NCBI RefSeq assembly: GCF_007997295.1 | Contig: NZ_VORY01000001.1 | Span: 434,001-498,000 of the forward strand | DNA: 64,000 nt | Direction: 5' to 3' | Source of the DNA: Gillisia hiemivivida | GTDB taxonomy: Bacteria > Bacteroidota > Bacteroidia > Flavobacteriales > Flavobacteriaceae | In this document: piece after piece, positions 1 to 64,000 of the stretch | Numbering within the stretch: position 1 is the first letter of the stretch | How the letters are laid out: each line of letters opens with the position of its first letter | Position numbers and translations under genes: made by a program | The notes under the pieces: model-generated | The model's database searches: none | Seen by the model: only the letters and a program-made list of their open reading frames with translations | What the model was told of the DNA's origin: nothing

Positions 1-282
1 GTTTTTAAGACGAAAATTTCCGCGTTTTCGTAATCTCACCTCCAAAGAATCCCAGCTTTGCTCTTTCTCTTTAAATTTTAGAAAGGTTGTTATATATGTG
101 GAATCGTTGGTTTCTTTTTTAATATCTTTATTGGAGTACTTAAGGGAAATGTGCATCACCTCATTATTAATAAATAGAGCAGATGAAGTCTTTGGCAGGT
201 CGTTAATAGAATCCTGCGCAATAGAAATATTTATAAATAAAACTGTGGGGAGCAAAATACTGAGGATAGCAAATTTACTCAT
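1..282 (-). CDS. Exported protein, N-terminal part (runs off left edge)
   Basis: An ATG at 280-282 on the minus strand opens a frame that stays open for 94 codons to the window edge, so only the N-terminus is visible. It begins with MSKF and a hydrophobic stretch ending near IAQD (residues 21-24), a typical signal peptide with cleavage after IAQ. The visible mature part ends in a basic patch, RLRKRGNFRL. Flavobacterial exported proteins of unknown function with a VRxRGxFR-type patch look similar, but I cannot name a family from this fragment. The gene is divergent from the membrane protein that follows. The plus-strand frame over the same bases is its shadow. Confidence 0.7.
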   Translation of the reverse strand, partial: MSKFAILSILLPTVLFINISIAQDSINDLPKTSSALFINNEVMHISLKYSNKDIKKETNDSTYITTFLKFKEKEQSWDSLEVRLRKRGNFRLKN

Positions 283-384
283 AATAAGCGTATATTTAAC
301 TAAGATATTAAAAAACAGGCTATTAGAAAATATTTATCTATAATAAATTATAGAACATTTCTTACATTATCACTTTCGGCAATA

Positions 385-1059
385 ATGACGTATTTGTTCT
401 TTAGGTTTGAGATCGACTTTAATGTAGACCTTACCTTGCTTAGCATTGCGATTATTTTCCCCTTAGTATTTACCATTCGAAGCTCTTTTAAAAGAAGAGA
501 AAAGGCTTTAGAACATTTAAGTAAATTTGTGAGCTCCTTAAAAACGGTTCAGTATTACATTAGTAGCAACGATAAACTTCTTGAAGAGCGAAAAGCTGAA
601 ATAGACAAAATATTAAGCGAAATAAATTTAAAAACCATAGAGCATTTGTCTAAAAAAAATGCAGATATCAAGGGATTGGATGAAATTGTGCATCAAGTCT
701 ATGATTTTATTTCAAATCAGGAAAACCTAATCCCTTATAAGTTAAGAGATAGGGTTTTTAAATTTATGAAGGACACCCATGAGTCTATAGAAAATTTACA
801 TGCCATCCATATTCATAGAACTCCCATCAGCTTAATGGCTTACTGTGAAGTTTTTATATATATATTTCCTCTTATTTATGCTCCTACCATAATTTACAAC
901 TTGGGCGTAAATGACGCAGATTGGATTGCCTACTTTATTGTTTTAATGACCCAGTTTGGATTGATTTCTTTATATAATATCCAAAATCAATTGGAATATC
1001 CTTTTGATAATATTGGGGTAGACGATATCAATCTTAATAATTTTAAGTTGAAGCGCTAA
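385..1059 (+). CDS. Integral membrane protein of unknown function (start uncertain)
   Basis: The protein has 224 residues from this ATG. It has hydrophobic segments at about residues 1-10 and 14-30, a long charged helical middle (about 32-145) and two more hydrophobic segments at about 150-172 and 180-198. I do not recognise a named family. The reading frame is open upstream to codon 304-306, after a stop at 301-303. That extension reads like real protein, with a basic segment then a hydrophobic helix, so the true N-terminus probably lies near 307, where only ATT (not ATG/GTG/TTG) is available. The gene stands 85 bp ahead of the helicase gene and is probably a separate unit. Confidence 0.65.
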   Translation: MTYLFFRFEIDFNVDLTLLSIAIIFPLVFTIRSSFKRREKALEHLSKFVSSLKTVQYYISSNDKLLEERKAEIDKILSEINLKTIEHLSKKNADIKGLDEIVHQVYDFISNQENLIPYKLRDRVFKFMKDTHESIENLHAIHIHRTPISLMAYCEVFIYIFPLIYAPTIIYNLGVNDADWIAYFIVLMTQFGLISLYNIQNQLEYPFDNIGVDDINLNNFKLKR

Positions 1060-1144
1060 TTCTTTCATAAGTGAGGTAGATCGAAACTAAGGCTAAGAGA
1101 AAACATCATTTTATTTATAACTTTTAAATATTCCGTTTTTTAAA

Positions 1145-3631
1145 TTGAACAGGGCAGAACTTATAAAACTTGCAGAGAACTGGTTTGCTGAGCAGAACTG
1201 GAAATCATTTAAATTCCAAAGGGACACCTGGAAAAATTATCTTCAAAATAAAAATGGATTATTAAACGCTCCTACAGGAAGCGGAAAGACCTATGCTTTG
1301 TGGGTTCCTATTGTTTTAGAATACATCAAGAATAATCCAGACTATAAAACCAAACATAAAAAAGGACTTAAAGCAATCTGGATTACCCCGTTACGAGCGC
1401 TTTCAGTAGAAATAGAACAATCTGCCAAGAGATTTGCAGAGGAAATGGGCACTCAATTAACTGTTGGAATTAGAACTGGAGATACTTCGCAAAAAGAACG
1501 TGCAGCACAAAAGCGAATGATGCCGGATCTACTTATCACTACACCTGAGAGCCTTCAATTATTATTGTCATCCAAAGGCTACGACAAAACTTTCAAAGAT
1601 CTTAATGCCATTGTAATAGATGAGTGGCATGAAGTATTGGGGACAAAACGCGGTGTTCAAGTTGAATTAAGTTTATCCCGATTAAAATCGATCTCAAAAA
1701 AATTAAAGATCTGGGGGATTTCTGCAACAATTGGAAATCTTCAGGAAGCAAGAGAGGTCTTATTGGGTCCAGAATCTGTTGCTTATAAAAACTCGGTAAT
1801 GATCAAGGCAGATCTCAAGAAGAAAATAGATGTTCGCTCTATAATTCCGAAGAAAATGGAAAAGTTTCCGTGGAGAGGACATCTGGGTTTGCATTTAATT
1901 GCTGAGGTGGTCCCAATTATCAACAATTCAAAAACCACTTTAATATTTACCAATACACGCTCACAATGCGAACTCTGGTTTCAGAAATTAATGGAGAAAT
2001 ATCCTGAATTTGCCGGGGACGTGGCAATGCATCACGGAAGCATAAACAAGGAAACCAGACTTTGGGTAGAACAAGCCATTAGAAACGAATCTTTAAAAGC
2101 GGTGGTGTGTACTTCTAGTTTAGATCTTGGAGTTGATTTTGCACCTGTAGAAACTATCATTCAAATTGGTGGCCCAAAAGGAGTAGCAAGATTTATTCAG
2201 CGGGCGGGAAGAAGCGGACACCAGCCAGGAAAACAAAGTGTTATTTACTTTTTACCCACGCATGCTATCGAGTTAATTGAAGCTTCCGCATTGCAAAAAG
2301 CAGTGAATAAAACTGTCGTGGAAGATAGAATTCCGTATTTACTGAGTTTCGATGTTTTGGTGCAATACCTTACAACTCTTGCTGTCTCAGACGGATTTTT
2401 CCCTGCCGAGATCTATCCAGAGATCAAATCTACTTTTTGTTTTCAAGCAATAACCGAAGAACAATGGGAATGGGTGCTGAATTTTATTACCAAGGGAAGT
2501 CAGAGTTTGCAGGCTTATGACGAATATAAAAAGGTGGAAATAGAGGAAGACGGTAAATTTAAAGTGAATGATAAGGGAGTTGCCATGAGGCATAGGTTGC
2601 AAATTGGAACTATTGTGAGTGATGCTGTTCTCACTGTAAAATATATGAAAGGGGGCTTTATTGGAAGCATAGAAGAATGGTTCATTTCCAAATTAAAGCC
2701 TGGTGATGTGTTTACATTTGCAGGAAGAAACTTAGAATTGGTGCATATAAAGAATATGCAAGTGATTGTTAGGTCATCAAAAAGTAAAACTTCCAAAGTT
2801 CCCAGCTGGCAGGGAGGAAGAATGGCATTTTCTGCACAGATGAGCGAATTACTGCGAGAGGAAATGTACGAAGCTGCCGCTTCAATGGAAAAAGATACTG
2901 AAGGAAAAGCTAAGAAAACTTCAGAAGAATTAAAAGCCCTAAAACCCATTTTTGAAAGGCAATTACGAGAATCTATAATCCCGAAAAGCGATGAGTTTTT
3001 AATCGAAACTTTTAAGACAAGAGAAGGCTATCACGCCATTTTTTATCCTTTTGAGGGTAGATTTGTGCATGAAGCTCTTGGAAGTTTACTGGCATACAGG
3101 ATCAGTTTATTATTGCCAATAAGTTTTACGCTTGCATTTAATGATTATGGATTTGAGTTGCTTTCAGATCAAGAGATAAATATGGAACAGGTTCTCGATA
3201 ATAATCTTTTTTCAGCGGAGTTCCTGATGGACGATCTTTATAAAAGTTTAAATGCTACTGAAATGGCACGAAGAAAGTTTCGGGATGTGGCAGTTATTGC
3301 CGGTATGGTTTTTACGGGTTATCCCAATAAACTTATAAAAACAAAACACCTTCAGTCTAATTCGCAATTGCTTTTTAGTGTTTTTAGAGATTATGAGCCT
3401 GATAATCTTTTATTTCTTCAGGCTTTTCGAGAAACTTTTGAACATCAATTAGAGGAGGGTAGATTACGACAAGCTTTAGAACGCATCTCGCATCAGGAAA
3501 TAGTCTGGAAAGCCTGTGAGAAAGCAACTCCCTTTTCATTTCCAATAATTACAGATAGGCTTCGGGAGAAATTGACTTCAGAAAAAGTGGAAGACCGTAT
3601 CCGCAAAATGCTGAAACAATTAGAAAAGTGA
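1145..3631 (+). CDS. Ligase-associated DNA damage response DEXH-box helicase (Lhr-like)
   Basis: This 828-residue superfamily 2 helicase has a Walker A APTGSGKT at about residue 41, a DEWHEV Walker B box near 160, motif III SATIG near 197 and motif VI QRAGRSGH near 352. A winged-helix/Lhr-type C-terminal half follows. This matches the helicase of the bacterial ligase-associated DNA repair cluster (exonuclease, ATP-dependent ligase, helicase, PdeM phosphoesterase). TTG is the start: no ATG precedes the helicase core and the frame is closed just upstream. The next gene, 13 bp downstream, is PdeM, which supports the assignment. The ligase and exonuclease that normally accompany it are not in this window. 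Expected role: DNA unwinding in double-strand-break or damage repair in the cytoplasm. Confidence 0.88.
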   Translation: MNRAELIKLAENWFAEQNWKSFKFQRDTWKNYLQNKNGLLNAPTGSGKTYALWVPIVLEYIKNNPDYKTKHKKGLKAIWITPLRALSVEIEQSAKRFAEEMGTQLTVGIRTGDTSQKERAAQKRMMPDLLITTPESLQLLLSSKGYDKTFKDLNAIVIDEWHEVLGTKRGVQVELSLSRLKSISKKLKIWGISATIGNLQEAREVLLGPESVAYKNSVMIKADLKKKIDVRSIIPKKMEKFPWRGHLGLHLIAEVVPIINNSKTTLIFTNTRSQCELWFQKLMEKYPEFAGDVAMHHGSINKETRLWVEQAIRNESLKAVVCTSSLDLGVDFAPVETIIQIGGPKGVARFIQRAGRSGHQPGKQSVIYFLPTHAIELIEASALQKAVNKTVVEDRIPYLLSFDVLVQYLTTLAVSDGFFPAEIYPEIKSTFCFQAITEEQWEWVLNFITKGSQSLQAYDEYKKVEIEEDGKFKVNDKGVAMRHRLQIGTIVSDAVLTVKYMKGGFIGSIEEWFISKLKPGDVFTFAGRNLELVHIKNMQVIVRSSKSKTSKVPSWQGGRMAFSAQMSELLREEMYEAAASMEKDTEGKAKKTSEELKALKPIFERQLRESIIPKSDEFLIETFKTREGYHAIFYPFEGRFVHEALGSLLAYRISLLLPISFTLAFNDYGFELLSDQEINMEQVLDNNLFSAEFLMDDLYKSLNATEMARRKFRDVAVIAGMVFTGYPNKLIKTKHLQSNSQLLFSVFRDYEPDNLLFLQAFRETFEHQLEEGRLRQALERISHQEIVWKACEKATPFSFPIITDRLREKLTSEKVEDRIRKMLKQLEK

Positions 3632-3644
3632 TTAAATTTACGAG

Positions 3645-4280
3645 GTGATAGAAAAGATACACTTAGCCAATCAAACATTTATTTTGCATCCTTCCGGCAC
3701 TATGTTTTGGGAGGAGCAGGAAATGCTGCTTATTAGCGATGTGCATCTTGGAAAGATCTCGCATTTCCGAAAATATGGAAGCGCTGTTCCGCAGGCTGCT
3801 ATTTCAGAAAATTTCAGAAAAATGGATCAGGTGGTGGAATTCTTTTCACCAAGAAGTATTGTTTTTATGGGCGATCTTTTTCATAGTTCGTTGAATATGG
3901 AATGGGATCTATTTACACAATGGATGGAAACTATCGAAATTCCTGTAATCCTGGTTGCGGGAAATCATGATATTATCTCTGAATTGAAATATGAAGCTTT
4001 AGGAGTGAAGATCTATTCTGAAATGATATTGGGAAAAATCTTGCTAACGCACCACCCTGAAGAAAGAAAAGGCTTCTTTAATATTTGCGGACACCTTCAC
4101 CCCGGATTCAAATTAAGAGGGAACGGAAGGCAAACGCTTCAGTTACGTTGTTTTTATCAAAATAAAGAGCAGCTAATATTACCCGCATTTGGGGAGTTTA
4201 CAGGAAATTTCTGGATCTCACCAAGCGAGGGAGACCGTATCTTTGCAATAACCAAAACTGAAGTTATTTCAGTTTTTTAA
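3645..4280 (+). CDS. pdeM: Ligase-associated DNA damage response endonuclease PdeM
   Basis: This is a 211-residue calcineurin-like metallophosphoesterase. The metal-binding signature runs in order: SDVHLGK (about residue 31), MGDLFH (about 76), AGNHD (about 105), THHPEE (about 138) and CGHLHPG (about 150). Its size and position directly behind the Lhr-like helicase match PdeM of the ligase-associated repair cluster, a Mn-dependent phosphoesterase/endonuclease. The start is GTG with a plausible ribosome site (ACGAGG) just before it. The 13-bp gap to the helicase indicates one transcript. Confidence 0.85.
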   Translation: MIEKIHLANQTFILHPSGTMFWEEQEMLLISDVHLGKISHFRKYGSAVPQAAISENFRKMDQVVEFFSPRSIVFMGDLFHSSLNMEWDLFTQWMETIEIPVILVAGNHDIISELKYEALGVKIYSEMILGKILLTHHPEERKGFFNICGHLHPGFKLRGNGRQTLQLRCFYQNKEQLILPAFGEFTGNFWISPSEGDRIFAITKTEVISVF

Positions 4281-4292
4281 ACTTGAGAAATT

Positions 4293-5087
4293 ATGTACAA
4301 AAGATTAGCTATTGTCAATTTGTTATCGGTAATAACCGCTATTCTAGCCAGTTATTTTTCTCAGCTAGTCGGAATTAATGGGAATACAATAGGTAGTTTA
4401 AGTGCCGAATATGAAAATCTTTTCACTCCTGCAGGTTATGCTTTTGCTATTTGGGGACCTATTTACATAGCGCTGCTAATATTTTCAATTTATCAGGTTT
4501 ACAGATCTTATTCTGATGAGCCTAAGGATGGAAATGAGTTCAAGACCGGGCCTTGGTTTTATATTGCAAATTTCGCAAATGCTTCATGGGTATTCGCGTG
4601 GCTTTATGAGTATACTTTGATTTCGGTAATTTTGATGCTTATAATGTTAACCAGTCTTATCGCAATTATTATAAAAACCAATATGGAACGTTGGGATGCA
4701 CCAATTAGGATCATTGGTTTTTACTGGTGGCCAATATGTTTGTATTCCGGATGGATTACAGTAGCTACTATAGCCAATATAACTGCGTATTTGGCTAAAT
4801 TAGGATGGGATGGTGGTTTATTTACCGAGGTTCAATGGGCTATGATCATGATTGCCGCAGCAACTGTAATTAATATTACAATTATCCATACCAGAAACAT
4901 GAGAGAATTTGCTTTGGTCGGAGTGTGGGCCTTGGTAGCGATCTATGTAAAACAGCTTGATGAAAATACTACATTAGCCTATGTAGGTTTAATTGCCGCA
5001 GTGCTAATTTTTCTTAATATAGCTTATCATGGTTATGTTAACAGGAAGAGCAATCCAATGCATAAGATGATGTCTGGAAATTCTTAG
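4293..5087 (+). CDS. TspO/MBR-related tryptophan-rich membrane protein
   Basis: The protein has 264 residues and about seven hydrophobic segments from residue 5 to 255, rich in Trp. The stretch FTPAGYAFAIWGPIY near residue 45 is the motif that leads automatic annotation to the TspO/MBR tryptophan-rich sensory family. It is longer than classical TspO (about 160 residues, five helices), so it belongs to the longer Bacteroidota branch whose ligand is unknown. It starts 12 bp after pdeM and may be cotranscribed. Its stop overlaps the convergent reductase gene by 4 bp. Confidence 0.7.
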   Translation: MYKRLAIVNLLSVITAILASYFSQLVGINGNTIGSLSAEYENLFTPAGYAFAIWGPIYIALLIFSIYQVYRSYSDEPKDGNEFKTGPWFYIANFANASWVFAWLYEYTLISVILMLIMLTSLIAIIIKTNMERWDAPIRIIGFYWWPICLYSGWITVATIANITAYLAKLGWDGGLFTEVQWAMIMIAAATVINITIIHTRNMREFALVGVWALVAIYVKQLDENTTLAYVGLIAAVLIFLNIAYHGYVNRKSNPMHKMMSGNS

Positions 5088-6442
5088 ACCATACCTTTAA
5101 TGTCATTTCCCCAGGTTGGATACGCATAGATCATAGTCTTTAATTCCTTGCATGTTAATTTTCCACACATTGCCATTACAAACATATTTATGATCTCAGA
5201 AGCTTCCGGGCCTATTAAATGAGCGCCTAAAACAAGATCGGTTTTTTTATCTACTAGAGTCTTGTAAGCATATTCCTCTGTATTCACTCTTTTTGCATTA
5301 AACCATGTTGGCACCAACTTATGCTCTAGCCTATAATTATATCCTTTTTCTTTAGCTTCTTTTTCTGAAAGCCCTACGGAAGCAATATTAGGAAGTGTAA
5401 ATACTATGGAAGGTTGCGGAGGAAAATTTACTTCTTCAGGCTTGTTTGGGTTTAATAGATTGGCAATTACAATTAGTGCTTCTTGGGAGGAAAGTGGAGT
5501 CAAAGGCAGGCCTTCACTGTCTGATACATCTCCACAAGCAAAAACATTTTCATTAGTTGGATTCTGAAGATATTTATTTACAGAAACTCCTTTTTTGCTA
5601 AAAGAAACCTTCCCTTTTTCAAGATCTAGCTCTTCTATAGATGGAACTCTTCCAGCGGTATTAATAACGAGTTCTGCTTTTTCTGAAATTTCCTTTCCAT
5701 CTTGTTTTGCAGTAACTCGGTAATTTTTTCTTAGTTTTTCTATTTCTGAAACTTCAGCATTAAAAATGAATTTTATTCCTAGTTTTTCTGAAGCAGTGAC
5801 AAGATAACCCACCATGTCCTCATCAAAGTTAGTGAGAGGTCTGGAAGCGATGTCCATCATGGTTACTTTTACTCCAAGGCGTGCTGCCATATGGGCGAAC
5901 TCCATCCCAATATAACCAGCTCCAACAAAGATCATATTTTCGGGTAAATGCTTTAAATTTAAAAAGTCGTCACTTACAATAGCATGTTCCCTTCCCGGAA
6001 TCTTTAATTCCATTGGCCTTTGCCCAGTTGCAATTACTATTTTTTTAGCTATAATTGTTTTCCCTTCTACCGATAGCGTATTTTTATCTAAGAATTTCGG
6101 GGATTGATGAAACATAGTAACCCCCAGTTTTTCAAAATCTTTTTCTGTCGCTGCTGGAACTGCATCTACAAAAGTTTCTTTGAAAGCCATAAGATCTTCC
6201 CAACTGAATTCAGGCATTTTGGTAATTCCAAAACCTTTCATTTTATGAGCACGATCTATGATTTCTGTAAGGCCTAATAAAACTTTTTTGGGATCGCAAC
6301 CTCTGTTAGAACAAGTTCCTCCAAATTCACGACTGTCTGCAATTGCAACTTTCCAGCCTTCTTTCACACATGCTGTAGCTACTTTTTTACCAGCGGTACC
6401 AGTTCCAATTACAAAAACATCGTATTCTTCAAATTTTGACAT
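5084..6442 (-). CDS. FAD/NAD(P)-dependent pyridine nucleotide-disulfide oxidoreductase
   Basis: The 452-residue protein has the class I flavoprotein disulfide reductase layout. There is an N-terminal GTGTAGKK dinucleotide loop (residues 13-20), the redox pair C44-x4-C49 in GGTCSNRGCDP, a second nucleotide loop GAGYIGMEFA near residue 174, the FAD motif FACGDV near 312, and a C-terminal dimerisation domain. It is in the glutathione reductase / dihydrolipoyl dehydrogenase / mercuric reductase superfamily. There is no neighbouring 2-oxoacid dehydrogenase gene and the usual C-terminal His-Pro pair of those enzymes is not evident (the end reads YAYPTWGND). The substrate is therefore open; the closest annotation is a generic NAD(P)/FAD-dependent oxidoreductase. 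Convergent with the TspO-like gene. Confidence 0.82.
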   Translation of the reverse strand: MSKFEEYDVFVIGTGTAGKKVATACVKEGWKVAIADSREFGGTCSNRGCDPKKVLLGLTEIIDRAHKMKGFGITKMPEFSWEDLMAFKETFVDAVPAATEKDFEKLGVTMFHQSPKFLDKNTLSVEGKTIIAKKIVIATGQRPMELKIPGREHAIVSDDFLNLKHLPENMIFVGAGYIGMEFAHMAARLGVKVTMMDIASRPLTNFDEDMVGYLVTASEKLGIKFIFNAEVSEIEKLRKNYRVTAKQDGKEISEKAELVINTAGRVPSIEELDLEKGKVSFSKKGVSVNKYLQNPTNENVFACGDVSDSEGLPLTPLSSQEALIVIANLLNPNKPEEVNFPPQPSIVFTLPNIASVGLSEKEAKEKGYNYRLEHKLVPTWFNAKRVNTEEYAYKTLVDKKTDLVLGAHLIGPEASEIINMFVMAMCGKLTCKELKTMIYAYPTWGNDIKGMV

Positions 6443-6620
6443 AATTATTCTCTTAAATCGAGTTGAAATTAATTAAAAATTAACCAGAATGTTGATTTCT
6501 AGACGGTTTTAGGCTGAAATTAACACGCCCATCAAATTTCACGCGATTAAATTTTGGATTTGTACACAAAATAATATTAATATTTTGGGAGGGATAGCTT
6601 CAGCGATTATCTTTGCCGCA

Positions 6621-9600
6621 ATGAGTAACGCAACTATTGCCCAAACATTTGCAAAGTCTCTGCAACAGCAGAAACTTGAGAATTTTATTGCCTCTTCCCA
6701 AAATAATCTCACAAAAATTCAATTAAAAGGACTGGTAGGATCGTCATTATCCTATGTGCTTTCCAATGCTTTTAGCACTGCAGAACGACCATTTCTATTG
6801 ATATTTAATGATAAAGAAGAAGCTGCCTATTATTTGAACGATCTAGAACAATTAATGGGGGATAAGAATGTGCTTTTTTATCCGGGTAGTTATCGCAGGC
6901 CTTATGAACTTGAGGAAACAGATAATGCGAACGTGCTTTTAAGGGCAGAGGTTTTAAACCGCATTAATTCTCGAAAAAAACCGGCACTTATAGTTACTTA
7001 TCCAGATGCTTTATTCGAGAAAGTAGTTACCAGAAAAGAATTAGAAAAGAGCACTTTGAAGATCGCCGTTGGGGATCAGCTTTCTTTAGATTTTGTAAAT
7101 GAAGTTCTTTTTGAATATAAATTTACTCGAGTAGATTTTGTAACCGAACCGGGAGAATTTTCTGTGCGTGGTGGAATTATTGATGTCTTTTCCTTCAGTA
7201 ATGATGAGCCATATAGAATAGAATTCTTCGGAAATGAAGTGGATAGCATCAGAAGTTTCGATGTAGAAACTCAGCTTTCAACAGAAAAAGTAAAGAAGAT
7301 CTCGGTAATGCCGAATGTGGAACACAAACGTTTGGATGAGGTTAGGGAAAGTTTCTTGAAATATATTTCAGAAAAAACCATTGTCTTTATCAAGAATCCG
7401 GAATTGCTTTCTGGAGAAATGGACAAGTTATTTGGAAAGGCCCAAGAAGCATTTGCCAAATTAGGGGATGATATTAAACATAACAAACCGGAAGAATTAT
7501 TTTGTTCTTCAGGACTTTTAACCCAACAGTTAGAAGAATTCAAAGTTGTAAATCTTGGTAACCTTACCAATCTACGCAAGAAATCTAGCACTGCAGTAGT
7601 AGATGCAGGGGAGATTATAGAATTCCAAACCAAGCCGCAGCCATCATTTAATAAGCAGTTTGATCTACTGATAGATAACTTGATAGAAAATCAAGAATCA
7701 GGATACAAGAATTATATCTTTTGTGTGAGTGAGCAGCAAGCCAAGAGATTCCATGATATATTCGAAGATCAAGAGCGGGAAGTGAAATACAAAACTCTGG
7801 TGCTTTCTATGTATCAAGGTTTTATAGATGAAGATTCTAAAATGGTGTGTTATACAGACCATCAGATCTTCGAGCGTTATCATAAATTCCATTTAAAGAA
7901 TGGGTATGCTAAAAAGCAGGCCATTACTTTACAGGAGCTTACGAATTTAGAAGTAGGAGATTATGTTACGCATATAGATCACGGAATCGGGAAGTTTGGC
8001 GGACTTCAAAAGATCGATGTGGAAGGGAAGATGCAGGAAGCCATCAAATTATTCTACGGGGAGCGCGATATTTTGTATTTGAGTATTCATTCTCTACATA
8101 AGATCTCAAAATTCAACGGAAAGGATGGGAAACCACCAAAAATATATAAACTAGGTAGTAATGCCTGGAAAAACTTAAAACAGAAGACCAAGGCCAGAGT
8201 CAAGCATATCGCTTATAATCTAATTGAACTATATGCAAAGCGTAGAACTCAGGAAGGTTTTCAATATGGGCCAGATTCGTATTTGCAGTTAGAACTCGAA
8301 GCTTCGTTTTTATATGAAGATACTCCAGACCAAAGCACAGCTACAGCAGCAGTAAAGGAAGATATGGAGAGCCCAAGACCTATGGACCGTTTGGTTTGTG
8401 GAGATGTAGGTTTTGGAAAGACCGAAGTGGCTATTCGTGCAGCTTTTAAAGCCGTAGATAACGGAAAACAAGTAGCTATTCTAGTTCCTACTACCATTCT
8501 TGCTTTTCAGCATCATAAAACCTTTACAGAAAGGCTTAAAGATTTCCCAGTTACCGTAGATTATTTAAATCGTTTTAGAACTGCAAAAGAACGCAAGCAA
8601 ACCCTTGAAGATCTTGAAAGCGGAAGGGTGGATATTATTATTGGAACTCATCAGTTAGTCAGCAAGGCAGTAAAATTCAAAGATCTTGGGTTGTTGGTGG
8701 TAGATGAAGAACAAAAATTTGGGGTAGCGGTAAAAGATAAATTGAAAACCATCAAGGAAAATGTAGATACACTTACTCTAACTGCAACGCCAATTCCGCG
8801 TACGCTTCAGTTTAGTTTGATGGCAGCGAGAGATCTTTCTACCATTACCACACCGCCGCCAAACCGTTATCCTATTGAAACCAATGTGATTCGTTTTTCA
8901 GAAGAAACTATTCGTGATGCCATTTCTTATGAGATGCAACGTGGAGGACAGGTTTTCTTTATTCATAACAGGATCGAGAACATCAAGGAAGTTGCCGGAA
9001 TGATCCAGCGCTTGGTGCCAGATGCTAAAGTTGGGGTAGGACACGGACAAATGGAAGGGAAAAAGTTGGAAAAACTGATGTTGAGTTTTATGAACAGTGA
9101 ATTTGATGTGTTGGTTTCTACCACTATTGTTGAAAGCGGACTGGATGTTACCAATGCGAATACCATCTTTATTAATAACGCCAATAACTTTGGGCTTTCA
9201 GATCTGCACCAGATGCGCGGTAGAGTAGGACGAAGCAATAAAAAGGCTTTTTGTTATTTCATCACTCCGCCATATTCTGCAATGACAGACGATGCCAGAA
9301 AACGAATTACGGCTTTAGAGCAATTTTCTGATCTGGGAAGCGGAATAAACATCGCTATGAAAGATCTTGAGATTCGTGGAGCAGGAGATCTTCTTGGAGG
9401 AGAGCAAAGTGGATTTATAAATGATATTGGTTTTGATACCTATCAGAAAATATTGAATGAAGCTATTCAAGAGCTGAAAGAGAATGAATTCAAAGATCTT
9501 TATGAGGACACCACTGCTGCCGAGGATAAAGTATTTGTAAAAGATACCCAGATAGATACCGATTTCGAGTTGTTGTTCCCAGACGATTATATCAATAATA

Positions 9601-10034
9601 TCTCTGAGAGATTGAGTCTTTATACAAAGCTGAATAATTTGAAGACTGAAGAAGAGCTTCAGAAATTTGAAGCAGACCTGGAAGATCGTTTTGGAGAATT
9701 ACCTACACAGGCGATAGATCTACTGAATAGCGTTCGAATTAAATGGATCGCTTCTCATATTGGTTTAGAGAAAGTGATCATGAAGCAAGGAAAACTGATC
9801 GGATATTTTATTGCAGATCAGCAATCCAAATTCTATCAGACTCCAATTTTCACCAAGGTGTTACAGTATGTGCAAACACATTCGCATTCCTGCACCATGA
9901 AAGAAAAGAAAACAAGAGCAGGTTTACGATTGTTATTGACCTTTGAAAAAATTTCTTCTATTGAAAGAGCTTTAAAAGTTTTGGAGCCTTTAGATTTCAG
10001 AGTGAAAGTGGAGGAAGAGGTGAAGGCTGAATAA
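6621..10034 (+). CDS. mfd: Transcription-repair coupling factor Mfd
   Basis: The 1,137-residue SF2 translocase pushes stalled RNA polymerase off lesions and recruits UvrA. In order it shows a UvrB-homology N-terminal part (about 1-340), the RNAP-interacting CarD-like module near LEVGDYVTHIDHGIG (about 445), and the helicase core with Walker A GDVGFGKTE (K600) and DEEQKFG. Motif VI is GRVGRS, and a C-terminal TRCF domain follows. A TTG 36 bp upstream (6585) also opens this frame, but that sequence is AT-rich promoter-like DNA. ATG 6621, giving MSNATIAQTF, fits homologous starts better. The C-terminus ends in KVEEEVKAE. Part of this 3' end recurs at 13903-13944, past the accessory island. Confidence 0.95.
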   Translation: MSNATIAQTFAKSLQQQKLENFIASSQNNLTKIQLKGLVGSSLSYVLSNAFSTAERPFLLIFNDKEEAAYYLNDLEQLMGDKNVLFYPGSYRRPYELEETDNANVLLRAEVLNRINSRKKPALIVTYPDALFEKVVTRKELEKSTLKIAVGDQLSLDFVNEVLFEYKFTRVDFVTEPGEFSVRGGIIDVFSFSNDEPYRIEFFGNEVDSIRSFDVETQLSTEKVKKISVMPNVEHKRLDEVRESFLKYISEKTIVFIKNPELLSGEMDKLFGKAQEAFAKLGDDIKHNKPEELFCSSGLLTQQLEEFKVVNLGNLTNLRKKSSTAVVDAGEIIEFQTKPQPSFNKQFDLLIDNLIENQESGYKNYIFCVSEQQAKRFHDIFEDQEREVKYKTLVLSMYQGFIDEDSKMVCYTDHQIFERYHKFHLKNGYAKKQAITLQELTNLEVGDYVTHIDHGIGKFGGLQKIDVEGKMQEAIKLFYGERDILYLSIHSLHKISKFNGKDGKPPKIYKLGSNAWKNLKQKTKARVKHIAYNLIELYAKRRTQEGFQYGPDSYLQLELEASFLYEDTPDQSTATAAVKEDMESPRPMDRLVCGDVGFGKTEVAIRAAFKAVDNGKQVAILVPTTILAFQHHKTFTERLKDFPVTVDYLNRFRTAKERKQTLEDLESGRVDIIIGTHQLVSKAVKFKDLGLLVVDEEQKFGVAVKDKLKTIKENVDTLTLTATPIPRTLQFSLMAARDLSTITTPPPNRYPIETNVIRFSEETIRDAISYEMQRGGQVFFIHNRIENIKEVAGMIQRLVPDAKVGVGHGQMEGKKLEKLMLSFMNSEFDVLVSTTIVESGLDVTNANTIFINNANNFGLSDLHQMRGRVGRSNKKAFCYFITPPYSAMTDDARKRITALEQFSDLGSGINIAMKDLEIRGAGDLLGGEQSGFINDIGFDTYQKILNEAIQELKENEFKDLYEDTTAAEDKVFVKDTQIDTDFELLFPDDYINNISERLSLYTKLNNLKTEEELQKFEADLEDRFGELPTQAIDLLNSVRIKWIASHIGLEKVIMKQGKLIGYFIADQQSKFYQTPIFTKVLQYVQTHSHSCTMKEKKTRAGLRLLLTFEKISSIERALKVLEPLDFRVKVEEEVKAE
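9991..10026 (+). repeat. Direct repeat A (mfd 3' end), left flank of accessory island
   Basis: The last part of mfd here matches 13904-13939 over 36 bp with one mismatch (T10021 versus A13934), the first 30 bp being identical. The two copies bracket 3.9 kb of accessory genes in the manner of attachment-site repeats at a gene 3' end. Confidence 0.85.
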
Positions 10035-10047
10035 TTATTATTGCATC

Positions 10048-10065
10048 CCACCTAATTTTAGGAGG
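10048..10065. terminator. Short hairpin after mfd
   Basis: An 8-bp stem with one mismatch (CCaCCTAA / TTAGGaGG) lies 14 bp after the mfd stop. There is no strong T-run, so it is a weak terminator candidate. A similar hairpin follows the second mfd-tail copy at 13978-14000. Confidence 0.35.
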
Positions 10066-10091
10066 GGTAATCGAAAAGCGGGGGTAGCCAG

Positions 10092-10517
10092 TTATTGAAA
10101 GTTATCTCTAATAATAATAACTCGTTGTTTTGCTTCAATAATTTTTAGCTTATTTTTTTTAAAATCCTTTTTCATAATAAATATTCTTGGCAATTCTACA
10201 TTCTTTTCCGGTGTAGTATTTTCAAAGGTATTTATTAAAAGTTTTGTTATTGCGGCTCCAGTTGGAGTAATACTTACTCTATTTATATAATCTATCTCAT
10301 GCGTTTCAGTCTCAATTTCCTCTAAATAAATAGTATCCTCCTTATTATATAAATAAAAGAAATTGGTTTCATTTGATTTTATTTGGTAGTTAGAATTAAG
10401 AATTGCTTCATTATAGTCCAAGTATATTTTTTCCTTCTCTTCACATCCTAAAAATAAGATGCTAAATATTACTATAGAAAGAGAGAACCATTTTAATGTT
10501 AGTGTTTTATCCTTCAA
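10092..10517 (-). CDS. Small lipoprotein, partner of the truncated metallopeptidase-like gene
   Basis: About 141 residues from a TTG start at 10517. The frame is open further upstream, but those codons lie inside the preceding gene. An N-terminal hydrophobic stretch ends in a lipobox LFLGC near residue 22, so it is predicted to be exported and lipid-anchored. The mature part has no motif I recognise. Its start overlaps the stop of the upstream gene (10507-10509), suggesting translational coupling. The second metallopeptidase-like gene is also followed at once by a small lipoprotein gene, so the pairing is a recurring unit; an immunity or modulator role is inference only. Confidence 0.6.
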   Translation of the reverse strand: MKDKTLTLKWFSLSIVIFSILFLGCEEKEKIYLDYNEAILNSNYQIKSNETNFFYLYNKEDTIYLEEIETETHEIDYINRVSITPTGAAITKLLINTFENTTPEKNVELPRIFIMKKDFKKNKLKIIEAKQRVIIIRDNFQ

Positions 10518-11301
10518 CTCGACATCTTTTATCATAAATTTTGGCATAATCCACAAGTAGATTATAATCTGCTAACTGATTTTCAGTCAATTCATATACT
10601 CCATAACTTGCAAATATTTTGTAATCATCCATGCTACTAAAAAGTGCAGAATCATAATCATATAGAATTTGTGCCATCCTGTTTATAAAATGGTCTTCCA
10701 TAATAGCGTGACTGTAATTTCTCAATCCTTTTTTATTCATATATATTTTATAAAGCGCCTTAAAGGATTCATTGTGAAGATCTAATTTTTTTGCTAAAAA
10801 CGCATGGGCCATTTCATGTACCAAAGTTTTTGCAATTTCCATTGAGGAGCTATTTCCCATTCCGCTTAGAATTATATGGTATTCACCCTCTTCATTACCT
10901 CGTTCAGTTCCTCCCCCTTTGTATCCCAAATTCCCTTCACGAAAAACAAGATCTGCTCCACCAATATTCCCTTCACCGAACTCGATAAATAATTGAGTCA
11001 TCATGTTTATGTAACCGTTTGTGGGGTTGACTCCCGCCCATTGTAACCGATTATAAACACAGAGCTCTTTATCTTTTAATTGTACTGAGATTTCAACAAC
11101 TTCTTCCTCTTCAACAACTTCTTCTTCTGCAGTATACGTAGAGCCACCCCCACCCCCACGACTAGGATAGCTCCAAATGGATCCATAATCATAGCCACTC
11201 GCTGAACCAACAGGATAAATAGCGCTGATGGAGACATAAGGAGTTTTGGTTGGCGAAGAACTCTCTAAAATAACTTCATCTAAAGTTTGGTTACATCCCA
11301 T
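10507..11301 (-). CDS. HExxH metallopeptidase-like protein, 5'-truncated duplicate
   Basis: From the ATG at 11301 there are 264 residues: a leader segment starting MGCNQTLDE, a Gly-rich then Glu-rich linker (about 45-72) and a C-terminal zincin-like domain with VHEMAHAF near residue 163. The frame is open further upstream to about 11587. That upstream part matches codons of the full-length relative at 13085-13422. The homology ends abruptly at 11573, so the signal peptide and lipobox are missing and no ATG/GTG/TTG lies in the extension. As it stands the product would be cytoplasmic, or the copy is silent. The C-terminal domain differs from that of the other copy except for the HExxH helix and a downstream His-containing helix. 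Confidence 0.6.
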   Translation of the reverse strand: MGCNQTLDEVILESSSPTKTPYVSISAIYPVGSASGYDYGSIWSYPSRGGGGGSTYTAEEEVVEEEEVVEISVQLKDKELCVYNRLQWAGVNPTNGYINMMTQLFIEFGEGNIGGADLVFREGNLGYKGGGTERGNEEGEYHIILSGMGNSSSMEIAKTLVHEMAHAFLAKKLDLHNESFKALYKIYMNKKGLRNYSHAIMEDHFINRMAQILYDYDSALFSSMDDYKIFASYGVYELTENQLADYNLLVDYAKIYDKRCRVEG

Positions 11302-11573
11302 ATCAATACCTGCCCATCCCCCTTCATCACATTTTGAAGAGTTATCAAACTTTTCTTTCTTTACAAATCGCGTAATTAAATTTCCATTCTTGACTCTAAA
11401 CCCAGTTATAAATTTTAAATCTAGTTTAGAAATTATTATTTTACCAGTGAATAAAGTATCATTATTCTGGGGTTCTGGCTCAAGATTAAATAAAATAGGT
11501 TCGATATTTCCGTTTACTTCAAGTACTAAAACTCGACTGTCGACCTCTGTATATTTAGATTTCGCTGGGATAA
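11150..11573 (-). repeat. Duplicated leader block, copy 1
   Basis: This block aligns without gaps to about 13000-13422. In the 333 bp I compared base by base (11241-11573 against 13090-13422) there are about 14 mismatches, near 96% identity. It encodes the shared leader and Gly-rich linker of the two metallopeptidase-like genes; sequence on either side is unrelated. Confidence 0.9.
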
Positions 11574-11678
11574 TTATTTTTTATAAAATACCACTGTTTA
11601 TAAAATAAAAAATTTTGCAATTAAAGGGTTCCGCAATTAGTTATAAAAAAGAAAATAAAAGGGTTCTTAAGCGAAAAA

Positions 11679-12302
11679 TTATGAAATCCATATGCCTATA
11701 CTTTTGACAATAATCCATTTTCCATTTTTTCTTTCGAAAAAATAGAGGGCTGAATTTCCAGCTAATCCGCTTGTGCTCCTTGTGCCAATAATGACAGCTT
11801 TATCGCTGTTTGCATTAAAAGCAATTCTAGAAAAACTTATTAGTAGGTCAAATTTTAAATAATCTGAAACCTGAGGATCTAACAGCTGTTCTTTATATTC
11901 AATAATAGAATCTTTCCGTTTGGTTTTTATTAAAGACAAATCCAAAGGTTGGGCATCCAAAGATTTTAACTGTAAAACTAAGGTTTTAAATTCCTCATCT
12001 AGCTTTAAATTTTCAATTTCTAAATTCTTTCCTGAGATTAAATAACCAGGAATTGCAACTGTTTTAATTTCTCTACTCTGTTCCTCCCTAAGTTTAGTAA
12101 AGGTTCTTACCGTTTGCAGGGAATCTTCAGATATATAGCCCTCCAGTAATGGAGGAAAATCTTGTAGAGTAGGTAGAGCCAGAGTGTCGTAAAGTGTAAT
12201 TAAAATTTCGTTGGAATTTTCAAATTTCTCTTCAATTCCTATACCACATGAAGAAACAATCAGTACAATTGATACAGAATATTTAAGATACAAATTTCTC
12301 AT
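11679..12302 (-). CDS. Lipoprotein, partner of the second metallopeptidase-like gene
   Basis: 207 residues, with an N-terminal hydrophobic helix and lipobox VSSCGIG (Cys near residue 19), so it should be an exported lipoprotein. The C-terminal 70 residues (RIAFNANSDKAVIIG, then ALYFFERKNGKWIIV) look like a small beta-rich fold of the kind seen in NTF2-like or WG-like exported proteins, but I cannot assign a family. The start lies 13 bp after the metallopeptidase-like reading frame, so the two were probably cotranscribed. Confidence 0.7.
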   Translation of the reverse strand: MRNLYLKYSVSIVLIVSSCGIGIEEKFENSNEILITLYDTLALPTLQDFPPLLEGYISEDSLQTVRTFTKLREEQSREIKTVAIPGYLISGKNLEIENLKLDEEFKTLVLQLKSLDAQPLDLSLIKTKRKDSIIEYKEQLLDPQVSDYLKFDLLISFSRIAFNANSDKAVIIGTRSTSGLAGNSALYFFERKNGKWIIVKSIGIWIS

Positions 12303-12315
12303 ATTTCAATGGTTT

Positions 12316-13663
12316 TTATAAACAATCTTTGGCAAAAGTAGTGGTAGCTAAAATTGCTGCCTGATTTTTATAATATTCTGAATCCCTACCTTTATCTAAA
12401 GGTTTGAAAACGCCGTTATCATAATAACCATTATATCCGTATGCTCTTAATCCATCCCATCCAAACCCCATATAATGTTCCAAAGGATATCTAGAGCCAT
12501 CTAATTCCCTCATCGCTTGTGCAATAGGTTTTACATAATTATCTGCCATAAATTGATGTTGGACTGTTGTTGTAGCTAAGTCTAATCCATTTCTTGCTCC
12601 ATAATGATAATAATAATTAAGTAAATTTCTTCTTTGATTAGGATCTATCCCCTCATTGAATTCATATACATATTTATAAATTTCCGCATGTATCCCCTCG
12701 TGAAGCATTGTAGCAGCTAAATCTAAAGAATAATTACCAAAAGATTGAATTTTGATTATTACATTTCCGTTTTCAATATCACCTCCATTTGCACAGCCAT
12801 CTTTACCAATACCACAATAACCATCCTTTATAATTAATTTATAATTATCATTATTATCGAATACGCCAATTGTCTTTCCATAAAGCTTATTAATTTTTAA
12901 CTTTTCTAATAAACACCTGGCTCTTTTATTTAATTCAGAGTCATCAATTTTATCTTCAACAGGCTCGTGCTCCTCTTCAGGAGCACTTGTATAACCTACC
13001 CCCACCTTTACTAGGATAGCTCCAGCTAGTTCCACCGTCATAGCCACTCGCTGAACCAACAGGATAAATATGGCTGATAGATACCTAAGGAGTTTTGGTT
13101 GGCGAAGAACTCTCTAAAATAACTTCATCTAAAGTTTGGTTACATCCCATATCAATACCTGCCCATCCCCCTTCATCATATTTTGAAGAGTTATCAAACT
13201 TTTCTTTCTTTACAAATCGCGTAATTAAATTTCCATTCTTGACTCTAAACCCGGTTATAAATTTTAAATCCAAGTTAGAAATTATTATTTTACCAGTGAA
13301 CAAAGTATCGTTATTCTGTATTTCTGGCACAAGATTAAATAAAACAGGCTCGATATTTCCGTTTACTTCAAGCACTAAAACTCGACTGTCGACCTCTGTA
13401 TATTTAGATTTCGCTGGGATAACTGTTAATAGTTCTGTGCTATTATTAATGGTATCATAGTGAAGTTGATCATAATGAATAACAAGTTCTGCCTGTTTAT
13501 TTGAGTTGCTTTTCTTAAAATTTTTCAAATAATCGATAGCGTCCTTTTGAGACACGGTTGAAAAATGCTTGGATGAACTTTCATCGTGAATTTCAAGGGT
13601 TTCTTCTTTTTCACAGGAGGCACTAAAAATTACAAGCGCAAGCAATACGTAAATTTTCTTCAA
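12316..13663 (-). pseudogene. Broken lipoprotein with HExxH metallopeptidase-like domain (full-length copy)
   Basis: Two frames together form one ancestral gene. The first (13085-13663) has signal peptide MKKIYVLLALVIFSASC with lipobox at Cys17 and the leader shared with the other copy. It stops at a TAG (13085-13087) exactly where copy 1 reads TAT (Tyr). Beyond the stop the leader frame continues to align with copy 1 for about 30 codons. Then one extra base in the Gly-rich stretch (near 12997) shifts into the frame of the C-terminal domain (to 12316), which carries TMLHEGIHAEI, QHQFMADNY and a Cys near the end. Restoring both lesions would give about 445 residues. The 247-codon frame starting at TTG 13059 is only the shifted remainder. 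The lesions look real (several nearby substitutions), but sequencing error at the G-run is possible. Confidence 0.75.
13000..13422 (-). repeat. Duplicated leader block, copy 2
   Basis: Gapless partner of 11150-11573 apart from the indel at the Gly-rich end. Homology stops at 13422 in the middle of the coding sequence, which marks the breakpoint of the partial duplication. Confidence 0.9.
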
Positions 13664-13902
13664 GTTTAGGATCTTTTATATTGTTAGAAATATTGCGTAC
13701 TTGAAGGCGTTAAAACGCGTTACGGAGCAGCAAAACTGTTAATTTGAATAGGCAATATATATATACCTAAACCGCAAATTTTTTCTTTAAAAATTATTAG
13801 AAGTACTGCTAAAAGAAGTAATAATAGGACGTATTGGATCACTGTTTTTTAACTGTGAAAAAATCACAACAATAAAATGAAATTAAAAATAATAAGAGCT
13901 TT
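13664..13902. other. Intergenic leader upstream of the metallopeptidase-like gene
   Basis: An AT-rich stretch between the lipoprotein start and the mfd-tail remnant. I see no gene or recognisable promoter box; there is a short TA-rich run at about 13757-13773. Confidence 0.4.
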
Positions 13903-13944
13903 CTAGATTTCAGAGTGAAAGTGGAGGAAGAGGAGAAGGTTTAA
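13903..13944 (+). pseudogene. mfd: Displaced mfd 3'-end remnant
   Basis: Read on the plus strand, these 14 codons encode LDFRVKVEEEEKV and a TAA stop, nearly the same as the Mfd C-terminus LDFRVKVEEEVKAE. The bases before it are not mfd-like apart from a few positions. It is therefore a tail of mfd separated from the gene by the accessory island: either the original 3' end displaced by insertion or a copy created by recombination. Confidence 0.85.
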
Positions 13945-13977
13945 ATTTTACCCTTCAGTCATACCTGCGGAATTCCA

Positions 13978-14000
13978 CCTTCCCTAGAAAATAGGGGAGG
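13978..14000. terminator. Hairpin between mfd remnant and yraN
   Basis: A 9-bp stem (CCTTCCCTA / TAGGGGAGG with one G-T pair) and a 5-base loop. It sits after the mfd remnant as the weaker hairpin at 10048 sits after mfd, so it may be the old mfd terminator. No clear T-run. Confidence 0.4.
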
Positions 14001-14017
14001 AGCAAAAAATATGTTGT

Positions 14018-14377
14018 CTAGAAATACAAAAAAGCATTTTCCAAATGCTCTATTTTGGTACCTGATTGATTTTTGATAATCGCGATGATATCAAATCTAA
14101 CTTCTACGTCAAGATTATGTTCGTTCACAAAAAAGTCAACAGCTTTTACTAGATTCTGAATTTGTCTTCCTTTTACAAAATCCTGAGGATTCCCAAAGTC
14201 GGGAGTGCTTCGGGTTTTGACTTCTATTATGGCCAAAACATCCTTCTTTCTAACAATAATATCCACTTCTGCTTTTTGATGTCTGAAGTTTCTTGCAACT
14301 ATTTTGTAACCATGTTTAAGTAAATAAGCAACTGCTAATTCTTCCCCTTTTTTACCAAGCTCGTTATGAGATGCCAT
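14018..14377 (-). CDS. YraN family protein (UPF0102, endonuclease-like fold)
   Basis: 119 residues, the normal length for this family. The N-terminal GKKGEELAVAYL helix, the NFRHQKAEVDII segment and IIEVKTRS form the conserved E...D...ExK arrangement of Holliday-junction-resolvase-like folds (Glu near 12, Asp near 40, Glu-Val-Lys near 52-54). Function in the cell is unproven. It is convergent to mfd; in the ancestral order mfd and yraN were probably neighbours before the accessory island came between them. Confidence 0.85.
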   Translation of the reverse strand: MASHNELGKKGEELAVAYLLKHGYKIVARNFRHQKAEVDIIVRKKDVLAIIEVKTRSTPDFGNPQDFVKGRQIQNLVKAVDFFVNEHNLDVEVRFDIIAIIKNQSGTKIEHLENAFLYF

Positions 14378-14437
14378 TTACTGATTTCTAAAATGTGTTT
14401 TAAATGTACACTATTTCAGCTGATTACAGGATTTCGG

Positions 14438-15013
14438 TTACCCCCTAAACAAGATGGCTTTCACTTTAAGATCCATTTCTTTAATTTCTTCAGCAGTAGC
14501 CGTTATGATATGATCTCCGTAGAATTTGTTTTTTGGCTCCTTTTCTGGTGCAAGAAACACATGAACATTGGATTTCTCCAATTTTCCATCATTCCATGCT
14601 ACCGCTCCACTATAATCCCATCCAAAACCATAAAAAGAAATTGGTTTCTGATTCATTTTGGTCAATTCATCATAGGTAGATCCTATTTTTATTGAGGTCT
14701 TACTTTTCCATTTTCCGTTGGAATCCATTCTAATGTCCTCTATTTGAGTTCTATTTTTGTCTTTCCAAGTAATGTGCAATTCATCTGGAGTATTTGGAGA
14801 GATCACCGTATAGGCGCGTTCTTCAGTGCCTTCTTCAAACAAACCGACATCTTCAGTTATCACTTCATTTGTAAAGGTGTTTTTAAGAGTAGTATCATTC
14901 ATCTCTAATAGATCTTCAACAAATAGTTGTTTTGAACTGGGTGTTGCTGTATTTTTTGAAGAATTACAGGAAACTATGAGTAAAATGGCCGATAAATAGA
15001 AAAACTTGCGCAT
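14438..15013 (-). CDS. Lipoprotein of unknown function
   Basis: 191 residues with signal sequence MRKFFYLSAILLIVSC and lipobox at Cys16. The mature part resembles small Bacteroidota exported proteins with repeated charged beta segments (ERAYTVISPNTPDELHITW, then SIKIGSTYDEL). No catalytic motif is evident. It is upstream of yraN on the same strand with a 60-bp gap, and divergent from metG. Confidence 0.7.
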   Translation of the reverse strand: MRKFFYLSAILLIVSCNSSKNTATPSSKQLFVEDLLEMNDTTLKNTFTNEVITEDVGLFEEGTEERAYTVISPNTPDELHITWKDKNRTQIEDIRMDSNGKWKSKTSIKIGSTYDELTKMNQKPISFYGFGWDYSGAVAWNDGKLEKSNVHVFLAPEKEPKNKFYGDHIITATAEEIKEMDLKVKAILFRG

Positions 15014-15101
15014 AACTTATATTTTCAGCTAAAATCTAGTTCTATGGGGACATGAGCATTGTCTTTTGCAATAATTTAACGCATAGTATTTCACAGTTGC
15101 T

Positions 15102-15109
15102 TACCTTTG
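15102..15109 (+). promoter_or_regulatory. -7 box of metG promoter
   Basis: TACCTTTG matches the Bacteroidota consensus TAnnTTTG exactly. Transcription would start at about 15115, at the first base of the four-hairpin repeat, so that repeat would form nearly the whole metG leader. No clear -33 TTTG at the expected distance. Confidence 0.45.
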
Positions 15110-15116
15110 CAGCCTT

Positions 15117-15220
15117 AAATCCCTCACTGAGGGTTTAATTCCCCGAGGCTCTGCCTCGATTTTTAAAAGTATTTTCCTCCCGAGAATTCGGGATATAACT
15201 CGTGGGCTTACCCCAAGGTT
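15117..15220 (+). repeat. Four-hairpin dispersed repeat, copy 1 (metG leader)
   Basis: Four small palindromes in a row: CCCTCActGAGGG, CGAGGCtctGCCTCG, CCCGAgaaTTCGGG and TGGGcttaCCCCA, ending in AAGGTT. The same order recurs at 27466-27591. It ends 22 bp before the metG ATG. Confidence 0.85.
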
Positions 15221-15242
15221 ATTAATTAAATTTTAGAAGCTA

Positions 15243-17312
15243 ATGAGCAATTCGCCACAACGTTATACAATTACTGCAGCATTACCATATACCAATGGAC
15301 CTATTCATATTGGGCATTTAGCAGGAGTTTATGTGCCAGCAGACATTTATGCCCGATTTTTAAGAATGCAAGGGAAAGATGTAGCTTTTGTATGCGGAAG
15401 CGATGAACATGGAGTTGCTATTCCTATGAAGGCGAAGAAAGAGGGAATTACATCACAAGAATTAATAGATAAATACCATGGGATCATTAAGCAATCCTTT
15501 GTGGATTTTGGGGTGACTTTCGATAATTATTCCAGAACATCGAATAAGATTCATCATGAAACAGCTTCAGAATTTTTCAAGAAGTTATATGAAGACGGAA
15601 AGTTTATAGAAGAAACTACCGAGCAGTTATATGATAAAGAAGCAAATCAATTTTTAGCAGATCGATTTGTTACGGGAACTTGCCCGAAATGCGGGAATCC
15701 GGAAGCTTATGGTGATCAATGTGAAAGCTGTGGAAGTTCTTTGAATGCAACAGATCTTATTAGTCCTAAGTCGGCTATAACAGGTGCTGTTCCTAGCATG
15801 AAGGAGACTAGGCACTGGTTTTTGCCTTTAGATCAATATGAAGATTTCTTAAGGGAATGGATCCTGGAAGGACACAAAAAAGATTGGAAGGCCAATGTGT
15901 ATGGGCAAGTAAAATCCTGGGTAGACGAAGGCTTGAGAGCACGTGCCGTAACTCGCGATCTGGATTGGGGAATTCCTGTTCCTGTTGAAGGTGGCGAAGG
16001 AAAAGTGCTATATGTATGGTTTGATGCTCCAATTGGATATATCTCTTCTACCAAAGAATGGGCAGCACGTGAAGGAAAGAACTGGGAAGATTACTGGAAG
16101 AAAGAGGACACCAAAATGGTGCATTTTATAGGAAAGGATAATATCGTTTTTCACTGTATTATTTTTCCAATTATGCTGAAAGCAGAAGGAAGTTACATTC
16201 TTCCTGAAAATGTACCTGCTAACGAATTTTTGAATTTGGAAGGAAAAAAACTTTCCACTTCTAAGAACTGGGCTGTTTGGTTGCATGAATATTTGGAAGA
16301 TTTTCCAAATCAGCAAGATGTGTTGAGGTATACCCTTACCGCCAATGCACCGGAAACTAAGGATAACGATTTTACCTGGAAAGATTTTCAGTCAAGGAAT
16401 AACAATGAGTTGGTTGCGATCTTCGGGAATTTTATAAACCGTGCAGTAGTGCTTACAGATAAGTATTATGAAGGAGTAGTTCCAGCATCGGGAGATTTTA
16501 CAGAAGTGGATGAGCAAACCTTAGCTGCGGTAAAAGCATATCCAGCAGTAATAGCAAGTTCTATAGAGAGATATAGATTTAGAGAAGCCCAAGGGGAATT
16601 GATGAATTTGGCTAGATTAGGTAATAAATACCTGGCAGATGAGGAGCCATGGAAAGTGGTGAAAACCGATCCAGAACGAGTGAAAACGGTTATGTTTGTA
16701 GCGCTTCAGATTTCTGCTGCTTTAGCAACTTTAAGTGAGCCATTCCTGCCTTTTACTTCAGAAAAATTAAAAACTATTTTAAATATTTCTCCAAGCGAAG
16801 GGGCTCTTAAATGGGAAGAAATTTCAGCAAAAGATTCTTTAATTCTTGCGGGACATAAAATAGGAAAAGCAGAATTGCTTTTCAGTAAAATTGAAGATGA
16901 ACAAATTCAACAACAATTAGATAAATTGGAGGCAACAAAAGCCGCTAACGAAGCTGATAATAAAATAGCAGAACCACAAAAAGAGGAATCGACCTTCGAA
17001 GATTTCTCTAAAATGGACCTGCGTGTTGGAACTATAGTAGAAGCTAAAAAAATGCCAAAGGCAGATAAATTATTGGTGCTCAAGGTGGATACTGGGATTG
17101 ATGTAAGAACCATAGTTTCTGGAATTGCAAAAAGTTTTAAGGCTGAAGACATCATTGGTAAAAAGGTAACTGTAATGGTAAATCTTGCTCCTCGTAAATT
17201 AAGAGGGGTAGAAAGTCAAGGAATGATCTTGATGACTGAAAATGCTGAAGGGAAGCTGGTGTTCTTGAATCCAGATGAAGAAGACGTGAAGGACGGGACT
17301 ATAATTAGCTAG
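15243..17312 (+). CDS. metG: Methionine--tRNA ligase
   Basis: This 689-residue cytoplasmic enzyme charges tRNA-Met. The HIGH motif is at residues 22-25 (PIHIGHL), the zinc knuckle CPKCG...CESCG is near 144-160, and the KMSKS-type loop is KKLSTSKNW near 337. The anticodon-binding domain follows. The C-terminal ~110 residues (from about [20 protein letters not shown]) are the EMAP/Trbp111-like tRNA-binding and dimerisation domain. Length and order are normal for the bacterial two-part enzyme. The ATG start agrees with homologues. The leader consists of a dispersed hairpin repeat. Confidence 0.96.
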
Positions 17313-17323
17313 ACAAACATTTA

Positions 17324-18715
17324 ATGAAAAAATACCTAATTACCGTTATAATTATTTTGTTTGGATTGTCAATTTCCAAAGCTCAATCTGGACGAATATC
17401 TTTTAAAAATGAGGATATAAGCCACCTGCTTAGTATGGATATTCATACAATTCCTAATTCTGAAACTGAAGACCTTATTTTTTTACTTGGGGATCAAAAA
17501 GATCTTTGGGTTTATAAGTATGACAAAAATTATAAGAAAGTTTTAGATTTTAAACTAGACAATAATTTTCATGGGATTTATGAAAAAGTTATAGGATATC
17601 AAGTTCGTGAAAATAGTTTCGACTTAATAGCGCCAAATAGCTCAATGAAGAAGTTTGAAATTCTCAGCTTTAATATTGATGATAGAAGTCTAATAAAAAA
17701 AGAGGCTGACTTTAAGTTTTCCAAAAAGGAGAAATATTTAAACTCTTTTCAGGTAAAAAACTCTTTTTTTCTTTTAAGTTCTGATAAAGAAAGCACTCTT
17801 TTTATAAGAAAATTAGATGAGGATGGTGAATTTAAATTATTAAAGAAGTTTAAACTTGATGAATTTGACAATGCTGGCACACAAATAAGTTTAAAAAAAT
17901 TATATACTCCAGATTTATTGAGGACTCAGGATTTTAATCTTTTTACAGGCTTTAACGGAGAAAATCTTCAGGCTATAAATTACAGGATGCCTACTTCTTT
18001 ATCTGTTACTTCCCAAAAAACAAAAATTTATCAAGATGAGTCTATAATTCACCTTGTAATGGAAATTGAAGATGAGTTTACAGCTATAGGCACTATAGAT
18101 CTGATATCCTTAACAATGGAGAAAAATATAATTCCATATATTAAAGATGAGTACGGAAGGTATAATGATCATAATTCTTATTTATATAAAAACACCTTAT
18201 ATCAAATTAGCGCCTCTAATGATGCAATGATTTTGCAAATTAAAAATATGCAAGGGGAGGTTTTAAATCAATTTTCTTTACATGATGGGCAGGAAAAAAT
18301 AGAGTTTTCTAACACACCAATTATGGTGGAAGGCTATGGGTATTACAGGTACAATAGAGAATTGGAAGAGCCTAAAAAGTTCCTAAGAAAATTGATGAAG
18401 GGTGAAATGGGCATAAATGTTATAGAAAAGAATAATAATTTTATTATCCAAATCGGAAGTAGTGATGATAGAGAAGCTAGTTCTTATCCCAATTTTACAA
18501 CTCCGTCTCAATGGTCTACCCAAATTAGGGTGTTATTGGATAAAGATTATCAGCATTTATCAGGAGAAATCGAGCCTACTAATTTTGATTTACTTAGCGA
18601 TTATCAAATGAATAAGAGATATAAAATTTCTTCATATGTCCATTCAAATCAAGAATCCGTTTTTCTAGGTTATTATAATTATCCTTCAGAAGAATTTAGA
18701 CTGATTGAATTTTAG
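17324..18715 (+). CDS. Exported protein of unknown function
   Basis: 463 residues starting MKKYLITVIIILFGLSISKAQSG, a clear signal peptide with cleavage after KAQ. The rest is soluble, rich in Lys, Asn and Asp, with many short beta-like segments (for example LLSSDKESTLFIRKLDEDGEF) that suggest a propeller-like fold, though no repeat is clear enough to count. No C-terminal sorting domain is seen. It begins 11 bp after metG but has more AT-rich codon use and is probably a lineage-specific gene. Confidence 0.7.
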   Translation: MKKYLITVIIILFGLSISKAQSGRISFKNEDISHLLSMDIHTIPNSETEDLIFLLGDQKDLWVYKYDKNYKKVLDFKLDNNFHGIYEKVIGYQVRENSFDLIAPNSSMKKFEILSFNIDDRSLIKKEADFKFSKKEKYLNSFQVKNSFFLLSSDKESTLFIRKLDEDGEFKLLKKFKLDEFDNAGTQISLKKLYTPDLLRTQDFNLFTGFNGENLQAINYRMPTSLSVTSQKTKIYQDESIIHLVMEIEDEFTAIGTIDLISLTMEKNIIPYIKDEYGRYNDHNSYLYKNTLYQISASNDAMILQIKNMQGEVLNQFSLHDGQEKIEFSNTPIMVEGYGYYRYNRELEEPKKFLRKLMKGEMGINVIEKNNNFIIQIGSSDDREASSYPNFTTPSQWSTQIRVLLDKDYQHLSGEIEPTNFDLLSDYQMNKRYKISSYVHSNQESVFLGYYNYPSEEFRLIEF

Positions 18716-18734
18716 TTAAAAAATATTTATTCTA

Positions 18735-19637
18735 TTGCTCAAAATAGCAAATCATCCCATTTATAAACACCCCTTGCCAAGCGGCCATCGGTTTCCTATG
18801 GAAAAATATGACCTGTTGCCAAAGCAATTATTACATGAAGGAACTTGTACAAAAGAGAACTTCTTTGAACCGGAGCTTCCTGAAATGACAAGGATACTGG
18901 CAGTGCATGATCAAGATTATGTAGAAAATCTTGTAAATATTTCTATTGAAAAACGAGCTGCAAGAAAAATAGGTTTTCCTCTTTCCAAGGAGCTTGTCCA
19001 ACGAGAACTCATTATTGCAGACGGAACTATGAAAGGCTGTGAATATGCTTTGGAACATGGAATTGCTATGAATATTGCGGGAGGCACACATCATGCATAC
19101 ACTAACCACGGAGAAGCTTTTTGTTTGTTGAATGATCAAGCTATTGCTGCGAGATATCTTCAGAATAAAAAAGGTTTAAAAAAAATCTTGATTGTAGATC
19201 TGGATGTGCATCAAGGAAATGGTACAGCTGAGATCTTTCAACATGATGCTTCAGTTTTTACTTTTTCCATGCATGGAAAGAACAATTACCCATTCAGAAA
19301 AGAAACCTCCGATCTGGATATCGAATTGTCAGACCAAACCGAGGATAAAGAATATCTAGAAATTTTAAAACAAACCTTACCAGAACTTATAGAAAAAGAG
19401 AAACCAGAATTCATCTTCTTTTTAAGCGGAGTGGATATACTTTCGACAGACAAATTAGGGAAACTGGGTTGTACTATAAATGGTTGTATGGAGCGAGATC
19501 GATTTGTTTTGCAAACTTGCCACAATCTCAAGATCCCGGTTCAAGTAAGTATGGGCGGTGGCTATTCTCCAGATATCAAAACTATATTGGAGGCGCATGC
19601 CAACACATTTCGAATAGCACAGAAGATCTATTTTTAA
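18735..19637 (+). CDS. Histone deacetylase family protein (class II-like deacetylase)
   Basis: The 300-residue arginase/deacetylase-fold enzyme shows the family's catalytic sequence: GGTHHAYTNHGEAFC (His-His pair near residue 116), DLDVHQGNGTAE with the zinc ligands Asp and His near 155-159, and SGVDILSTDKLG near 231 with the third ligand. The start is TTG at 18735; the N-terminus MLKIANHPIYKHPLP fits homologues and no ATG is available. Bacterial members deacetylate acetyl-lysine, acetylpolyamines or related amides; the substrate here is unknown. The acetyl-CoA synthetase gene follows 126 bp downstream, an enzyme often controlled by lysine acetylation, so a link is possible but not shown. Confidence 0.85.
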   Translation: MLKIANHPIYKHPLPSGHRFPMEKYDLLPKQLLHEGTCTKENFFEPELPEMTRILAVHDQDYVENLVNISIEKRAARKIGFPLSKELVQRELIIADGTMKGCEYALEHGIAMNIAGGTHHAYTNHGEAFCLLNDQAIAARYLQNKKGLKKILIVDLDVHQGNGTAEIFQHDASVFTFSMHGKNNYPFRKETSDLDIELSDQTEDKEYLEILKQTLPELIEKEKPEFIFFLSGVDILSTDKLGKLGCTINGCMERDRFVLQTCHNLKIPVQVSMGGGYSPDIKTILEAHANTFRIAQKIYF

Positions 19638-19704
19638 AATTCTCATTAAAAAATAACAATCTTCTCCAAAAAAATAAACCTATCCTCTCATAATTGCAGT
19701 TCCT

Positions 19705-19737
19705 TTTGTTGATACTCTTTTAAATTCTATATCTTAG
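19705..19737 (+). promoter_or_regulatory. Candidate acs promoter
   Basis: TTTG at 19705-19708, a 21-bp spacer, and TATCTTAG at 19730-19737 (one mismatch to TAnnTTTG). Spacing fits the Bacteroidota housekeeping promoter. Confidence 0.35.
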
Positions 19738-19763
19738 AAGCAGATTAAAATTTTGAATTTAGT

Positions 19764-21671
19764 ATGAGCAGCTACCAAATTAAGAACTTAGAAGAATATT
19801 ACCAAGTATATAGAAAGTCTGTACGAGATCCGGAAAATTTTTGGGCAGAGATAGCCGAAGAACATTTTGTATGGAGAAAGCCATGGGATAAAGTGCTGGA
19901 TTGGGATTTCTCTAAACCCGAAGTGAAATGGTTTGAAGGAGCACAGTTAAACATCACGGAGAATTGTATAGATAGGCATTTGGCGACACAGGCAGATAAG
20001 ACTGCGATCATTTTTGAGCCAAATGACCCAAAGGAAAAGGCGCAACACATATCTTACCAGCAGTTGCACGAAAAAGTCTGTGCTTTTTCAAATGTTTTAA
20101 AAGACCAGGGAATCAAAAAAGGAGATCGTGTTTGTATCTATTTACCCATGATCCCGGAATTGGCAGTTTCTATTTTGGCATGTGCCCGAATTGGAGCCAT
20201 TCATTCGGTGGTATTTGCAGGATTTTCATCTACTGCCATAGCCAGCAGAATTAATGATTGTGAATGTAATATGGTAATTACTTCAGATGGTTCTTTCCGT
20301 GGAACTAAGAAAATAGATCTAAAAGGAATTGTAGATGAAGCCTTGGAAAGCACACCAACAATAAAGTCGGTCTTGGTTGTAAAGCGAACTGAAGTTCCTA
20401 TCAACATGAAAGAGGGAAGAGATCATTGGGTGCAGCCGCTTTTGGATAAAGCAAGTATGGACTGCCCAATTGAAATAATGAATGCTGAAGATCCGCTTTT
20501 CATATTATACACCTCTGGTTCTACAGGAAAACCAAAGGGAATGATGCATACTACGGCAGGATATATGGTATATAGCGCCTACACCTTTAAAAATGTATTT
20601 CAATATAAAGTTGGTGACGTATATTGGTGTACAGCAGACATCGGCTGGATCACGGGTCATAGTTATATAGTTTATGGACCCTTAGCAAATGGAGCCACCA
20701 CATTGATGTTTGAAGGAGTTCCTAATTTTCCCGATTTTTCCAGATTCTGGGAGATCATAGAAAAACATAAAGTAAATCAGTTCTATACCGCACCAACTGC
20801 AATTCGTGCTTTGGCTAAGGAAAAGTTGGATTATGTGGAAAATCATGATCTTTCATCTCTTAAAGTTCTTGGGACTGTTGGAGAACCAATTAATGAAGAG
20901 GCGTGGCATTGGTATAATGACAATGTTGGTAAAAAGAAAAGCCCAATTGTAGATACCTGGTGGCAAACTGAAACAGGAGGGATCATGATCTCTCCAATTC
21001 CATATTGCACTCCAACCATTCCCACCTATGCAACTTTGCCTTTACCCGGAATTCAACCAGCATTAATGGATGAGCAAGGAAAAGAACTTAAAGGGAATCA
21101 GGTAGATGGGAGGTTGTGTATCAAGTTTCCGTGGCCGGGAATGGCAAGAACTATTTGGGGAGACCACAAAAGATATAAAGACACCTATTTCACTGCTTTC
21201 GAAAACAAATATTTTACCGGAGACGGAGCATTAAGAGATACAGTGGGTTATTATAGAATTACGGGAAGAGTTGATGATGTGATCATTGTTTCCGGGCATA
21301 ATTTAGGAACAGCTCCTATTGAAGATGCCATAAATGAGCATCCAGCTGTTGCCGAATCTGCTATTGTAGGATTTCCGCATGATGTGAAGGGAAATGCTCT
21401 TTATGGTTATGTGATTCTGAAGGAAACAGGGGAGTCTAGAATGCATGATAATTTGCGAAAAGAGATCAATCAGATCATTACCGAACATATTGGACCGATC
21501 GCAAAATTGGATAAAATTCAGTTTACTGAAGGTTTGCCAAAAACAAGATCCGGAAAAATAATGAGAAGGATTTTAAGAAAAATTGCCTGTAATGAAACTG
21601 ATAGTTTGGGAGATACAAGTACTTTGTTAAATCCGGAAGTGGTACAAGAGATCATAGATAATAAACTGTAA
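19764..21671 (+). CDS. acs: Acetate--CoA ligase (acetyl-CoA synthetase)
   Basis: The 635-residue AMP-forming enzyme activates acetate through acetyl-AMP. It has the ACAS N-terminal segment, P-loop-like YTSGSTGKPKG near residue 250, DTWWQTETGG near 396 and the adenylation hinge YRITGRVDDVI near 495. The C-terminal KTRSGKIMRR carries K598, the lysine whose acetylation switches off the family. Length is normal. A bidirectional terminator follows at 21701. Confidence 0.96.
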   Translation: MSSYQIKNLEEYYQVYRKSVRDPENFWAEIAEEHFVWRKPWDKVLDWDFSKPEVKWFEGAQLNITENCIDRHLATQADKTAIIFEPNDPKEKAQHISYQQLHEKVCAFSNVLKDQGIKKGDRVCIYLPMIPELAVSILACARIGAIHSVVFAGFSSTAIASRINDCECNMVITSDGSFRGTKKIDLKGIVDEALESTPTIKSVLVVKRTEVPINMKEGRDHWVQPLLDKASMDCPIEIMNAEDPLFILYTSGSTGKPKGMMHTTAGYMVYSAYTFKNVFQYKVGDVYWCTADIGWITGHSYIVYGPLANGATTLMFEGVPNFPDFSRFWEIIEKHKVNQFYTAPTAIRALAKEKLDYVENHDLSSLKVLGTVGEPINEEAWHWYNDNVGKKKSPIVDTWWQTETGGIMISPIPYCTPTIPTYATLPLPGIQPALMDEQGKELKGNQVDGRLCIKFPWPGMARTIWGDHKRYKDTYFTAFENKYFTGDGALRDTVGYYRITGRVDDVIIVSGHNLGTAPIEDAINEHPAVAESAIVGFPHDVKGNALYGYVILKETGESRMHDNLRKEINQIITEHIGPIAKLDKIQFTEGLPKTRSGKIMRRILRKIACNETDSLGDTSTLLNPEVVQEIIDNKL

Positions 21672-21700
21672 TTGCTATTACTGAAATAACCTAAAAAGAA

Positions 21701-21732
21701 AAGCGCCAAGAAATTAAATTCTCTTGGCGCTT
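21701..21732. terminator. Bidirectional terminator between acs and ssb
   Basis: An 11-bp perfect stem (AAGCGCCAAGA / TCTTGGCGCTT) with a short AT loop, with A-run before and T-run after, serving the two convergent genes. Confidence 0.85.
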
Positions 21733-21769
21733 TCTATTATATAAACTTGTAATTTTTTTTACTCTGGAA

Positions 21770-22102
21770 CTATTTTCCTAAAAGAAGCAATTCACTACAA
21801 ACGATCTCTGTTATATATCTTTTCACTCCTTCTTTATCTTCATAGCTGCGGGAAGTCAATTTTCCTTCTATTCCCACTTCTTTTCCTTTAGGAACATAAT
21901 TTTCTACTATTTCGGCAGTTTTTCCCCAAGCCACGATATTGTGCCATTGGGTATCTGTGATCTTTTCACCTTTGGCGTTTTTATAGGATTCATTGGTGGC
22001 GATTGAAAATTTTGCCAGAATCTTTCCTGACTCCATGTGAAGAATTTCAGGGTCGTTACCTACGTTCCCGATCAATTGAACTTTGTTTCTTAAAGTGCTC
22101 AT
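21770..22102 (-). CDS. ssb: Single-stranded DNA-binding protein (short form)
   Basis: A 110-residue OB-fold protein. The SSB core is clear: LRNKVQLIGNVGNDPE at residues 4-19, ATNESYKN, TQWHNIVAWGKTAEIVENYV near 51-70, and KGKEVGIEGKLTSRSYEDKEG. It stops right after the fold with ELLLLGK and has no acidic C-terminal tail, the part that normally docks repair partners. It is therefore more likely an accessory SSB than the replicative one. It converges with acs and has its own promoter box upstream. Confidence 0.9.
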   Translation of the reverse strand: MSTLRNKVQLIGNVGNDPEILHMESGKILAKFSIATNESYKNAKGEKITDTQWHNIVAWGKTAEIVENYVPKGKEVGIEGKLTSRSYEDKEGVKRYITEIVCSELLLLGK

Positions 22103-22151
22103 AACTATAGAATTTATTGCAGTTGAAAATCATTAGTTCATTTCAACAGGA

Positions 22152-22159
22152 CAAATGTA
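22152..22159 (-). promoter_or_regulatory. -7 box of ssb promoter
   Basis: Read on the minus strand this is TACATTTG, an exact TAnnTTTG match, placed about 50 bp before the ssb ATG. Confidence 0.45.
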
Positions 22160-22337
22160 TATGAGCACTTCAGCGGTATTCGGTTGTGAAAGATTTGTTT
22201 TCGTTTACTTTCGTTTGTAAGCGTTTGTTGTCGGATAATAAGCTGTAATTTATTGTAGAAATAACAGTTGAATAAGATCAATATTTTAAAAAATGGAATC
22301 CCTAGTTTTATAGTGGAGAATAATTAATAAATTTGAA

Positions 22338-22916
22338 ATGCAGCACCCAATCATCGAAGAACAAGAGTTCAATAAAGTAGATTATACAGAAACAGCGCTT
22401 CCAAAAGGAGAGTATGAATTGTGCACATTTAATGGGTGTGATTTCTCGAATTCAGAATTGTCAAAGATCAAATTCATGGAATGTGAATTTGTTGGCTGTA
22501 ATTTAAGTTCCGTAAATATTTTTGGTGCTTCATTTCAGGAAGTGAAATTTGAAGATTGTAAAATGTTAGGGATTAGATTCGATCTTTGTAATGGCTTCGG
22601 ATTAGCATTAGATTTTACTAATTGCCAATTAGACCATTCTTCTTTTTATCAGGTGAAACTGATAAACTCCAGCTTTTTAAATTGCAAGATGAAGGATATA
22701 GATCTCACCGAAGCAGATCTGACTAAAGTTACTCTAGATAATTGCGATCTCTCCGGAGCTATTTTTGAACGGAGTAATCTGGAAAAGTCAGATTTTAGCA
22801 CCGCGATTAATTATTCTATAGATCCTGAAAACAATAAGTTGAAAGGAGCCTCCTTTTCGATCCCTGCAGTTACTGGTCTGTTAGATAAATATCAACTTAA
22901 AATAGCTAATCAGTAA
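22338..22916 (+). CDS. Pentapeptide repeat protein (Qnr-like)
   Basis: 192 residues, most of it (about 25-165) in A(D/N)LxX-type five-residue repeats such as CDFSN, CEFVG, CNLSS, DLTEADLTK and CDLSGA. These form a right-handed quadrilateral beta helix, with a short break near residues 80-90 like the loop or kink of Qnr/MfpA proteins. Such proteins mimic DNA and protect gyrase in some cases, but function here is not predictable. No signal peptide. The closest TAnnTTTG-like box (22329-22336) is only a few bases from the ATG. Confidence 0.8.
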   Translation: MQHPIIEEQEFNKVDYTETALPKGEYELCTFNGCDFSNSELSKIKFMECEFVGCNLSSVNIFGASFQEVKFEDCKMLGIRFDLCNGFGLALDFTNCQLDHSSFYQVKLINSSFLNCKMKDIDLTEADLTKVTLDNCDLSGAIFERSNLEKSDFSTAINYSIDPENNKLKGASFSIPAVTGLLDKYQLKIANQ

Positions 22917-22978
22917 TTATAAGTATCTTAAACCATTAATAAACTTAATTTACGTAGAACCCTTCAAGAATAAATTAT

Positions 22979-25159
22979 ATGAATATTAAATCATCCTTCA
23001 ATTTTCTTCTAATTACACTGCTTTGCTTTAGTATGAATGCTCAGGATACTAAGGAAAAAGTACTCACCGCAGAAAATTATCAGCAAGCAGCAAAATTTTT
23101 ACCTTCTAATGTTTATCCTTTAGCAGATCTGGCTAATGTAAGGCCCAATTGGCTGGAAAATGGAAAATTCTGGTATACAACTACAGTAAATTCTGAAAGG
23201 AAATATGTTCTTGTAGATTCTAAAACGGGAAAGCGAAAATCAGCAAATACTTTAGATTCTTTAGTTTCAACTTCTAAGGAAAATGGAGAAAAGGAGATGA
23301 AGAATGTACCGCGAAATGCAGTTATTTCTCCAGATGGCAAAAAGGCTGCTTTTATAAAAGATTGGAATTTATGGGTGGTGAATTTGGAAACTGAAAAAGA
23401 AACTCAACTTACCACAGACGGAATTGAAAATTTTGGATATGCTACAGATAATGCGGGTTGGAGAAAAAGTGATCGTCCAATCTTACTTTGGTCTCCAGAT
23501 TCTAAAAAGATCACTACCTATCAACAAGATCAACGTCATGTGAGCGATATGTATCTGGTGTCTACCAATATTGGTGCACCTAAATTGCAAAGCTGGAAAT
23601 ATCCTTTACCACAAGATGAAGACATAATCCTTATTCATCGAATTATTATAGAAGTAGATGCTCCTAAAGTGATACGCTTGCAATTGCCACCAGACCCAAG
23701 AAGGGGAACTTTATGCGACGATATTTCCTGCTCTGGCGGTTTTGACGATAACCAGTGGAATGAGGATTCTAGTAAATTAGTTTTTGTATCTACTTCCCGA
23801 GATCATAAGATTGCGGGTTTGCGCATTGCCGATGCCAATACCGGAGAGGTGCGATCTATTTTTGCTGAAGAAGTTGAAACTCAGTATGAATCTGGTCAAG
23901 GTGCCATTAACTGGCGTTATTTACCTAAAACAAATGAAGTGATCTGGTATTCTGAAAGGGATGATTGGGGACATTTATATCTCTATGATCTTGAAACTGG
24001 AAAGCTAAAGAATCAGATCACCAAAGGAGATTTTGTTGTTACTCAGCTTTTAAAAATGGATGAGAAGAACAGGAAATTATACTTTCTTGCAAATGGGAAA
24101 GAGAAAGGAAGAGATCCTTATTTCACACATTTTTATAGTGTAGATTTCAGTGGAAAGAACCTGAAATTATTAACTCCAGAAAATGGAAATCATAATGTTT
24201 CAATTGCTCCTGATAGCAACTATTTTGTAGATACTTATTCCCAACCTAATGTTGCGCCGGTTTCAGTATTAAGAGATCTTAATGGAAAATTGATCACCGA
24301 ATTAGAAAGTTCAGATCTGTCAAGATTGGAAGCAATTGGTTGGGAACCTCCAACACCAATAAAAGTAAGATCTAGCAATGACAAATGGGAACTTTACGGA
24401 CTTATGTTTGTTCCAACAGATTTGGATACTTCAAAAAAATATCCAGTTGTAAATTATATTTATCCAGGTCCGCAAGCCGGTGGAGTAGGAAGCAGATCTT
24501 TTGCGCCAGTAAGAAGAGATCATCAAGCTTTGGCAGAACTTGGTTTTATTGTAGTAGTTATAGATGGAACTTGTAACCCAGATAGGTCTAAATCTTTTCA
24601 TGATGCCTGTTATGGAAATATGGCAGATAACACCTTGAAAGACCAAATTTCAGGGATCAAGCAATTGGCTGAAAAATATGGATATCTGGATCTGGACCGA
24701 GTAGGAATTTGGGGACATTCCGGGGGTGGTTTTGCTACAGCATCTGCAATGTTCAACTATCCTGAATTCTATAAAGTTGGTATTTCTGAATCTGGAAATC
24801 ATGATAGCCGAAATTATGAAGATGATTGGGGAGAACGTTATATAGGACTTATGAAGGTAGATGAAGAAGGTAATTCTAATTACGATGATCAAGCGAATGC
24901 TGTATTAGCCGAAAATCTTCAAGGGAAGCTGATGCTTGCTCATGGTGGTTTAGACGATAATGTGCCTCCTTACAACACCTATTTGGTAGTTGATGCCTTG
25001 ATAAAGGCAAATAAAGATTTTGATCTGGTGATCTTTCCAAATGCAAGACATGGTTATGGGCAGGATAGTAACTATATGATGAGAAAAAGATGGGATTATT
25101 TTGTCACTCATTTAATGGGAGCAACTCCTCCAAAAGAATTTGATTTCAGTAAGAATTAA
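22979..25159 (+). CDS. S9 family peptidase (dipeptidyl peptidase IV-like), exported
   Basis: 726 residues with signal peptide MNIKSSFNFLLITLLCFSMNAQ. An N-terminal eight-bladed propeller (DPP4 N-terminal domain, about 90-450) is followed by the alpha/beta-hydrolase domain. The catalytic triad is S581 in GHSGGGF, D659 in GGLDDN and H691 in ARHGYG. DPP4-type enzymes remove N-terminal dipeptides after Pro or Ala; the periplasm is the likely site. First gene of a four-gene same-strand run with thioesterase, hydrolase and MBL genes. Confidence 0.92.
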   Translation: MNIKSSFNFLLITLLCFSMNAQDTKEKVLTAENYQQAAKFLPSNVYPLADLANVRPNWLENGKFWYTTTVNSERKYVLVDSKTGKRKSANTLDSLVSTSKENGEKEMKNVPRNAVISPDGKKAAFIKDWNLWVVNLETEKETQLTTDGIENFGYATDNAGWRKSDRPILLWSPDSKKITTYQQDQRHVSDMYLVSTNIGAPKLQSWKYPLPQDEDIILIHRIIIEVDAPKVIRLQLPPDPRRGTLCDDISCSGGFDDNQWNEDSSKLVFVSTSRDHKIAGLRIADANTGEVRSIFAEEVETQYESGQGAINWRYLPKTNEVIWYSERDDWGHLYLYDLETGKLKNQITKGDFVVTQLLKMDEKNRKLYFLANGKEKGRDPYFTHFYSVDFSGKNLKLLTPENGNHNVSIAPDSNYFVDTYSQPNVAPVSVLRDLNGKLITELESSDLSRLEAIGWEPPTPIKVRSSNDKWELYGLMFVPTDLDTSKKYPVVNYIYPGPQAGGVGSRSFAPVRRDHQALAELGFIVVVIDGTCNPDRSKSFHDACYGNMADNTLKDQISGIKQLAEKYGYLDLDRVGIWGHSGGGFATASAMFNYPEFYKVGISESGNHDSRNYEDDWGERYIGLMKVDEEGNSNYDDQANAVLAENLQGKLMLAHGGLDDNVPPYNTYLVVDALIKANKDFDLVIFPNARHGYGQDSNYMMRKRWDYFVTHLMGATPPKEFDFSKN

Positions 25160-25180
25160 TTAGAGATATAAACTAGAAGA

Positions 25181-25639
25181 ATGCAGTTTGAACCTAAAAC
25201 TAAAAATTATAAACAGAATGTTGAAGATAGTTTTAAGCTTCAGAAATTCATGGATTTTATAGGTGCTAAATTAATGAAAGTTGAACCTGGTTTTTGTGAG
25301 ATACATTTGCCTTTCAATGAAAACCTCACTCAGCAAAACGGATATTTACATGCAGGCATTATAAGCACCCTGGCAGATAATGCTGCGGGATATGCCGCTT
25401 TTTCGCTAATGGAAGAAGAAGCATCTGTTCTTGCAGTAGAATTTAAACTGAATTTGATCTCGCCAGCTATTGGTGAAAAACTGATAGCCCGCGCCAACGT
25501 TTTAAAATCGGGAAGAACACTTACAATTTGCAGAGCAGATGTTTTTACCGTGAAAGATGGGGTAGAGAAATTATGTGCTGCATCTCAGGCAACTCTTATT
25601 CAAGTAAAGAAAATATCAGAAACCAAAATAGAAAAATGA
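25181..25639 (+). CDS. PaaI-family hotdog-fold thioesterase
   Basis: 152 residues with a single hotdog domain. The central helix region reads NGYLHAGIISTLADNAAGYAAF (residues about 49-70), with the Asn/Gly-His and Asp of PaaI/YdiI-like acyl-CoA thioesterases, and the second half has VEFKLNLISPAIG. A cytoplasmic enzyme acting on an unknown acyl-CoA. It begins 21 bp after the peptidase; its TGA overlaps the ATG of the next gene. Confidence 0.85.
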   Translation: MQFEPKTKNYKQNVEDSFKLQKFMDFIGAKLMKVEPGFCEIHLPFNENLTQQNGYLHAGIISTLADNAAGYAAFSLMEEEASVLAVEFKLNLISPAIGEKLIARANVLKSGRTLTICRADVFTVKDGVEKLCAASQATLIQVKKISETKIEK

Positions 25640-26538
25640 GAATTTTAATAGTATTTCTTACACTTTTTGTTTCTAGTGAACTGCTGTCACAAGAAGGACA
25701 TTATATTAAGGATGGTAAAAATCTCATCCATCTTACTACCTATGGAGAGGGAGAACCAATACTCATAATAAACGGTGGGCCTGGGATGAGCAGCAAGGGT
25801 TATCACTCATTGGCAGAAAAACTTGGTGAGAAAAACCTTGCTATCATTTATGATCAAAGAGGGACTGGTCAATCCAAGTCGGAAAAGGCAGATGCATCCA
25901 CAATAACTATGAAAGGAATGCTCGATGATATTGAGAAAATCCGAATGTATTTAAAGGTTGATAAATGGGTGGTTTTAGGACACTCTTTCGGGGGAATGTT
26001 AGCCTCCCATTATACTTCCCACTATCCGGAAAGAACTAAAGGACTTATTCTTTCATCTTCCGGAGGTGTGGATATGGAATTAATTTCGAATTTTGATATT
26101 ACGGCTAGGTTAACTCAAAAAGACAGAGATTCCTTATTCTATTGGACTTTAAAAATAGCCAGAGGAGATACCACTTACAATGCGAAATTGCAACGTGGAA
26201 CTTATTTGGCATCTGCATATTTAAATGATAAATCTCATATGCCTAAAGTAGCGAAACGTTTAGCACAGACGAATATGGAAATCAATGGATTGGTTTTTCG
26301 AGATATGCGAAAGATAGGCTTCGATTGCAAACCAATCCTAGCAAAATATACTAAACCAGTACTCGTAATTCAAGGTGCTCAAGATATAATTCCGTTAGAA
26401 TTGGGTGAAAAGGCTCATAAACTATTTAGCAACTCCACTTTTGTGATTTTGGAAAAGAGTGGTCATTTTGGTTGGCTGGAAGAATCGGAATTATATTTGA
26501 AAAGCATTCAGGAACTACTTCAGAAAACAGCTTCTTAA
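25636..26538 (+). CDS. Exported alpha/beta hydrolase (proline iminopeptidase-like)
   Basis: 300 residues from the ATG at 25636, which overlaps the thioesterase stop (ATGA). This start gives the signal peptide MRILIVFLTLFVSSELLSQ. The longer frame from 25528 only reads through the thioesterase gene. Motifs: oxyanion loop NGGPGMS near residue 46, nucleophile elbow GHSFGGM near 115, acid GAQD near 253 and SGHFGWLEE His near 280. The fold and NGGPG box suggest an S33-type aminopeptidase or esterase; the substrate is unknown. Confidence 0.88.
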   Translation: MRILIVFLTLFVSSELLSQEGHYIKDGKNLIHLTTYGEGEPILIINGGPGMSSKGYHSLAEKLGEKNLAIIYDQRGTGQSKSEKADASTITMKGMLDDIEKIRMYLKVDKWVVLGHSFGGMLASHYTSHYPERTKGLILSSSGGVDMELISNFDITARLTQKDRDSLFYWTLKIARGDTTYNAKLQRGTYLASAYLNDKSHMPKVAKRLAQTNMEINGLVFRDMRKIGFDCKPILAKYTKPVLVIQGAQDIIPLELGEKAHKLFSNSTFVILEKSGHFGWLEESELYLKSIQELLQKTAS

Positions 26539-26576
26539 GGTAGTTGAGGTTTTTAGTAAATTAAAAAAAAGAAATT

Positions 26577-27458
26577 ATGATAAAGTCAACATTATTAATC
26601 GCCTTCAGTTTTATACTTAGTTCTTCAGTTTTTGCATTTCAGGGTATGGAAGATGTTAAAATTGAAGTGATCCCGGTAAATGAGAATATTTATATGCTTA
26701 AAGGGGCAGGAGGAAATATTGGAGTTTCTATTGGGGATGATGGGGTTTTCATGATAGATGATCAATTTGCTCCATTAACTCCAAAGATTATCGAGGCTGT
26801 GAAGACTATTAGTGATAAACCGGTAAAGTTCTTAGTGAACACACATTATCATGGCGATCATACAGGAGGAAACATAAATTTTGAAAAAGAAGGAGCTTTA
26901 ATTGTTGCCCATGAGAATGTTAGAAAACGCTTAAAAGAAGATGAGAAAAATATAGATCAATCTGGTTTGCCAATAATTACTTTCGATAATAAAATGCAAC
27001 TGCATTTAAATGGGGACAATATTATAGTGGTGCATGTGCACAACGCACATACAGATGGGGATGCGCTTATTTATTTTCCAAAAAGCAATGTGTTACATAC
27101 CGGAGATACTTTTTTTAACGGGATGTTCCCATATATAGATCTAAAGAGTGGAGGCAGTGTTGCAGGCGATATAGAAGCAGCAAAAACAGGCTTAATACTC
27201 ATAAATGCTGAAACAAAAATTATTCCGGGGCATGGATCTTTAGCAACTTATGAAGATTACGAGAAATATTTGAAAATGTTAGAAGGCATCCAGACCAACG
27301 TGAAAGCTGCAATTTTTGAAGGAAAAAGCCGTGTGGAAATTATTGAAGATGAAAGCTTGACCAAAGAATATATTACAGATGTAGCGGCTGAAACAGCATT
27401 TATAAACGGGCCTAAAATTCGCGGTACTTTTTACGATAGTTTAAAAAGTGAAGACTAA
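26577..27458 (+). CDS. Exported MBL-fold metallo-hydrolase
   Basis: 293 residues with signal peptide ending SSSVFAFQ (about residue 22). Metal ligands of the beta-lactamase fold are seen in order: THYHGDHTGG (near 97), HNAHTDGDA (His near 161), HTGDTFF and PGHGS (near 222). It is one of the exported MBL hydrolases common in Bacteroidota and is not assignable to a true beta-lactamase subclass by eye. It is 38 bp behind the hydrolase and last in the run. Confidence 0.85.
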   Translation: MIKSTLLIAFSFILSSSVFAFQGMEDVKIEVIPVNENIYMLKGAGGNIGVSIGDDGVFMIDDQFAPLTPKIIEAVKTISDKPVKFLVNTHYHGDHTGGNINFEKEGALIVAHENVRKRLKEDEKNIDQSGLPIITFDNKMQLHLNGDNIIVVHVHNAHTDGDALIYFPKSNVLHTGDTFFNGMFPYIDLKSGGSVAGDIEAAKTGLILINAETKIIPGHGSLATYEDYEKYLKMLEGIQTNVKAAIFEGKSRVEIIEDESLTKEYITDVAAETAFINGPKIRGTFYDSLKSED

Positions 27459-27465
27459 ATACTTT

Positions 27466-27591
27466 AATCCCTCATTGAGGGTTTAATTCCCCGAGGCCTG
27501 CCCGAAACATTCAGGCGGGCTTGCCTCGAACTTTTAAAAGGATTTTCCTCCCGAACCATCGGGACATACTCCGTGGGCTTGCCCCAAGGTT
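27466..27591 (+). repeat. Four-hairpin dispersed repeat, copy 2
   Basis: Same order of palindromes and spacers as 15117-15220. The second hairpin (GAGGC...GCCTC) is enlarged by a nested palindrome (GCCCGAA...TTCAGGCGGGC). Here it follows a stop codon (MBL gene), so the element is not tied to metG. Confidence 0.85.
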
Positions 27592-27645
27592 CTTGATTTT
27601 TTCGAAATAAATAGCCTGATTCAATTGGATATTTTACAAAAAAAA

Positions 27646-27792
27646 GGCTGTCTAAAATATAGTGATTTCAATGATTTAAAAGATAAAATTTAGAGATTAA
27701 GGAAGGTTATATGCTTAGAAATCAATACCTCCTATAATTATAAACTAACCTCTATCTTATCTTTCATTTAGAAATATTTATTTTAGACAGCC
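27646..27792. mobile_element. MITE-like element with 14-bp terminal inverted repeats
   Basis: The ends GGCTGTCTAAAATA (27646-27659) and TATTTTAGACAGCC (27779-27792) are perfect inverted repeats. The inner arms remain partly complementary (an AAAGATAA...TTATCTTT pairing), so the 147 bp could fold into one long hairpin. No coding capacity. The terminus resembles insertion-sequence ends, but no obvious target-site duplication flanks it. It could equally serve as a large transcription barrier between the convergent genes. Confidence 0.6.
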
Positions 27793-27805
27793 ACAAACTA
27801 ATTCT

Positions 27806-28504
27806 TCATCCTTTTTCTTTTGGATTGAAGACCAGAAATACGGGTTTTCCAATTACTCCTGCTCTATTCATAGCCTCCTTTAATTTGGCATCTTCTACAA
27901 AAGTTTTATGATCTTCTAAAGAGTCCCATTGGTTCATTACATAGACCCATTTAGAACTCCCATTAATGGTTCCTACCTCATAACTCACTTCCTTAAACTC
28001 TTTTCGAGTGCGTTCAAAGTCATCAAAAACTCTTTTCCACTTATCATAATCTTCTACTTCATGATAAATTACACCAGTGATCTTATTATCTAAAAATTTG
28101 CTTCCTTCTAATTGGTTTAAATAAAGAAAGGTTGGAGCTTCGCTAACTCCCGCTTCATTCATTTTATCTTTTAAGACTGTGGTTTCCTTGAATTTATTAT
28201 AGTGATCTTTAGATTTCCAGGTACTAAGTACATATACTGTGTTGGGCTTGTCATCCAAAAGTCCGACCTCATAGCTTAATTCACCATTTGATTCTCGTAC
28301 TGGTTGAAATTCATCGAAGGCTTTTTTCCATAGATCATAATCATTCACCCTATGATAGATCAAAGACTTGGCTGTGTTCTCCGTTAAAACAGCATTCTCA
28401 AACTCGCTATTTGAGGCCCCTTTTATGTCGGGATTCTTCCAAGCTATTAGAACCATTGAAAATATTAAAGTAAGTACCGATAAAGCGGGTGTTTTGATTC
28501 CCAT
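27806..28504 (-). CDS. Protein with two tandem ferredoxin-like (ABM-type dimeric barrel) domains
   Basis: 232 residues. Residues about 50-125 and 140-220 are an internal duplication: YHRVNDYDLWKKAFDEF / YHEVEDYDKWKRVFDDF, then SYEVGLLDD / SYEVGTING, then STWKSKDHYNKF / NQWDSLEDHKTF. Each half has the features of the antibiotic-biosynthesis-monooxygenase-like dimeric alpha/beta barrel, so the protein may form a barrel on its own. The N-terminus MGIKTPALSVLTLIFSMVLIAWK is a signal sequence or membrane anchor. Function unknown. Confidence 0.7.
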   Translation of the reverse strand: MGIKTPALSVLTLIFSMVLIAWKNPDIKGASNSEFENAVLTENTAKSLIYHRVNDYDLWKKAFDEFQPVRESNGELSYEVGLLDDKPNTVYVLSTWKSKDHYNKFKETTVLKDKMNEAGVSEAPTFLYLNQLEGSKFLDNKITGVIYHEVEDYDKWKRVFDDFERTRKEFKEVSYEVGTINGSSKWVYVMNQWDSLEDHKTFVEDAKLKEAMNRAGVIGKPVFLVFNPKEKG

Positions 28505-28817
28505 AATTTCTAAATTTTAAAGTTGGATCTTTTTGAAATTATAACACAAAAAAACCTTTTTTGGGGGAGGAGGGAACAAGGGAGGACAGTGAAAAAGTGA
28601 ACAACAAAAATACAAAAAAAACAAAAGTATTTGAATATCAGATAGTTAAAATTTATCTGAAACCTTTTAAAACTTCTGAATTTAGGAATGCTTAATAATA
28701 ATGGGGAGCTTGTTGAATATTTTCCCTCTGTATATTCAGAAAATAGAATTGATGTCTGAATTTGTTTATTATTTAGCGCTAATAGGTCTTTCTAAGACTT
28801 TTCCCTATATTTATTTC
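28505..28817. other. Intergenic region
   Basis: Divergent spacer between the tandem-barrel gene and the Zn-ribbon gene. It contains a purine-rich G/A stretch (about 28560-28600) and poly-A runs; I see no gene or clear regulatory motif. Confidence 0.5.
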
Positions 28818-29165
28818 ATGCAAAAAGCTTGTCCAGAATGTGGAGAGAAAATAGTTGGGAGAACAGATAAGAAATTCTGTAGTGACTATTGTAGGAATGC
28901 GTATAATAATAAGATAAATAAGGACTCTACCAACCTTGTTAGAAATGTAAATAACCTGCTTCGTAAAAATTACAGGATCCTACAGGAATTAAATCCTACA
29001 GATAAAACCAAAACCACTAAATCAAAATTATTAGCTAAAGGTTTTAATTTTGAATATTTTACTAGTATTTACACCACCAAGACTGGGACCGTATATTATT
29101 TTGTATACGATCTGGGATATTTGCCTTTAGAGAGCGATTATTACGCTTTGGTAAAACGAAATTAG
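28818..29165 (+). CDS. Zn-ribbon protein (DUF2116-like)
   Basis: 115 residues from the ATG at 28818, which starts MQKACPECGEK. The frame is open further upstream, but that part reads as hydrophobic non-conserved sequence. CPECG and CSDYC within the first 26 residues form a treble-clef/zinc-ribbon knuckle (KKFCSDYCRNAYNN) found in small Bacteroidota DNA- or RNA-associated proteins of unknown role. The stop overlaps the convergent CBS gene by 4 bp. Confidence 0.75.
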   Translation: MQKACPECGEKIVGRTDKKFCSDYCRNAYNNKINKDSTNLVRNVNNLLRKNYRILQELNPTDKTKTTKSKLLAKGFNFEYFTSIYTTKTGTVYYFVYDLGYLPLESDYYALVKRN

Positions 29166-29629
29166 CAATGCCAATTTTGTGCTCTTAATTTCATTGCGGC
29201 ACATAAGATATCTTTTCTGCTAATCTGCCCTATCAACTTTCCGTTTTCAATAATAGGAAATCTTCTACAATCATGTTTATAGAAAAGAGAAGCGCAATCA
29301 AAAATATTTACATTTTTATCTATGGTTGGTACATTGGTTTCCATAAATTCTTCCACTCTTTTATCGCCAATTGGCATGTTGTAGTATCTGCTTTCAGAAA
29401 TTTGTTTCATACAATCGCCATCAGAGATCACCCCAATAAGCTCGTTTTGATCATTAACCACAGGAGCCCCGGAGATCTTAAATTTCATAAGTGTTTCAAT
29501 TACCATTCTTAGTGGATCTTCTTTTTTGAAGGTTATTAATGAATGACACATATAGTCTTCCACCAAAATTGGTGCACTCTGTAATTTTTCGGGTTCCGCC
29601 CTTTTTCCTTGAAAACTTTTAATCCCCAT
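29162..29629 (-). CDS. CBS-pair domain protein
   Basis: 155 residues containing two CBS motifs, about 24-80 (ITFKKEDPLRMVIETLM ... GVISDGDCMK) and 95-150 (VPTIDKNVNIFDCASLF ... GQISRKD). A CBS pair binds adenosine nucleotides and usually regulates a partner; there is no attached effector domain, and no partner is suggested by the neighbours. Confidence 0.85.
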   Translation of the reverse strand: MGIKSFQGKRAEPEKLQSAPILVEDYMCHSLITFKKEDPLRMVIETLMKFKISGAPVVNDQNELIGVISDGDCMKQISESRYYNMPIGDKRVEEFMETNVPTIDKNVNIFDCASLFYKHDCRRFPIIENGKLIGQISRKDILCAAMKLRAQNWHC

Positions 29630-29756
29630 AGTCCTAAGTTTTAGATTATTAAGACTTTAATATAGTCAATTTCTTCGCCTTTTGAAACCAGAGACATATA
29701 TTTATTTTATTCAGCTTATCTTATTTATATTTAAACCGCCAATACTTCTTTCTATT

Positions 29757-32084
29757 ATGCTGAAAAAACTGTCTCCGCTTTTAATACTCATTCTTTTACC
29801 TTTAATCATCTGGTTTCTTTTTTATTCTAGTATGCCTAGAACTATATCTGAAGCAGAACTGCCACTCACAGAATTTTCTACCACTCGGGCTTTTAAGCAT
29901 GTGGAGGAAATTTCCAAAAAGCCTCATTTTGTTGGAAGCCCTGAACATAGTTTGGTAAGAAATTATATTGTGAGAACCTTACAAGATCTGGAATTGGAAG
30001 TGCAAACTCAAGAGGGTTATAGCTTAACTAATAGAGGAATGCTCACCAGACCACAAAATATTTTGGCCAGAATTAAAGGAACTGAAGATGGAAAAGCCCT
30101 TTTATTAATGTCTCATTACGATTCTGCTGGACATTCTTCTTTTGGAGCCAGTGATGCAGGCAGCGGGGTAGCAACTATTTTGGAAGGTGTTCGTGCTTTA
30201 CTAGCGGATGGTAGCTCACCTAAAAATGATATTATTATTCTATTTACAGATGCTGAAGAACTTGGACTCAATGGTGCCGAGTTGTTTGTAAATGAACATC
30301 CTTGGGCGAAAGAAGTGGGACTTGCACTTAATTTTGAAGCCCGGGGGAGTGGAGGGAATTCTTTTATGTTATTGGAAACAAATAGTGGGAACTCTAAGCT
30401 TATTCAAGATTTTATAAAGGCAAACCCTAAATTTCCGGTAACCAATTCCTTGGCATATAGCATCTATAAAATGCTTCCAAATGATACAGATCTCACCGTT
30501 TTACGAGAACAAGGAAATATCAACGGTTTTAATTTTGCATTTATAGACGATCATTTCGATTATCATTCTGCTAATGATATTCCAGCGAATTTGGATAATG
30601 AAACACTGGCTCATCAAGGAAGTTATCTTATGCCGTTACTTGCGTTTTTTAAAGATGCAGATCTAGTAAGTTTTGATTCTGAAGAAGATCTCATCTATTT
30701 CAATTTACCAATGGGAGAGATGGTGAGCTATCCTTTTTCTTGGATTTTACCAATGTTAATTATAGGTTTTTTATTATTTTTTGCGGTTGTTCTGTTTGGA
30801 ATTCATAAAAGAAAACTGCTGCCAAAAAGAATTTTGAAAGCAGCGATACCTTTTCTTATAAGCTTAATAGGCTCTGGAGTTTTAGTGTTTCTGGTTTGGA
30901 AGTTCTGCATGATTATCTATCCAGAATATGGAGAAATGTTGAATGGCTTTACCTATAATGGCTATTATTATATAGCTTTTGGAATATTTTTGAGCTTGGC
31001 GATAAGTTTTTATATGTATCATTATATGAACAAAAAGGAGGATCAGGCAAGTGTTTTTGTTTTTCCGCTTTTCTTCTGGCTGCTAATATGTGGGCTTACG
31101 GCTTTCTATTTAAAAGGTGCAGCTTATTTTATTATCCCAGGATTCTTTGGCATTGTACAACTCTGGGTTATGATCCGCCAGAAAAGGCCGAATTTATTTT
31201 TAATGTTGCTTTTAAGTCTGCCGGCTTTAGTTTTAATTCTCCCTTTTATATCTAGTTTTCCCGTGGCATTGGGACTTAAGATCTTATTCGTAGCAGGAAT
31301 ATTAGCAGTCTTGTTATTCTCCTTATTTCTACCTGTTTTTGGGTATTTTAAATTTAAAAAGACATTATCGGCCTTATTAGGTTTAGGTGCGATCACGATG
31401 CTTATTATTGCTCATTTTAATTCAGATTTTAATGAAGAGCGACCTAGACCAGATAGTTTGGTATATGTATTAGATGAAGATAACAATACTGCAAGTTGGA
31501 ATTCTTACGATCTTAAATTAGACGATTGGAATAAAGAGTATTTTGGAGATGACCCGAGCAAATCTGAAATCACAGCTAATGATTTTGAAAGTAAATATGG
31601 TTCAGGTTTTAAATACAAAGCACCAGCGCCGGTAGTAAATATTTCTTCGCCGGGAGTTATTTATAAAGAAATAAATAACGAAGATTCGCTCAGCAATTCC
31701 AGTAGTTATATTTTAAAGATCGCTCCAAATAGAAAGGTGAATAGAATGGAATTATTTTTAAATAGTTCTTATAATTTTGAAAATTACACCGTTAATGGTT
31801 TGGAAGCAGATGCTATAAAGTCTGGCAAAGAAAAGTTTCATGTATTTAAGAAAAGATGGAGTAATAGATTACTGACTTATCATGCTGCCAATTCCGATAC
31901 ATTACGTATTATTTTTACAACCAAGGAAAAGACTCCGCCGGAAATTGTTCTATATGAAAGCAGTTATGATTTGTTGGATAATACAGACTTGAAAGTAAAA
32001 AAGAGAGATAAAACTAAGATGCCGAAACCTTTTGTGCTGAACGATGCTGTGATCCTTAAAAAGACAATTAAGTTTGAGCAATAG
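29757..32084 (+). CDS. M28 family zinc peptidase with C-terminal multi-helix membrane domain
   Basis: 775 residues from ATG 29757 (MLKKLSPLLILILLPLI); an upstream TTG at 29682 would add 25 unlikely residues. An N-terminal membrane helix is followed by the M28 domain (about 55-310) with SHYDSAGHSS, SDAGSGVA, TDAEELGLNG, NFEARGSGG and DHFDYHSAND, covering the zinc ligands and catalytic Glu. Then come about eight to nine hydrophobic helices (about 330-570) and a C-terminal periplasmic region. This is the Fxna-like layout of membrane-anchored aminopeptidases. Confidence 0.88.
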   Translation: MLKKLSPLLILILLPLIIWFLFYSSMPRTISEAELPLTEFSTTRAFKHVEEISKKPHFVGSPEHSLVRNYIVRTLQDLELEVQTQEGYSLTNRGMLTRPQNILARIKGTEDGKALLLMSHYDSAGHSSFGASDAGSGVATILEGVRALLADGSSPKNDIIILFTDAEELGLNGAELFVNEHPWAKEVGLALNFEARGSGGNSFMLLETNSGNSKLIQDFIKANPKFPVTNSLAYSIYKMLPNDTDLTVLREQGNINGFNFAFIDDHFDYHSANDIPANLDNETLAHQGSYLMPLLAFFKDADLVSFDSEEDLIYFNLPMGEMVSYPFSWILPMLIIGFLLFFAVVLFGIHKRKLLPKRILKAAIPFLISLIGSGVLVFLVWKFCMIIYPEYGEMLNGFTYNGYYYIAFGIFLSLAISFYMYHYMNKKEDQASVFVFPLFFWLLICGLTAFYLKGAAYFIIPGFFGIVQLWVMIRQKRPNLFLMLLLSLPALVLILPFISSFPVALGLKILFVAGILAVLLFSLFLPVFGYFKFKKTLSALLGLGAITMLIIAHFNSDFNEERPRPDSLVYVLDEDNNTASWNSYDLKLDDWNKEYFGDDPSKSEITANDFESKYGSGFKYKAPAPVVNISSPGVIYKEINNEDSLSNSSSYILKIAPNRKVNRMELFLNSSYNFENYTVNGLEADAIKSGKEKFHVFKKRWSNRLLTYHAANSDTLRIIFTTKEKTPPEIVLYESSYDLLDNTDLKVKKRDKTKMPKPFVLNDAVILKKTIKFEQ

Positions 32085-32667
32085 GCGACTTCGACAAGCT
32101 ACCATTGACGTAATTCCAAGAATCTGGAATACACTCCCTCTGGTCGGTAAAGATCTGTTTAATTTTTAAGATTGTTCATTTTTTTGCGTGTCCAAAAAAA
32201 CGAACCAAAAAAAGGACACTTTTTTGTAGGTGTTTCCAATTATGCTGCCGCATAATTAGAACCGTACTTCCACGGCTAAATTTTCTCCAAGGCTTCGAAA
32301 ATTTTACGCCGTGGAACTACTACACTTGCAAAAAAGAATTTCTTAAGAAGATAAACCTACTAGGAACAATCATATGTCAAAACCTCCGCTAGATAATTTT
32401 TTTTATCACAGGTCTCAGTCTGACAGAATTAGTTTTTAAAACAATTAGGATATATTTAGAGGCGAACCATTCATCGAGAAGATCGAAGATTGTCACGCTG
32501 AGGTTGTCGAAGTGTGATTAGTAATTCAGCTGCAGTTATTAAAATCAGTTCTGCTTAGCAAGCAATTAAATTTTAGCAGGCTAATATAAATAAAGTAATC
32601 TTTGAATTAACCATAAATAGCATCACGCTGAGATTGTCGAAGCGTAAATTATAATCGAAAAAGAAAC
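32085..32667. repeat. Intergenic cluster of palindromes and dispersed-repeat fragments
   Basis: No gene. Three hairpins lie in a row: GTGTCC/GGACAC (32188-32219) around an A-rich loop, AATTATGC/GCATAATT (32238-32257), and a long stem from TTCCACGGC to GCCGTGGAA (32268-32316) with further inner pairing. Two direct copies of a short element reading TCACGCTGAGrTTGTCGAAG follow (32491-32516 and 32621-32645). A related CTTCGACAAGCT fragment in the opposite sense is at 32089. Confidence 0.7.
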
Positions 32668-33474
32668 ATGAATATTTCAATATTAGGATGTGGTTGGTTG
32701 GGACTGCCACTTGGAAAGAAATTAATTGAAGCTGGTCATATAGTTAAGGGTTCTACTACCAGTAGAGATAAGATTAATTTGCTCTCTTCGGAAGGAATTA
32801 TTCCTTATAAAATTCAGCTTTTTGAAGAAGGAGTGCAAGGAGATATGACTTCTTTTTTAAAGGATTCTGAAGTGCTTATTATTGATATCCCGCCGGGATT
32901 ACGAAAAGATCCGGAAGTGAATTTTGTTGGAAAAATAGGCCGACTTAAATCATATATCCAAAAATCTGATATCAAAAAAGTGCTTTTTGTGAGTGCAACC
33001 TCGGTGTATGAAGATGGGAATGATTTCCCGGTGTACACAGAAGAAGATTCTGCAAATGGTACTGCTGAAAATGCCATTCAGCTAAAAGGGGCAGAGATGC
33101 TTTTAAGGGATTCAGAAAGATATGTTACTAGCATAATTAGATTTGGTGGATTGCTAGGTCCAGGAAGACATCCTGTAAATTATCTTTCTGGCAAATCTGA
33201 TTTAAAAGATCCAGAGGCACCAGTGAATCTTATTCATTTGGAAGATTGTATAGGCATCATTTCAGCAATTTTAGAAAAGGAAGCTTGGGGAGAAACCTTT
33301 CATGGAGTTTATCCAGATCATCCAACTCGCAAAGATTATTATTGTAGCACCGCCGTAGAAAAAGGGTTGGCCAGCATGAGTTTTAAAGAGGATACTGTGT
33401 CTAAAGGAAAAGTGATTTCTTCCAATGTGTTGCAAAAGGAACTTCAATATGAGTTTGTTCAAAATATTTGGTAA
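32668..33474 (+). CDS. NAD(P)-dependent SDR/epimerase-like protein
   Basis: 268 residues. The N-terminal Rossmann loop reads MNISILGCGWLGLPLG (GxGxxG-like). VSATSVYED (about 108-116) and a LIHLEDCIGII stretch near 190 are as in extended SDRs of the YeeZ/nucleoside-sugar epimerase-like group. The catalytic YxxxK is not evident, which is usual in this branch. Substrate unknown. Confidence 0.75.
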   Translation: MNISILGCGWLGLPLGKKLIEAGHIVKGSTTSRDKINLLSSEGIIPYKIQLFEEGVQGDMTSFLKDSEVLIIDIPPGLRKDPEVNFVGKIGRLKSYIQKSDIKKVLFVSATSVYEDGNDFPVYTEEDSANGTAENAIQLKGAEMLLRDSERYVTSIIRFGGLLGPGRHPVNYLSGKSDLKDPEAPVNLIHLEDCIGIISAILEKEAWGETFHGVYPDHPTRKDYYCSTAVEKGLASMSFKEDTVSKGKVISSNVLQKELQYEFVQNIW

Positions 33475-33828
33475 TGCTAAGGTGAAAGAGTGAAAGAGTG
33501 AAGTAGTGAAGAAGTGAAAGAGTTAAAAAATTAGGGAGTGAAACAGTGAAGCGGTGGTACAAAAATTTAAATCTAATAAATAATATATTAAGAACAATCT
33601 ACTTAGTTCAGAATCCTTGATTTTTTGCATTTTTAGGAGTAAACCTAGAATCGGTTTCTGAGCTTTACTGGAAACAACTACTTAAAAAAGAACTAAGCTA
33701 AAGTAGAATTTTGTCATGATTTTAAATTTATCTTCTGAATATACCTAATATTCAGTATTTTATATCCGTTTTCTACAATAATTGTGAGCTTACATTTAAA
33801 AACTTTACATTTAATAAAATTTATGCTT
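33475..33828. repeat. Intergenic region with GTGAAAGA-type simple repeat
   Basis: 33482-33555 consists of degenerate 6-8-bp units (GTGAAAGA, GTGAAGTA, GTGAAGAA). The remainder is AT-rich spacer with no gene. Unit-number change is plausible, but there is no evidence for a role. Confidence 0.6.
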
Positions 33829-35463
33829 ATGAAAAATATTATACCTCTTTTACTATTATTTCTTCTATTCGTTGGTTGTAATTCTAATACTAAAGACATG
33901 GATACTTCTACGATTCAAGTAGATTCAATGACAATTGGGAATTCTATTAAAATACTGGCTTCAGACGATTTTCAAGGAAGAAAACCATTTACTGAAGGTG
34001 AAGAAAAAACAACCGCTTATTTGAAAGAACAATTTTCAAAACTTGGGCTGCAACCCGGCAATGGCGATAGCTATTTTCAGGAAGTTCCTATGGTTGCAAT
34101 TACCGGCACCCCTTCAGAAAAAATGAAGATCTCTGGAAATAGTAAGAACATAGAGCTACAGTATTTTGAAGATTTTGTTGCGGTAACACGAAAAACCGAT
34201 AGTGTTGTAGAATTAAATAATTCAGAACTGGTATTTGCAGGGTATGGGATTGTGGCTCCCGAATATGGCTGGAACGATTACAAGGGAATTGACTGGAAAG
34301 GTAAAACTGCAGTAGTCTTAGTAAACGATCCCGGATTTGAATCTCAGGATTCTACTGTGTTTAAAGGGAACACTATGACCTATTATGGTCGTTGGACTTA
34401 TAAATACGAAGAGGCCGCCCGGCAAGGTGCTGCGGGACTTCTAATAATTCACGATACCAAACCAGCTTCATACGGGTGGAATGTGGTGCAATCCAGTTGG
34501 AGCGGGTCTAAATTATCCTTATTAAGTGATGCCCCCAAAATAGATGTTAGAGGGTGGATTACCCAAGAAGCAACGGAAAAGATTTTTAAAGCTGCTGGTA
34601 TGGGCGATAAAAATTATAAAGAAATGGCCATGAACAAAGACTTTAAACCAGTATCTCTTGGTTTAAACGTATCGGTAAGTATTCAAAATAAAGTTAAAAA
34701 AGATGTTTCCAAAAATGTAGTAGCACTGCTACCAGGAACCAACAGAAAAGATGAATATATAATTTATTCGGCTCATTGGGATCATCTTGGGATTGGAAGA
34801 CCCGTAGATGGTGATTCTATATACAATGGAGCAGTAGATAATGCATCCGGGATTGCAGCTATGTTAGCAATTGCCGAAGCTTTTACAAAAGATAAAAAAC
34901 CTGAAAGATCTGTTGTTTTTCTTGCGGTAACTGCGGAGGAGCAAGGATTGTTGGGATCCGAATATTATGCTTCTAATCCAATTTACCCACCTGAGAAAAC
35001 AGTAGCCAATATTAATATAGACGCGTTATCAAGCCCCGGTCCGATGAAGGATCTTACTGTTACCGGTTATGGTCAATCTGAAATGGACGAATATGCTAAA
35101 GATGCCGCCGATAAACAGGGTAGATATATAATTCCTGATCCTGTTCCTGAAAAAGGGTATTTCTTCAGATCAGATCATTTCAGCTTTGCGAAAATCGGCA
35201 TTCCCGCACTTTATGCCAGCGGTGCTTATGAAGATTTTGAGCACGGTAAAGATTTCGTAAAAAAGAGAAATGAAGATTATGAACAGAATAAGTATCATCA
35301 ACCTTCAGATGAATATGATGCCGATACTTTTGTTTTAAGCGGAATGCAGTTCGATGCGCAACTTTTGTACACAATTGGGAAAAGATTGTCAAATGAAGAT
35401 TATTTCCCAAAGTGGTATGATGATAGTGAGTTTAAAGCCGCAAGACAACAAGGTAAAAATTGA
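33829..35463 (+). CDS. M28 family peptidase with PA-domain insertion, lipoprotein
   Basis: 544 residues from ATG 33829 (MKNIIPLLLLFLLFVGC), which makes residue 17 the lipobox Cys; starts at GTG 33784 or ATG 33823 only add residues before the signal sequence. A protease-associated (PA) domain spans about 75-250. The M28 core has SAHWDHLG (about 317), GAVDNASG, TAEEQGLLGS (about 370), NIDALS and RSDHFSFAK. Likely an outer- or inner-membrane-anchored aminopeptidase/carboxypeptidase. Confidence 0.9.
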   Translation: MKNIIPLLLLFLLFVGCNSNTKDMDTSTIQVDSMTIGNSIKILASDDFQGRKPFTEGEEKTTAYLKEQFSKLGLQPGNGDSYFQEVPMVAITGTPSEKMKISGNSKNIELQYFEDFVAVTRKTDSVVELNNSELVFAGYGIVAPEYGWNDYKGIDWKGKTAVVLVNDPGFESQDSTVFKGNTMTYYGRWTYKYEEAARQGAAGLLIIHDTKPASYGWNVVQSSWSGSKLSLLSDAPKIDVRGWITQEATEKIFKAAGMGDKNYKEMAMNKDFKPVSLGLNVSVSIQNKVKKDVSKNVVALLPGTNRKDEYIIYSAHWDHLGIGRPVDGDSIYNGAVDNASGIAAMLAIAEAFTKDKKPERSVVFLAVTAEEQGLLGSEYYASNPIYPPEKTVANINIDALSSPGPMKDLTVTGYGQSEMDEYAKDAADKQGRYIIPDPVPEKGYFFRSDHFSFAKIGIPALYASGAYEDFEHGKDFVKKRNEDYEQNKYHQPSDEYDADTFVLSGMQFDAQLLYTIGKRLSNEDYFPKWYDDSEFKAARQQGKN

Positions 35464-35489
35464 TTGATCTCCATGTTTACTGCAGAGAA

Positions 35490-36250
35490 TAGATTTCTCA
35501 ATCGCGAAAGTGCTCCTTCGAAATGACAATTTGTTGAGCTTGATATTTCCAGTTTGTCATCTCGACCGCAGGGAGAGATCTCAATGAAACAAGATATTTA
35601 TATTAAAGCAGAGATTTCTCAGTAGCGAAAATGCTCCTTCGAAATGACAGTTGTTTGAGGCAGATTTTTCTAATTTGTCATCTCGACCATCGGGAGAGAT
35701 CTCAATAGCACAGATTGTCTCCAGAAAAGAAGAGATTTCTCAGTCGCGAAACTGCTCTTTCGAAATGACATTTTGATGGTTTTTTTTAGGAATGTCATCT
35801 CGAGCCTAGGGAGAGATCTCAAAGGAATTGGATGTTTATATAAAGAAGAGATTTCTCAGTCGCGAAAATGCTCCTTCGAAATGACAGTTGTTTGAGGCAG
35901 ATTTTTCTAATTTGTCATCTCGAGCATCGGGAGAGATCTCAATAGCACAGATTGTCTCCAGAAAAGAAGAGATTTCTCAGTCGCGAAAATGCTCCTTCGA
36001 AATGACAGTTGTTTGAGGCAGATTTTTCTAATTTGTCATCTCGAGCATCGGGAGAGATCTCAATAGCACAGATTGTCTCCAGAAAAGAAGAGATTTCTCA
36101 GTCGCTAAAATGCTCTTTCGAAATGACAATTTGTTTAGCGAGATATTTCTAGTTTGTCATCTCGACCATGGGGAGAGATCTCAATGAAACTGGATGCAAA
36201 AAGTAATGCAGAGATTTCTCAGTCGCGAAAATGCTCCTTCGAAAAGACAT
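35490..36250. repeat. Tandem array, ~121-bp period, of paired inverted motifs
   Basis: Seven copies of motif A (GAGATTTCTCAGTCGCG ... TTCGAAATGACA) start at 35490, 35611, 35732, 35848, 35969, 36090 and 36211. They alternate with six copies of motif B (TGTCATCTCGA ... GGGAGAGATCTC). B is roughly the reverse complement of A, so each A-B pair could form a stem-loop. Units at 35611, 35848, 35969 and 36090 are nearly identical including the spacers; the unit at 35732 has a shorter, diverged spacer. No coding frame. It resembles dispersed flavobacterial intergenic palindromes that have expanded in tandem. Confidence 0.9.
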
Positions 36251-36265
36251 TTATAATAATATTAG

Positions 36266-36366
36266 AAATCCTGCGAGGGATAGCAGCGGTAGCTCTTAAT
36301 TGCTTTTGCAATTGGGACTATAGCGAATAGCCCGACCGCCACGCTTTTTGGCTTGGCGGACGCAGC
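36266..36366. repeat. Structured intergenic element
   Basis: A ~100-bp stretch with the boxes CCTGCGAGGGATAGCAGCGG, AATTGCttttGCAATT, ACTATAGCGAATAGCCCG and a terminal hairpin CCGCCACGC...GGCTTGGCGG. I recognise this as a dispersed element of flavobacterial genomes. It might be a structured RNA (the named Flavo-1 motif is one possibility I cannot confirm). Confidence 0.5.
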
Positions 36367-36374
36367 CAAAGAAA

Positions 36375-36399
36375 AAGGGCCAACATCACTGCGGCCCTT
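36375..36399 (-). terminator. Terminator of the M13 peptidase gene
   Basis: A 7-bp GC-rich stem (AAGGGCC / GGCCCTT) lies 22 bp after the stop of the minus-strand gene, followed on that strand by TTTTTC. Confidence 0.75.
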
Positions 36400-36420
36400 C
36401 TCTAATTCTAACTCAAAATC

Positions 36421-38493
36421 TTACCAGATCTTCACTCTGTTCTCTGGTTTCACATACATTTTATCACCTTCCGTAATTTCGAAAGCTTCGTAAAACGCAT
36501 CTATATTTTGTAATGGCACATAAGCACGATACATTCCAGGAGAATGCGGATCGGTTTTAATTCTATTTCTTAAAGCTTCATCTCTCATTTTGGTGCGCCA
36601 TACGGTTGCCCAAGAAAGGAAGAAACGTTGCTCTGGTGAGAACCCATCTATTTCGCCAGGGTTTCCATGTTCTTTCAAATGTATTTGCAACCCATCGTAA
36701 GCAGCATTTACACCACCAAGATCTCCAATATTTTCACCTAAAGTGAACTTACCGTTTATGTAAACACTGTCTAAAACTTCAATAGCACTGTATTGCTCTG
36801 CTAAAGCTCCTCCAAGACCTTCAAAAGACTCTAGGTCTTTATCGCTCCACCAGTTGTTTAAGTTTCCTTCAGCATCAAAACGAGAACCGCTATCATCGAA
36901 TCCGTGAGAGATCTCATGACCTATCACCGCACCAATTCCACCATAATTTACAGCAGCATCTGCTTTGTAATCGTAGAAAGGTGGTTGTAGAATCGCTGCA
37001 GGAAATACGATCTCGTTGTAGCTTGGATTGTAGTAAGCATTTACAATTTGAGGTGCCATAAACCATTCGGTCTTATCTACTGGCTCTCCTAATTTTGCCA
37101 TGTCTTCTTTTACATTCCATTTGGAGGCATTCATCATATTTTGGAAATAAGATCCATTAGCATCTTTAGGAGAAGAGATCTCCAATTGGCTATAATCTTT
37201 CCACTCATCTGGATATCCAACTTTAATGGTAGTAGATGCTAATTTTTCTTTAGCTTTTGTTTTAGTGCTGTCGCTCATCCAAGTAAGATTGTCTATTCTT
37301 CCTTCGTAAGCTTTAATGATGTTAGCGATCATTTCCTGAGCCTTTTTCTTAGCTTCTGGCGGAAAGTTCTCTTCTACATATAACTTTCCTAGAGCCTCTC
37401 CTAGAGTCCCGTTTACAGTTTGTAAGGCACGTTCTTTAAGTGCACGTTGCTCTTTAGCTCCTTGAAGCGTTTTGCTGTAAAAATCCCAGTTGGTTTGTTC
37501 TATTTCCATGCTTAAAACAGAAGAAGCATCATTCAATAAATTCCAACGTAAATATGTTTTCCAGTCCGCAACCTTGTTAGCCATAAATGTTTTTTGCAAA
37601 GCATCCATGTATTTAGGCTGAGATACAATTACCGTATCTATTTTAGAAGCTCCAATTTCGTCGAAATATTTTTTCCAGTTGATTGCAGAAACTTGATTTT
37701 GCAATTGTGCTACAGCCATTGGATTGTAGGTTTTTCTCGCATCTCTACGATCTACCTTATCCATTTGTGGCGTTGCCAAACTTGTTTCGAAAGCCAGAAT
37801 TGTTTCTGCACTTTTAGAAGCTTCCTCTTCAGAATCTCCTAAATATTGCAACATTCTGGTGATATGCTTCTTGTATTTCTCTCGGGTTTCCTGAGAGTTG
37901 GAATCGTCCATTATATAATAATCTCTATCTGGTAATCCTAATCCAGAAGGATAGATATATGCAGCATTGGAATTACTATCCTTAGCATCTGCACGCACTG
38001 TGAATCCGAAAAATCCGGCTCCCCCGTATTGTTGCATTTCGGTTAAGAATGCCTGTAAGTCTTCTTTGTTTTGGATCGCTGCTATTTTGTCTAGATATGG
38101 TGTTAAAGGTGTTACTCCTTTTTTATTTCTAGCAACAGTGTCCATGATGCTTTGGTATAAAAACACCGCTTTTGCTTGGTCACTCTTGGCGTCTAAATCC
38201 TTGTTATTTGACGCTTTTTCTAGTAAAGCAAGTGCATCCTCATCGGTATTTTTTCTTAGTTCATTAAAACTACCCCAAGTTGTGTATTCATCTGGGATCT
38301 CTGTAGAATCTGCCCATGTACCGTTTACATATCTAAAGAAATCTTCTCTAGGACTCACTGTAGTATCCATAAAAGCTAAATTAATCCCGTGGGATTCTTC
38401 TTTAGCATCCATTTTTTTATCGTCGCTTTTACATCCGGTTACTACCGTTGCTGCAAGGGCAGATAAAATAAACGCATTTGTTATTTTTTTCAT
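36421..38493 (-). CDS. pepO: M13 family metallopeptidase (PepO/neprilysin-like), lipoprotein
   Basis: 690 residues with signal MKKITNAFILSALAATVVTGC (lipobox Cys21). N-terminal M13 domain about 40-430. The catalytic domain carries VIGHEISHGFDD (zinc ligands H526, H530, base E527), the substrate-binding NAYYNP motif near 486 and ENIGDLGG, which supplies the third ligand and the Asp that supports it. It ends KIW; family members end in CxxW or similar, and here only the Trp is kept. Endopeptidase of short peptides in the periplasm or at the surface. Confidence 0.93.
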   Translation of the reverse strand: MKKITNAFILSALAATVVTGCKSDDKKMDAKEESHGINLAFMDTTVSPREDFFRYVNGTWADSTEIPDEYTTWGSFNELRKNTDEDALALLEKASNNKDLDAKSDQAKAVFLYQSIMDTVARNKKGVTPLTPYLDKIAAIQNKEDLQAFLTEMQQYGGAGFFGFTVRADAKDSNSNAAYIYPSGLGLPDRDYYIMDDSNSQETREKYKKHITRMLQYLGDSEEEASKSAETILAFETSLATPQMDKVDRRDARKTYNPMAVAQLQNQVSAINWKKYFDEIGASKIDTVIVSQPKYMDALQKTFMANKVADWKTYLRWNLLNDASSVLSMEIEQTNWDFYSKTLQGAKEQRALKERALQTVNGTLGEALGKLYVEENFPPEAKKKAQEMIANIIKAYEGRIDNLTWMSDSTKTKAKEKLASTTIKVGYPDEWKDYSQLEISSPKDANGSYFQNMMNASKWNVKEDMAKLGEPVDKTEWFMAPQIVNAYYNPSYNEIVFPAAILQPPFYDYKADAAVNYGGIGAVIGHEISHGFDDSGSRFDAEGNLNNWWSDKDLESFEGLGGALAEQYSAIEVLDSVYINGKFTLGENIGDLGGVNAAYDGLQIHLKEHGNPGEIDGFSPEQRFFLSWATVWRTKMRDEALRNRIKTDPHSPGMYRAYVPLQNIDAFYEAFEITEGDKMYVKPENRVKIW

Positions 38494-38923
38494 CTAAAAG
38501 AATAAGTTTAAAATTTCACGCTAAAATACTAAAAAGTAACAGATTACAAATGATTATTTGGAATTGGAAATTTTGGGGTTTTTAAGAGCTAAAATTGAAG
38601 GTGTTTTCAATACAGTTCTACTTTGAGCTCAACAAGATATTATATTCTTTCAATAGAATTCTTCCATCTTTTTCTGAAGCTTATAAAATTACTGCAGACT
38701 ATGATCATAAATTAAAGAGATGCTGAAAACATCATTGTCTTCAAAATTTAAAATCTCATGTAAAGCACTTTAAAACACGTTATATAATTAGTAGGATTGA
38801 AAGCATGTTTAAGGATAAAAGTTATAAGGAATTTGGTAATAGATTTTGACTTGTTAGCAAATATTTGCTTTATACCATCGGCAAGTTCATTCTTGTAATC
38901 AATAGTATTTATGTAATTTATTA
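38494..38923. other. Intergenic region, nothing recognised
   Basis: AT-rich spacer between the M13 peptidase start and the DUF559 cassette. I see no frame, strong hairpin or promoter box. Confidence 0.5.
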
Positions 38924-38945
38924 TAACCCCTACCCCTAAAGGGGA
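38924..38945. repeat. Inverted repeat, left flank of DUF559 gene
   Basis: TAACCCC, then ACCCCTAAAGGGGA, forms a near-perfect inverted repeat with 39358-39380 across the gene. It also contains its own small palindrome (CCCCTaaAGGGG). Confidence 0.8.
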
Positions 38946-38979
38946 GTTTACCAGCTATTCTTATAACTATCTTTCTGAT

Positions 38980-39357
38980 ATGAAAAATTTAAACTATTCA
39001 GGAATGCATTACGGAGCAACACCACAGATATTCCATAATGCTAGGATTTTACGATATAGAGAAACACAAGAAGAAAAGATATTATGGGAATATCTAAAAG
39101 GAAAACCTCAAGGAGTTAAATTTATAAGACAACACCCATGCGGCATTTATATATTGGACTTCTATTGTCATATATTGAAGCTATCCATTGAAATAGACGG
39201 TGGATATCATTTAAAAAAAGAACAAATTGAGAGTGATAATGTGCGAACAAAATTTCTTCAGGAATGCGGGGTTAAAGAGCTTCGGTTTACAAATGAACAG
39301 GTTAATAATCAGATGACTGAAATTTTTAAAAAAATAATATTAGAGATGGAATCTTAA
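38980..39357 (+). CDS. DUF559 endonuclease-domain protein (Vsr/restriction-like fold)
   Basis: 125 residues. After NARILRYRETQEEKILWEYL come RQHPCGIYILDFYCHILKLSIEIDGGYH (about residues 49-76), LKKEQIESDNVRTKFLQECG and a C-terminal LRFTNEQV. The D-x-E-x-D/E pattern in DFYC...IEIDG is the PD-(D/E)XK-like core of the DUF559 family. Small stand-alone DUF559 genes are common in Bacteroidota and of unknown role. It lies between inverted repeats whose right arm abuts the stop codon. Confidence 0.82.
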   Translation: MKNLNYSGMHYGATPQIFHNARILRYRETQEEKILWEYLKGKPQGVKFIRQHPCGIYILDFYCHILKLSIEIDGGYHLKKEQIESDNVRTKFLQECGVKELRFTNEQVNNQMTEIFKKIILEMES

Positions 39358-39380
39358 TCCCCTTTAGGGGTTGGGGGTTA
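39358..39380. repeat. Inverted repeat, right flank of DUF559 gene
   Basis: TCCCCTTTAGGGGT, then TGGGGGTTA, starts at the base after the DUF559 stop. Reverse-complemented it matches 38924-38945 with about two differences. Confidence 0.8.
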
Positions 39381-39663
39381 CCAATGAATTAAATAATTAA
39401 ATTCTTCCGACCTATCGGCCAAAGAATGCTCACTAAAAACTCCTATCACTGAAATTGAGCAAATCCTCTGGGAGAACCCCGAGCCATCTACCTCATTCCC
39501 AAACCTTGTTAAAATAATAACCCCCTTTGTTTAAAAGATCTAAATATTTAAAAATTAATTGATTAGCTTTATATACCTCATTACAAATAGCCTACGCAGG
39601 ATGCATTTTTACAGCCCCCGTTAAAATGCAAAAGATTCATTTTGTTAAAAATGTTTTGTAAAA
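39381..39663. other. Spacer upstream of the signalling cluster
   Basis: AT-rich, no gene. A partial CCCCCTTTG stretch at about 39518 resembles part of the flanking repeat. Probable site of the cluster promoter, but no convincing TAnnTTTG box was found. Confidence 0.4.
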
Positions 39664-40129
39664 ATGAGATCAAAATCAATAAAAGGGAAATCAACAGCAG
39701 AAATTGAAACCGCTTTGGTTCAAAGTATGTCAGATGGATTTAAGCCAAGCCTAGCCATCGTTTTCTGCTCAAAAAGCCTAGATATAAACACATTACGCGC
39801 ATTACCCGATTCTAAAATCATTAAAATTTTTGGAGCCAACACCAATGGTGAATTTAGAGATGAAGAAACCGAAAAGGGCACGGCCGACATTCTTTTGCTC
39901 GATATGAAAAAAGAATATTTTCAGCTTTATTTTGAGGAATATCCAAGTAAAAACTACCCTGAAGTCGCTACTCACTATGATATCTGAAGAATTGGAACGT
40001 GTTAAAGGAGTTTGGGATGAACCCATAATAGGGTTTTTTAGCTATGGAGAATTTGGAAAATTGAAAAACAGAATACACGAATTTCATAATAACACCAATT
40101 GTGTTGAAGCATTGAAAGAAAAAGTATGA
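39664..40129 (+). pseudogene. FIST sensor-domain protein, internally deleted remnant
   Basis: The first 107 codons (39664-39987) start MRSKSIKGKSTAEIETALVQ and read like the N-terminus of a FIST domain, a sensory fold of two parts (FIST-N and FIST-C, about 380 residues in all). A second frame, from about 39965 to 40129, carries the C-terminal end of FIST-C (EPIIGFFSYGEFGK ... HEFHNNT). The two pieces meet at about 39965-39975 with a frameshift, so roughly 220-250 codons are missing. The final stop overlaps the kinase start (ATGA), showing that the kinase was translationally coupled to a FIST sensor. Confidence 0.75.
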
Positions 40130-41166
40130 ACCAAAATTTACAAACCATATTAGATTTTATTGAAATGGAAACAAATTTATCTATGGAAGAAAAAACAGCT
40201 TTAAATAAAGCAGTAAAAGAGGCAGACAAAGCCTTGATTATTTCAGAATTTAAGCTGGAACGTACAGAAAGAGTTAAACGTACCACTGCTATTTTATTGG
40301 AAGAGACCATTCAAGAACTGGAGCAAAAGCGTAGAGCTATTGAAGAAAAAAATCAAGAATTAAGCAAGTCCCTTAAAGAATTAAAAACGGCTAAAGCGCA
40401 ATTGATTCATTCTGAAAAAATGGCAAGTTTGGGTGAACTTACAGCTGGGATTGCACATGAAATAAAGAATCCATTGAACTTTGTGAATAATTTTAGTGAA
40501 GTAAGTAAAGAACTTTTAGAAGAATTAAAAGAAGAAATAGTTAACAAAAACTATGAGGAAGTAAAAGAAATAGCAAACGACGTCATTGAAAATCTTGAGA
40601 AAATCCTGCACCATGGTAAACGAGCTGATAGCATTGTAAAAGGAATGTTGCAACAAAGCCGAAGCAGCTCTGGCGTTAAAGAATTGACAGATATTAATGT
40701 TTTAGTCGATGAATATTTACGTCTCGCCTTTCATGGTTTACGTGCCAAAGACAAAGCCTTCAATTCTACCTTGGAATCCGACTTTGACGATTCTATTGGA
40801 AAAATCGAAATCGTTCCACAAGACATAGGTAGAGTTATTTTGAACTTGATTACCAATGCATTTTATGCGGTAAATGAGAAAAAGCTGAAATCAACAGATG
40901 CTTATCAACCAACAGTTTCGGTAAGTACCTTAAAGAAAGATGGAGGCATCGAAATAAAAGTAAGTGACAATGGCAATGGTATTTCAAAAAAAGTACGGGA
41001 CAAAATGTTTCAGCCTTTTTTCACCACAAAACCTACAGGAAAAGGCACAGGTTTAGGTTTGAGTTTGAGTTATGATATAATTAAAAATCATGGTGGTGAG
41101 TTGAAGGTCAAAACAGTAGGTGGAAAGGGAACCACATTTACTATCCATATTCCAGTCAAAAGCTAA
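40126..41166 (+). CDS. Soluble sensor histidine kinase
   Basis: 346 residues, no membrane helix. N-terminal helices and a coiled coil (about 55-95) lead to HisKA with H111 in GIAHEIKNPLNF. The HATPase domain has N box NLITNAFYAVNE, G1 DNGNGI and G2 GTGLGLSLSYDII. It begins inside the stop of the FIST remnant and probably received its input from that protein. Its HisKA-HATPase part is closely similar to those of the next two kinases, so the three arose by duplication. Confidence 0.9.
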   Translation: MNQNLQTILDFIEMETNLSMEEKTALNKAVKEADKALIISEFKLERTERVKRTTAILLEETIQELEQKRRAIEEKNQELSKSLKELKTAKAQLIHSEKMASLGELTAGIAHEIKNPLNFVNNFSEVSKELLEELKEEIVNKNYEEVKEIANDVIENLEKILHHGKRADSIVKGMLQQSRSSSGVKELTDINVLVDEYLRLAFHGLRAKDKAFNSTLESDFDDSIGKIEIVPQDIGRVILNLITNAFYAVNEKKLKSTDAYQPTVSVSTLKKDGGIEIKVSDNGNGISKKVRDKMFQPFFTTKPTGKGTGLGLSLSYDIIKNHGGELKVKTVGGKGTTFTIHIPVKS

Positions 41167-41169
41167 ATC

Positions 41170-44100
41170 ATGAAACTCACCAAAAAAATAGAAACAGAAG
41201 TTCTGAAAGTGTATGACACTTGGCTGCACAGTTACTTAAATGGTGATGTAGAAACTTACGATTTTTATTTTGATGACGATTATCACTTTATTGGCTCTAC
41301 CAAGAACGAAGAGTTTTTAAACCGAAAAGGCACCACTAATTTCTTTAAAGCGACTGCAAACCAGTTAGCTGGAAAAACCCAACTAAGAAATGAAACCAAA
41401 ATAATTGAGAAGTTTGAAGAGCTTGTGTTTATTACTCATTTGTTTGATGCTTGGTTTTTAAATGGAGCAGACTGGTCTTATTATGGACGATTTCGATTTA
41501 CAAATGCATTAAAAAACAACAAAGAAGGTTGGCGATTTATCTATCAACATTTCTCTACAACAGACAGTAAAGCACAAGAAGGAGAAACCATAGGCTTTGA
41601 CCAAATAAGTGCTGAAAATCTTCAACTAAGACAAGCTGTAAAAAGGCGAACCACAGAACTAGAGCAAAAAAATCGAGAATTAGAGGTTGAAACAGCATTG
41701 GAGCGGGTGAGAGCGGTTGCAATGAGTATGTATACTAGTAAAGGCATTACTAATTCTGTTAACGCTGTGTTCAAGGAATTGGAGAAATTGGGATTGGATA
41801 CTATTCGTTGCGGAATTGGCATATTCGATGATGAAACCAACAAGGTAAACGTATGGACAGCTTCATCTGATGAATCCGAAAAAATCGCTAATTTATCTGG
41901 AGATGAGAATTTAGAAGGACATCCGCTCTTGGAGCTAATTTATGATCATTGGCTACTTCAAAAGGATTTATCTTATATATTAAAAGACAAGGATCTTATA
42001 GATTACTATAAGAAAACTTCAAAATCAAACTTTCCCGTTGAAGCTCCAGATTTAAATAAAAACATAGAAACTCAGTATTATCATTGTACGATGTTCCCCG
42101 CCGGCGGTCTTTTTGCATTTAGGGAGACAGGATTTTCTGAAGAAGTTAAATACTTGATGAAGCGTTTTTCTGAGGTTTTTCATCTCTCATTTATTCGCCA
42201 TCAAGATCTCAAAAAAGCAGAAATACAGGTAAGAGAAACAAATATTGAATTGGCATTAGAAAGGGTTCGTGCAAGAACCATGAGTATGCAAAGAAGTGAT
42301 GAGTTAACGGATACTTCTATGCTCCTATTTCAACAAATTGAAGAATTAGGGATAAATTCCTTTGCCTGTGGTTTTAATATCTGGGACGATGATAAAAAAG
42401 CTGCTACTGCGTGGATGGCAAGTAAAGATAGACTTCAACCTCCATTTAAAACGAATTCTTCTGAGGACGTTTATGTTCTTTTTCACGAAGCAGAAAAAAG
42501 AGGCGAATCTTTATTTATTCTTGAACAGAAAGGTAAAGAACTAGAAGAACATTATAAGTATTTGGTAACTATTCCAGAAGTAAAGAAATTAAGTGAAGCT
42601 GGTCTTTCTTTCCCTACTTTTCAAATTATTCATTGTGCCTATTTTTCGAAGGGTTACCTCATGTTTATTACTTTAGAACCTGTTCCAGATGCGCATGACA
42701 TATTCAAACGATTCGCGAGAGTTTTTGAACAAACCTACACCCGTTTTCTCGACCTTCAAAAAGTAGAAGCACAAGCAAGGGAAGCAAAGATAGAAGCTGC
42801 CCTAGAGAGAGTTAGAGCAAAGGGTATGGAAATGCGTAATACATTTGAACTTCAGGAGGTTGTGAACACACTTGCTCAGCAATTCCATAGCATGAAAATG
42901 GATATAACTGGAGTTTTTATAGCCATTGCTAATCAAGAAATTGATAAAGAATTCACATTTTGGGGATCTTCAGGCGTAGCTGAAACTTATCTAAAAAAAG
43001 CAACAATTCCTTTTCTAGATCGGCCTATTTATACTGTTTTGGCAAAAGCGATTAAAACAAACAAGGGATTTTTTACTGAAGAATACACAAGAGAGGAAAA
43101 AATAGAATTCTTTAAACACATGTTTAAACATCCTCCGTTCAATTCATCTACTTCTGAATGGAAAGAGCAGGTATTGACTCGTGAAGGTGATTATACTAGA
43201 TCTGTTTTTGTATCTCATTACACAACAATATTTGTCGTTAACCATAACGGGAGAAAATTATCTGATTCGGATAATGAAATTTTGAAGCGCTTCGGAAAAA
43301 TTTTTGAACAGAGTTATATAAGATTTCTCGATCTTCAAAAAGCAGAAGCACAGGCAAGAGAAGCACATATTGAAACTGCTTTGGAAAAAGTGCGAAGTCG
43401 TTCCATGGGAATGCAAGAAAGTGAAGAGCTTAAAGAGGTCATCCAGGTTGTCTATGATCAATTCGTTACATTAAATATTTACATTGAGCATACAGGTTTT
43501 ATTTTGGATTATAAGGAAAGGGAGGATATGCATATTTGGCTCGCCGATCTGCACGAGGTCCCTACCGAGGTAAGCTTTCCTTATTTTGATACTGCCCATT
43601 GGAATAGTTTTATTGAAGCTAAAGAAAAAGGAATGGATTTCTTTGTCAATCATTTAACTTTTGAAGAAAAAAATAAATTTTATAATCAACTTTTTAAGCT
43701 TATTCCTGGTGTGCCAAAGGAAACAATCAACTATTATCTCAGTTGTCCAGGCCTTGCGATTTCAACTGTTTTATTGGACAATATTGGCCTATATATCGAG
43801 AACTTTAAGGGTATTCCTTATACAGATGAAGAAAACAGCATTCTCATGCGCTTTGGAAAGGTGTTCCAACAAACCTACACACGGTTCCTAGATCTTCAAA
43901 AAGCAGAGGAACAAGCCAGAGAAGCTCAGATAGAAGTTGCCTTGGAGAGAGTTAGGGCCAAAGCAATGGCCATGCACAGCAGTAAGGATATATCGGGGGC
44001 AACAGTTGTTGTTTTTAATGAATTGGGCAAATTGGGAATAGATTTTGAGCGATGTGGGATCGCTATTTTTAACGATACCCCTGTAATAGAAGTCTGGTCA

Positions 44101-46989
44101 ACCCCGCTATTGCACAATTCTACCGAGGTTGTTGATATTGTCGCAGGCAATCTGAATACTGATATTCATCCTCTATTAAAAGGAAGTTATAAAGCATGGT
44201 CAGGTAAAAAAAAATATTATTCTTATGAACTTAAAGGGAAGGAATTAAAAAAATATTATGCCCTGTTGGAGAAAGCACCCGACTACCGTTTCCCAAAAAT
44301 TGAAAACTATCCGGAAACTCAAATTATCAATAGCTTCTATTTTAATGAAGGCGCAATTTTTATTTATCGAAGACAGGCCTTATCAGAAGAAACAAAACAG
44401 ATTCTATACCGCTTTACCAGTGTTTTTTCACTTACTTATAGACGTTATCTAGATATTATAAGAGCAGAAGCACAGGCAAGGGAAGCTGAAATTGAACTGG
44501 CTTTGGAACGAGTGAGGGCAAGAACTATGGCTATGCAGCATAGTGACGAATTGCAAGAAGCTTCATTCTTATTGGATCAACAGGTAAGAGGTTTAGGTAT
44601 TAAAACTTGGGGTTGCGCCTTCAATATTTACGGAGAAAAAGAATCTACCGAATGGTTTGGGAATGAAGCTGGTGTTCTTCCCAAATATAAGGTTCCTAGG
44701 ACCGGAATATTCAAGGAATATTATCAAAAAGGTCAGAAAGGTGAGTCACTAATTATAAAGGAGTTTTCAGGTGAAGCATGTGTGGCTCATTATGAATATA
44801 TGAGCTCACTTCCTATTATAGGCGATGTGCTAAAAAAATTAAAGGAAACAAATAATGGTTTCCCAACGTATCAAATTGATCATATAGTTTATTTTAAATA
44901 TGGATACCTTCTATTTATTACCAGAGAACCAGCACCAGATGCGCATGACATATTCAAACGATTTGCAAAAGTTTTCGAACAAACCTACACACGTTTTCTC
45001 GATCTCCAAAAAGCAGAAGCGCAAACAAGGGAATCACAAATAGAAGCCGCATTGGAACGTGTGCGTAGCAGGACATTGGCGATGCAATCGAGTGGGGAAT
45101 TGGCGGAAACCGCAGTCGTGGTATTCAAACAACTAATAGATTTAGGTATTGAACCCAACCGCTTATATATTGGAATTGTTAAAGAAGACAATGGCCTTAT
45201 AGAAATGTGGGCTACCGATGAAGATGCAACTGAAATAGGCAGCAAAGTTGATTTTGACATCACCAAGAATAAATCTATTTCTAAAATATTTGATGGCTGG
45301 AAAAAGCAACAAAAATCACTGAACCTTACTATGGAAGGAAAGGAACTTCAAACTTATTTGAAATACATTTATGAAGAGCTAGGGATTATAGTACAAAAAG
45401 GTCTTTCTCAAAAAAAACGATTTCAAACAATAGCATATTTTTCAAAAGGATTTATTGGAATTGCAGCTCCTGAAGAACAGCCTGAATCGACCACAGATTT
45501 ATTGGAACGTTTTGCATCAGTTTTCAATTTGACATATACCCGTTTTAACGATTTGCAAATCTCAGAAGCACAAATCAGGGAAGCCAAGATAGAAATTGCC
45601 TTAGAAAGAGTTCGTTCCCGAACCATGGGGATGCAAAAATCTGATGAGTTGGCTGAAACTTCAGCTGTGCTTTTTCAGCAAATAAAAGAAATCGCTACCG
45701 AAACCTGGAGTTGTGGTTTTTGTATCTGGCAAGAAAACGATGAAGTGGAGTTATGGATGGGAGCAGATTCTGGTGGCTTATTACCGCCTATGCTCATTCC
45801 GTACAAAAAGGAACCTACCCACAAAGATATTTATGAAGCTTCACTAAGAAAAGAACCAGCATATAATAAAGTATGGAATGGAAAGGAGCTAAAGGAACAT
45901 TACGCTTTCTTAAGAACAATTCCTTCCGTAGCAAAAGCAATTAAGATCATGAAGGATTCTGGTCTTACCTTACCGGATCAACAATGTTATTATGTTGGCT
46001 TCTTTAAACACGGGTATCTGTTATTGATTACGAAAGAGCCCAACGATGATTTAATTGAGCTAAGTACCCGTTTTACAAAGGTATTTGATCTTACCTACAC
46101 CCGTTTCTTAGACCTTCAGTTAAAAGAAAAGCAATCGATTGAGTTGTTAGCCGAAAAGAAACGTCTTGAAGTGACCCTAACCGATTTACAGGCGACCCAA
46201 AAACAATTAATACAATCCGAAAAAATGGCGAGTCTTGGAGAGCTCACTGCTGGTATTGCCCACGAGATCCAGAATCCACTCAACTTTGTAAATAATTTCA
46301 GCGAAGTGAGTCAGGAATTAATTGACGAACTCAAAGAAGAGCTGGAACTTGGCCACATGGATGGTGTAAAAGATATTTTGAATGATGTTATCCACAATCT
46401 TCAAAAGATAGCCCATCATGGTAAACGCGCCGATGGCATTGTTAAAGGGATGTTGCAACATAGCCGAAAAAGTAGCGCCGTAAAAGAAGCAACAGATATC
46501 AATACCTTATGTGATGAGTTTTTACGCCTTTCCTATCATGGATTGCGTGCCAAGGATAAATCGTTCAATGCAACTCTGGTAACAGATTTTGATGAAAACT
46601 TACCAAAAGTAAACATCTTTCCGCAAGAATTGGGACGTGTAATATTAAACCTGTTGACCAATGCATTCTATGCGGTAAATGAGAAAAAACAATTAAATAT
46701 AACAGGCTACAATCCTAAGGTATCTATTGGAACAAAAGATAATAATGGTAGCGTTGAAATAAAAGTATCAGACAATGGTAATGGCATCCCAAAACATGTT
46801 TTGGAAAAAATATACCAGCCTTTTTTCACAACCAAACCGACAGGTCAAGGAACTGGATTGGGTTTGAGTATGAGCTATGATATTATTACAAAAGGCCACG
46901 GAGGCTCCTTGAAAGTTTTAACAGAAAATGGCAAGGGTACTGAATTTATTATTGAATTACCACTAAAGCAAACTGTAAAAATGTATTAA
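41170..46989 (+). CDS. Giant soluble histidine kinase with eight tandem sensor-like repeats
   Basis: 1,939 residues with no signal peptide or membrane segment. Residues about 1-140 look like an NTF2/SnoaL-like domain. A short coiled coil leads to eight homologous units whose signature helix (ALERVR-A/S-x-x-M-x-M) begins at residues 176, 362, 544, 737, 924, 1111, 1294 and 1477, spacing 182-193. Each unit ends with a pattern like RFxKVFEQTYTRFLDLQKAEAQ. The units are alpha/beta domains, probably GAF-like ligand binders. The HisKA domain has H1698 in GIAHEIQNPLNF; the HATPase has NLLTNAFYAVNE, DNGNGI and GTGLGLSMSYDII. Starts 3 bp after the previous kinase. Confidence 0.9.
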   Translation: MKLTKKIETEVLKVYDTWLHSYLNGDVETYDFYFDDDYHFIGSTKNEEFLNRKGTTNFFKATANQLAGKTQLRNETKIIEKFEELVFITHLFDAWFLNGADWSYYGRFRFTNALKNNKEGWRFIYQHFSTTDSKAQEGETIGFDQISAENLQLRQAVKRRTTELEQKNRELEVETALERVRAVAMSMYTSKGITNSVNAVFKELEKLGLDTIRCGIGIFDDETNKVNVWTASSDESEKIANLSGDENLEGHPLLELIYDHWLLQKDLSYILKDKDLIDYYKKTSKSNFPVEAPDLNKNIETQYYHCTMFPAGGLFAFRETGFSEEVKYLMKRFSEVFHLSFIRHQDLKKAEIQVRETNIELALERVRARTMSMQRSDELTDTSMLLFQQIEELGINSFACGFNIWDDDKKAATAWMASKDRLQPPFKTNSSEDVYVLFHEAEKRGESLFILEQKGKELEEHYKYLVTIPEVKKLSEAGLSFPTFQIIHCAYFSKGYLMFITLEPVPDAHDIFKRFARVFEQTYTRFLDLQKVEAQAREAKIEAALERVRAKGMEMRNTFELQEVVNTLAQQFHSMKMDITGVFIAIANQEIDKEFTFWGSSGVAETYLKKATIPFLDRPIYTVLAKAIKTNKGFFTEEYTREEKIEFFKHMFKHPPFNSSTSEWKEQVLTREGDYTRSVFVSHYTTIFVVNHNGRKLSDSDNEILKRFGKIFEQSYIRFLDLQKAEAQAREAHIETALEKVRSRSMGMQESEELKEVIQVVYDQFVTLNIYIEHTGFILDYKEREDMHIWLADLHEVPTEVSFPYFDTAHWNSFIEAKEKGMDFFVNHLTFEEKNKFYNQLFKLIPGVPKETINYYLSCPGLAISTVLLDNIGLYIENFKGIPYTDEENSILMRFGKVFQQTYTRFLDLQKAEEQAREAQIEVALERVRAKAMAMHSSKDISGATVVVFNELGKLGIDFERCGIAIFNDTPVIEVWSTPLLHNSTEVVDIVAGNLNTDIHPLLKGSYKAWSGKKKYYSYELKGKELKKYYALLEKAPDYRFPKIENYPETQIINSFYFNEGAIFIYRRQALSEETKQILYRFTSVFSLTYRRYLDIIRAEAQAREAEIELALERVRARTMAMQHSDELQEASFLLDQQVRGLGIKTWGCAFNIYGEKESTEWFGNEAGVLPKYKVPRTGIFKEYYQKGQKGESLIIKEFSGEACVAHYEYMSSLPIIGDVLKKLKETNNGFPTYQIDHIVYFKYGYLLFITREPAPDAHDIFKRFAKVFEQTYTRFLDLQKAEAQTRESQIEAALERVRSRTLAMQSSGELAETAVVVFKQLIDLGIEPNRLYIGIVKEDNGLIEMWATDEDATEIGSKVDFDITKNKSISKIFDGWKKQQKSLNLTMEGKELQTYLKYIYEELGIIVQKGLSQKKRFQTIAYFSKGFIGIAAPEEQPESTTDLLERFASVFNLTYTRFNDLQISEAQIREAKIEIALERVRSRTMGMQKSDELAETSAVLFQQIKEIATETWSCGFCIWQENDEVELWMGADSGGLLPPMLIPYKKEPTHKDIYEASLRKEPAYNKVWNGKELKEHYAFLRTIPSVAKAIKIMKDSGLTLPDQQCYYVGFFKHGYLLLITKEPNDDLIELSTRFTKVFDLTYTRFLDLQLKEKQSIELLAEKKRLEVTLTDLQATQKQLIQSEKMASLGELTAGIAHEIQNPLNFVNNFSEVSQELIDELKEELELGHMDGVKDILNDVIHNLQKIAHHGKRADGIVKGMLQHSRKSSAVKEATDINTLCDEFLRLSYHGLRAKDKSFNATLVTDFDENLPKVNIFPQELGRVILNLLTNAFYAVNEKKQLNITGYNPKVSIGTKDNNGSVEIKVSDNGNGIPKHVLEKIYQPFFTTKPTGQGTGLGLSMSYDIITKGHGGSLKVLTENGKGTEFIIELPLKQTVKMY

Positions 46990-47021
46990 AAAAAAATGAA
47001 AAATTCTAGGAGATAAAAAAG

Positions 47022-50000
47022 ATGAAAGGAATAAAAAAAATAAAACAATTTATTTTGCAATGTCTTATGGCAGTGTTTATTATTTCCTGCAATCAAAATC
47101 ATGAAAAAGTTCAGCACAGCATTTTTGAAAAACAAGACAGCATTTCGCCACCTGCGGTCATCCCAGCAGGAAAACCCATTATCAATTACCTCACAGAAAC
47201 GGAACCACCCAAAATCACCTTGCTTTCTAAAAAACCCGCACCCGTAAAAACCAATGCTGGATTTTATGTGAACATGCAAAACTTTAATACACAGCAAGGA
47301 CTGGCAATGAGCAGTATCCTCTCTGGATTCAAGGATAAAGCTGGGAATCTTTGGTTTGGCACATCGGGCAATGGGGTGAGCAAATATGACGGTAAATCTT
47401 TTACTAATTATACATCTTCACATGGGTTAATACACAACCTCATCAACCATATAACCGAAGACAGCAAAGGAAATATCTGGTTTGGCACCTACGGGGGAAT
47501 AAGCAAATACGATGGTGTCACTTTTCAAAATTTCACAACCGAGGATGGCATTCCGGATGTTGATGTTTTAAAAATAATGGAAGATAGCAAAGGCACCCTT
47601 TGGATTGGAACGGCAAAAGGATTGTGCAGCTTCACGCAAAACAGAACTGACGGGAAGTTGCTTTTAACAAGCCACAACCAAGAAGATGTTTTATTAAATG
47701 CTTCCGTAATCGACATTCTTGAGGACAGCCAAGGTCAACTCTGGTTTGCCGGCGATCAGGGGGTATGGAAATACATTCCAGCAACCAGTGCAAAAGAACA
47801 AGGAACGTTCATGAATTTTTCAGATAAATTCGGCATAGAGGATAAGGTTGCTACTGTTCTTATGGAAGATCACGCCGGCATAATTTGGGTGGGCACCTAT
47901 GGCGCGGTTGGTAGATATGCCCCGGCAAAATCAGGTTTTTTAGAAAAAACATTCAAACCGCTAACAGTTTCGGATGGTTTGGTTAATAATGCTGTTATGA
48001 TCATTACAATAGATAAGCAAGATATGGTTTGGATAGGCACAAAGGGAGGTGTTTCCAAATACGATAAAAACAGCGAATCATTTATAAATTTCACAGTTGA
48101 ACAAGGTCTCACCTTCAACCAAGTAAACAGCATAACCGAAGATAGTTCCGGAAGTCTTTGGTTTGGTACTTACGGGGGTGGATTAGATAGGTACGATGGG
48201 GAAAGCGTCATTGAATATAACACAAAACAAGGGCTTATTGGAGATGCCATCTATGCCACCACTGAGGATAATGAAGGCAATATATGGCTAGCCCCTTCCA
48301 ATGCAGGGATCGTAAAATACGAACAAAATGGAAATTCAGCTTATAGCGGCATCTTCACAACTTATTCCAAAGAACAGGGCCTTTTGGCTAATACTCATTA
48401 CACTGCGACGAAAGACAATGATGGCAACCTGTATTTTGGAAGCAATGAAGGTCTTAGTATAATCAATGGGAAAGAAATCACTAATTATACCAACAAAAAT
48501 GGCTTACCAGATCATTTTATCACTGCTTTATATATGGATAAAACAGGCAAACTTTGGATAGGAACCTATGAAGGTGGGATTAGCGTGTTCGATGGTAAAT
48601 CCTTTAGTAATTCCTCTACGGAACAAGGCCTTGTCCATAAAACCGTATGGTACTTCTTGGAAGATAAAGACGGAATTATGTGGATCGCTACTCGAGGAGG
48701 ATTAAGTAGATACGATGGCAAAAATTTTATGAATTTCACTACAGAACAAGGCCTGCCGGACAACAAACTTTCAGCGGTGATCCAGGATAAAAAGGGTAAC
48801 ATAATCATTGGAAGTTGGGGAGGCGGTGTATCCATCATTAAAAAAGAACGGCTTGAAAAACTGAAGCTTTCAAATGATAACCAGATTGAACCAATTTTTG
48901 AAAATTTTTCTACTACACAAGGATTGGCAAACGATGTGGTTTACCAATTTTTGGAAGACGATAATGGTAATATAGTAATAGGCACCAACAAAGGATTTAC
49001 AATACTAAAGGGAGGCATAGCTTCAGAAGTAGGAAAAATAGCGCAGAATGGCTTTGAAAACTATAACGAAAAAACAGGATACCCTATAAAAGACATTAGC
49101 AACAACCAAAGCATGCATATAGGTGGACGTGGCAATATTTGGGCAGGTACTGTTGATAAACTTGTACGTTTTGATTACAACAGTGTTCGCAAAAACACAG
49201 AACCATTAGAGGTGTTTATTCAAAATGTCAAAATAAACAACGATAATATAAGTTGGCGTAGCCTTGAGTGGGCTAGAAAAAAAGATACCCCGGTAAAATT
49301 GAAGAACGCCAATACACCTTCACATGTTACCGACGAATTACTCACTTTTAAAAGAAAGCTCACATCCAGAGCAATGGACACTATGGTTCATAACTATCGG
49401 AATGTGCACTTTGACAGTCTTCAAGCGTTTTTCTCAATCCCAATAAATTTGGAACTGCCCTATTCTAAAAACAACATCAGCTTCGATTTTGTTGGTGTGG
49501 AAACCACAAGGCCAGAATTGGTAAATTATCAATATATGTTGGAAGGGTATAACGAAAACTGGAACCCTATAACGCAGTCTAGCACAGCCACTTTCGGCAA
49601 TATTAACGAAGGCAATTACACCTTTTTTGTAAAAGCCCAAAGCCCTGTAGGAGTGTGGAGCGAACCTTTGGAATATCAGTTTACAATTAGACCTCCGTGG
49701 TATCGTGCATGGTATGCTTACTTTTTTTATGTTTTACTGTTGTTTTTGGGAATATATTATGTTGATGCTTTTCAGCGTCGCCGAGTATTGTTTTTGGAGC
49801 GCCAAAAGGGAATTAGACAGGAGCTAAAACACGCCAGGGAAATTGAGAAAGCTTTTGCAGAGCTAAAGGCAACTCAATCGTTGCTAATCCAATCTGAAAA
49901 AATGGCGTCTTTGGGAGAACTTACGGCAGGAATAGCACACGAAATACAAAACCCATTAAATTTTGTGAATAATTTTTCTGAAGTAAGTAAAGAACTGTTG

Positions 50001-50645
50001 GATGAATTGAAAACAGAACTTGAGAAAGGCAATATCGAAGATTCCCAAGGAATAGTCCATGATGTGATTGAAAATTTACAAAAAATAAATCTTCATGGGA
50101 AACGTGCCGAGTCCATTGTAAAAGGAATGTTGCAGCATAGCCGTGTAAGTACCGGCGTACGCGAATTAGTGGATATCAATAAGTTGACCGATGAATACCT
50201 GCGACTGGCCTATCACGGGCTGAGAGCCAAGGACAAATCCTTCAACGCTTCCTTAAATACCGATTATGATGATTCTATAGGGAAAATAGAAATAGTTCCA
50301 CAGGATATTGGCAGAGTAATTTTGAATTTGATCGTTAATGCTTTTTATGCCGTCAATGAAAGAAAACAACTCAATTCTCCAGATTATCAACCTACTGTTT
50401 CGGTCTGCACCAAACAGCTAAAAGATAGTGTGGAAATACACGTGGTAGATAATGGAAATGGCATGCCCCAGATTGTACTTGATAAAATATTCCAACCCTT
50501 CTTTACTACAAAACCGAGCGGTCAGGGAACGGGATTAGGCTTATCTTTAAGTTATGATATTGTAAAAGCGCATCTAGGTGATATATTAGTAAAAACGAAA
50601 GAAGGTGAAGGAACAGAATTCAGTATTAAACTACCTAAAAATTAG
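47022..50645 (+). CDS. Two-propeller sensor histidine kinase (lipid-anchored, one membrane helix)
   Basis: 1,207 residues. Signal sequence with lipobox IISC (about residue 23), then 14 two-component-regulator propeller repeats (pattern LWxGTxGGxSKYDG), from about 105 to 720, enough for two seven-bladed propellers. A Y_Y_Y domain (about 800-890), a membrane helix (about 897-917), a coiled coil and HisKA with H973 in GIAHEIQNPLNF follow. The HATPase domain ends the protein. Unlike classical hybrid systems it has no receiver or AraC domain; the receiver is encoded 3 bp downstream. A strong AGGAG site (47008-47012), rare in this phylum, precedes the ATG. Confidence 0.93.
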   Translation: MKGIKKIKQFILQCLMAVFIISCNQNHEKVQHSIFEKQDSISPPAVIPAGKPIINYLTETEPPKITLLSKKPAPVKTNAGFYVNMQNFNTQQGLAMSSILSGFKDKAGNLWFGTSGNGVSKYDGKSFTNYTSSHGLIHNLINHITEDSKGNIWFGTYGGISKYDGVTFQNFTTEDGIPDVDVLKIMEDSKGTLWIGTAKGLCSFTQNRTDGKLLLTSHNQEDVLLNASVIDILEDSQGQLWFAGDQGVWKYIPATSAKEQGTFMNFSDKFGIEDKVATVLMEDHAGIIWVGTYGAVGRYAPAKSGFLEKTFKPLTVSDGLVNNAVMIITIDKQDMVWIGTKGGVSKYDKNSESFINFTVEQGLTFNQVNSITEDSSGSLWFGTYGGGLDRYDGESVIEYNTKQGLIGDAIYATTEDNEGNIWLAPSNAGIVKYEQNGNSAYSGIFTTYSKEQGLLANTHYTATKDNDGNLYFGSNEGLSIINGKEITNYTNKNGLPDHFITALYMDKTGKLWIGTYEGGISVFDGKSFSNSSTEQGLVHKTVWYFLEDKDGIMWIATRGGLSRYDGKNFMNFTTEQGLPDNKLSAVIQDKKGNIIIGSWGGGVSIIKKERLEKLKLSNDNQIEPIFENFSTTQGLANDVVYQFLEDDNGNIVIGTNKGFTILKGGIASEVGKIAQNGFENYNEKTGYPIKDISNNQSMHIGGRGNIWAGTVDKLVRFDYNSVRKNTEPLEVFIQNVKINNDNISWRSLEWARKKDTPVKLKNANTPSHVTDELLTFKRKLTSRAMDTMVHNYRNVHFDSLQAFFSIPINLELPYSKNNISFDFVGVETTRPELVNYQYMLEGYNENWNPITQSSTATFGNINEGNYTFFVKAQSPVGVWSEPLEYQFTIRPPWYRAWYAYFFYVLLLFLGIYYVDAFQRRRVLFLERQKGIRQELKHAREIEKAFAELKATQSLLIQSEKMASLGELTAGIAHEIQNPLNFVNNFSEVSKELLDELKTELEKGNIEDSQGIVHDVIENLQKINLHGKRAESIVKGMLQHSRVSTGVRELVDINKLTDEYLRLAYHGLRAKDKSFNASLNTDYDDSIGKIEIVPQDIGRVILNLIVNAFYAVNERKQLNSPDYQPTVSVCTKQLKDSVEIHVVDNGNGMPQIVLDKIFQPFFTTKPSGQGTGLGLSLSYDIVKAHLGDILVKTKEGEGTEFSIKLPKN

Positions 50646-50648
50646 ATT

Positions 50649-51023
50649 ATGAAAATATTAGTAGTTGATGATGAACGCGATGTACAGGCATTATTTCAGC
50701 AACGTTTCAGAAAAGAAATAAAAAATGGCGATCTGTATTTTGACTTTGCTTTTTCGGGGGAAGAAGCACTTGCATATTTAAAACAAAACCAAAAAGAAGC
50801 CTTATTGATTCTTTCAGATATCAATATGCCTGGAATGAATGGGTTGGAGCTTCTGGAATACATTAAACAAGAATTCCAAAAACCGGTACCCATTGTGATT
50901 ATGATTACTGCCTATGGAGATGACGAAAATTATAAAACTGCTCAAAGATTAGGAGCTGATGATTTTTTGACCAAACCAGTAGATTTTAAGATACTAAAAG
51001 AAAAATTAATAAAAGTTATATAA
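50649..51023 (+). CDS. Single-domain response regulator
   Basis: 124 residues, a CheY-like receiver only. Acidic pocket VVDDERD, phospho-acceptor D57 in [11 protein letters not shown], then MITAYGD (Thr) and FLTKPVDF (Lys). Output must come through another protein, such as the cyclase receiver or a kinase. It is 3 bp behind the propeller kinase; its stop overlaps the next start (TAATG). Confidence 0.93.
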
Positions 51024-52063
51024 TGTCAAAGATACTAGTAGTTGATGATGAGGCCGATTTGGAAACACTTATCAAGCAGAAATTCCGAAAAAAAATACGC
51101 GGTGGAGAATACCAGTTTTACTTTGCCAAAAACGGAAAAGCAGCCTTAGAAAGGCTACTGGAAGAACCTCAAATTGACATCATCTTGAGCGATATTAATA
51201 TGCCGGAGATGGATGGGCTTACGCTATTGGGTAAAATTAGCGAAACAAATCCTCTTATTAAAACCGTCATTGTTTCAGCATATGGTGATATGGAAAATAT
51301 TCGAACTGCCATGAACCGAGGGGCTTTTGACTTTATTACAAAGCCCATAAATTTTGAAGATCTAAGTCTAACAATAGAGAAAACGCTTAAGCATGCAACA
51401 CATATAAAAGAAACTTTAAAAGCCATAAAGGAAAATAATATTCTAAAAATGTACGTAGATGAAAATGTCCTTAATTTCATGGGAAATAAAGAATATGAAA
51501 CTACCATTACAGAAAATGAAACTATTGATGCAACGGTGATGTTCGTAGATATTTGTGGCTTTACTGCTATAAGTGAAAACGTACCAGCAGATACGGTAGT
51601 GGAAATCATCAATAGTTATTTTGATGAAATGGTTAAGGAAATAATTGATCAAAAAGGATATATAGATAAATTCATGGGTGATGCTATCATGGCTGTTTTT
51701 AAAGGGGAATATCATCTCGATCGAGCCATAGATGCAGCATTGGCCTTAAATCATAAGTTGGCAAATATTCCTGCCATTGGAGGCGACCTTAAATTTAAAC
51801 CTAAAGTTTCTATAGGAATGAAGAGCGGCGAGATGATTTCTGGTAATATAGGTTCCGCTAGTTTAAAACGTTTGGATTATACCGTTATTGGCGACACTGT
51901 GAATACTGCATCACGCTTGCAGGATGCAGCAAAAGAAAATGAAATTATCATTTGCGAAAGTTGTTACGAAAAAGTCAAAGAATCATTTAAATGTGAAAAG
52001 GTTGGAAGCATCATGCTTAAAAATAAAGCAAAACCAATAACCATTTATAAAGTTTTAGAGTAG
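51023..52063 (+). CDS. Response regulator with class III adenylate/guanylate cyclase domain
   Basis: 346 residues. Receiver domain (1-120) with D57 in [11 protein letters not shown] and FITKPINF, a linker, then a class III cyclase (about 165-345). Metal aspartates D176 (FVDICGF) and D220 ([11 protein letters not shown]), transition-state pair N294 and R298 (GDTVNTASR). The base-selecting positions are K216 and T287, the Lys/Thr (or Asp) set usual for ATP-using enzymes, so cAMP is the likeliest product, though pyrimidine cyclases also belong to class III. The gene links the phosphorelay to the Pycsar-type effector gene that follows. Confidence 0.92.
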
Positions 52064-52105
52064 GAATTTTAAAGCTCGTTTCAAAATAAAGTTAAACTAG
52101 CAGTC

Positions 52106-52690
52106 ATGGAAGAATCTGCACCTAAACAATCAACCCTGCAAGGCATACCTGAAGCTCTAACGCCAAAAAATAAATACACAGATGATCTTATAGATCATTA
52201 TTGGGGGAGTATCAACTATATTTCAACACTTATAAAGGCCTCTGAATTAAAAGCAGGACTAATCCTTTCTTTTTACGGTATTTTACTAAATTTTATATTC
52301 AAGAGTATAGGAACGGTTCTTTCAGAAGTTTCCAATGCCAATTTCTTTTATGTGCTGATTGGCCTATGGTTTCTATGCACCGCAATCTCAATCTATAATT
52401 GTGTAAGATGCTTTATTCCAAAAATAGAAAGAGATTATGATAAGAATATTTTCTTTTTTGGGGATGTGATCACCAAGTTTGGAAGCATCAAGGAATTTGC
52501 TAAAACCTTTCACCAGGTTAGTGTTGATGAAGATCAACTTTTTGAACAATTGGGGGAACAAATTTATATTATCTCAAAAATTGCAGCTTGGAAATTCAGC
52601 AATGTTAAGAGAGCCATTTGGTTTTTGGCATTTGGATTATTAATTATATTTATTTCTACGGTGTATTATTTTATCCTAAGCCTGTTATAA
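52106..52690 (+). CDS. Pycsar-effector-type (PycTM/DUF5706) membrane protein
   Basis: 194 residues. A first helix region ISTLIKASELKAGLILSFYGIL (about 37-60) carries the D/E-x-KAG element typical of PycTM proteins. Hydrophobic helices lie at about 50-72, 78-102 and 170-192. Between the second and third is the soluble segment NIFFFGDVI ... QLFEQLGEQIYIISKIAAWKF, which matches the family's xFFGxI ... QIYxLSxIAxxK pattern. In Pycsar anti-phage systems such proteins bind cCMP or cUMP and disrupt the membrane. Here the gene lies 42 bp after a receiver-cyclase gene at the end of a kinase cluster. Confidence 0.8.
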   Translation: MEESAPKQSTLQGIPEALTPKNKYTDDLIDHYWGSINYISTLIKASELKAGLILSFYGILLNFIFKSIGTVLSEVSNANFFYVLIGLWFLCTAISIYNCVRCFIPKIERDYDKNIFFFGDVITKFGSIKEFAKTFHQVSVDEDQLFEQLGEQIYIISKIAAWKFSNVKRAIWFLAFGLLIIFISTVYYFILSLL

Positions 52691-52837
52691 ACATTTTAAA
52701 ATATTCTGTTTTACCTTAAACACGGATATTGTTTAATCTAAATTATCCAAGACAAAATTCTTGCAAAATAAGAGCTGAATTAAGCATTTACCTATTTTTT
52801 CATAAAAGCAGCTTGCTTCAATTCATTTTTATCAGTT

Positions 52838-53401
52838 TTAATTTACTTGGATGCCCATTTTAAGCTTGGAAATTAGTAAACTATCGGTTTGTTTCTTCAT
52901 CTCCGTTACTTCTGAAACATCATCATTTGGAATAGCGATAGAAAGCACATAATGTTTCACTTTCCAAGCTCCGTCTACCTTTTCCATCACGCCAGATCCT
53001 CTGCATATTCCCATTTGTGTACTCAAAAGTTCATCAAACCAGGCTAGACTGTTATCTTTTTCTGTGTAGATGTTGCGTTCCAAAGTTGTAAAACTCCATG
53101 CTTTACCTTTGTCGAAATAAGGTTTAGAGAATTCACGAAACTCCTTATTTTGCCAGTTTTCGGTAGCATCAGTTCCTATAAAAACCCCATCTTTTGTCAT
53201 TAACCCAAAATACTCATCAAAGTTCGCATTAGCTGCTGCTTTATGCCAATTCTCTAAAGCAGTATTTATTTTTTCTTTTGAATTTACTTCGGAAGCCATC
53301 TTTTCATTATCTAATTTTTCTGAAGATGTTTCATCTTTTTGAGAGTTTGTATTATTACAGGCAAAAGTTGAAATTAAAAGAAGAAGGATTAGTTTTTTCA
53401 T
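52838..53401 (-). CDS. Lipoprotein with NTF2/SnoaL-like domain
   Basis: 187 residues. Signal sequence with lipobox STFAC (Cys15), then a low-complexity linker. The NTF2-like domain (about 45-165) has NWHKAAANANFDEYFGLM, VFIGTDATENW and GAWKVKHYVLSIAIP. It resembles the N-terminal domain of the giant kinase in fold type, although they are different proteins. Convergent with the signalling cluster. Ligand or substrate unknown. Confidence 0.82.
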   Translation of the reverse strand: MKKLILLLLISTFACNNTNSQKDETSSEKLDNEKMASEVNSKEKINTALENWHKAAANANFDEYFGLMTKDGVFIGTDATENWQNKEFREFSKPYFDKGKAWSFTTLERNIYTEKDNSLAWFDELLSTQMGICRGSGVMEKVDGAWKVKHYVLSIAIPNDDVSEVTEMKKQTDSLLISKLKMGIQVN

Positions 53402-53432
53402 ATGTCTGAAATGGTTAAATTTTAAAATGTGT

Positions 53433-54041
53433 CTATAATATAGAGTCGCGTGATCTATTATTGCCTACCGTTCTTTTTCGTGATGCAGGTAATACTCTTT
53501 TTGGGGATTGCTCTTCTTCATTTTCAATTTCATCCAATTCTTCTTCAAACTCCTCTAAGGTTTTTAGGAAAAGTTCATTTATCTGAATTTTAAAATTGTT
53601 CCACTCCAGAGGCAACTCTTTAGCTGTTTTAGAAATTTTTTCAGGATCAACCTCTCTTTTTTCCGCAAGTTGCTGCAAGATCTTAGATTTGGTCACAAGT
53701 ACTCCTAGTCTAGCTTTAACGGCATTGGATTGTAATCTTACTGGCACCGTTTCTTGCAATGACTTCATGATCTCTGTTATTGGAGTGGTATTAGCGATCA
53801 CATCATTTAGTGTATAATTCTTTAAGTTTTCAATCTCACTTTGGGCAGTGATATAAGCCAACCACTCATTAGTGATCTCTTGAGCCTCGGGCAAAAGAAT
53901 GACCTCTACTTTAGAAGCTTCTAATTTTTGAGTGAGAGCCAACTGAATATCCTTTCTGTCTGACTCATTAGAATTTTCAGTACTTTTTTGGTTACATCCA
54001 ACCATTATAAATATAAATAGAATCCAAAAGGAGGTTTTCAT
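53433..54041 (-). CDS. Lipoprotein of unknown function
   Basis: 202 residues; signal FIFIMVGC with lipobox Cys16. The rest is mainly helical with a very acidic segment near 165-182 (FEEELDEIENEEEQ) and a basic Arg/Ser-rich end. No family recognised. It has its own -7 box (54059-54066); 31 bp separate it from the NTF2 lipoprotein gene, so the two may form one unit. Confidence 0.72.
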   Translation of the reverse strand: MKTSFWILFIFIMVGCNQKSTENSNESDRKDIQLALTQKLEASKVEVILLPEAQEITNEWLAYITAQSEIENLKNYTLNDVIANTTPITEIMKSLQETVPVRLQSNAVKARLGVLVTKSKILQQLAEKREVDPEKISKTAKELPLEWNNFKIQINELFLKTLEEFEEELDEIENEEEQSPKRVLPASRKRTVGNNRSRDSIL

Positions 54042-54058
54042 AAGCTAATCTTGTATAG

Positions 54059-54066
54059 CAAAGTTA
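54059..54066 (-). promoter_or_regulatory. -7 box of the lipoprotein gene
   Basis: TAACTTTG on the minus strand, an exact TAnnTTTG match 18 bp before the ATG. A TTTG lies 15 bp further upstream, slightly short spacing. Confidence 0.45.
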
Positions 54067-54159
54067 ATGAAAAAGCATTGCCAAAAAAGGACGCATTAAA
54101 GATGTAGGGATTAACTCCCTTTTTTATATAGAATGTTATAGCATCATCTCTGAAATGGA

Positions 54160-54167
54160 TATATTTG
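54160..54167 (+). promoter_or_regulatory. -7 box of the threonine dehydrogenase gene
   Basis: TATATTTG, exact TAnnTTTG match, 18 bp before ATG 54186. Its last three bases are the TTG that opens the longest frame, so that TTG cannot be the start. Confidence 0.5.
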
Positions 54168-54185
54168 CGCAGTAAAATTTACAGA

Positions 54186-55151
54186 ATGATTTCAGATAAA
54201 ATATTAATTATTGGAGCTTCCGGTCAAATTGGAAGTGAGCTTGCATTAAGACTGCGTGAACTGCACGGAAATGAAAATGTGATTGCAAGTGATATAAAAG
54301 AAGGTAGTGAAGAGCTTATGACTAGTGGCCCATTCGAAATAATGGATGCTACAGATGGAGACGGAATTGCAAATCTTATTGAAAAATATAGTATTACAGA
54401 TGTTTATTTAATGGCTGCAATGTTAAGTGCTACTGCTGAGAAAATGCCAATGAAAGCATGGAATTTAAATATGGATTCTCTATTCATAATTCTAAACCTT
54501 GCGAAGGAAAAAAAGATTAAAAAAGTGTTCTGGCCTTCCAGTATAGCTGTTTTTGGACCAAGCACTCCAAGACAAGATACTCCACAAACCACCATCATGG
54601 AACCAACCACGGTGTATGGAATTAGTAAGCAAACCGGGGAACGCTGGTGCGAGTATTTCTTCAATAAGTTTGGAGTAGATGTTAGAAGTATGAGATACCC
54701 TGGAATAATTAGTTATAAGACTTTGCCTGGCGGCGGAACAACAGATTATGCCATAGAAATATTTCATGAAGCATTAAGATCTGGAAAATATACATCATTC
54801 CTAAATGAAGAAACTGCTTTGCCAATGATGTACATGAAAGATGCTATCAAAGCAACTATAGATATCATGAATGAACCGGCAGAGAATGTTAAAGTAAGAT
54901 CTTCTTATAATTTATCTGCTATGAGTTTTACTCCTAAAGAATTAGCAGAAGCGATTAAAAAGGAAATACCGGAATTTGAAATAGATTACAAGCCAGATTT
55001 TAGACAGGCAATTGCCGATTCTTGGCCAAGTAGTATAGATGATAGTGCTGCGAGAGCAGATTGGAATTGGGAACACGAATACGACCTTAAAAAGCTTACT
55101 CAAGCAATGTTAGAGGGATTAAAAGAGTCCTTTTCCTTAGAAAATAAGTAA
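54186..55151 (+). CDS. tdh: L-threonine 3-dehydrogenase, GalE-like SDR type
   Basis: 321 residues from ATG 54186; an earlier TTG at 54165 is inside the promoter box. Extended SDR fold: NAD loop GASGQIGS (residues 9-16), SSIAVFG (Ser near 118) and YGISK (Tyr-Lys pair near 143-147). RYPGIISYKTLPGGGTTDYA and DFRQAIADSWPSSIDDSAAR are hallmarks of the Bacteroidota/archaeal-type threonine dehydrogenase, not the zinc enzyme. Oxidises L-threonine to 2-amino-3-oxobutyrate. A strong terminator follows. Confidence 0.88.
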   Translation: MISDKILIIGASGQIGSELALRLRELHGNENVIASDIKEGSEELMTSGPFEIMDATDGDGIANLIEKYSITDVYLMAAMLSATAEKMPMKAWNLNMDSLFIILNLAKEKKIKKVFWPSSIAVFGPSTPRQDTPQTTIMEPTTVYGISKQTGERWCEYFFNKFGVDVRSMRYPGIISYKTLPGGGTTDYAIEIFHEALRSGKYTSFLNEETALPMMYMKDAIKATIDIMNEPAENVKVRSSYNLSAMSFTPKELAEAIKKEIPEFEIDYKPDFRQAIADSWPSSIDDSAARADWNWEHEYDLKKLTQAMLEGLKESFSLENK

Positions 55152-55154
55152 CAA

Positions 55155-55188
55155 AAAAACCCGTCTAAATTAATTTAGACGGGTTTTT
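55155..55188. terminator. Bidirectional terminator between tdh and the cold-shock gene
   Basis: A perfect inverted repeat, AAAAACCCGTCTAAATT and its complement, with A and T runs on the flanks, between two convergent genes. Confidence 0.9.
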
Positions 55189-55216
55189 AAACCTTCGAAT
55201 TAAATATAAAAATATA

Positions 55217-55414
55217 TTAATCGTGGATCAAACGTACTTGAGCAGCCGTTAGTCCTTTTCTTCCTTCTTCTTCAACGTACTCAACTTTGTCGCCTTCATT
55301 TAAAGACTCTCCATTAAGACCTGTAACGTGCACGAAGATGTCTCTTCCTGTATCGTCGTTAGTAATGAATCCGTAACCTTTAGACTCATTGAAAAATTTA
55401 ACTGTACCTTCCAT
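55217..55414 (-). CDS. Cold-shock protein (CspA family)
   Basis: 65 residues from ATG 55414. RNP1 KGYGFI (12-17) and RNP2 DIFVHV (25-30), the normal small OB-fold RNA chaperone. The longer frame from 55477 only adds leader sequence that contains the promoter box. Single-gene unit between a promoter at 55442 and the terminator at 55155. Confidence 0.93.
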   Translation of the reverse strand: MEGTVKFFNESKGYGFITNDDTGRDIFVHVTGLNGESLNEGDKVEYVEEEGRKGLTAAQVRLIHD

Positions 55415-55441
55415 TGTAATAAAATAAAAATTAATAAAGAA

Positions 55442-55449
55442 CAAACTTA
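55442..55449 (-). promoter_or_regulatory. -7 box of the cold-shock gene
   Basis: TAAGTTTG on the minus strand, exact TAnnTTTG, about 28 bp before the ATG. Confidence 0.5.
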
Positions 55450-55513
55450 CATAATATAATTTATCATTTTTGCTCAATTAAGAATATTTTTTACCATTTT
55501 TAATTATATCCCC

Positions 55514-55753
55514 TTACTCCCTGCGATTACCACGCATTTTATCCATGTTTTCTTTTGTAAGGGTATAATCGCTTAATTTCTTTCCTTTCCAACGAACGTA
55601 TAAGAAGATGGGCATCAGGATAAAAGCACTTGCAAGAACGGCAATTCCTATAATTCTATCCCCCAAGATCACGTCGTCATTCATTCTAAAATAAAAACCA
55701 ATTCCAACGGCAATAAGAATAGAGATTGCCAGTATTTTAATTACTAATTTCAT
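55514..55753 (-). CDS. Small membrane protein of unknown function
   Basis: 79 residues with two hydrophobic helices (about 4-22 and 32-52) and a charged C-terminal tail (YTLTKENMDKMRGNRRE). Starts 3 bp after the ClC stop, so it belongs to that transcript. No family recognised. Confidence 0.7.
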   Translation of the reverse strand: MKLVIKILAISILIAVGIGFYFRMNDDVILGDRIIGIAVLASAFILMPIFLYVRWKGKKLSDYTLTKENMDKMRGNRRE

Positions 55754-55756
55754 TGT

Positions 55757-57547
55757 TTAAACTGTTACCTCAATTAATTTCTGTCTATAAGCGGTGAGCA
55801 ATTTAGATTTGGATACAAAGCCTATATACTTATCATTTTCTATTACCGGTAAATTCCAAGCATCGCTTTCCTGAAATTTCCTCATAATATCCTGCATTCC
55901 ATCTTTTCTAATATCAATAATTTCCGGGGCTCGCTGCATAAGTTCCTGAACGGTAACCTTATCATATAAATCCCTGTCAAACATAATGGGCCTAATGTCA
56001 TCTAATAATATAATCCCTGTAAAACGACCTTTATCATCCAATACCGGATATAAATTTCTTGAAGATTTTGTAACTCCTTTATGGATTACATCTCCCAAAG
56101 TCATATCCATCTGCAGTTTTATAAAATTTGTTTCTACAAGATTTCTAATATTCATTAAGGTAAGCACTGCTTTATCCTTGTCATGAGTCAGAAGTTCACC
56201 TTTCATTGCCAGTTCCATGGTATAAACCGAATGTGGTTGAAATTGATTGGTGATCATATAAGAAATGGTAGCAGTGATCATTAAAGGCACAAAAAGGCCA
56301 TACCCACCTGTAAGTTCTGCAATCAAGAAAATGGCGGTAAGTGGTGCATGTAAAACACCCGCCATGAGGCCTGCCATACCTACTAAGGTAAAGCTACTTA
56401 CCGAAATCGGGTTTTTTAAGATCCCTAAATTATTTACAATTAGCGCAAATCCATGTCCCATTGCGCTCCCCATAAAAAGCACCGGAGCAAAGATTCCTCC
56501 AACCCCGCCAGCTCCAAAAGTCAGCGAGGTTGCAATTATTTTAAAGATCACCAAGCCTGCTAAAAGTGCGATCACTATCCAGATGTTGTCAAGATAGTCG
56601 TTAAATAAATTGGTGCCCAAGGCTTTTATATAGTTTTCAGTCAATAAGTTATTTATTACGTTATAACCTTCCCCATAAAGTGGAGGAATCATATATACTA
56701 GCACTCCAAGCCCAATGCCCCCAATTAAAAGTCTTTTCAATGGAGAACCTATTTTTTTGAATAATTCATTCATTTTAAAATAGACACTGGTAAAATACAT
56801 CGAAATAAAAGCAGCTAGAATTCCAAGAATAATATAGAAAGGCACTTCAGAAATAAGGAATTTATCTTGTAGCTGAAAAGGTAAAATAATGTCTGATCCA
56901 AAGAAAAAATAGGAGGTGAGTATTGCTGAAACTGATGCGATAAGTAATGGAAGCATAGAAACCAAAGTGAGATCTAAACTAAAAACTTCGATAGCAAAAA
57001 TTATTGCAGCAATTGGTGCTTTAAAGATAGATGACATAGCTCCTGCAGCGGCACAACCAATTAGCAGTGTACGGTGAGTCTGATTCATCTGAAATACTCG
57101 TGCAATATTAGAGCCCAGAGAAGCTCCAGTTGCAACGGTTGGTCCTTCAAGTCCCACAGATCCCCCAAAACCTACAGTGATGGGTGCTGTTAATAAAGAG
57201 GCGTACATCTGGAAAGGTTTCATAAGGCCTTTTCGCTTGGAAATAGCATAAAGCGTAGAAGGTATCCCGTGACCAATTTTTTTGTTGAGTCCGTATTTGA
57301 GGATAAGAAGCGTTAGAGCAAGACCAATTATAGGGAAAATGAAGTAAAATGCATGATGTGCATTCGCAATTAATTTTCCTTCTAGTAATTCCTGAATAAA
57401 GTGCGTTAGGTTTTTAATCAATACGGCCCCTAATCCACTGGCCAAACCAATGAGCGCACTAAGAATCAAAATGAATTGATGTTGAGTAAGATTATTGGTC
57501 TTCCAAAGTAAAAATTTTTGAAAACCGGGTTTGGCTCGTGCGAACAT
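55757..57547 (-). CDS. ClC-type chloride channel/exchanger with C-terminal CBS pair
   Basis: 596 residues. The ClC core (about 20-440) shows GSVGLEGPT with gating glutamate E134, the GxFxP-type motif GGIFAPVLFMGS near 350 and about ten hydrophobic helices. A CBS pair follows (about 450-590; DVIHKGVTKSSRNLYPVLDDKG and PVIENDKYIGFVSKSKL). The selectivity signature GSGIP appears as GHGIPS near 93, the Ser/Pro form. Whether it is a channel or a proton exchanger is not decided by eye. Confidence 0.92.
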   Translation of the reverse strand: MFARAKPGFQKFLLWKTNNLTQHQFILILSALIGLASGLGAVLIKNLTHFIQELLEGKLIANAHHAFYFIFPIIGLALTLLILKYGLNKKIGHGIPSTLYAISKRKGLMKPFQMYASLLTAPITVGFGGSVGLEGPTVATGASLGSNIARVFQMNQTHRTLLIGCAAAGAMSSIFKAPIAAIIFAIEVFSLDLTLVSMLPLLIASVSAILTSYFFFGSDIILPFQLQDKFLISEVPFYIILGILAAFISMYFTSVYFKMNELFKKIGSPLKRLLIGGIGLGVLVYMIPPLYGEGYNVINNLLTENYIKALGTNLFNDYLDNIWIVIALLAGLVIFKIIATSLTFGAGGVGGIFAPVLFMGSAMGHGFALIVNNLGILKNPISVSSFTLVGMAGLMAGVLHAPLTAIFLIAELTGGYGLFVPLMITATISYMITNQFQPHSVYTMELAMKGELLTHDKDKAVLTLMNIRNLVETNFIKLQMDMTLGDVIHKGVTKSSRNLYPVLDDKGRFTGIILLDDIRPIMFDRDLYDKVTVQELMQRAPEIIDIRKDGMQDIMRKFQESDAWNLPVIENDKYIGFVSKSKLLTAYRQKLIEVTV

Positions 57548-57679
57548 CTAGGATGTTGAAATTATTGAACAGTGAGAAAATTAGTGCTAATATATTAAGT
57601 TAAAACGATTTAGGAGTTCTATTCTTTGTCAATAAAACTCCTGATTCGTTTTTGTACTTATTTTAAAATGAATTTTGCG

Positions 57680-59428
57680 CTATTCCGTAACTTTTAAATG
57701 CAATTCTGAAAGCTGTGCATCATCAAGTTTTGACGGAGCATCTATCATAATATCTCTTCCAGAATTGTTCTTTGGGAATGCTATATAATCTCTTATAGTT
57801 TCGTGGCCTCCTAAGATTGCAACCAGTCTGTCAAATCCAAAAGCGATCCCTCCGTGTGGGGGTGCTCCAAATTGGAAGGCATCCATTAAAAATCCGAATT
57901 GCGCTTTTGCTTCTTCTGGAGTAAAGCCTAAATAATCGAACATTTTAGCTTGAGTTTCTTTATCGTGAATACGAATAGAACCTCCACCTATTTCATTTCC
58001 ATTCATCACCAGATCATAAGCATTTGCTCTTACTGTTCCAGGATCTGTTTCTAGTAATTTGATGTCTTCTGGTTTTGGAGAAGTAAACGGGTGGTGCATT
58101 GCGTGATACCTATTGGTTTCTTCATCCCATTCTAGAAGAGGGAAATCTACAACCCATAGCGGTGCAAATTCTTTAGAATCTCTCAATCCAAGTTCAGTAG
58201 CTAAATGCATTCTTAAAGCACTTAATTGTGCTCTAGTGCTATTAGCATCTCCAGACATAACTAAAATAAGGTCTCCTGCGTTCGCTCCTGTTTCTTGCGC
58301 CCAAGCTTTTAAGTCTTCTTCAGAATAGAATTTATCTACTGAAGATTTTAAAGTTCCGTCTTCATTGTATTTTGCCCAAACCATTCCGTTGGCGCCAACT
58401 TGTGGACGTTTAACCCACTCAATAAGTTTATCTATTTGTTTTCTTGTATAAGAAGCGGCTCCGGGAACTGCAATTCCAACAATAAGTTCTTGTTGATCAA
58501 AAACATTAAAACCTTTGTTCTTTGCAAGATCATTCAATTCTGCAAACTCCATCCCAAAACGAATGTCTGGTTTGTCGTTTCCATATTTCTTCATAGCATC
58601 GGCATAGGTCATTCTTGGGAATTCACCTATTTCAACACCTTTAATTTCTTTAAGTAAATGACGAGTTAATCCTTCGAAGATATTCAAGATATCTTCCTGC
58701 TCCACAAATGCCATTTCACAATCTATTTGTGTGAATTCCGGTTGTCTATCTGCTCTAAGATCTTCATCTCTAAAACATTTTACGATCTGGAAATATTTGT
58801 CCATTCCACCAACCATAAGCAATTGCTTAAAGGTTTGCGGAGATTGTGGTAAAGCATAAAATTGTCCTCCGTTCATTCTACTTGGTACTACAAAATCACG
58901 AGCTCCTTCTGGAGTAGATTTTATAAGATATGGAGTTTCCACTTCAATAAAACCTTCCTCAGAAAGGTAATTTCTCACCTTCATTCCTACTTTATGTCGG
59001 AACATTAGATTTTCTTTTACTGGATTTCTACGGATGTCCAGATAGCGATATTTCATTCGAAGCTCTTCTCCACCATCGGTTTCATTTTCAATAGTAAAAG
59101 GAGGTGTTAAAGAAGGATTCAATATTTTAAGTTCAGCAACCAAAATTTCAATATCTCCAGTTGGAAGTTGCGGGTTCTTAGATTCACGTTCGATCACTTT
59201 TCCGGTAACTTGGATCACAAATTCACGACCTAATTGAGCTGCTTTTTCCATCATTTCTGAAGAAGTGCGCTCCTCATCAAAGATAAGTTGTGTCATCCCA
59301 TAGCGATCTCTAAGATCTACCCAGATCATAAAACCTTTATTTCGGGTCTTTTGAACCCAACCAGATAGCGTAACCTCATTATTGATATGAGTTTCTCTTA
59401 ATTCTCCACAAGTATGACTTCTATACAT
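57680..59428 (-). CDS. aspS: Aspartate--tRNA ligase
   Basis: 582 residues, class II synthetase. OB-fold anticodon-binding domain (1-105, [13 protein letters not shown]), motif 2 [18 protein letters not shown] near 216, bacterial insertion domain (about 285-420) and motif 3 [15 protein letters not shown] near 530. Length is normal for the bacterial type. A -7 box lies 25 bp before the ATG. Confidence 0.96.
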
Positions 59429-59452
59429 AACGCACTATTGAATTTTGGTTTG

Positions 59453-59460
59453 CAAAAGTA
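59453..59460 (-). promoter_or_regulatory. -7 box of aspS promoter
   Basis: TACTTTTG on the minus strand, exact TAnnTTTG match. Confidence 0.45.
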
Positions 59461-59540
59461 AGAAGATATGGTGGTTTCTTTTTGGATTTAAGTGTAAAAT
59501 TAGCAGTGTTTAAAATTTGTGGGGATTCTTTTAAAAACTA

Positions 59541-59570
59541 AAAACCCGAAACTCTTGGTCTCGGGTTTTT
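59541..59570. terminator. Terminator after the RND permease gene
   Basis: Stem AAAACCCGA / TCGGGTTTT with a T-run on either strand, 20 bp after the permease stop and upstream of aspS. Confidence 0.85.
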
Positions 59571-59590
59571 AAAATTATTTATTTTATTAA

Positions 59591-62500
59591 TTAAGTTGTG
59601 GCAAGTTCTTCTTTTTCTCGCGCTTTTCTTTCAGCCCGTTGTTTTCTTTTATCTGAAAATCTAACTTTAGCTCTATTTACCAGATAGAACATTACAGGAA
59701 CTACAATAAGGGTTAAGAAAGTGGCGAAAATAAGTCCGAAGATTACTGTCCATGCCAATGGCCCCCAGAAAATCACGTTGTCCCCACCTATATATATTGC
59801 CGGATCATAATCTGTAAATAAGCCAAAGAAATCTATGTTGAATCCAACTGCTAATGGAATAAGTCCTAGAACAGTTGTAATTGCTGTTAACAATACTGGG
59901 CGTAAACGAGACTTACCACCAGCAACGATTAAATTGAAATATTGTTCTCTCGTTAATAGTTCGTCTTCCTCCACTTCAAGTTCCAGTTTTCTTCTATCTA
60001 TTAAAATTTGGGTGTAATCTATTAATACAATAGCGTTGTTTACTACAATACCTGCGAGAGATATTATTCCCATCATCGTCATGATAACCACAAAATCCAT
60101 TTGGAAAACTACTAAACCTATAAATACCCCAGCTAAACTTAGTATAATAGCCATTAAGATGATTATTGGTTTAGATATAGAGTTAAATTGTCCTACCAGA
60201 ATTAATAATATTCCTCCCATGGCATAGAATAAAGCCATTAAAAGGAAATTCATATTTTCTTCTTGCTTCTCTTGTTCTCCTGTGAAAGCATAAGTGATCT
60301 CTGGTGGAGTTTCATAACCTTCTAATTCCGATTTTAACTCTCCAACAAGTTCTGTAGGATTATAACCTCCTAAGACGTTAGAGTAAACTGTAATTACGCG
60401 TTTTAAATCTCTACGTTTTATAGAACTAAATGAAGCGGTATTGTTTTTGGAAATTAAAGAGGAAATTGGCACCTGGATTAGGGTTCCTTGATTATTTCTA
60501 AAAGTAACCGGCTGATTGAACAAGGCACTCTCGTCATGTCTATATTTCTCTGCAAATCTCACGTTTATCTCGTAATCATCGTCCCCTTCTTTATAGGTAG
60601 ATATTTCTTCCCCATAAATAGCTCTTCTTAATGTTTGGCCAACGTTTGCTGTAGAAACCCCAAGTTGTCCCGCTTTTTCACGATCAACTTTTATTTCCAT
60701 TTCTGGCTTCGCTTTATTTACATCTATTTTAAGTTCTTCTATACCTGCGACGTTTAGACCTTCTATGTGTGCTCTCATCTTTTCCGCTTCTTTGAGCATC
60801 TCATCGTAGTTTTCTCCCTTCAATTCAATATTTATAGGGTATCCAGACGGAGGGCCGGCAGCATCTTTTTCAACAATTATAGAAGCTCCAGGAAATCCTT
60901 TAACGGCAGATCTTACTTCAGAAAGTACGGTGCTACTTTTCACCCCTCTTCTTAATTTAAAGTCGCGCATAGAAAGGGTGACCTTTCCTTTTTGCGGCAT
61001 TTCATTAGACTGGCCTGCATCTGTTTGGGGGTTACCAGCTCCTTGACCGACTTGAGAGATAGCAGATTCTACCATATAATTGTAGCCATCCTCATCTTCA
61101 TATTTTTTAATGGCATCAAAAATTCTATTTTCTACTTTCTTGGTAAGTTCGTTGGTCTTTTCTATATCTGTTCCTTCAGGATATTCAATATATGTGATTA
61201 TCTGATTTGGTTCATTTTCAGGAAAGAAGAGTACCTTAGGCTGTACCAACCCAACAAGGACAAAAGATAAAATAAGTAGGATGAAAGTTCCGAAGAAGAA
61301 ATAATAAGCCTTTTTTCCCCTTAGCGCGAATTTTAAAATTCCTTCATAAAAATTTTCGAGTTTTTTTAATGCTTTGAATTGAAAATAATCTACTGCACCC
61401 GCAAGGAAATATTTATAAACCCATAACATAATTGCCGCCAGAATACTTAAGTTCCCTATTCCGCGTAGCGCTCCAGAATCTGTTGCAAATCCAGCGATAA
61501 GCATTAAGACACCAATTCCTCCTATAATTAAACTCCATCTAATAAGTTTCTTTTTAGTTAAGGATTCTTCTTCAGTTTTCATGAACTTAGAAGTAAGCAT
61601 AGCGTTAATAATCAATGCTACAAATAAGGAAGACCCAAGAACTACAGAAAGGGTAATAGGGAAATAGATCATGAATTTTCCAATTGTTCCTGGCCATAAT
61701 CCCAATGGGAAAAAGGCTGCTAAGGTGGTTGCGGTAGAGGCAATGATGGGCCAGGCTATTTCTCCCATCCCTTGTTTTGCAGCTTTTATCCTTGGCATAC
61801 CTTGGGCCATAAGAGAATAAACATTTTCTACCACTACAATTCCATTGTCTACCAGCATTCCAAGTCCCATAACCAATCCAAATAACACCATGGTGTTAAG
61901 TGTGAATCCTAAAGATGATAGGATAAAGAGTGACAGAAGCATAGAGAGCGGAATTGCAAACCCTACAAAAAGGGCATTCCTAAACCCAAGGAAAAACATT
62001 AAAACCAAGACTACCAGGATAACCCCGAATATAATATTGTTCACAAGGTCGTCTACTTGGTTTTGAGTTTTAATAGACTGGTCGTTGGTTAATGAAACAT
62101 TTAATTGCTGAGGTAAATATGTGTCTTGTTCTTTTTTAATTATTTCTTTGATTTGCTCTACGGCTTCAATCATATTTTTCCCTGCACGCTTTTTTACATC
62201 AAGCATTACTACAGGTTCCCCATATTCTCTGGCGTAAGTAGTAGGTTCTTTTTCCTTAAATTTGATAGTTGCAATATCTTTTAAGAAAATTAAGCCCCCG
62301 TCTCTCTTAACGACAACATTTTCAAGCTCTTTAGGATCGTCTATTTCGCCAATGATCCTTATGTTTTTTTCTACACCATTACTGGTTATGTTACCTCCAG
62401 AAATAGTATTGTTTTCACCTCTTACTGCATTAATAATGTCATTAAAGCTTACTACAGATGCAGACATTTTGTACACATCTACAGCGATTTCAACCTCCAT

Positions 62501-63082
62501 TTCTTCGGCACCACGAATACTAGCTTCTTTAATTTGAGGTAGTAGTTCAATTTTATCTTGAAGATATTCAGCATAATCCTTAAGCGTTTGTACTGGATAA
62601 TCTCCTGTTAAATTGATGTTTAGGATGGGTTGTTCTTCAGAAATATTAAGGTCGAACACATTTGGCTCTACCTTAGCACCATTATCTAAGGTTGGCCAAG
62701 TAGTAGCAGATTTTACCTGATCTACTTTATCTTTAATAAGCTGTTTTGCAACAGGAATTTCTACATCTTCTTCAAATTCTACAATTACAATAGAATAGTC
62801 CTGAAGAGTTGTAGAACTAATTTCTTTTACTCCACCTACATTGTTAAATTCTTGTTCTAAGGGTTCGGTAATAAATTTTTCAACATCTTCTGCAGAGTTT
62901 CCAGGGTTGATGGAACTTACATAGATTTTGGTTTCAACTATTTCAGGAAAAGCCTCTCTGGGCATGCTGTAATAGGAAAAAATACCAAGAAACAGGATAA
63001 TAGCAATAATAACATACACAGTCATTTTATTGTCTATGGCCCAAGAGGATATTCCAAATTCTTTAAAGGGATTTTTACTCAT
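59591..63082 (-). CDS. RND-family efflux permease (AcrB/HAE1-like)
   Basis: 1,163 residues, longer than typical RND pumps (about 1,030-1,060). An extra stretch with two to three helices after helix 6 (about 520-590, LIRWSLIIGGIGVLMLIAGF) accounts for the difference. N-terminal membrane helix, porter domains, and helix 4 with GMLVDNGIVVVEN: the first proton-relay Asp of AcrB is kept and the second is Asn. Second half PN1/PN2-like repeats and the C-terminal helices with TVLGLIPLAVG. It is cotranscribed with the adaptor 13 bp upstream; a TolC-type outer-membrane gene is not in the window. Confidence 0.9.
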   Translation of the reverse strand: MSKNPFKEFGISSWAIDNKMTVYVIIAIILFLGIFSYYSMPREAFPEIVETKIYVSSINPGNSAEDVEKFITEPLEQEFNNVGGVKEISSTTLQDYSIVIVEFEEDVEIPVAKQLIKDKVDQVKSATTWPTLDNGAKVEPNVFDLNISEEQPILNINLTGDYPVQTLKDYAEYLQDKIELLPQIKEASIRGAEEMEVEIAVDVYKMSASVVSFNDIINAVRGENNTISGGNITSNGVEKNIRIIGEIDDPKELENVVVKRDGGLIFLKDIATIKFKEKEPTTYAREYGEPVVMLDVKKRAGKNMIEAVEQIKEIIKKEQDTYLPQQLNVSLTNDQSIKTQNQVDDLVNNIIFGVILVVLVLMFFLGFRNALFVGFAIPLSMLLSLFILSSLGFTLNTMVLFGLVMGLGMLVDNGIVVVENVYSLMAQGMPRIKAAKQGMGEIAWPIIASTATTLAAFFPLGLWPGTIGKFMIYFPITLSVVLGSSLFVALIINAMLTSKFMKTEEESLTKKKLIRWSLIIGGIGVLMLIAGFATDSGALRGIGNLSILAAIMLWVYKYFLAGAVDYFQFKALKKLENFYEGILKFALRGKKAYYFFFGTFILLILSFVLVGLVQPKVLFFPENEPNQIITYIEYPEGTDIEKTNELTKKVENRIFDAIKKYEDEDGYNYMVESAISQVGQGAGNPQTDAGQSNEMPQKGKVTLSMRDFKLRRGVKSSTVLSEVRSAVKGFPGASIIVEKDAAGPPSGYPINIELKGENYDEMLKEAEKMRAHIEGLNVAGIEELKIDVNKAKPEMEIKVDREKAGQLGVSTANVGQTLRRAIYGEEISTYKEGDDDYEINVRFAEKYRHDESALFNQPVTFRNNQGTLIQVPISSLISKNNTASFSSIKRRDLKRVITVYSNVLGGYNPTELVGELKSELEGYETPPEITYAFTGEQEKQEENMNFLLMALFYAMGGILLILVGQFNSISKPIIILMAIILSLAGVFIGLVVFQMDFVVIMTMMGIISLAGIVVNNAIVLIDYTQILIDRRKLELEVEEDELLTREQYFNLIVAGGKSRLRPVLLTAITTVLGLIPLAVGFNIDFFGLFTDYDPAIYIGGDNVIFWGPLAWTVIFGLIFATFLTLIVVPVMFYLVNRAKVRFSDKRKQRAERKAREKEELATT

Positions 63083-63095
63083 CTTGAATTATTTC

Positions 63096-64000
63096 TTAGT
63101 TATTAGTAGTTACACGTTGTCCGTTCCTTATGCTTTTTGCACCTTCAATAATAATAGTCTCCCCAGGTTTTAGACCACTTTTAACCTCAATTTCGTTTTC
63201 ATAGGTATAACCTATTTCTAAAATCACTTTTTTAGCAATTCCAATCGAATCATTTTCAGCCTCATATAAAAAAACAATGGTCTCTCCTTTAGAGTTTTCC
63301 TGAAGTATGTTTGCAGGAATGGTTACAGCATTTGCGTTGGAATAATCATTTAATTGAACAGTAGCTATCAAGTTAGGCTTTACAAAACCATCTTTGTTGG
63401 GGATTTCAATTTCAACATCAAAAGTCCTGTTGTCTGGATTAATGTAGTTACCAACTTGGCGCACAATTCCTTTGTAGGTTTGCCCTATTGAAGCTAAATT
63501 TACATTCACAGCAGTTCCTTTTTCTACGGTTTTGGTATAATTTTCAGGAACAGATGCTTTAACGTACATGTTGTCTAAATTCACTAGTCGAATAACTTCG
63601 GTTTGTCCTTGATTAACAACTTGCCCTTGATCTGCAATGATATTATCTACAACTCCGGAAAAAGGTGCAGTAATAACTGTTTTAGATAATTGTGATCTTA
63701 ACTGGTTTGTGGCATTTTTAGTAGCTTCATAATTCGCTTTTGCTTCTAAATACTGTATTTCCGATCCAATCTTTTGATCCCACAAACGTTCTTGTCTCTC
63801 AAAAGTAGTTTTTGCAAGCGCCATTTGAGTTTCTTGTTGAGCAACTTGGCTGGATAAACCACCGTCGTCTATAAGTGCTAAACGCTGCCCCTTAGTTACT
63901 TTTTGGCCTTGTTTTACATAAACCCTAGTTAAAACTCCGGAGTATTCAGGATATAAAATAATGTTCTGATCTGTTTCTACATTTCCTTGCACCTCTACAA
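63096..64000 (-). CDS. RND periplasmic adaptor (HlyD/MFP family), N-terminus beyond window
   Basis: The frame is open to the right edge; GTG 63992 is an internal Val (EVQGNVETDQ), not a start. Visible parts: lipoyl/barrel-sandwich halves (YPEYSGVLTRVYVKQGQKVTKG and APFSGVVDNIIADQGQ), a coiled-coil hairpin between them, then the beta-barrel and membrane-proximal domains (VTIPANILQE ... IEVKSGLKPGETIIIEG). Links the permease to an outer-membrane channel. The end is 13 bp before the permease start. Confidence 0.9.
   Translation of the reverse strand, partial: VEVQGNVETDQNIILYPEYSGVLTRVYVKQGQKVTKGQRLALIDDGGLSSQVAQQETQMALAKTTFERQERLWDQKIGSEIQYLEAKANYEATKNATNQLRSQLSKTVITAPFSGVVDNIIADQGQVVNQGQTEVIRLVNLDNMYVKASVPENYTKTVEKGTAVNVNLASIGQTYKGIVRQVGNYINPDNRTFDVEIEIPNKDGFVKPNLIATVQLNDYSNANAVTIPANILQENSKGETIVFLYEAENDSIGIAKKVILEIGYTYENEIEVKSGLKPGETIIIEGAKSIRNGQRVTTNN

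What the first reader, a model, noticed from the sequence alone, without database searches (positions are those of the whole stretch)
10092..13663. Shared leader with swapped metallopeptidase C-termini, each paired with a small lipoprotein
Two genes share ~420 bp of leader and linker (~96% identity in the 333 bp compared) but have different C-terminal domains around HExxH. Each is followed at once by an unrelated small lipoprotein gene. The downstream copy lacks the signal peptide, like the orphan C-terminal cassettes of polymorphic toxin loci. Inference: a surface-displayed lipoprotein scaffold whose protease-like tip can be exchanged by recombination in the leader, with a cognate lipoprotein as possible immunity or partner protein.
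Basis: partly seen in the sequence, partly recalled or inferred. Interest (0 to 1): 0.72.

Follow-up and report, generated by a model that had tools for sequence, protein, structure and literature searches.

The report
Decayed lipoprotein toxin and immunity cassettes
A flavobacterium carries two damaged copies of what looks like a surface-anchored bacterial weapon with swappable protease tips, each beside its likely antidote gene, and related genomes carry intact versions with different tips.

Summary
In detail: two minus-strand genes share 428 bp (93%) of leader and linker, then diverge into different HExxH domains, each followed at once by a different small lipoprotein gene.
(1) The leader carries many tips: of 20 leader places read, 8 have HExxH tips, 5 M23, 3 JAB-motif, 4 unassigned. 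Beside mfd, three Gillisia genomes hold it with three outcomes.
(2) The partner follows the tip, not the leader: a LIPO1-type partner in 18 of 19 tips of copy 1's clade and 0 of 18 outside it, behind seven leader clusters. Cassettes without a leader recur elsewhere.
(3) Toxins carry the acidic surface-export signal (25 of 29); partners mostly do not (2 of 29).
This best fits a surface-lipoprotein polymorphic toxin-immunity system, working like myxobacterial SitA but with mostly peptidase tips and exported partners. In this genome both toxin copies look dead: copy 1 has an in-frame stop and its tip in another frame; copy 2 lacks the start and signal peptide. Toxicity, immunity and delivery are inferred. 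Against: LIPO1-type genes also occur away from tips, and copy 2's partner has no clear relatives.

The parts
13088..13663 (-). Copy 1 leader: signal peptide with lipobox (Cys17, then EKEE), 192 aa, closed by in-frame TAG at 13085-13087; TTG start
   Evidence: leader profile E 3e-69 (the profile holds this sequence)
12316..13059 (-). Copy 1 C-terminal metallopeptidase domain (HEGIH plus distal His), in a frame other than that of the leader
   Evidence: matches in 46 of 397 family genomes, own included
11679..12302 (-). LIPO1: 207-aa lipoprotein, likely immunity protein of tip 1
   Evidence: its family follows 18 of 19 tips of this clade
12995..13422 (-). Stretch of copy 1 shared with copy 2 (leader and linker)
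11149..11573 (-). Partial leader and linker of copy 2; about the first 71 leader residues with the signal peptide absent
10507..11115 (-). Copy 2 C-terminal metallopeptidase domain (HEMAH plus distal His), SprT-like; open frame through the leader remnant, first start codon ATG at 11301
   Evidence: Pfam SprT-like E 1.8e-4, under the cut-off
10092..10529 (-). LIPO2: lipoprotein read from ATG 10529, overlaps the end of tip 2; likely partner, no clear relatives found
9931..10026 (+). 3' end of mfd (6585-10034), the left flank of the cassettes
13843..13939 (+). Second, degenerate copy of the mfd 3' end on the far side of the cassettes (97 bp, 76%)
   Evidence: one copy in 9 of 9 cassette-free sites
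14018..14377 (-). YraN-like gene (name recalled), the right flank used to find the site in relatives

Best explanation
The locus is a decayed two-cassette array of a polymorphic, lipoprotein-tethered toxin-immunity system of Flavobacteriaceae. In intact relatives a lipobox leader with an acidic surface-export signal carries an exchangeable enzymatic tip, here an HExxH metallopeptidase, on the outer face of the outer membrane; the tip attacks a target in the periplasm of a neighbouring cell; and the lipoprotein or exported protein encoded directly downstream stays on the periplasmic side of the producer and blocks the tip. New tips arrive as tip-plus-immunity cassettes that share leader or linker DNA with the resident gene and are stored downstream without a signal peptide. 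In this genome the full-length copy is broken and the second is a stored cassette without a leader start, so the locus probably acts now only through its immunity genes, if at all. Shown: architecture, tip swapping, tip-partner co-variation for tip 1, stored cassettes, export-signal contrast, lesions. Inferred: toxicity, immunity, periplasmic target, contact or vesicle delivery, and present function.
For: Leader shared, tips differ. Partner follows the tip clade: 18 of 19 against 0 of 18, Fisher p 1.1e-9, behind leader clusters N1, N2, N3, N5, N6, N8, N9 plus cassettes or broken genes without a scored leader. HExxH and a distal His invariant in all 33 aligned tips, both window copies included. 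The polymorphic-toxin domain Tox-MPTase3 weakly matches 2 of 33 tips, and true Tox-MPTase3 genes have the same layout (lipobox, Gly-rich linker, tip, exported partner) in two of the three genomes that hold one. M23 tips pass the Pfam cut-off in 5 leader-bearing genes. Leader or linker DNA repeats within 8 of the 40 other fetched loci, e.g. three leaders 98.6-99.6% identical in L105. The stored M23 cassette of L123 is 80% identical to the live tip of L114, with partner 64% identical, against 44% and no partner match for live against live. Acidic export signal in 25 of 29 toxins, 2 of 29 partners, 10 of 55 other lipobox ORFs. 48 of 54 partners have a signal-like N-terminus.
Against: No toxicity or neutralisation data. 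No delivery gene was identified, and none was searched for. LIPO2 has no clear relatives and its N-terminus is acidic like a toxin's. In the reverse search a tip lay directly upstream in 8 of 13 strong LIPO1 loci, but in only 1 of the 5 that come from outside the profile's own set, and in 2 of 17 weaker ones. One gene of the clade (L106) has another partner. Both window toxin copies are broken. AlphaFold models of both tips are unusable (mean pLDDT 41 and 37).
Confidence: 0.8

Rival explanations
1. A surface lipoprotein protease scaffold used for nutrition or matrix turnover, with the small lipoprotein as chaperone, propeptide-like inhibitor or subunit rather than immunity protein.
For: Most named tips are hydrolases with HExxH or M23 signatures; surface lipoproteins of Bacteroidota often serve carbohydrate acquisition (abstract of PMC5080379).
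Against: Stored cassettes without a leader, near-identical leaders with unrelated partners in one genome, repeats that begin at the partner gene and the opposite export signals of toxin and partner are not expected of a nutritional enzyme and its chaperone.
Confidence: 0.12
2. In this strain the locus is only pseudogene debris: remnants of a once mobile locus with no present function.
For: Stop, frame change and non-ATG start in copy 1; 5' truncation of copy 2. Similar breaks between leader and tip in L088 and L110 and after the signal peptide in the middle copy of L105.
Against: Both small lipoprotein frames are open and both HExxH motifs are kept. Intact relatives exist, so this concerns the strain, not the system, and is compatible with the main explanation.
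Confidence: 0.5
3. The leader-tip break is a regulated switch (phase variation, recoding or segmental recombination) that turns the toxin on in some cells.
For: Breaks recur in four loci (window, L088, L110, L105), and near-identical stored leaders could recombine.
Against: Copy 1 has two separate lesions plus a non-ATG start; the breaks in the four loci differ in kind and place; no reads or further strains of the species were available.
Confidence: 0.07

Closest known systems
SitA/SitI lipoprotein toxins of myxobacteria (PMC5562445, passages; PMC8546572, abstract and outline)
   Same: Lipobox leader, variable C-terminal toxin, immunity gene directly downstream, several unrelated leader families.
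   Different: SitA tips are nucleases acting in the cytoplasm and are delivered by TraAB outer-membrane exchange; here the named tips are mostly peptidase-like and 48 of 54 partners look exported. No TraAB search was made.
APD1/APD2 lipobox effectors of Amoebophilus and Microscilla-N toxins (PMC3482391, passages)
   Same: Bacteroidetes proteins with a conserved N-terminus (lipobox in APD) and polymorphic C-termini.
   Different: APD proteins were predicted to act on the eukaryotic host and to be deployed in parallel; here a co-varying partner gene and stored cassettes are seen. Homology of the leaders was not tested.
Tox-MPTase1-5 and SprT-like metallopeptidase domains (PMC3482391, passages; Pfam PF15639, PF10263)
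   Same: Small HExxH domains at the C-terminus; weak matches here.
   Different: Tox-MPTase1-5 were described typically with RHS repeats; the window tips do not reach these Pfam cut-offs.
Imm65, lipobox immunity protein of Tox-JAB-1 (PMC3482391, passages)
   Same: An exported lipoprotein immunity protein in Bacteroidetes.
   Different: LIPO1 and LIPO2 match no Pfam family at cut-off; two JAB-motif tips found here have DUF6705-type partners.
BSAP pore-forming antibacterial proteins of Bacteroidales (PMC12853789, search listing only)
   Same: Antibacterial proteins of the same phylum; their lipoprotein nature is recalled.
   Different: Pore formers; no exchangeable peptidase tip is known to me (recalled).

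Membership tests
Polymorphic toxin-immunity systems | Conserved N-terminal leader joined to several unrelated C-terminal domains | tested here: met
   Of 22 leader places, 20 read: 8 HExxH, 5 M23, 3 JAB-motif, 4 unassigned
Polymorphic toxin-immunity systems | Downstream partner gene that co-varies with the C-terminal domain | tested here: met
   18 of 19 in the tip-1 clade, 0 of 18 outside; not testable for the tip 2 / LIPO2 pair
Polymorphic toxin-immunity systems | Orphan tip-immunity cassettes sharing leader or linker DNA | tested here: met
   Window copy 2; L102, L103, L123
Polymorphic toxin-immunity systems | Tip is toxic and is neutralised by the partner | not testable with these tools
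   Needs expression experiments
SitA lipoprotein toxins | Type II signal peptide with lipobox on the toxin | tested here: met
   Cys invariant in the 10 aligned leaders
SitA lipoprotein toxins | Delivery by TraAB outer-membrane exchange | not tested
   No TraA or TraB search was made
SitA lipoprotein toxins | C-terminal nuclease acting in the cytoplasm | tested here: not met
   Window tips are HExxH domains with lipoprotein partners
Tox-MPTase3 (PF15639) | Score above the Pfam cut-off | tested here: not met
   Not listed for tip 1 or tip 2 (E up to 1); 2 of 33 tips of the superfamily match weakly, best E 5.9e-4
SprT-like (PF10263) | Score above the Pfam cut-off | tested here: inconclusive
   Tip 2 at 21.7 bits, cut-off 25.6; 7 of 33 tips match at E up to 0.01, best 4.1e-7; profile hits to Spartan in the PDB not significant (E 0.11)
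T9SS, T6SS or CDI cargo | T9SS sorting domain, RHS/PAAR/VgrG or TPS domain on the toxin | tested here: not met
   No such Pfam match in the proteins scanned at the thresholds used, except an insignificant T9SS plug hit (E 0.042) in one
Bacteroidota surface lipoproteins with an export signal (LES) | Acidic residues at +2 to +6 after the lipid-bearing Cys | tested here: met
   Copy 1 leader CEKEE; 25 of 29 toxins; motif from PMC5080379. Surface location itself not tested

The most novel reading that the evidence does not exclude
Flavobacteriaceae use the outer-membrane lipoprotein flip itself as the weapon mount: toxin and antidote are both lipoproteins or exported proteins, sorted to opposite faces of the outer membrane by presence or absence of the acidic export signal, so that the tip is displayed to neighbours while the antidote guards the producer's own periplasm; tips are exchanged as tip-plus-antidote cassettes at leader and linker DNA and, in Gillisia, inserted at the mfd 3' end.
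Probability: 0.4. Interest if true: 0.78.

Novelty: new variant of a known kind. Interest (0 to 1): 0.6.

Why it matters
A tip-swapping lipoprotein weapon whose leader, tip-1 domain and LIPO1 partner matched no Pfam or NCBIfam family at cut-off would widen the known ways by which bacteria attack neighbours. It gives a directly testable sorting rule (toxin on the surface, antidote in the periplasm) and suggests an immunity role for DUF6705 and for the LIPO1 family.

Tried and rejected
A T9SS, T6SS or CDI reading was dropped because no matching domain was found on the toxins scanned. Phage or plasmid cargo: no match for tip 1 in the phage or plasmid collections, and no PHROG match for the 10 aligned leaders. 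Structure: two AlphaFold jobs on window tips gave mean pLDDT 41 and 37 and were not searched further.

Rows dropped. The leader profile listed 84 of 397 genomes at E up to 0.001; most weak rows match only the signal-peptide end, so only the 22 places (18 genomes) at E 2.4e-9 or better were counted; 8 of these 22 are the profile's own members, and 2 were not read (one cut by a contig end, one not fetched). That search scored at most 8 candidates a genome, so counts are lower bounds. Of 46 tip ORFs, 8 with 110 or fewer profile positions were left out of the tree, and 1 of 38 had no partner in reach. Of 63 toxin rows 59 had a partner; 5 rows whose 'partner' is the tip half of a broken toxin were dropped, leaving 54. 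Leader cluster N4 (L088) was dropped from the cluster count because it is the part after the stop, not the leader. In one search the lipobox finder chose a wrong Cys in L112 and L116; both stay in the count as failures. The 55 background ORFs come from a simple finder and will include false lipoproteins. The JAB assignments rest on motifs read by eye against the table of PMC3482391, with no Pfam match for L113, L124 or L029. My notebook entry 4 names three G109 contigs with a shared linker; only two were read.

Papers: PMC3482391, PMC5562445 and PMC12419801 were seen as passages; PMC5080379 as abstract, outline and passages; PMC8546572 as abstract and outline; PMC12853789 and the rest as search listings. 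Whether this leader or tip family is in print was looked for only with searches; I saw no such description in their listings.
Full report
What is there. On the minus strand between mfd (6585-10034, plus) and a yraN-like gene (14018-14377, minus; both names recalled) lie two cassettes. The first in reading order has a 192-aa lipobox leader (13663-13088), a Gly-rich linker, an HExxH domain (ORF 12316-13059) and a lipoprotein gene, LIPO1 (12302-11679). The second has a partial leader and linker (11573-11149), another HExxH domain (to 10507) and a second lipoprotein gene, LIPO2 (10529-10092). The shared leader and linker is 397 of 428 bp identical, 95.8% over the first 333. Beyond the linker the tips are about 25% identical.

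State of the genes. Copy 1 is broken: an in-frame TAG closes the leader at 13085-13087, the tip lies in another frame, and the likely start is TTG where two relatives of the genus have ATG. Copy 2 has an open frame through leader remnant, linker and tip, but no start codon before ATG 11301 and no signal peptide. Both tips keep HExxH and a distal His that are invariant in 33 aligned tips. Both lipoprotein frames are open. Comparable breaks between leader and tip occur in L088 and L110, and the middle toxin of L105 has its signal peptide in another frame. Open full-length genes exist in other genomes.

The leader is a module. It was found in 3 of 16 genus genomes, own included, and with a single-protein query in 8 of 249 family genomes, own included. 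With a profile of ten leaders, 22 places in 18 of 397 genomes reach E 2.4e-9 or better, 8 of them the profile's own members. Of 20 places read (loci), 8 end in HExxH domains, 5 in M23 peptidase domains above the Pfam cut-off, 3 in JAB-motif domains and 4 in domains that I could not assign. No leader scanned matched Pfam or NCBIfam at cut-off or PHROGs.

The tip is a module with its own partner. The tip-1 query matched 46 of 397 family genomes, tip 2 10 of 299. Iterated profiles show that the two tips are one superfamily. Forty wide loci were fetched. In a tree of 38 tips the clade of tip 1 holds 20; the downstream gene belongs to the LIPO1 family in 18 of 19 that could be judged (one lies at a contig edge), against 0 of 18 outside the clade (Fisher p 1.1e-9). 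These 18 sit behind seven leader clusters (phmmer single linkage at E 1e-5; two of the seven seen only as a leader without signal peptide) or without a scored leader; remote homology between clusters is not excluded. The loci were chosen by tip or leader similarity, not by partner. The reverse search is weaker. Of 16 strong LIPO1-profile places 13 were read, and a tip lies directly upstream in 8: 7 of 8 from genomes that supplied the profile, 1 of 5 others (a tip fragment). Of 17 weak loci read, 2 have one. LIPO1-type genes thus also occur away from tips, as spare immunity genes would, or because the family is wider than this role. LIPO2 had no clear relative in 199 genomes.

Stored cassettes. 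In 8 of the 40 fetched loci, leader or linker DNA recurs within the locus (L091, L093, L102, L103, L104, L105, L109, L123). In L105 three leaders are 98.6-99.6% identical at DNA level, their partners do not match one another, and one pair of toxins is 96% identical over about the first 290 residues only. In L123 a tip without a leader plus partner lies downstream of a full M23 toxin; that tip is 80% and its partner 64% identical to the live tip and partner of L114 from the same genus, whereas the two live tips are 44% identical and their partners do not match. Two contigs of G109 open with the same linker and carry different tips and unrelated partners.

Same site, different outcomes. The search found 15 yraN loci in 16 genus genomes; nine besides the window have mfd beside yraN and no toxin, and five show other neighbours within the fetched stretch. 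All three leader-bearing genomes carry the leader beside the mfd 3' end: the window; G003, whose contig has the length and coordinates of Gillisia limnaea DSM 15749, with a leader lacking a tip; and G012, likewise a Gillisia metagenome assembly, with an unassigned tip and a partner without a signal peptide. The partners of the three do not match one another. All three cassettes have a second copy of the mfd 3' end on the far side (97 bp 76%, 110 bp 85%, 105 bp 73%), and the nine cassette-free sites have one copy each; none of 24 other pieces of mfd has a second copy at window 10035-16000. G006 has at this site a gene whose product is 46% identical over 83 residues to the partner of G003, with no toxin. 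How the cassette entered is not known; no integrase was seen among the ORFs of this stretch.

Sorting signals. In Capnocytophaga, acidic residues just after the lipid-bearing Cys send lipoproteins to the surface (PMC5080379, abstract and passages). At least two acidic residues at +2 to +6 occur in 25 of 29 toxin ORFs with a recognised lipobox, 2 of 29 partners and 10 of 55 other lipobox ORFs of the same loci. In 14 toxin-partner pairs the toxin has more in 11, equal in 2, fewer in 1. Many leaders share descent, but of eight toxins outside the main leader cluster N1 seven also pass, two of them near-identical copies in L105. Exception: LIPO2 in the window (CEEKEK).

How it most likely works. 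The layout, the tip-partner co-variation and the stored cassettes are those of polymorphic toxin systems (PMC3482391, passages). A signal-like N-terminus in 48 of 54 partners argues that most tips act outside the cytoplasm, as M23 tips would on peptidoglycan. I infer a surface-displayed lipoprotein toxin whose tip reaches the periplasm of a neighbour by contact or vesicles, and a partner held in the producer's periplasm that blocks it. Delivery is the least supported step. It works like SitA of myxobacteria but is not shown to be a member: tips and partner location differ and TraAB was not sought.

Known or new. The general kind is known. The leader, the tip domains (weak SprT-like and Tox-MPTase3 similarity; true Tox-MPTase3 genes share the layout) and LIPO1 carry no name at cut-off in the libraries searched. 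I rate it a new variant of a known kind.

Noticed in passing
window 9931-10026 and 13843-13939; L125 6149-6258 and 7947-8056; L126 near 5666-5750: The mfd 3' end is repeated on the far side of the cassette in all three Gillisia genomes that carry it and is single in nine cassette-free sites, as if the cassette came in with a new mfd end.
   Followed up: partly
L113 and L124: Two JAB-motif tips are followed by DUF6705-type genes (E 1e-57, and 2e-4 under the cut-off), which suggests that DUF6705 is an immunity family.
   Followed up: partly
L113 6791-8103; L121 6669-7789: Tandem repeats (80-83%) start about where the partner gene follows the toxin, as in polyimmunity loci.
   Followed up: no
L132 1942-2301 and L136 1940-2299 (as oriented): Two cassette-free relatives have a small gene (119 aa, DUF559-like by recall) between yraN and mfd, so the site may be a general insertion hot spot.
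   Followed up: no
window 10092-10529: LIPO2 has an acidic N-terminus like a surface lipoprotein, unlike nearly all other partners.
   Followed up: no
L100 3482-5030 and 6138-7685: A 1.55-kb direct repeat (90%) lies on both sides of a tip-1-type gene and its partner.
   Followed up: no
L126 and L127: Two leader-bearing toxins with unassigned tips have partners without a signal peptide, so these tips may act in the cytoplasm.
   Followed up: no
window 10000-14000: G+C is 31-35% in the cassette region against 36-40% in mfd and the next large gene.
   Followed up: no
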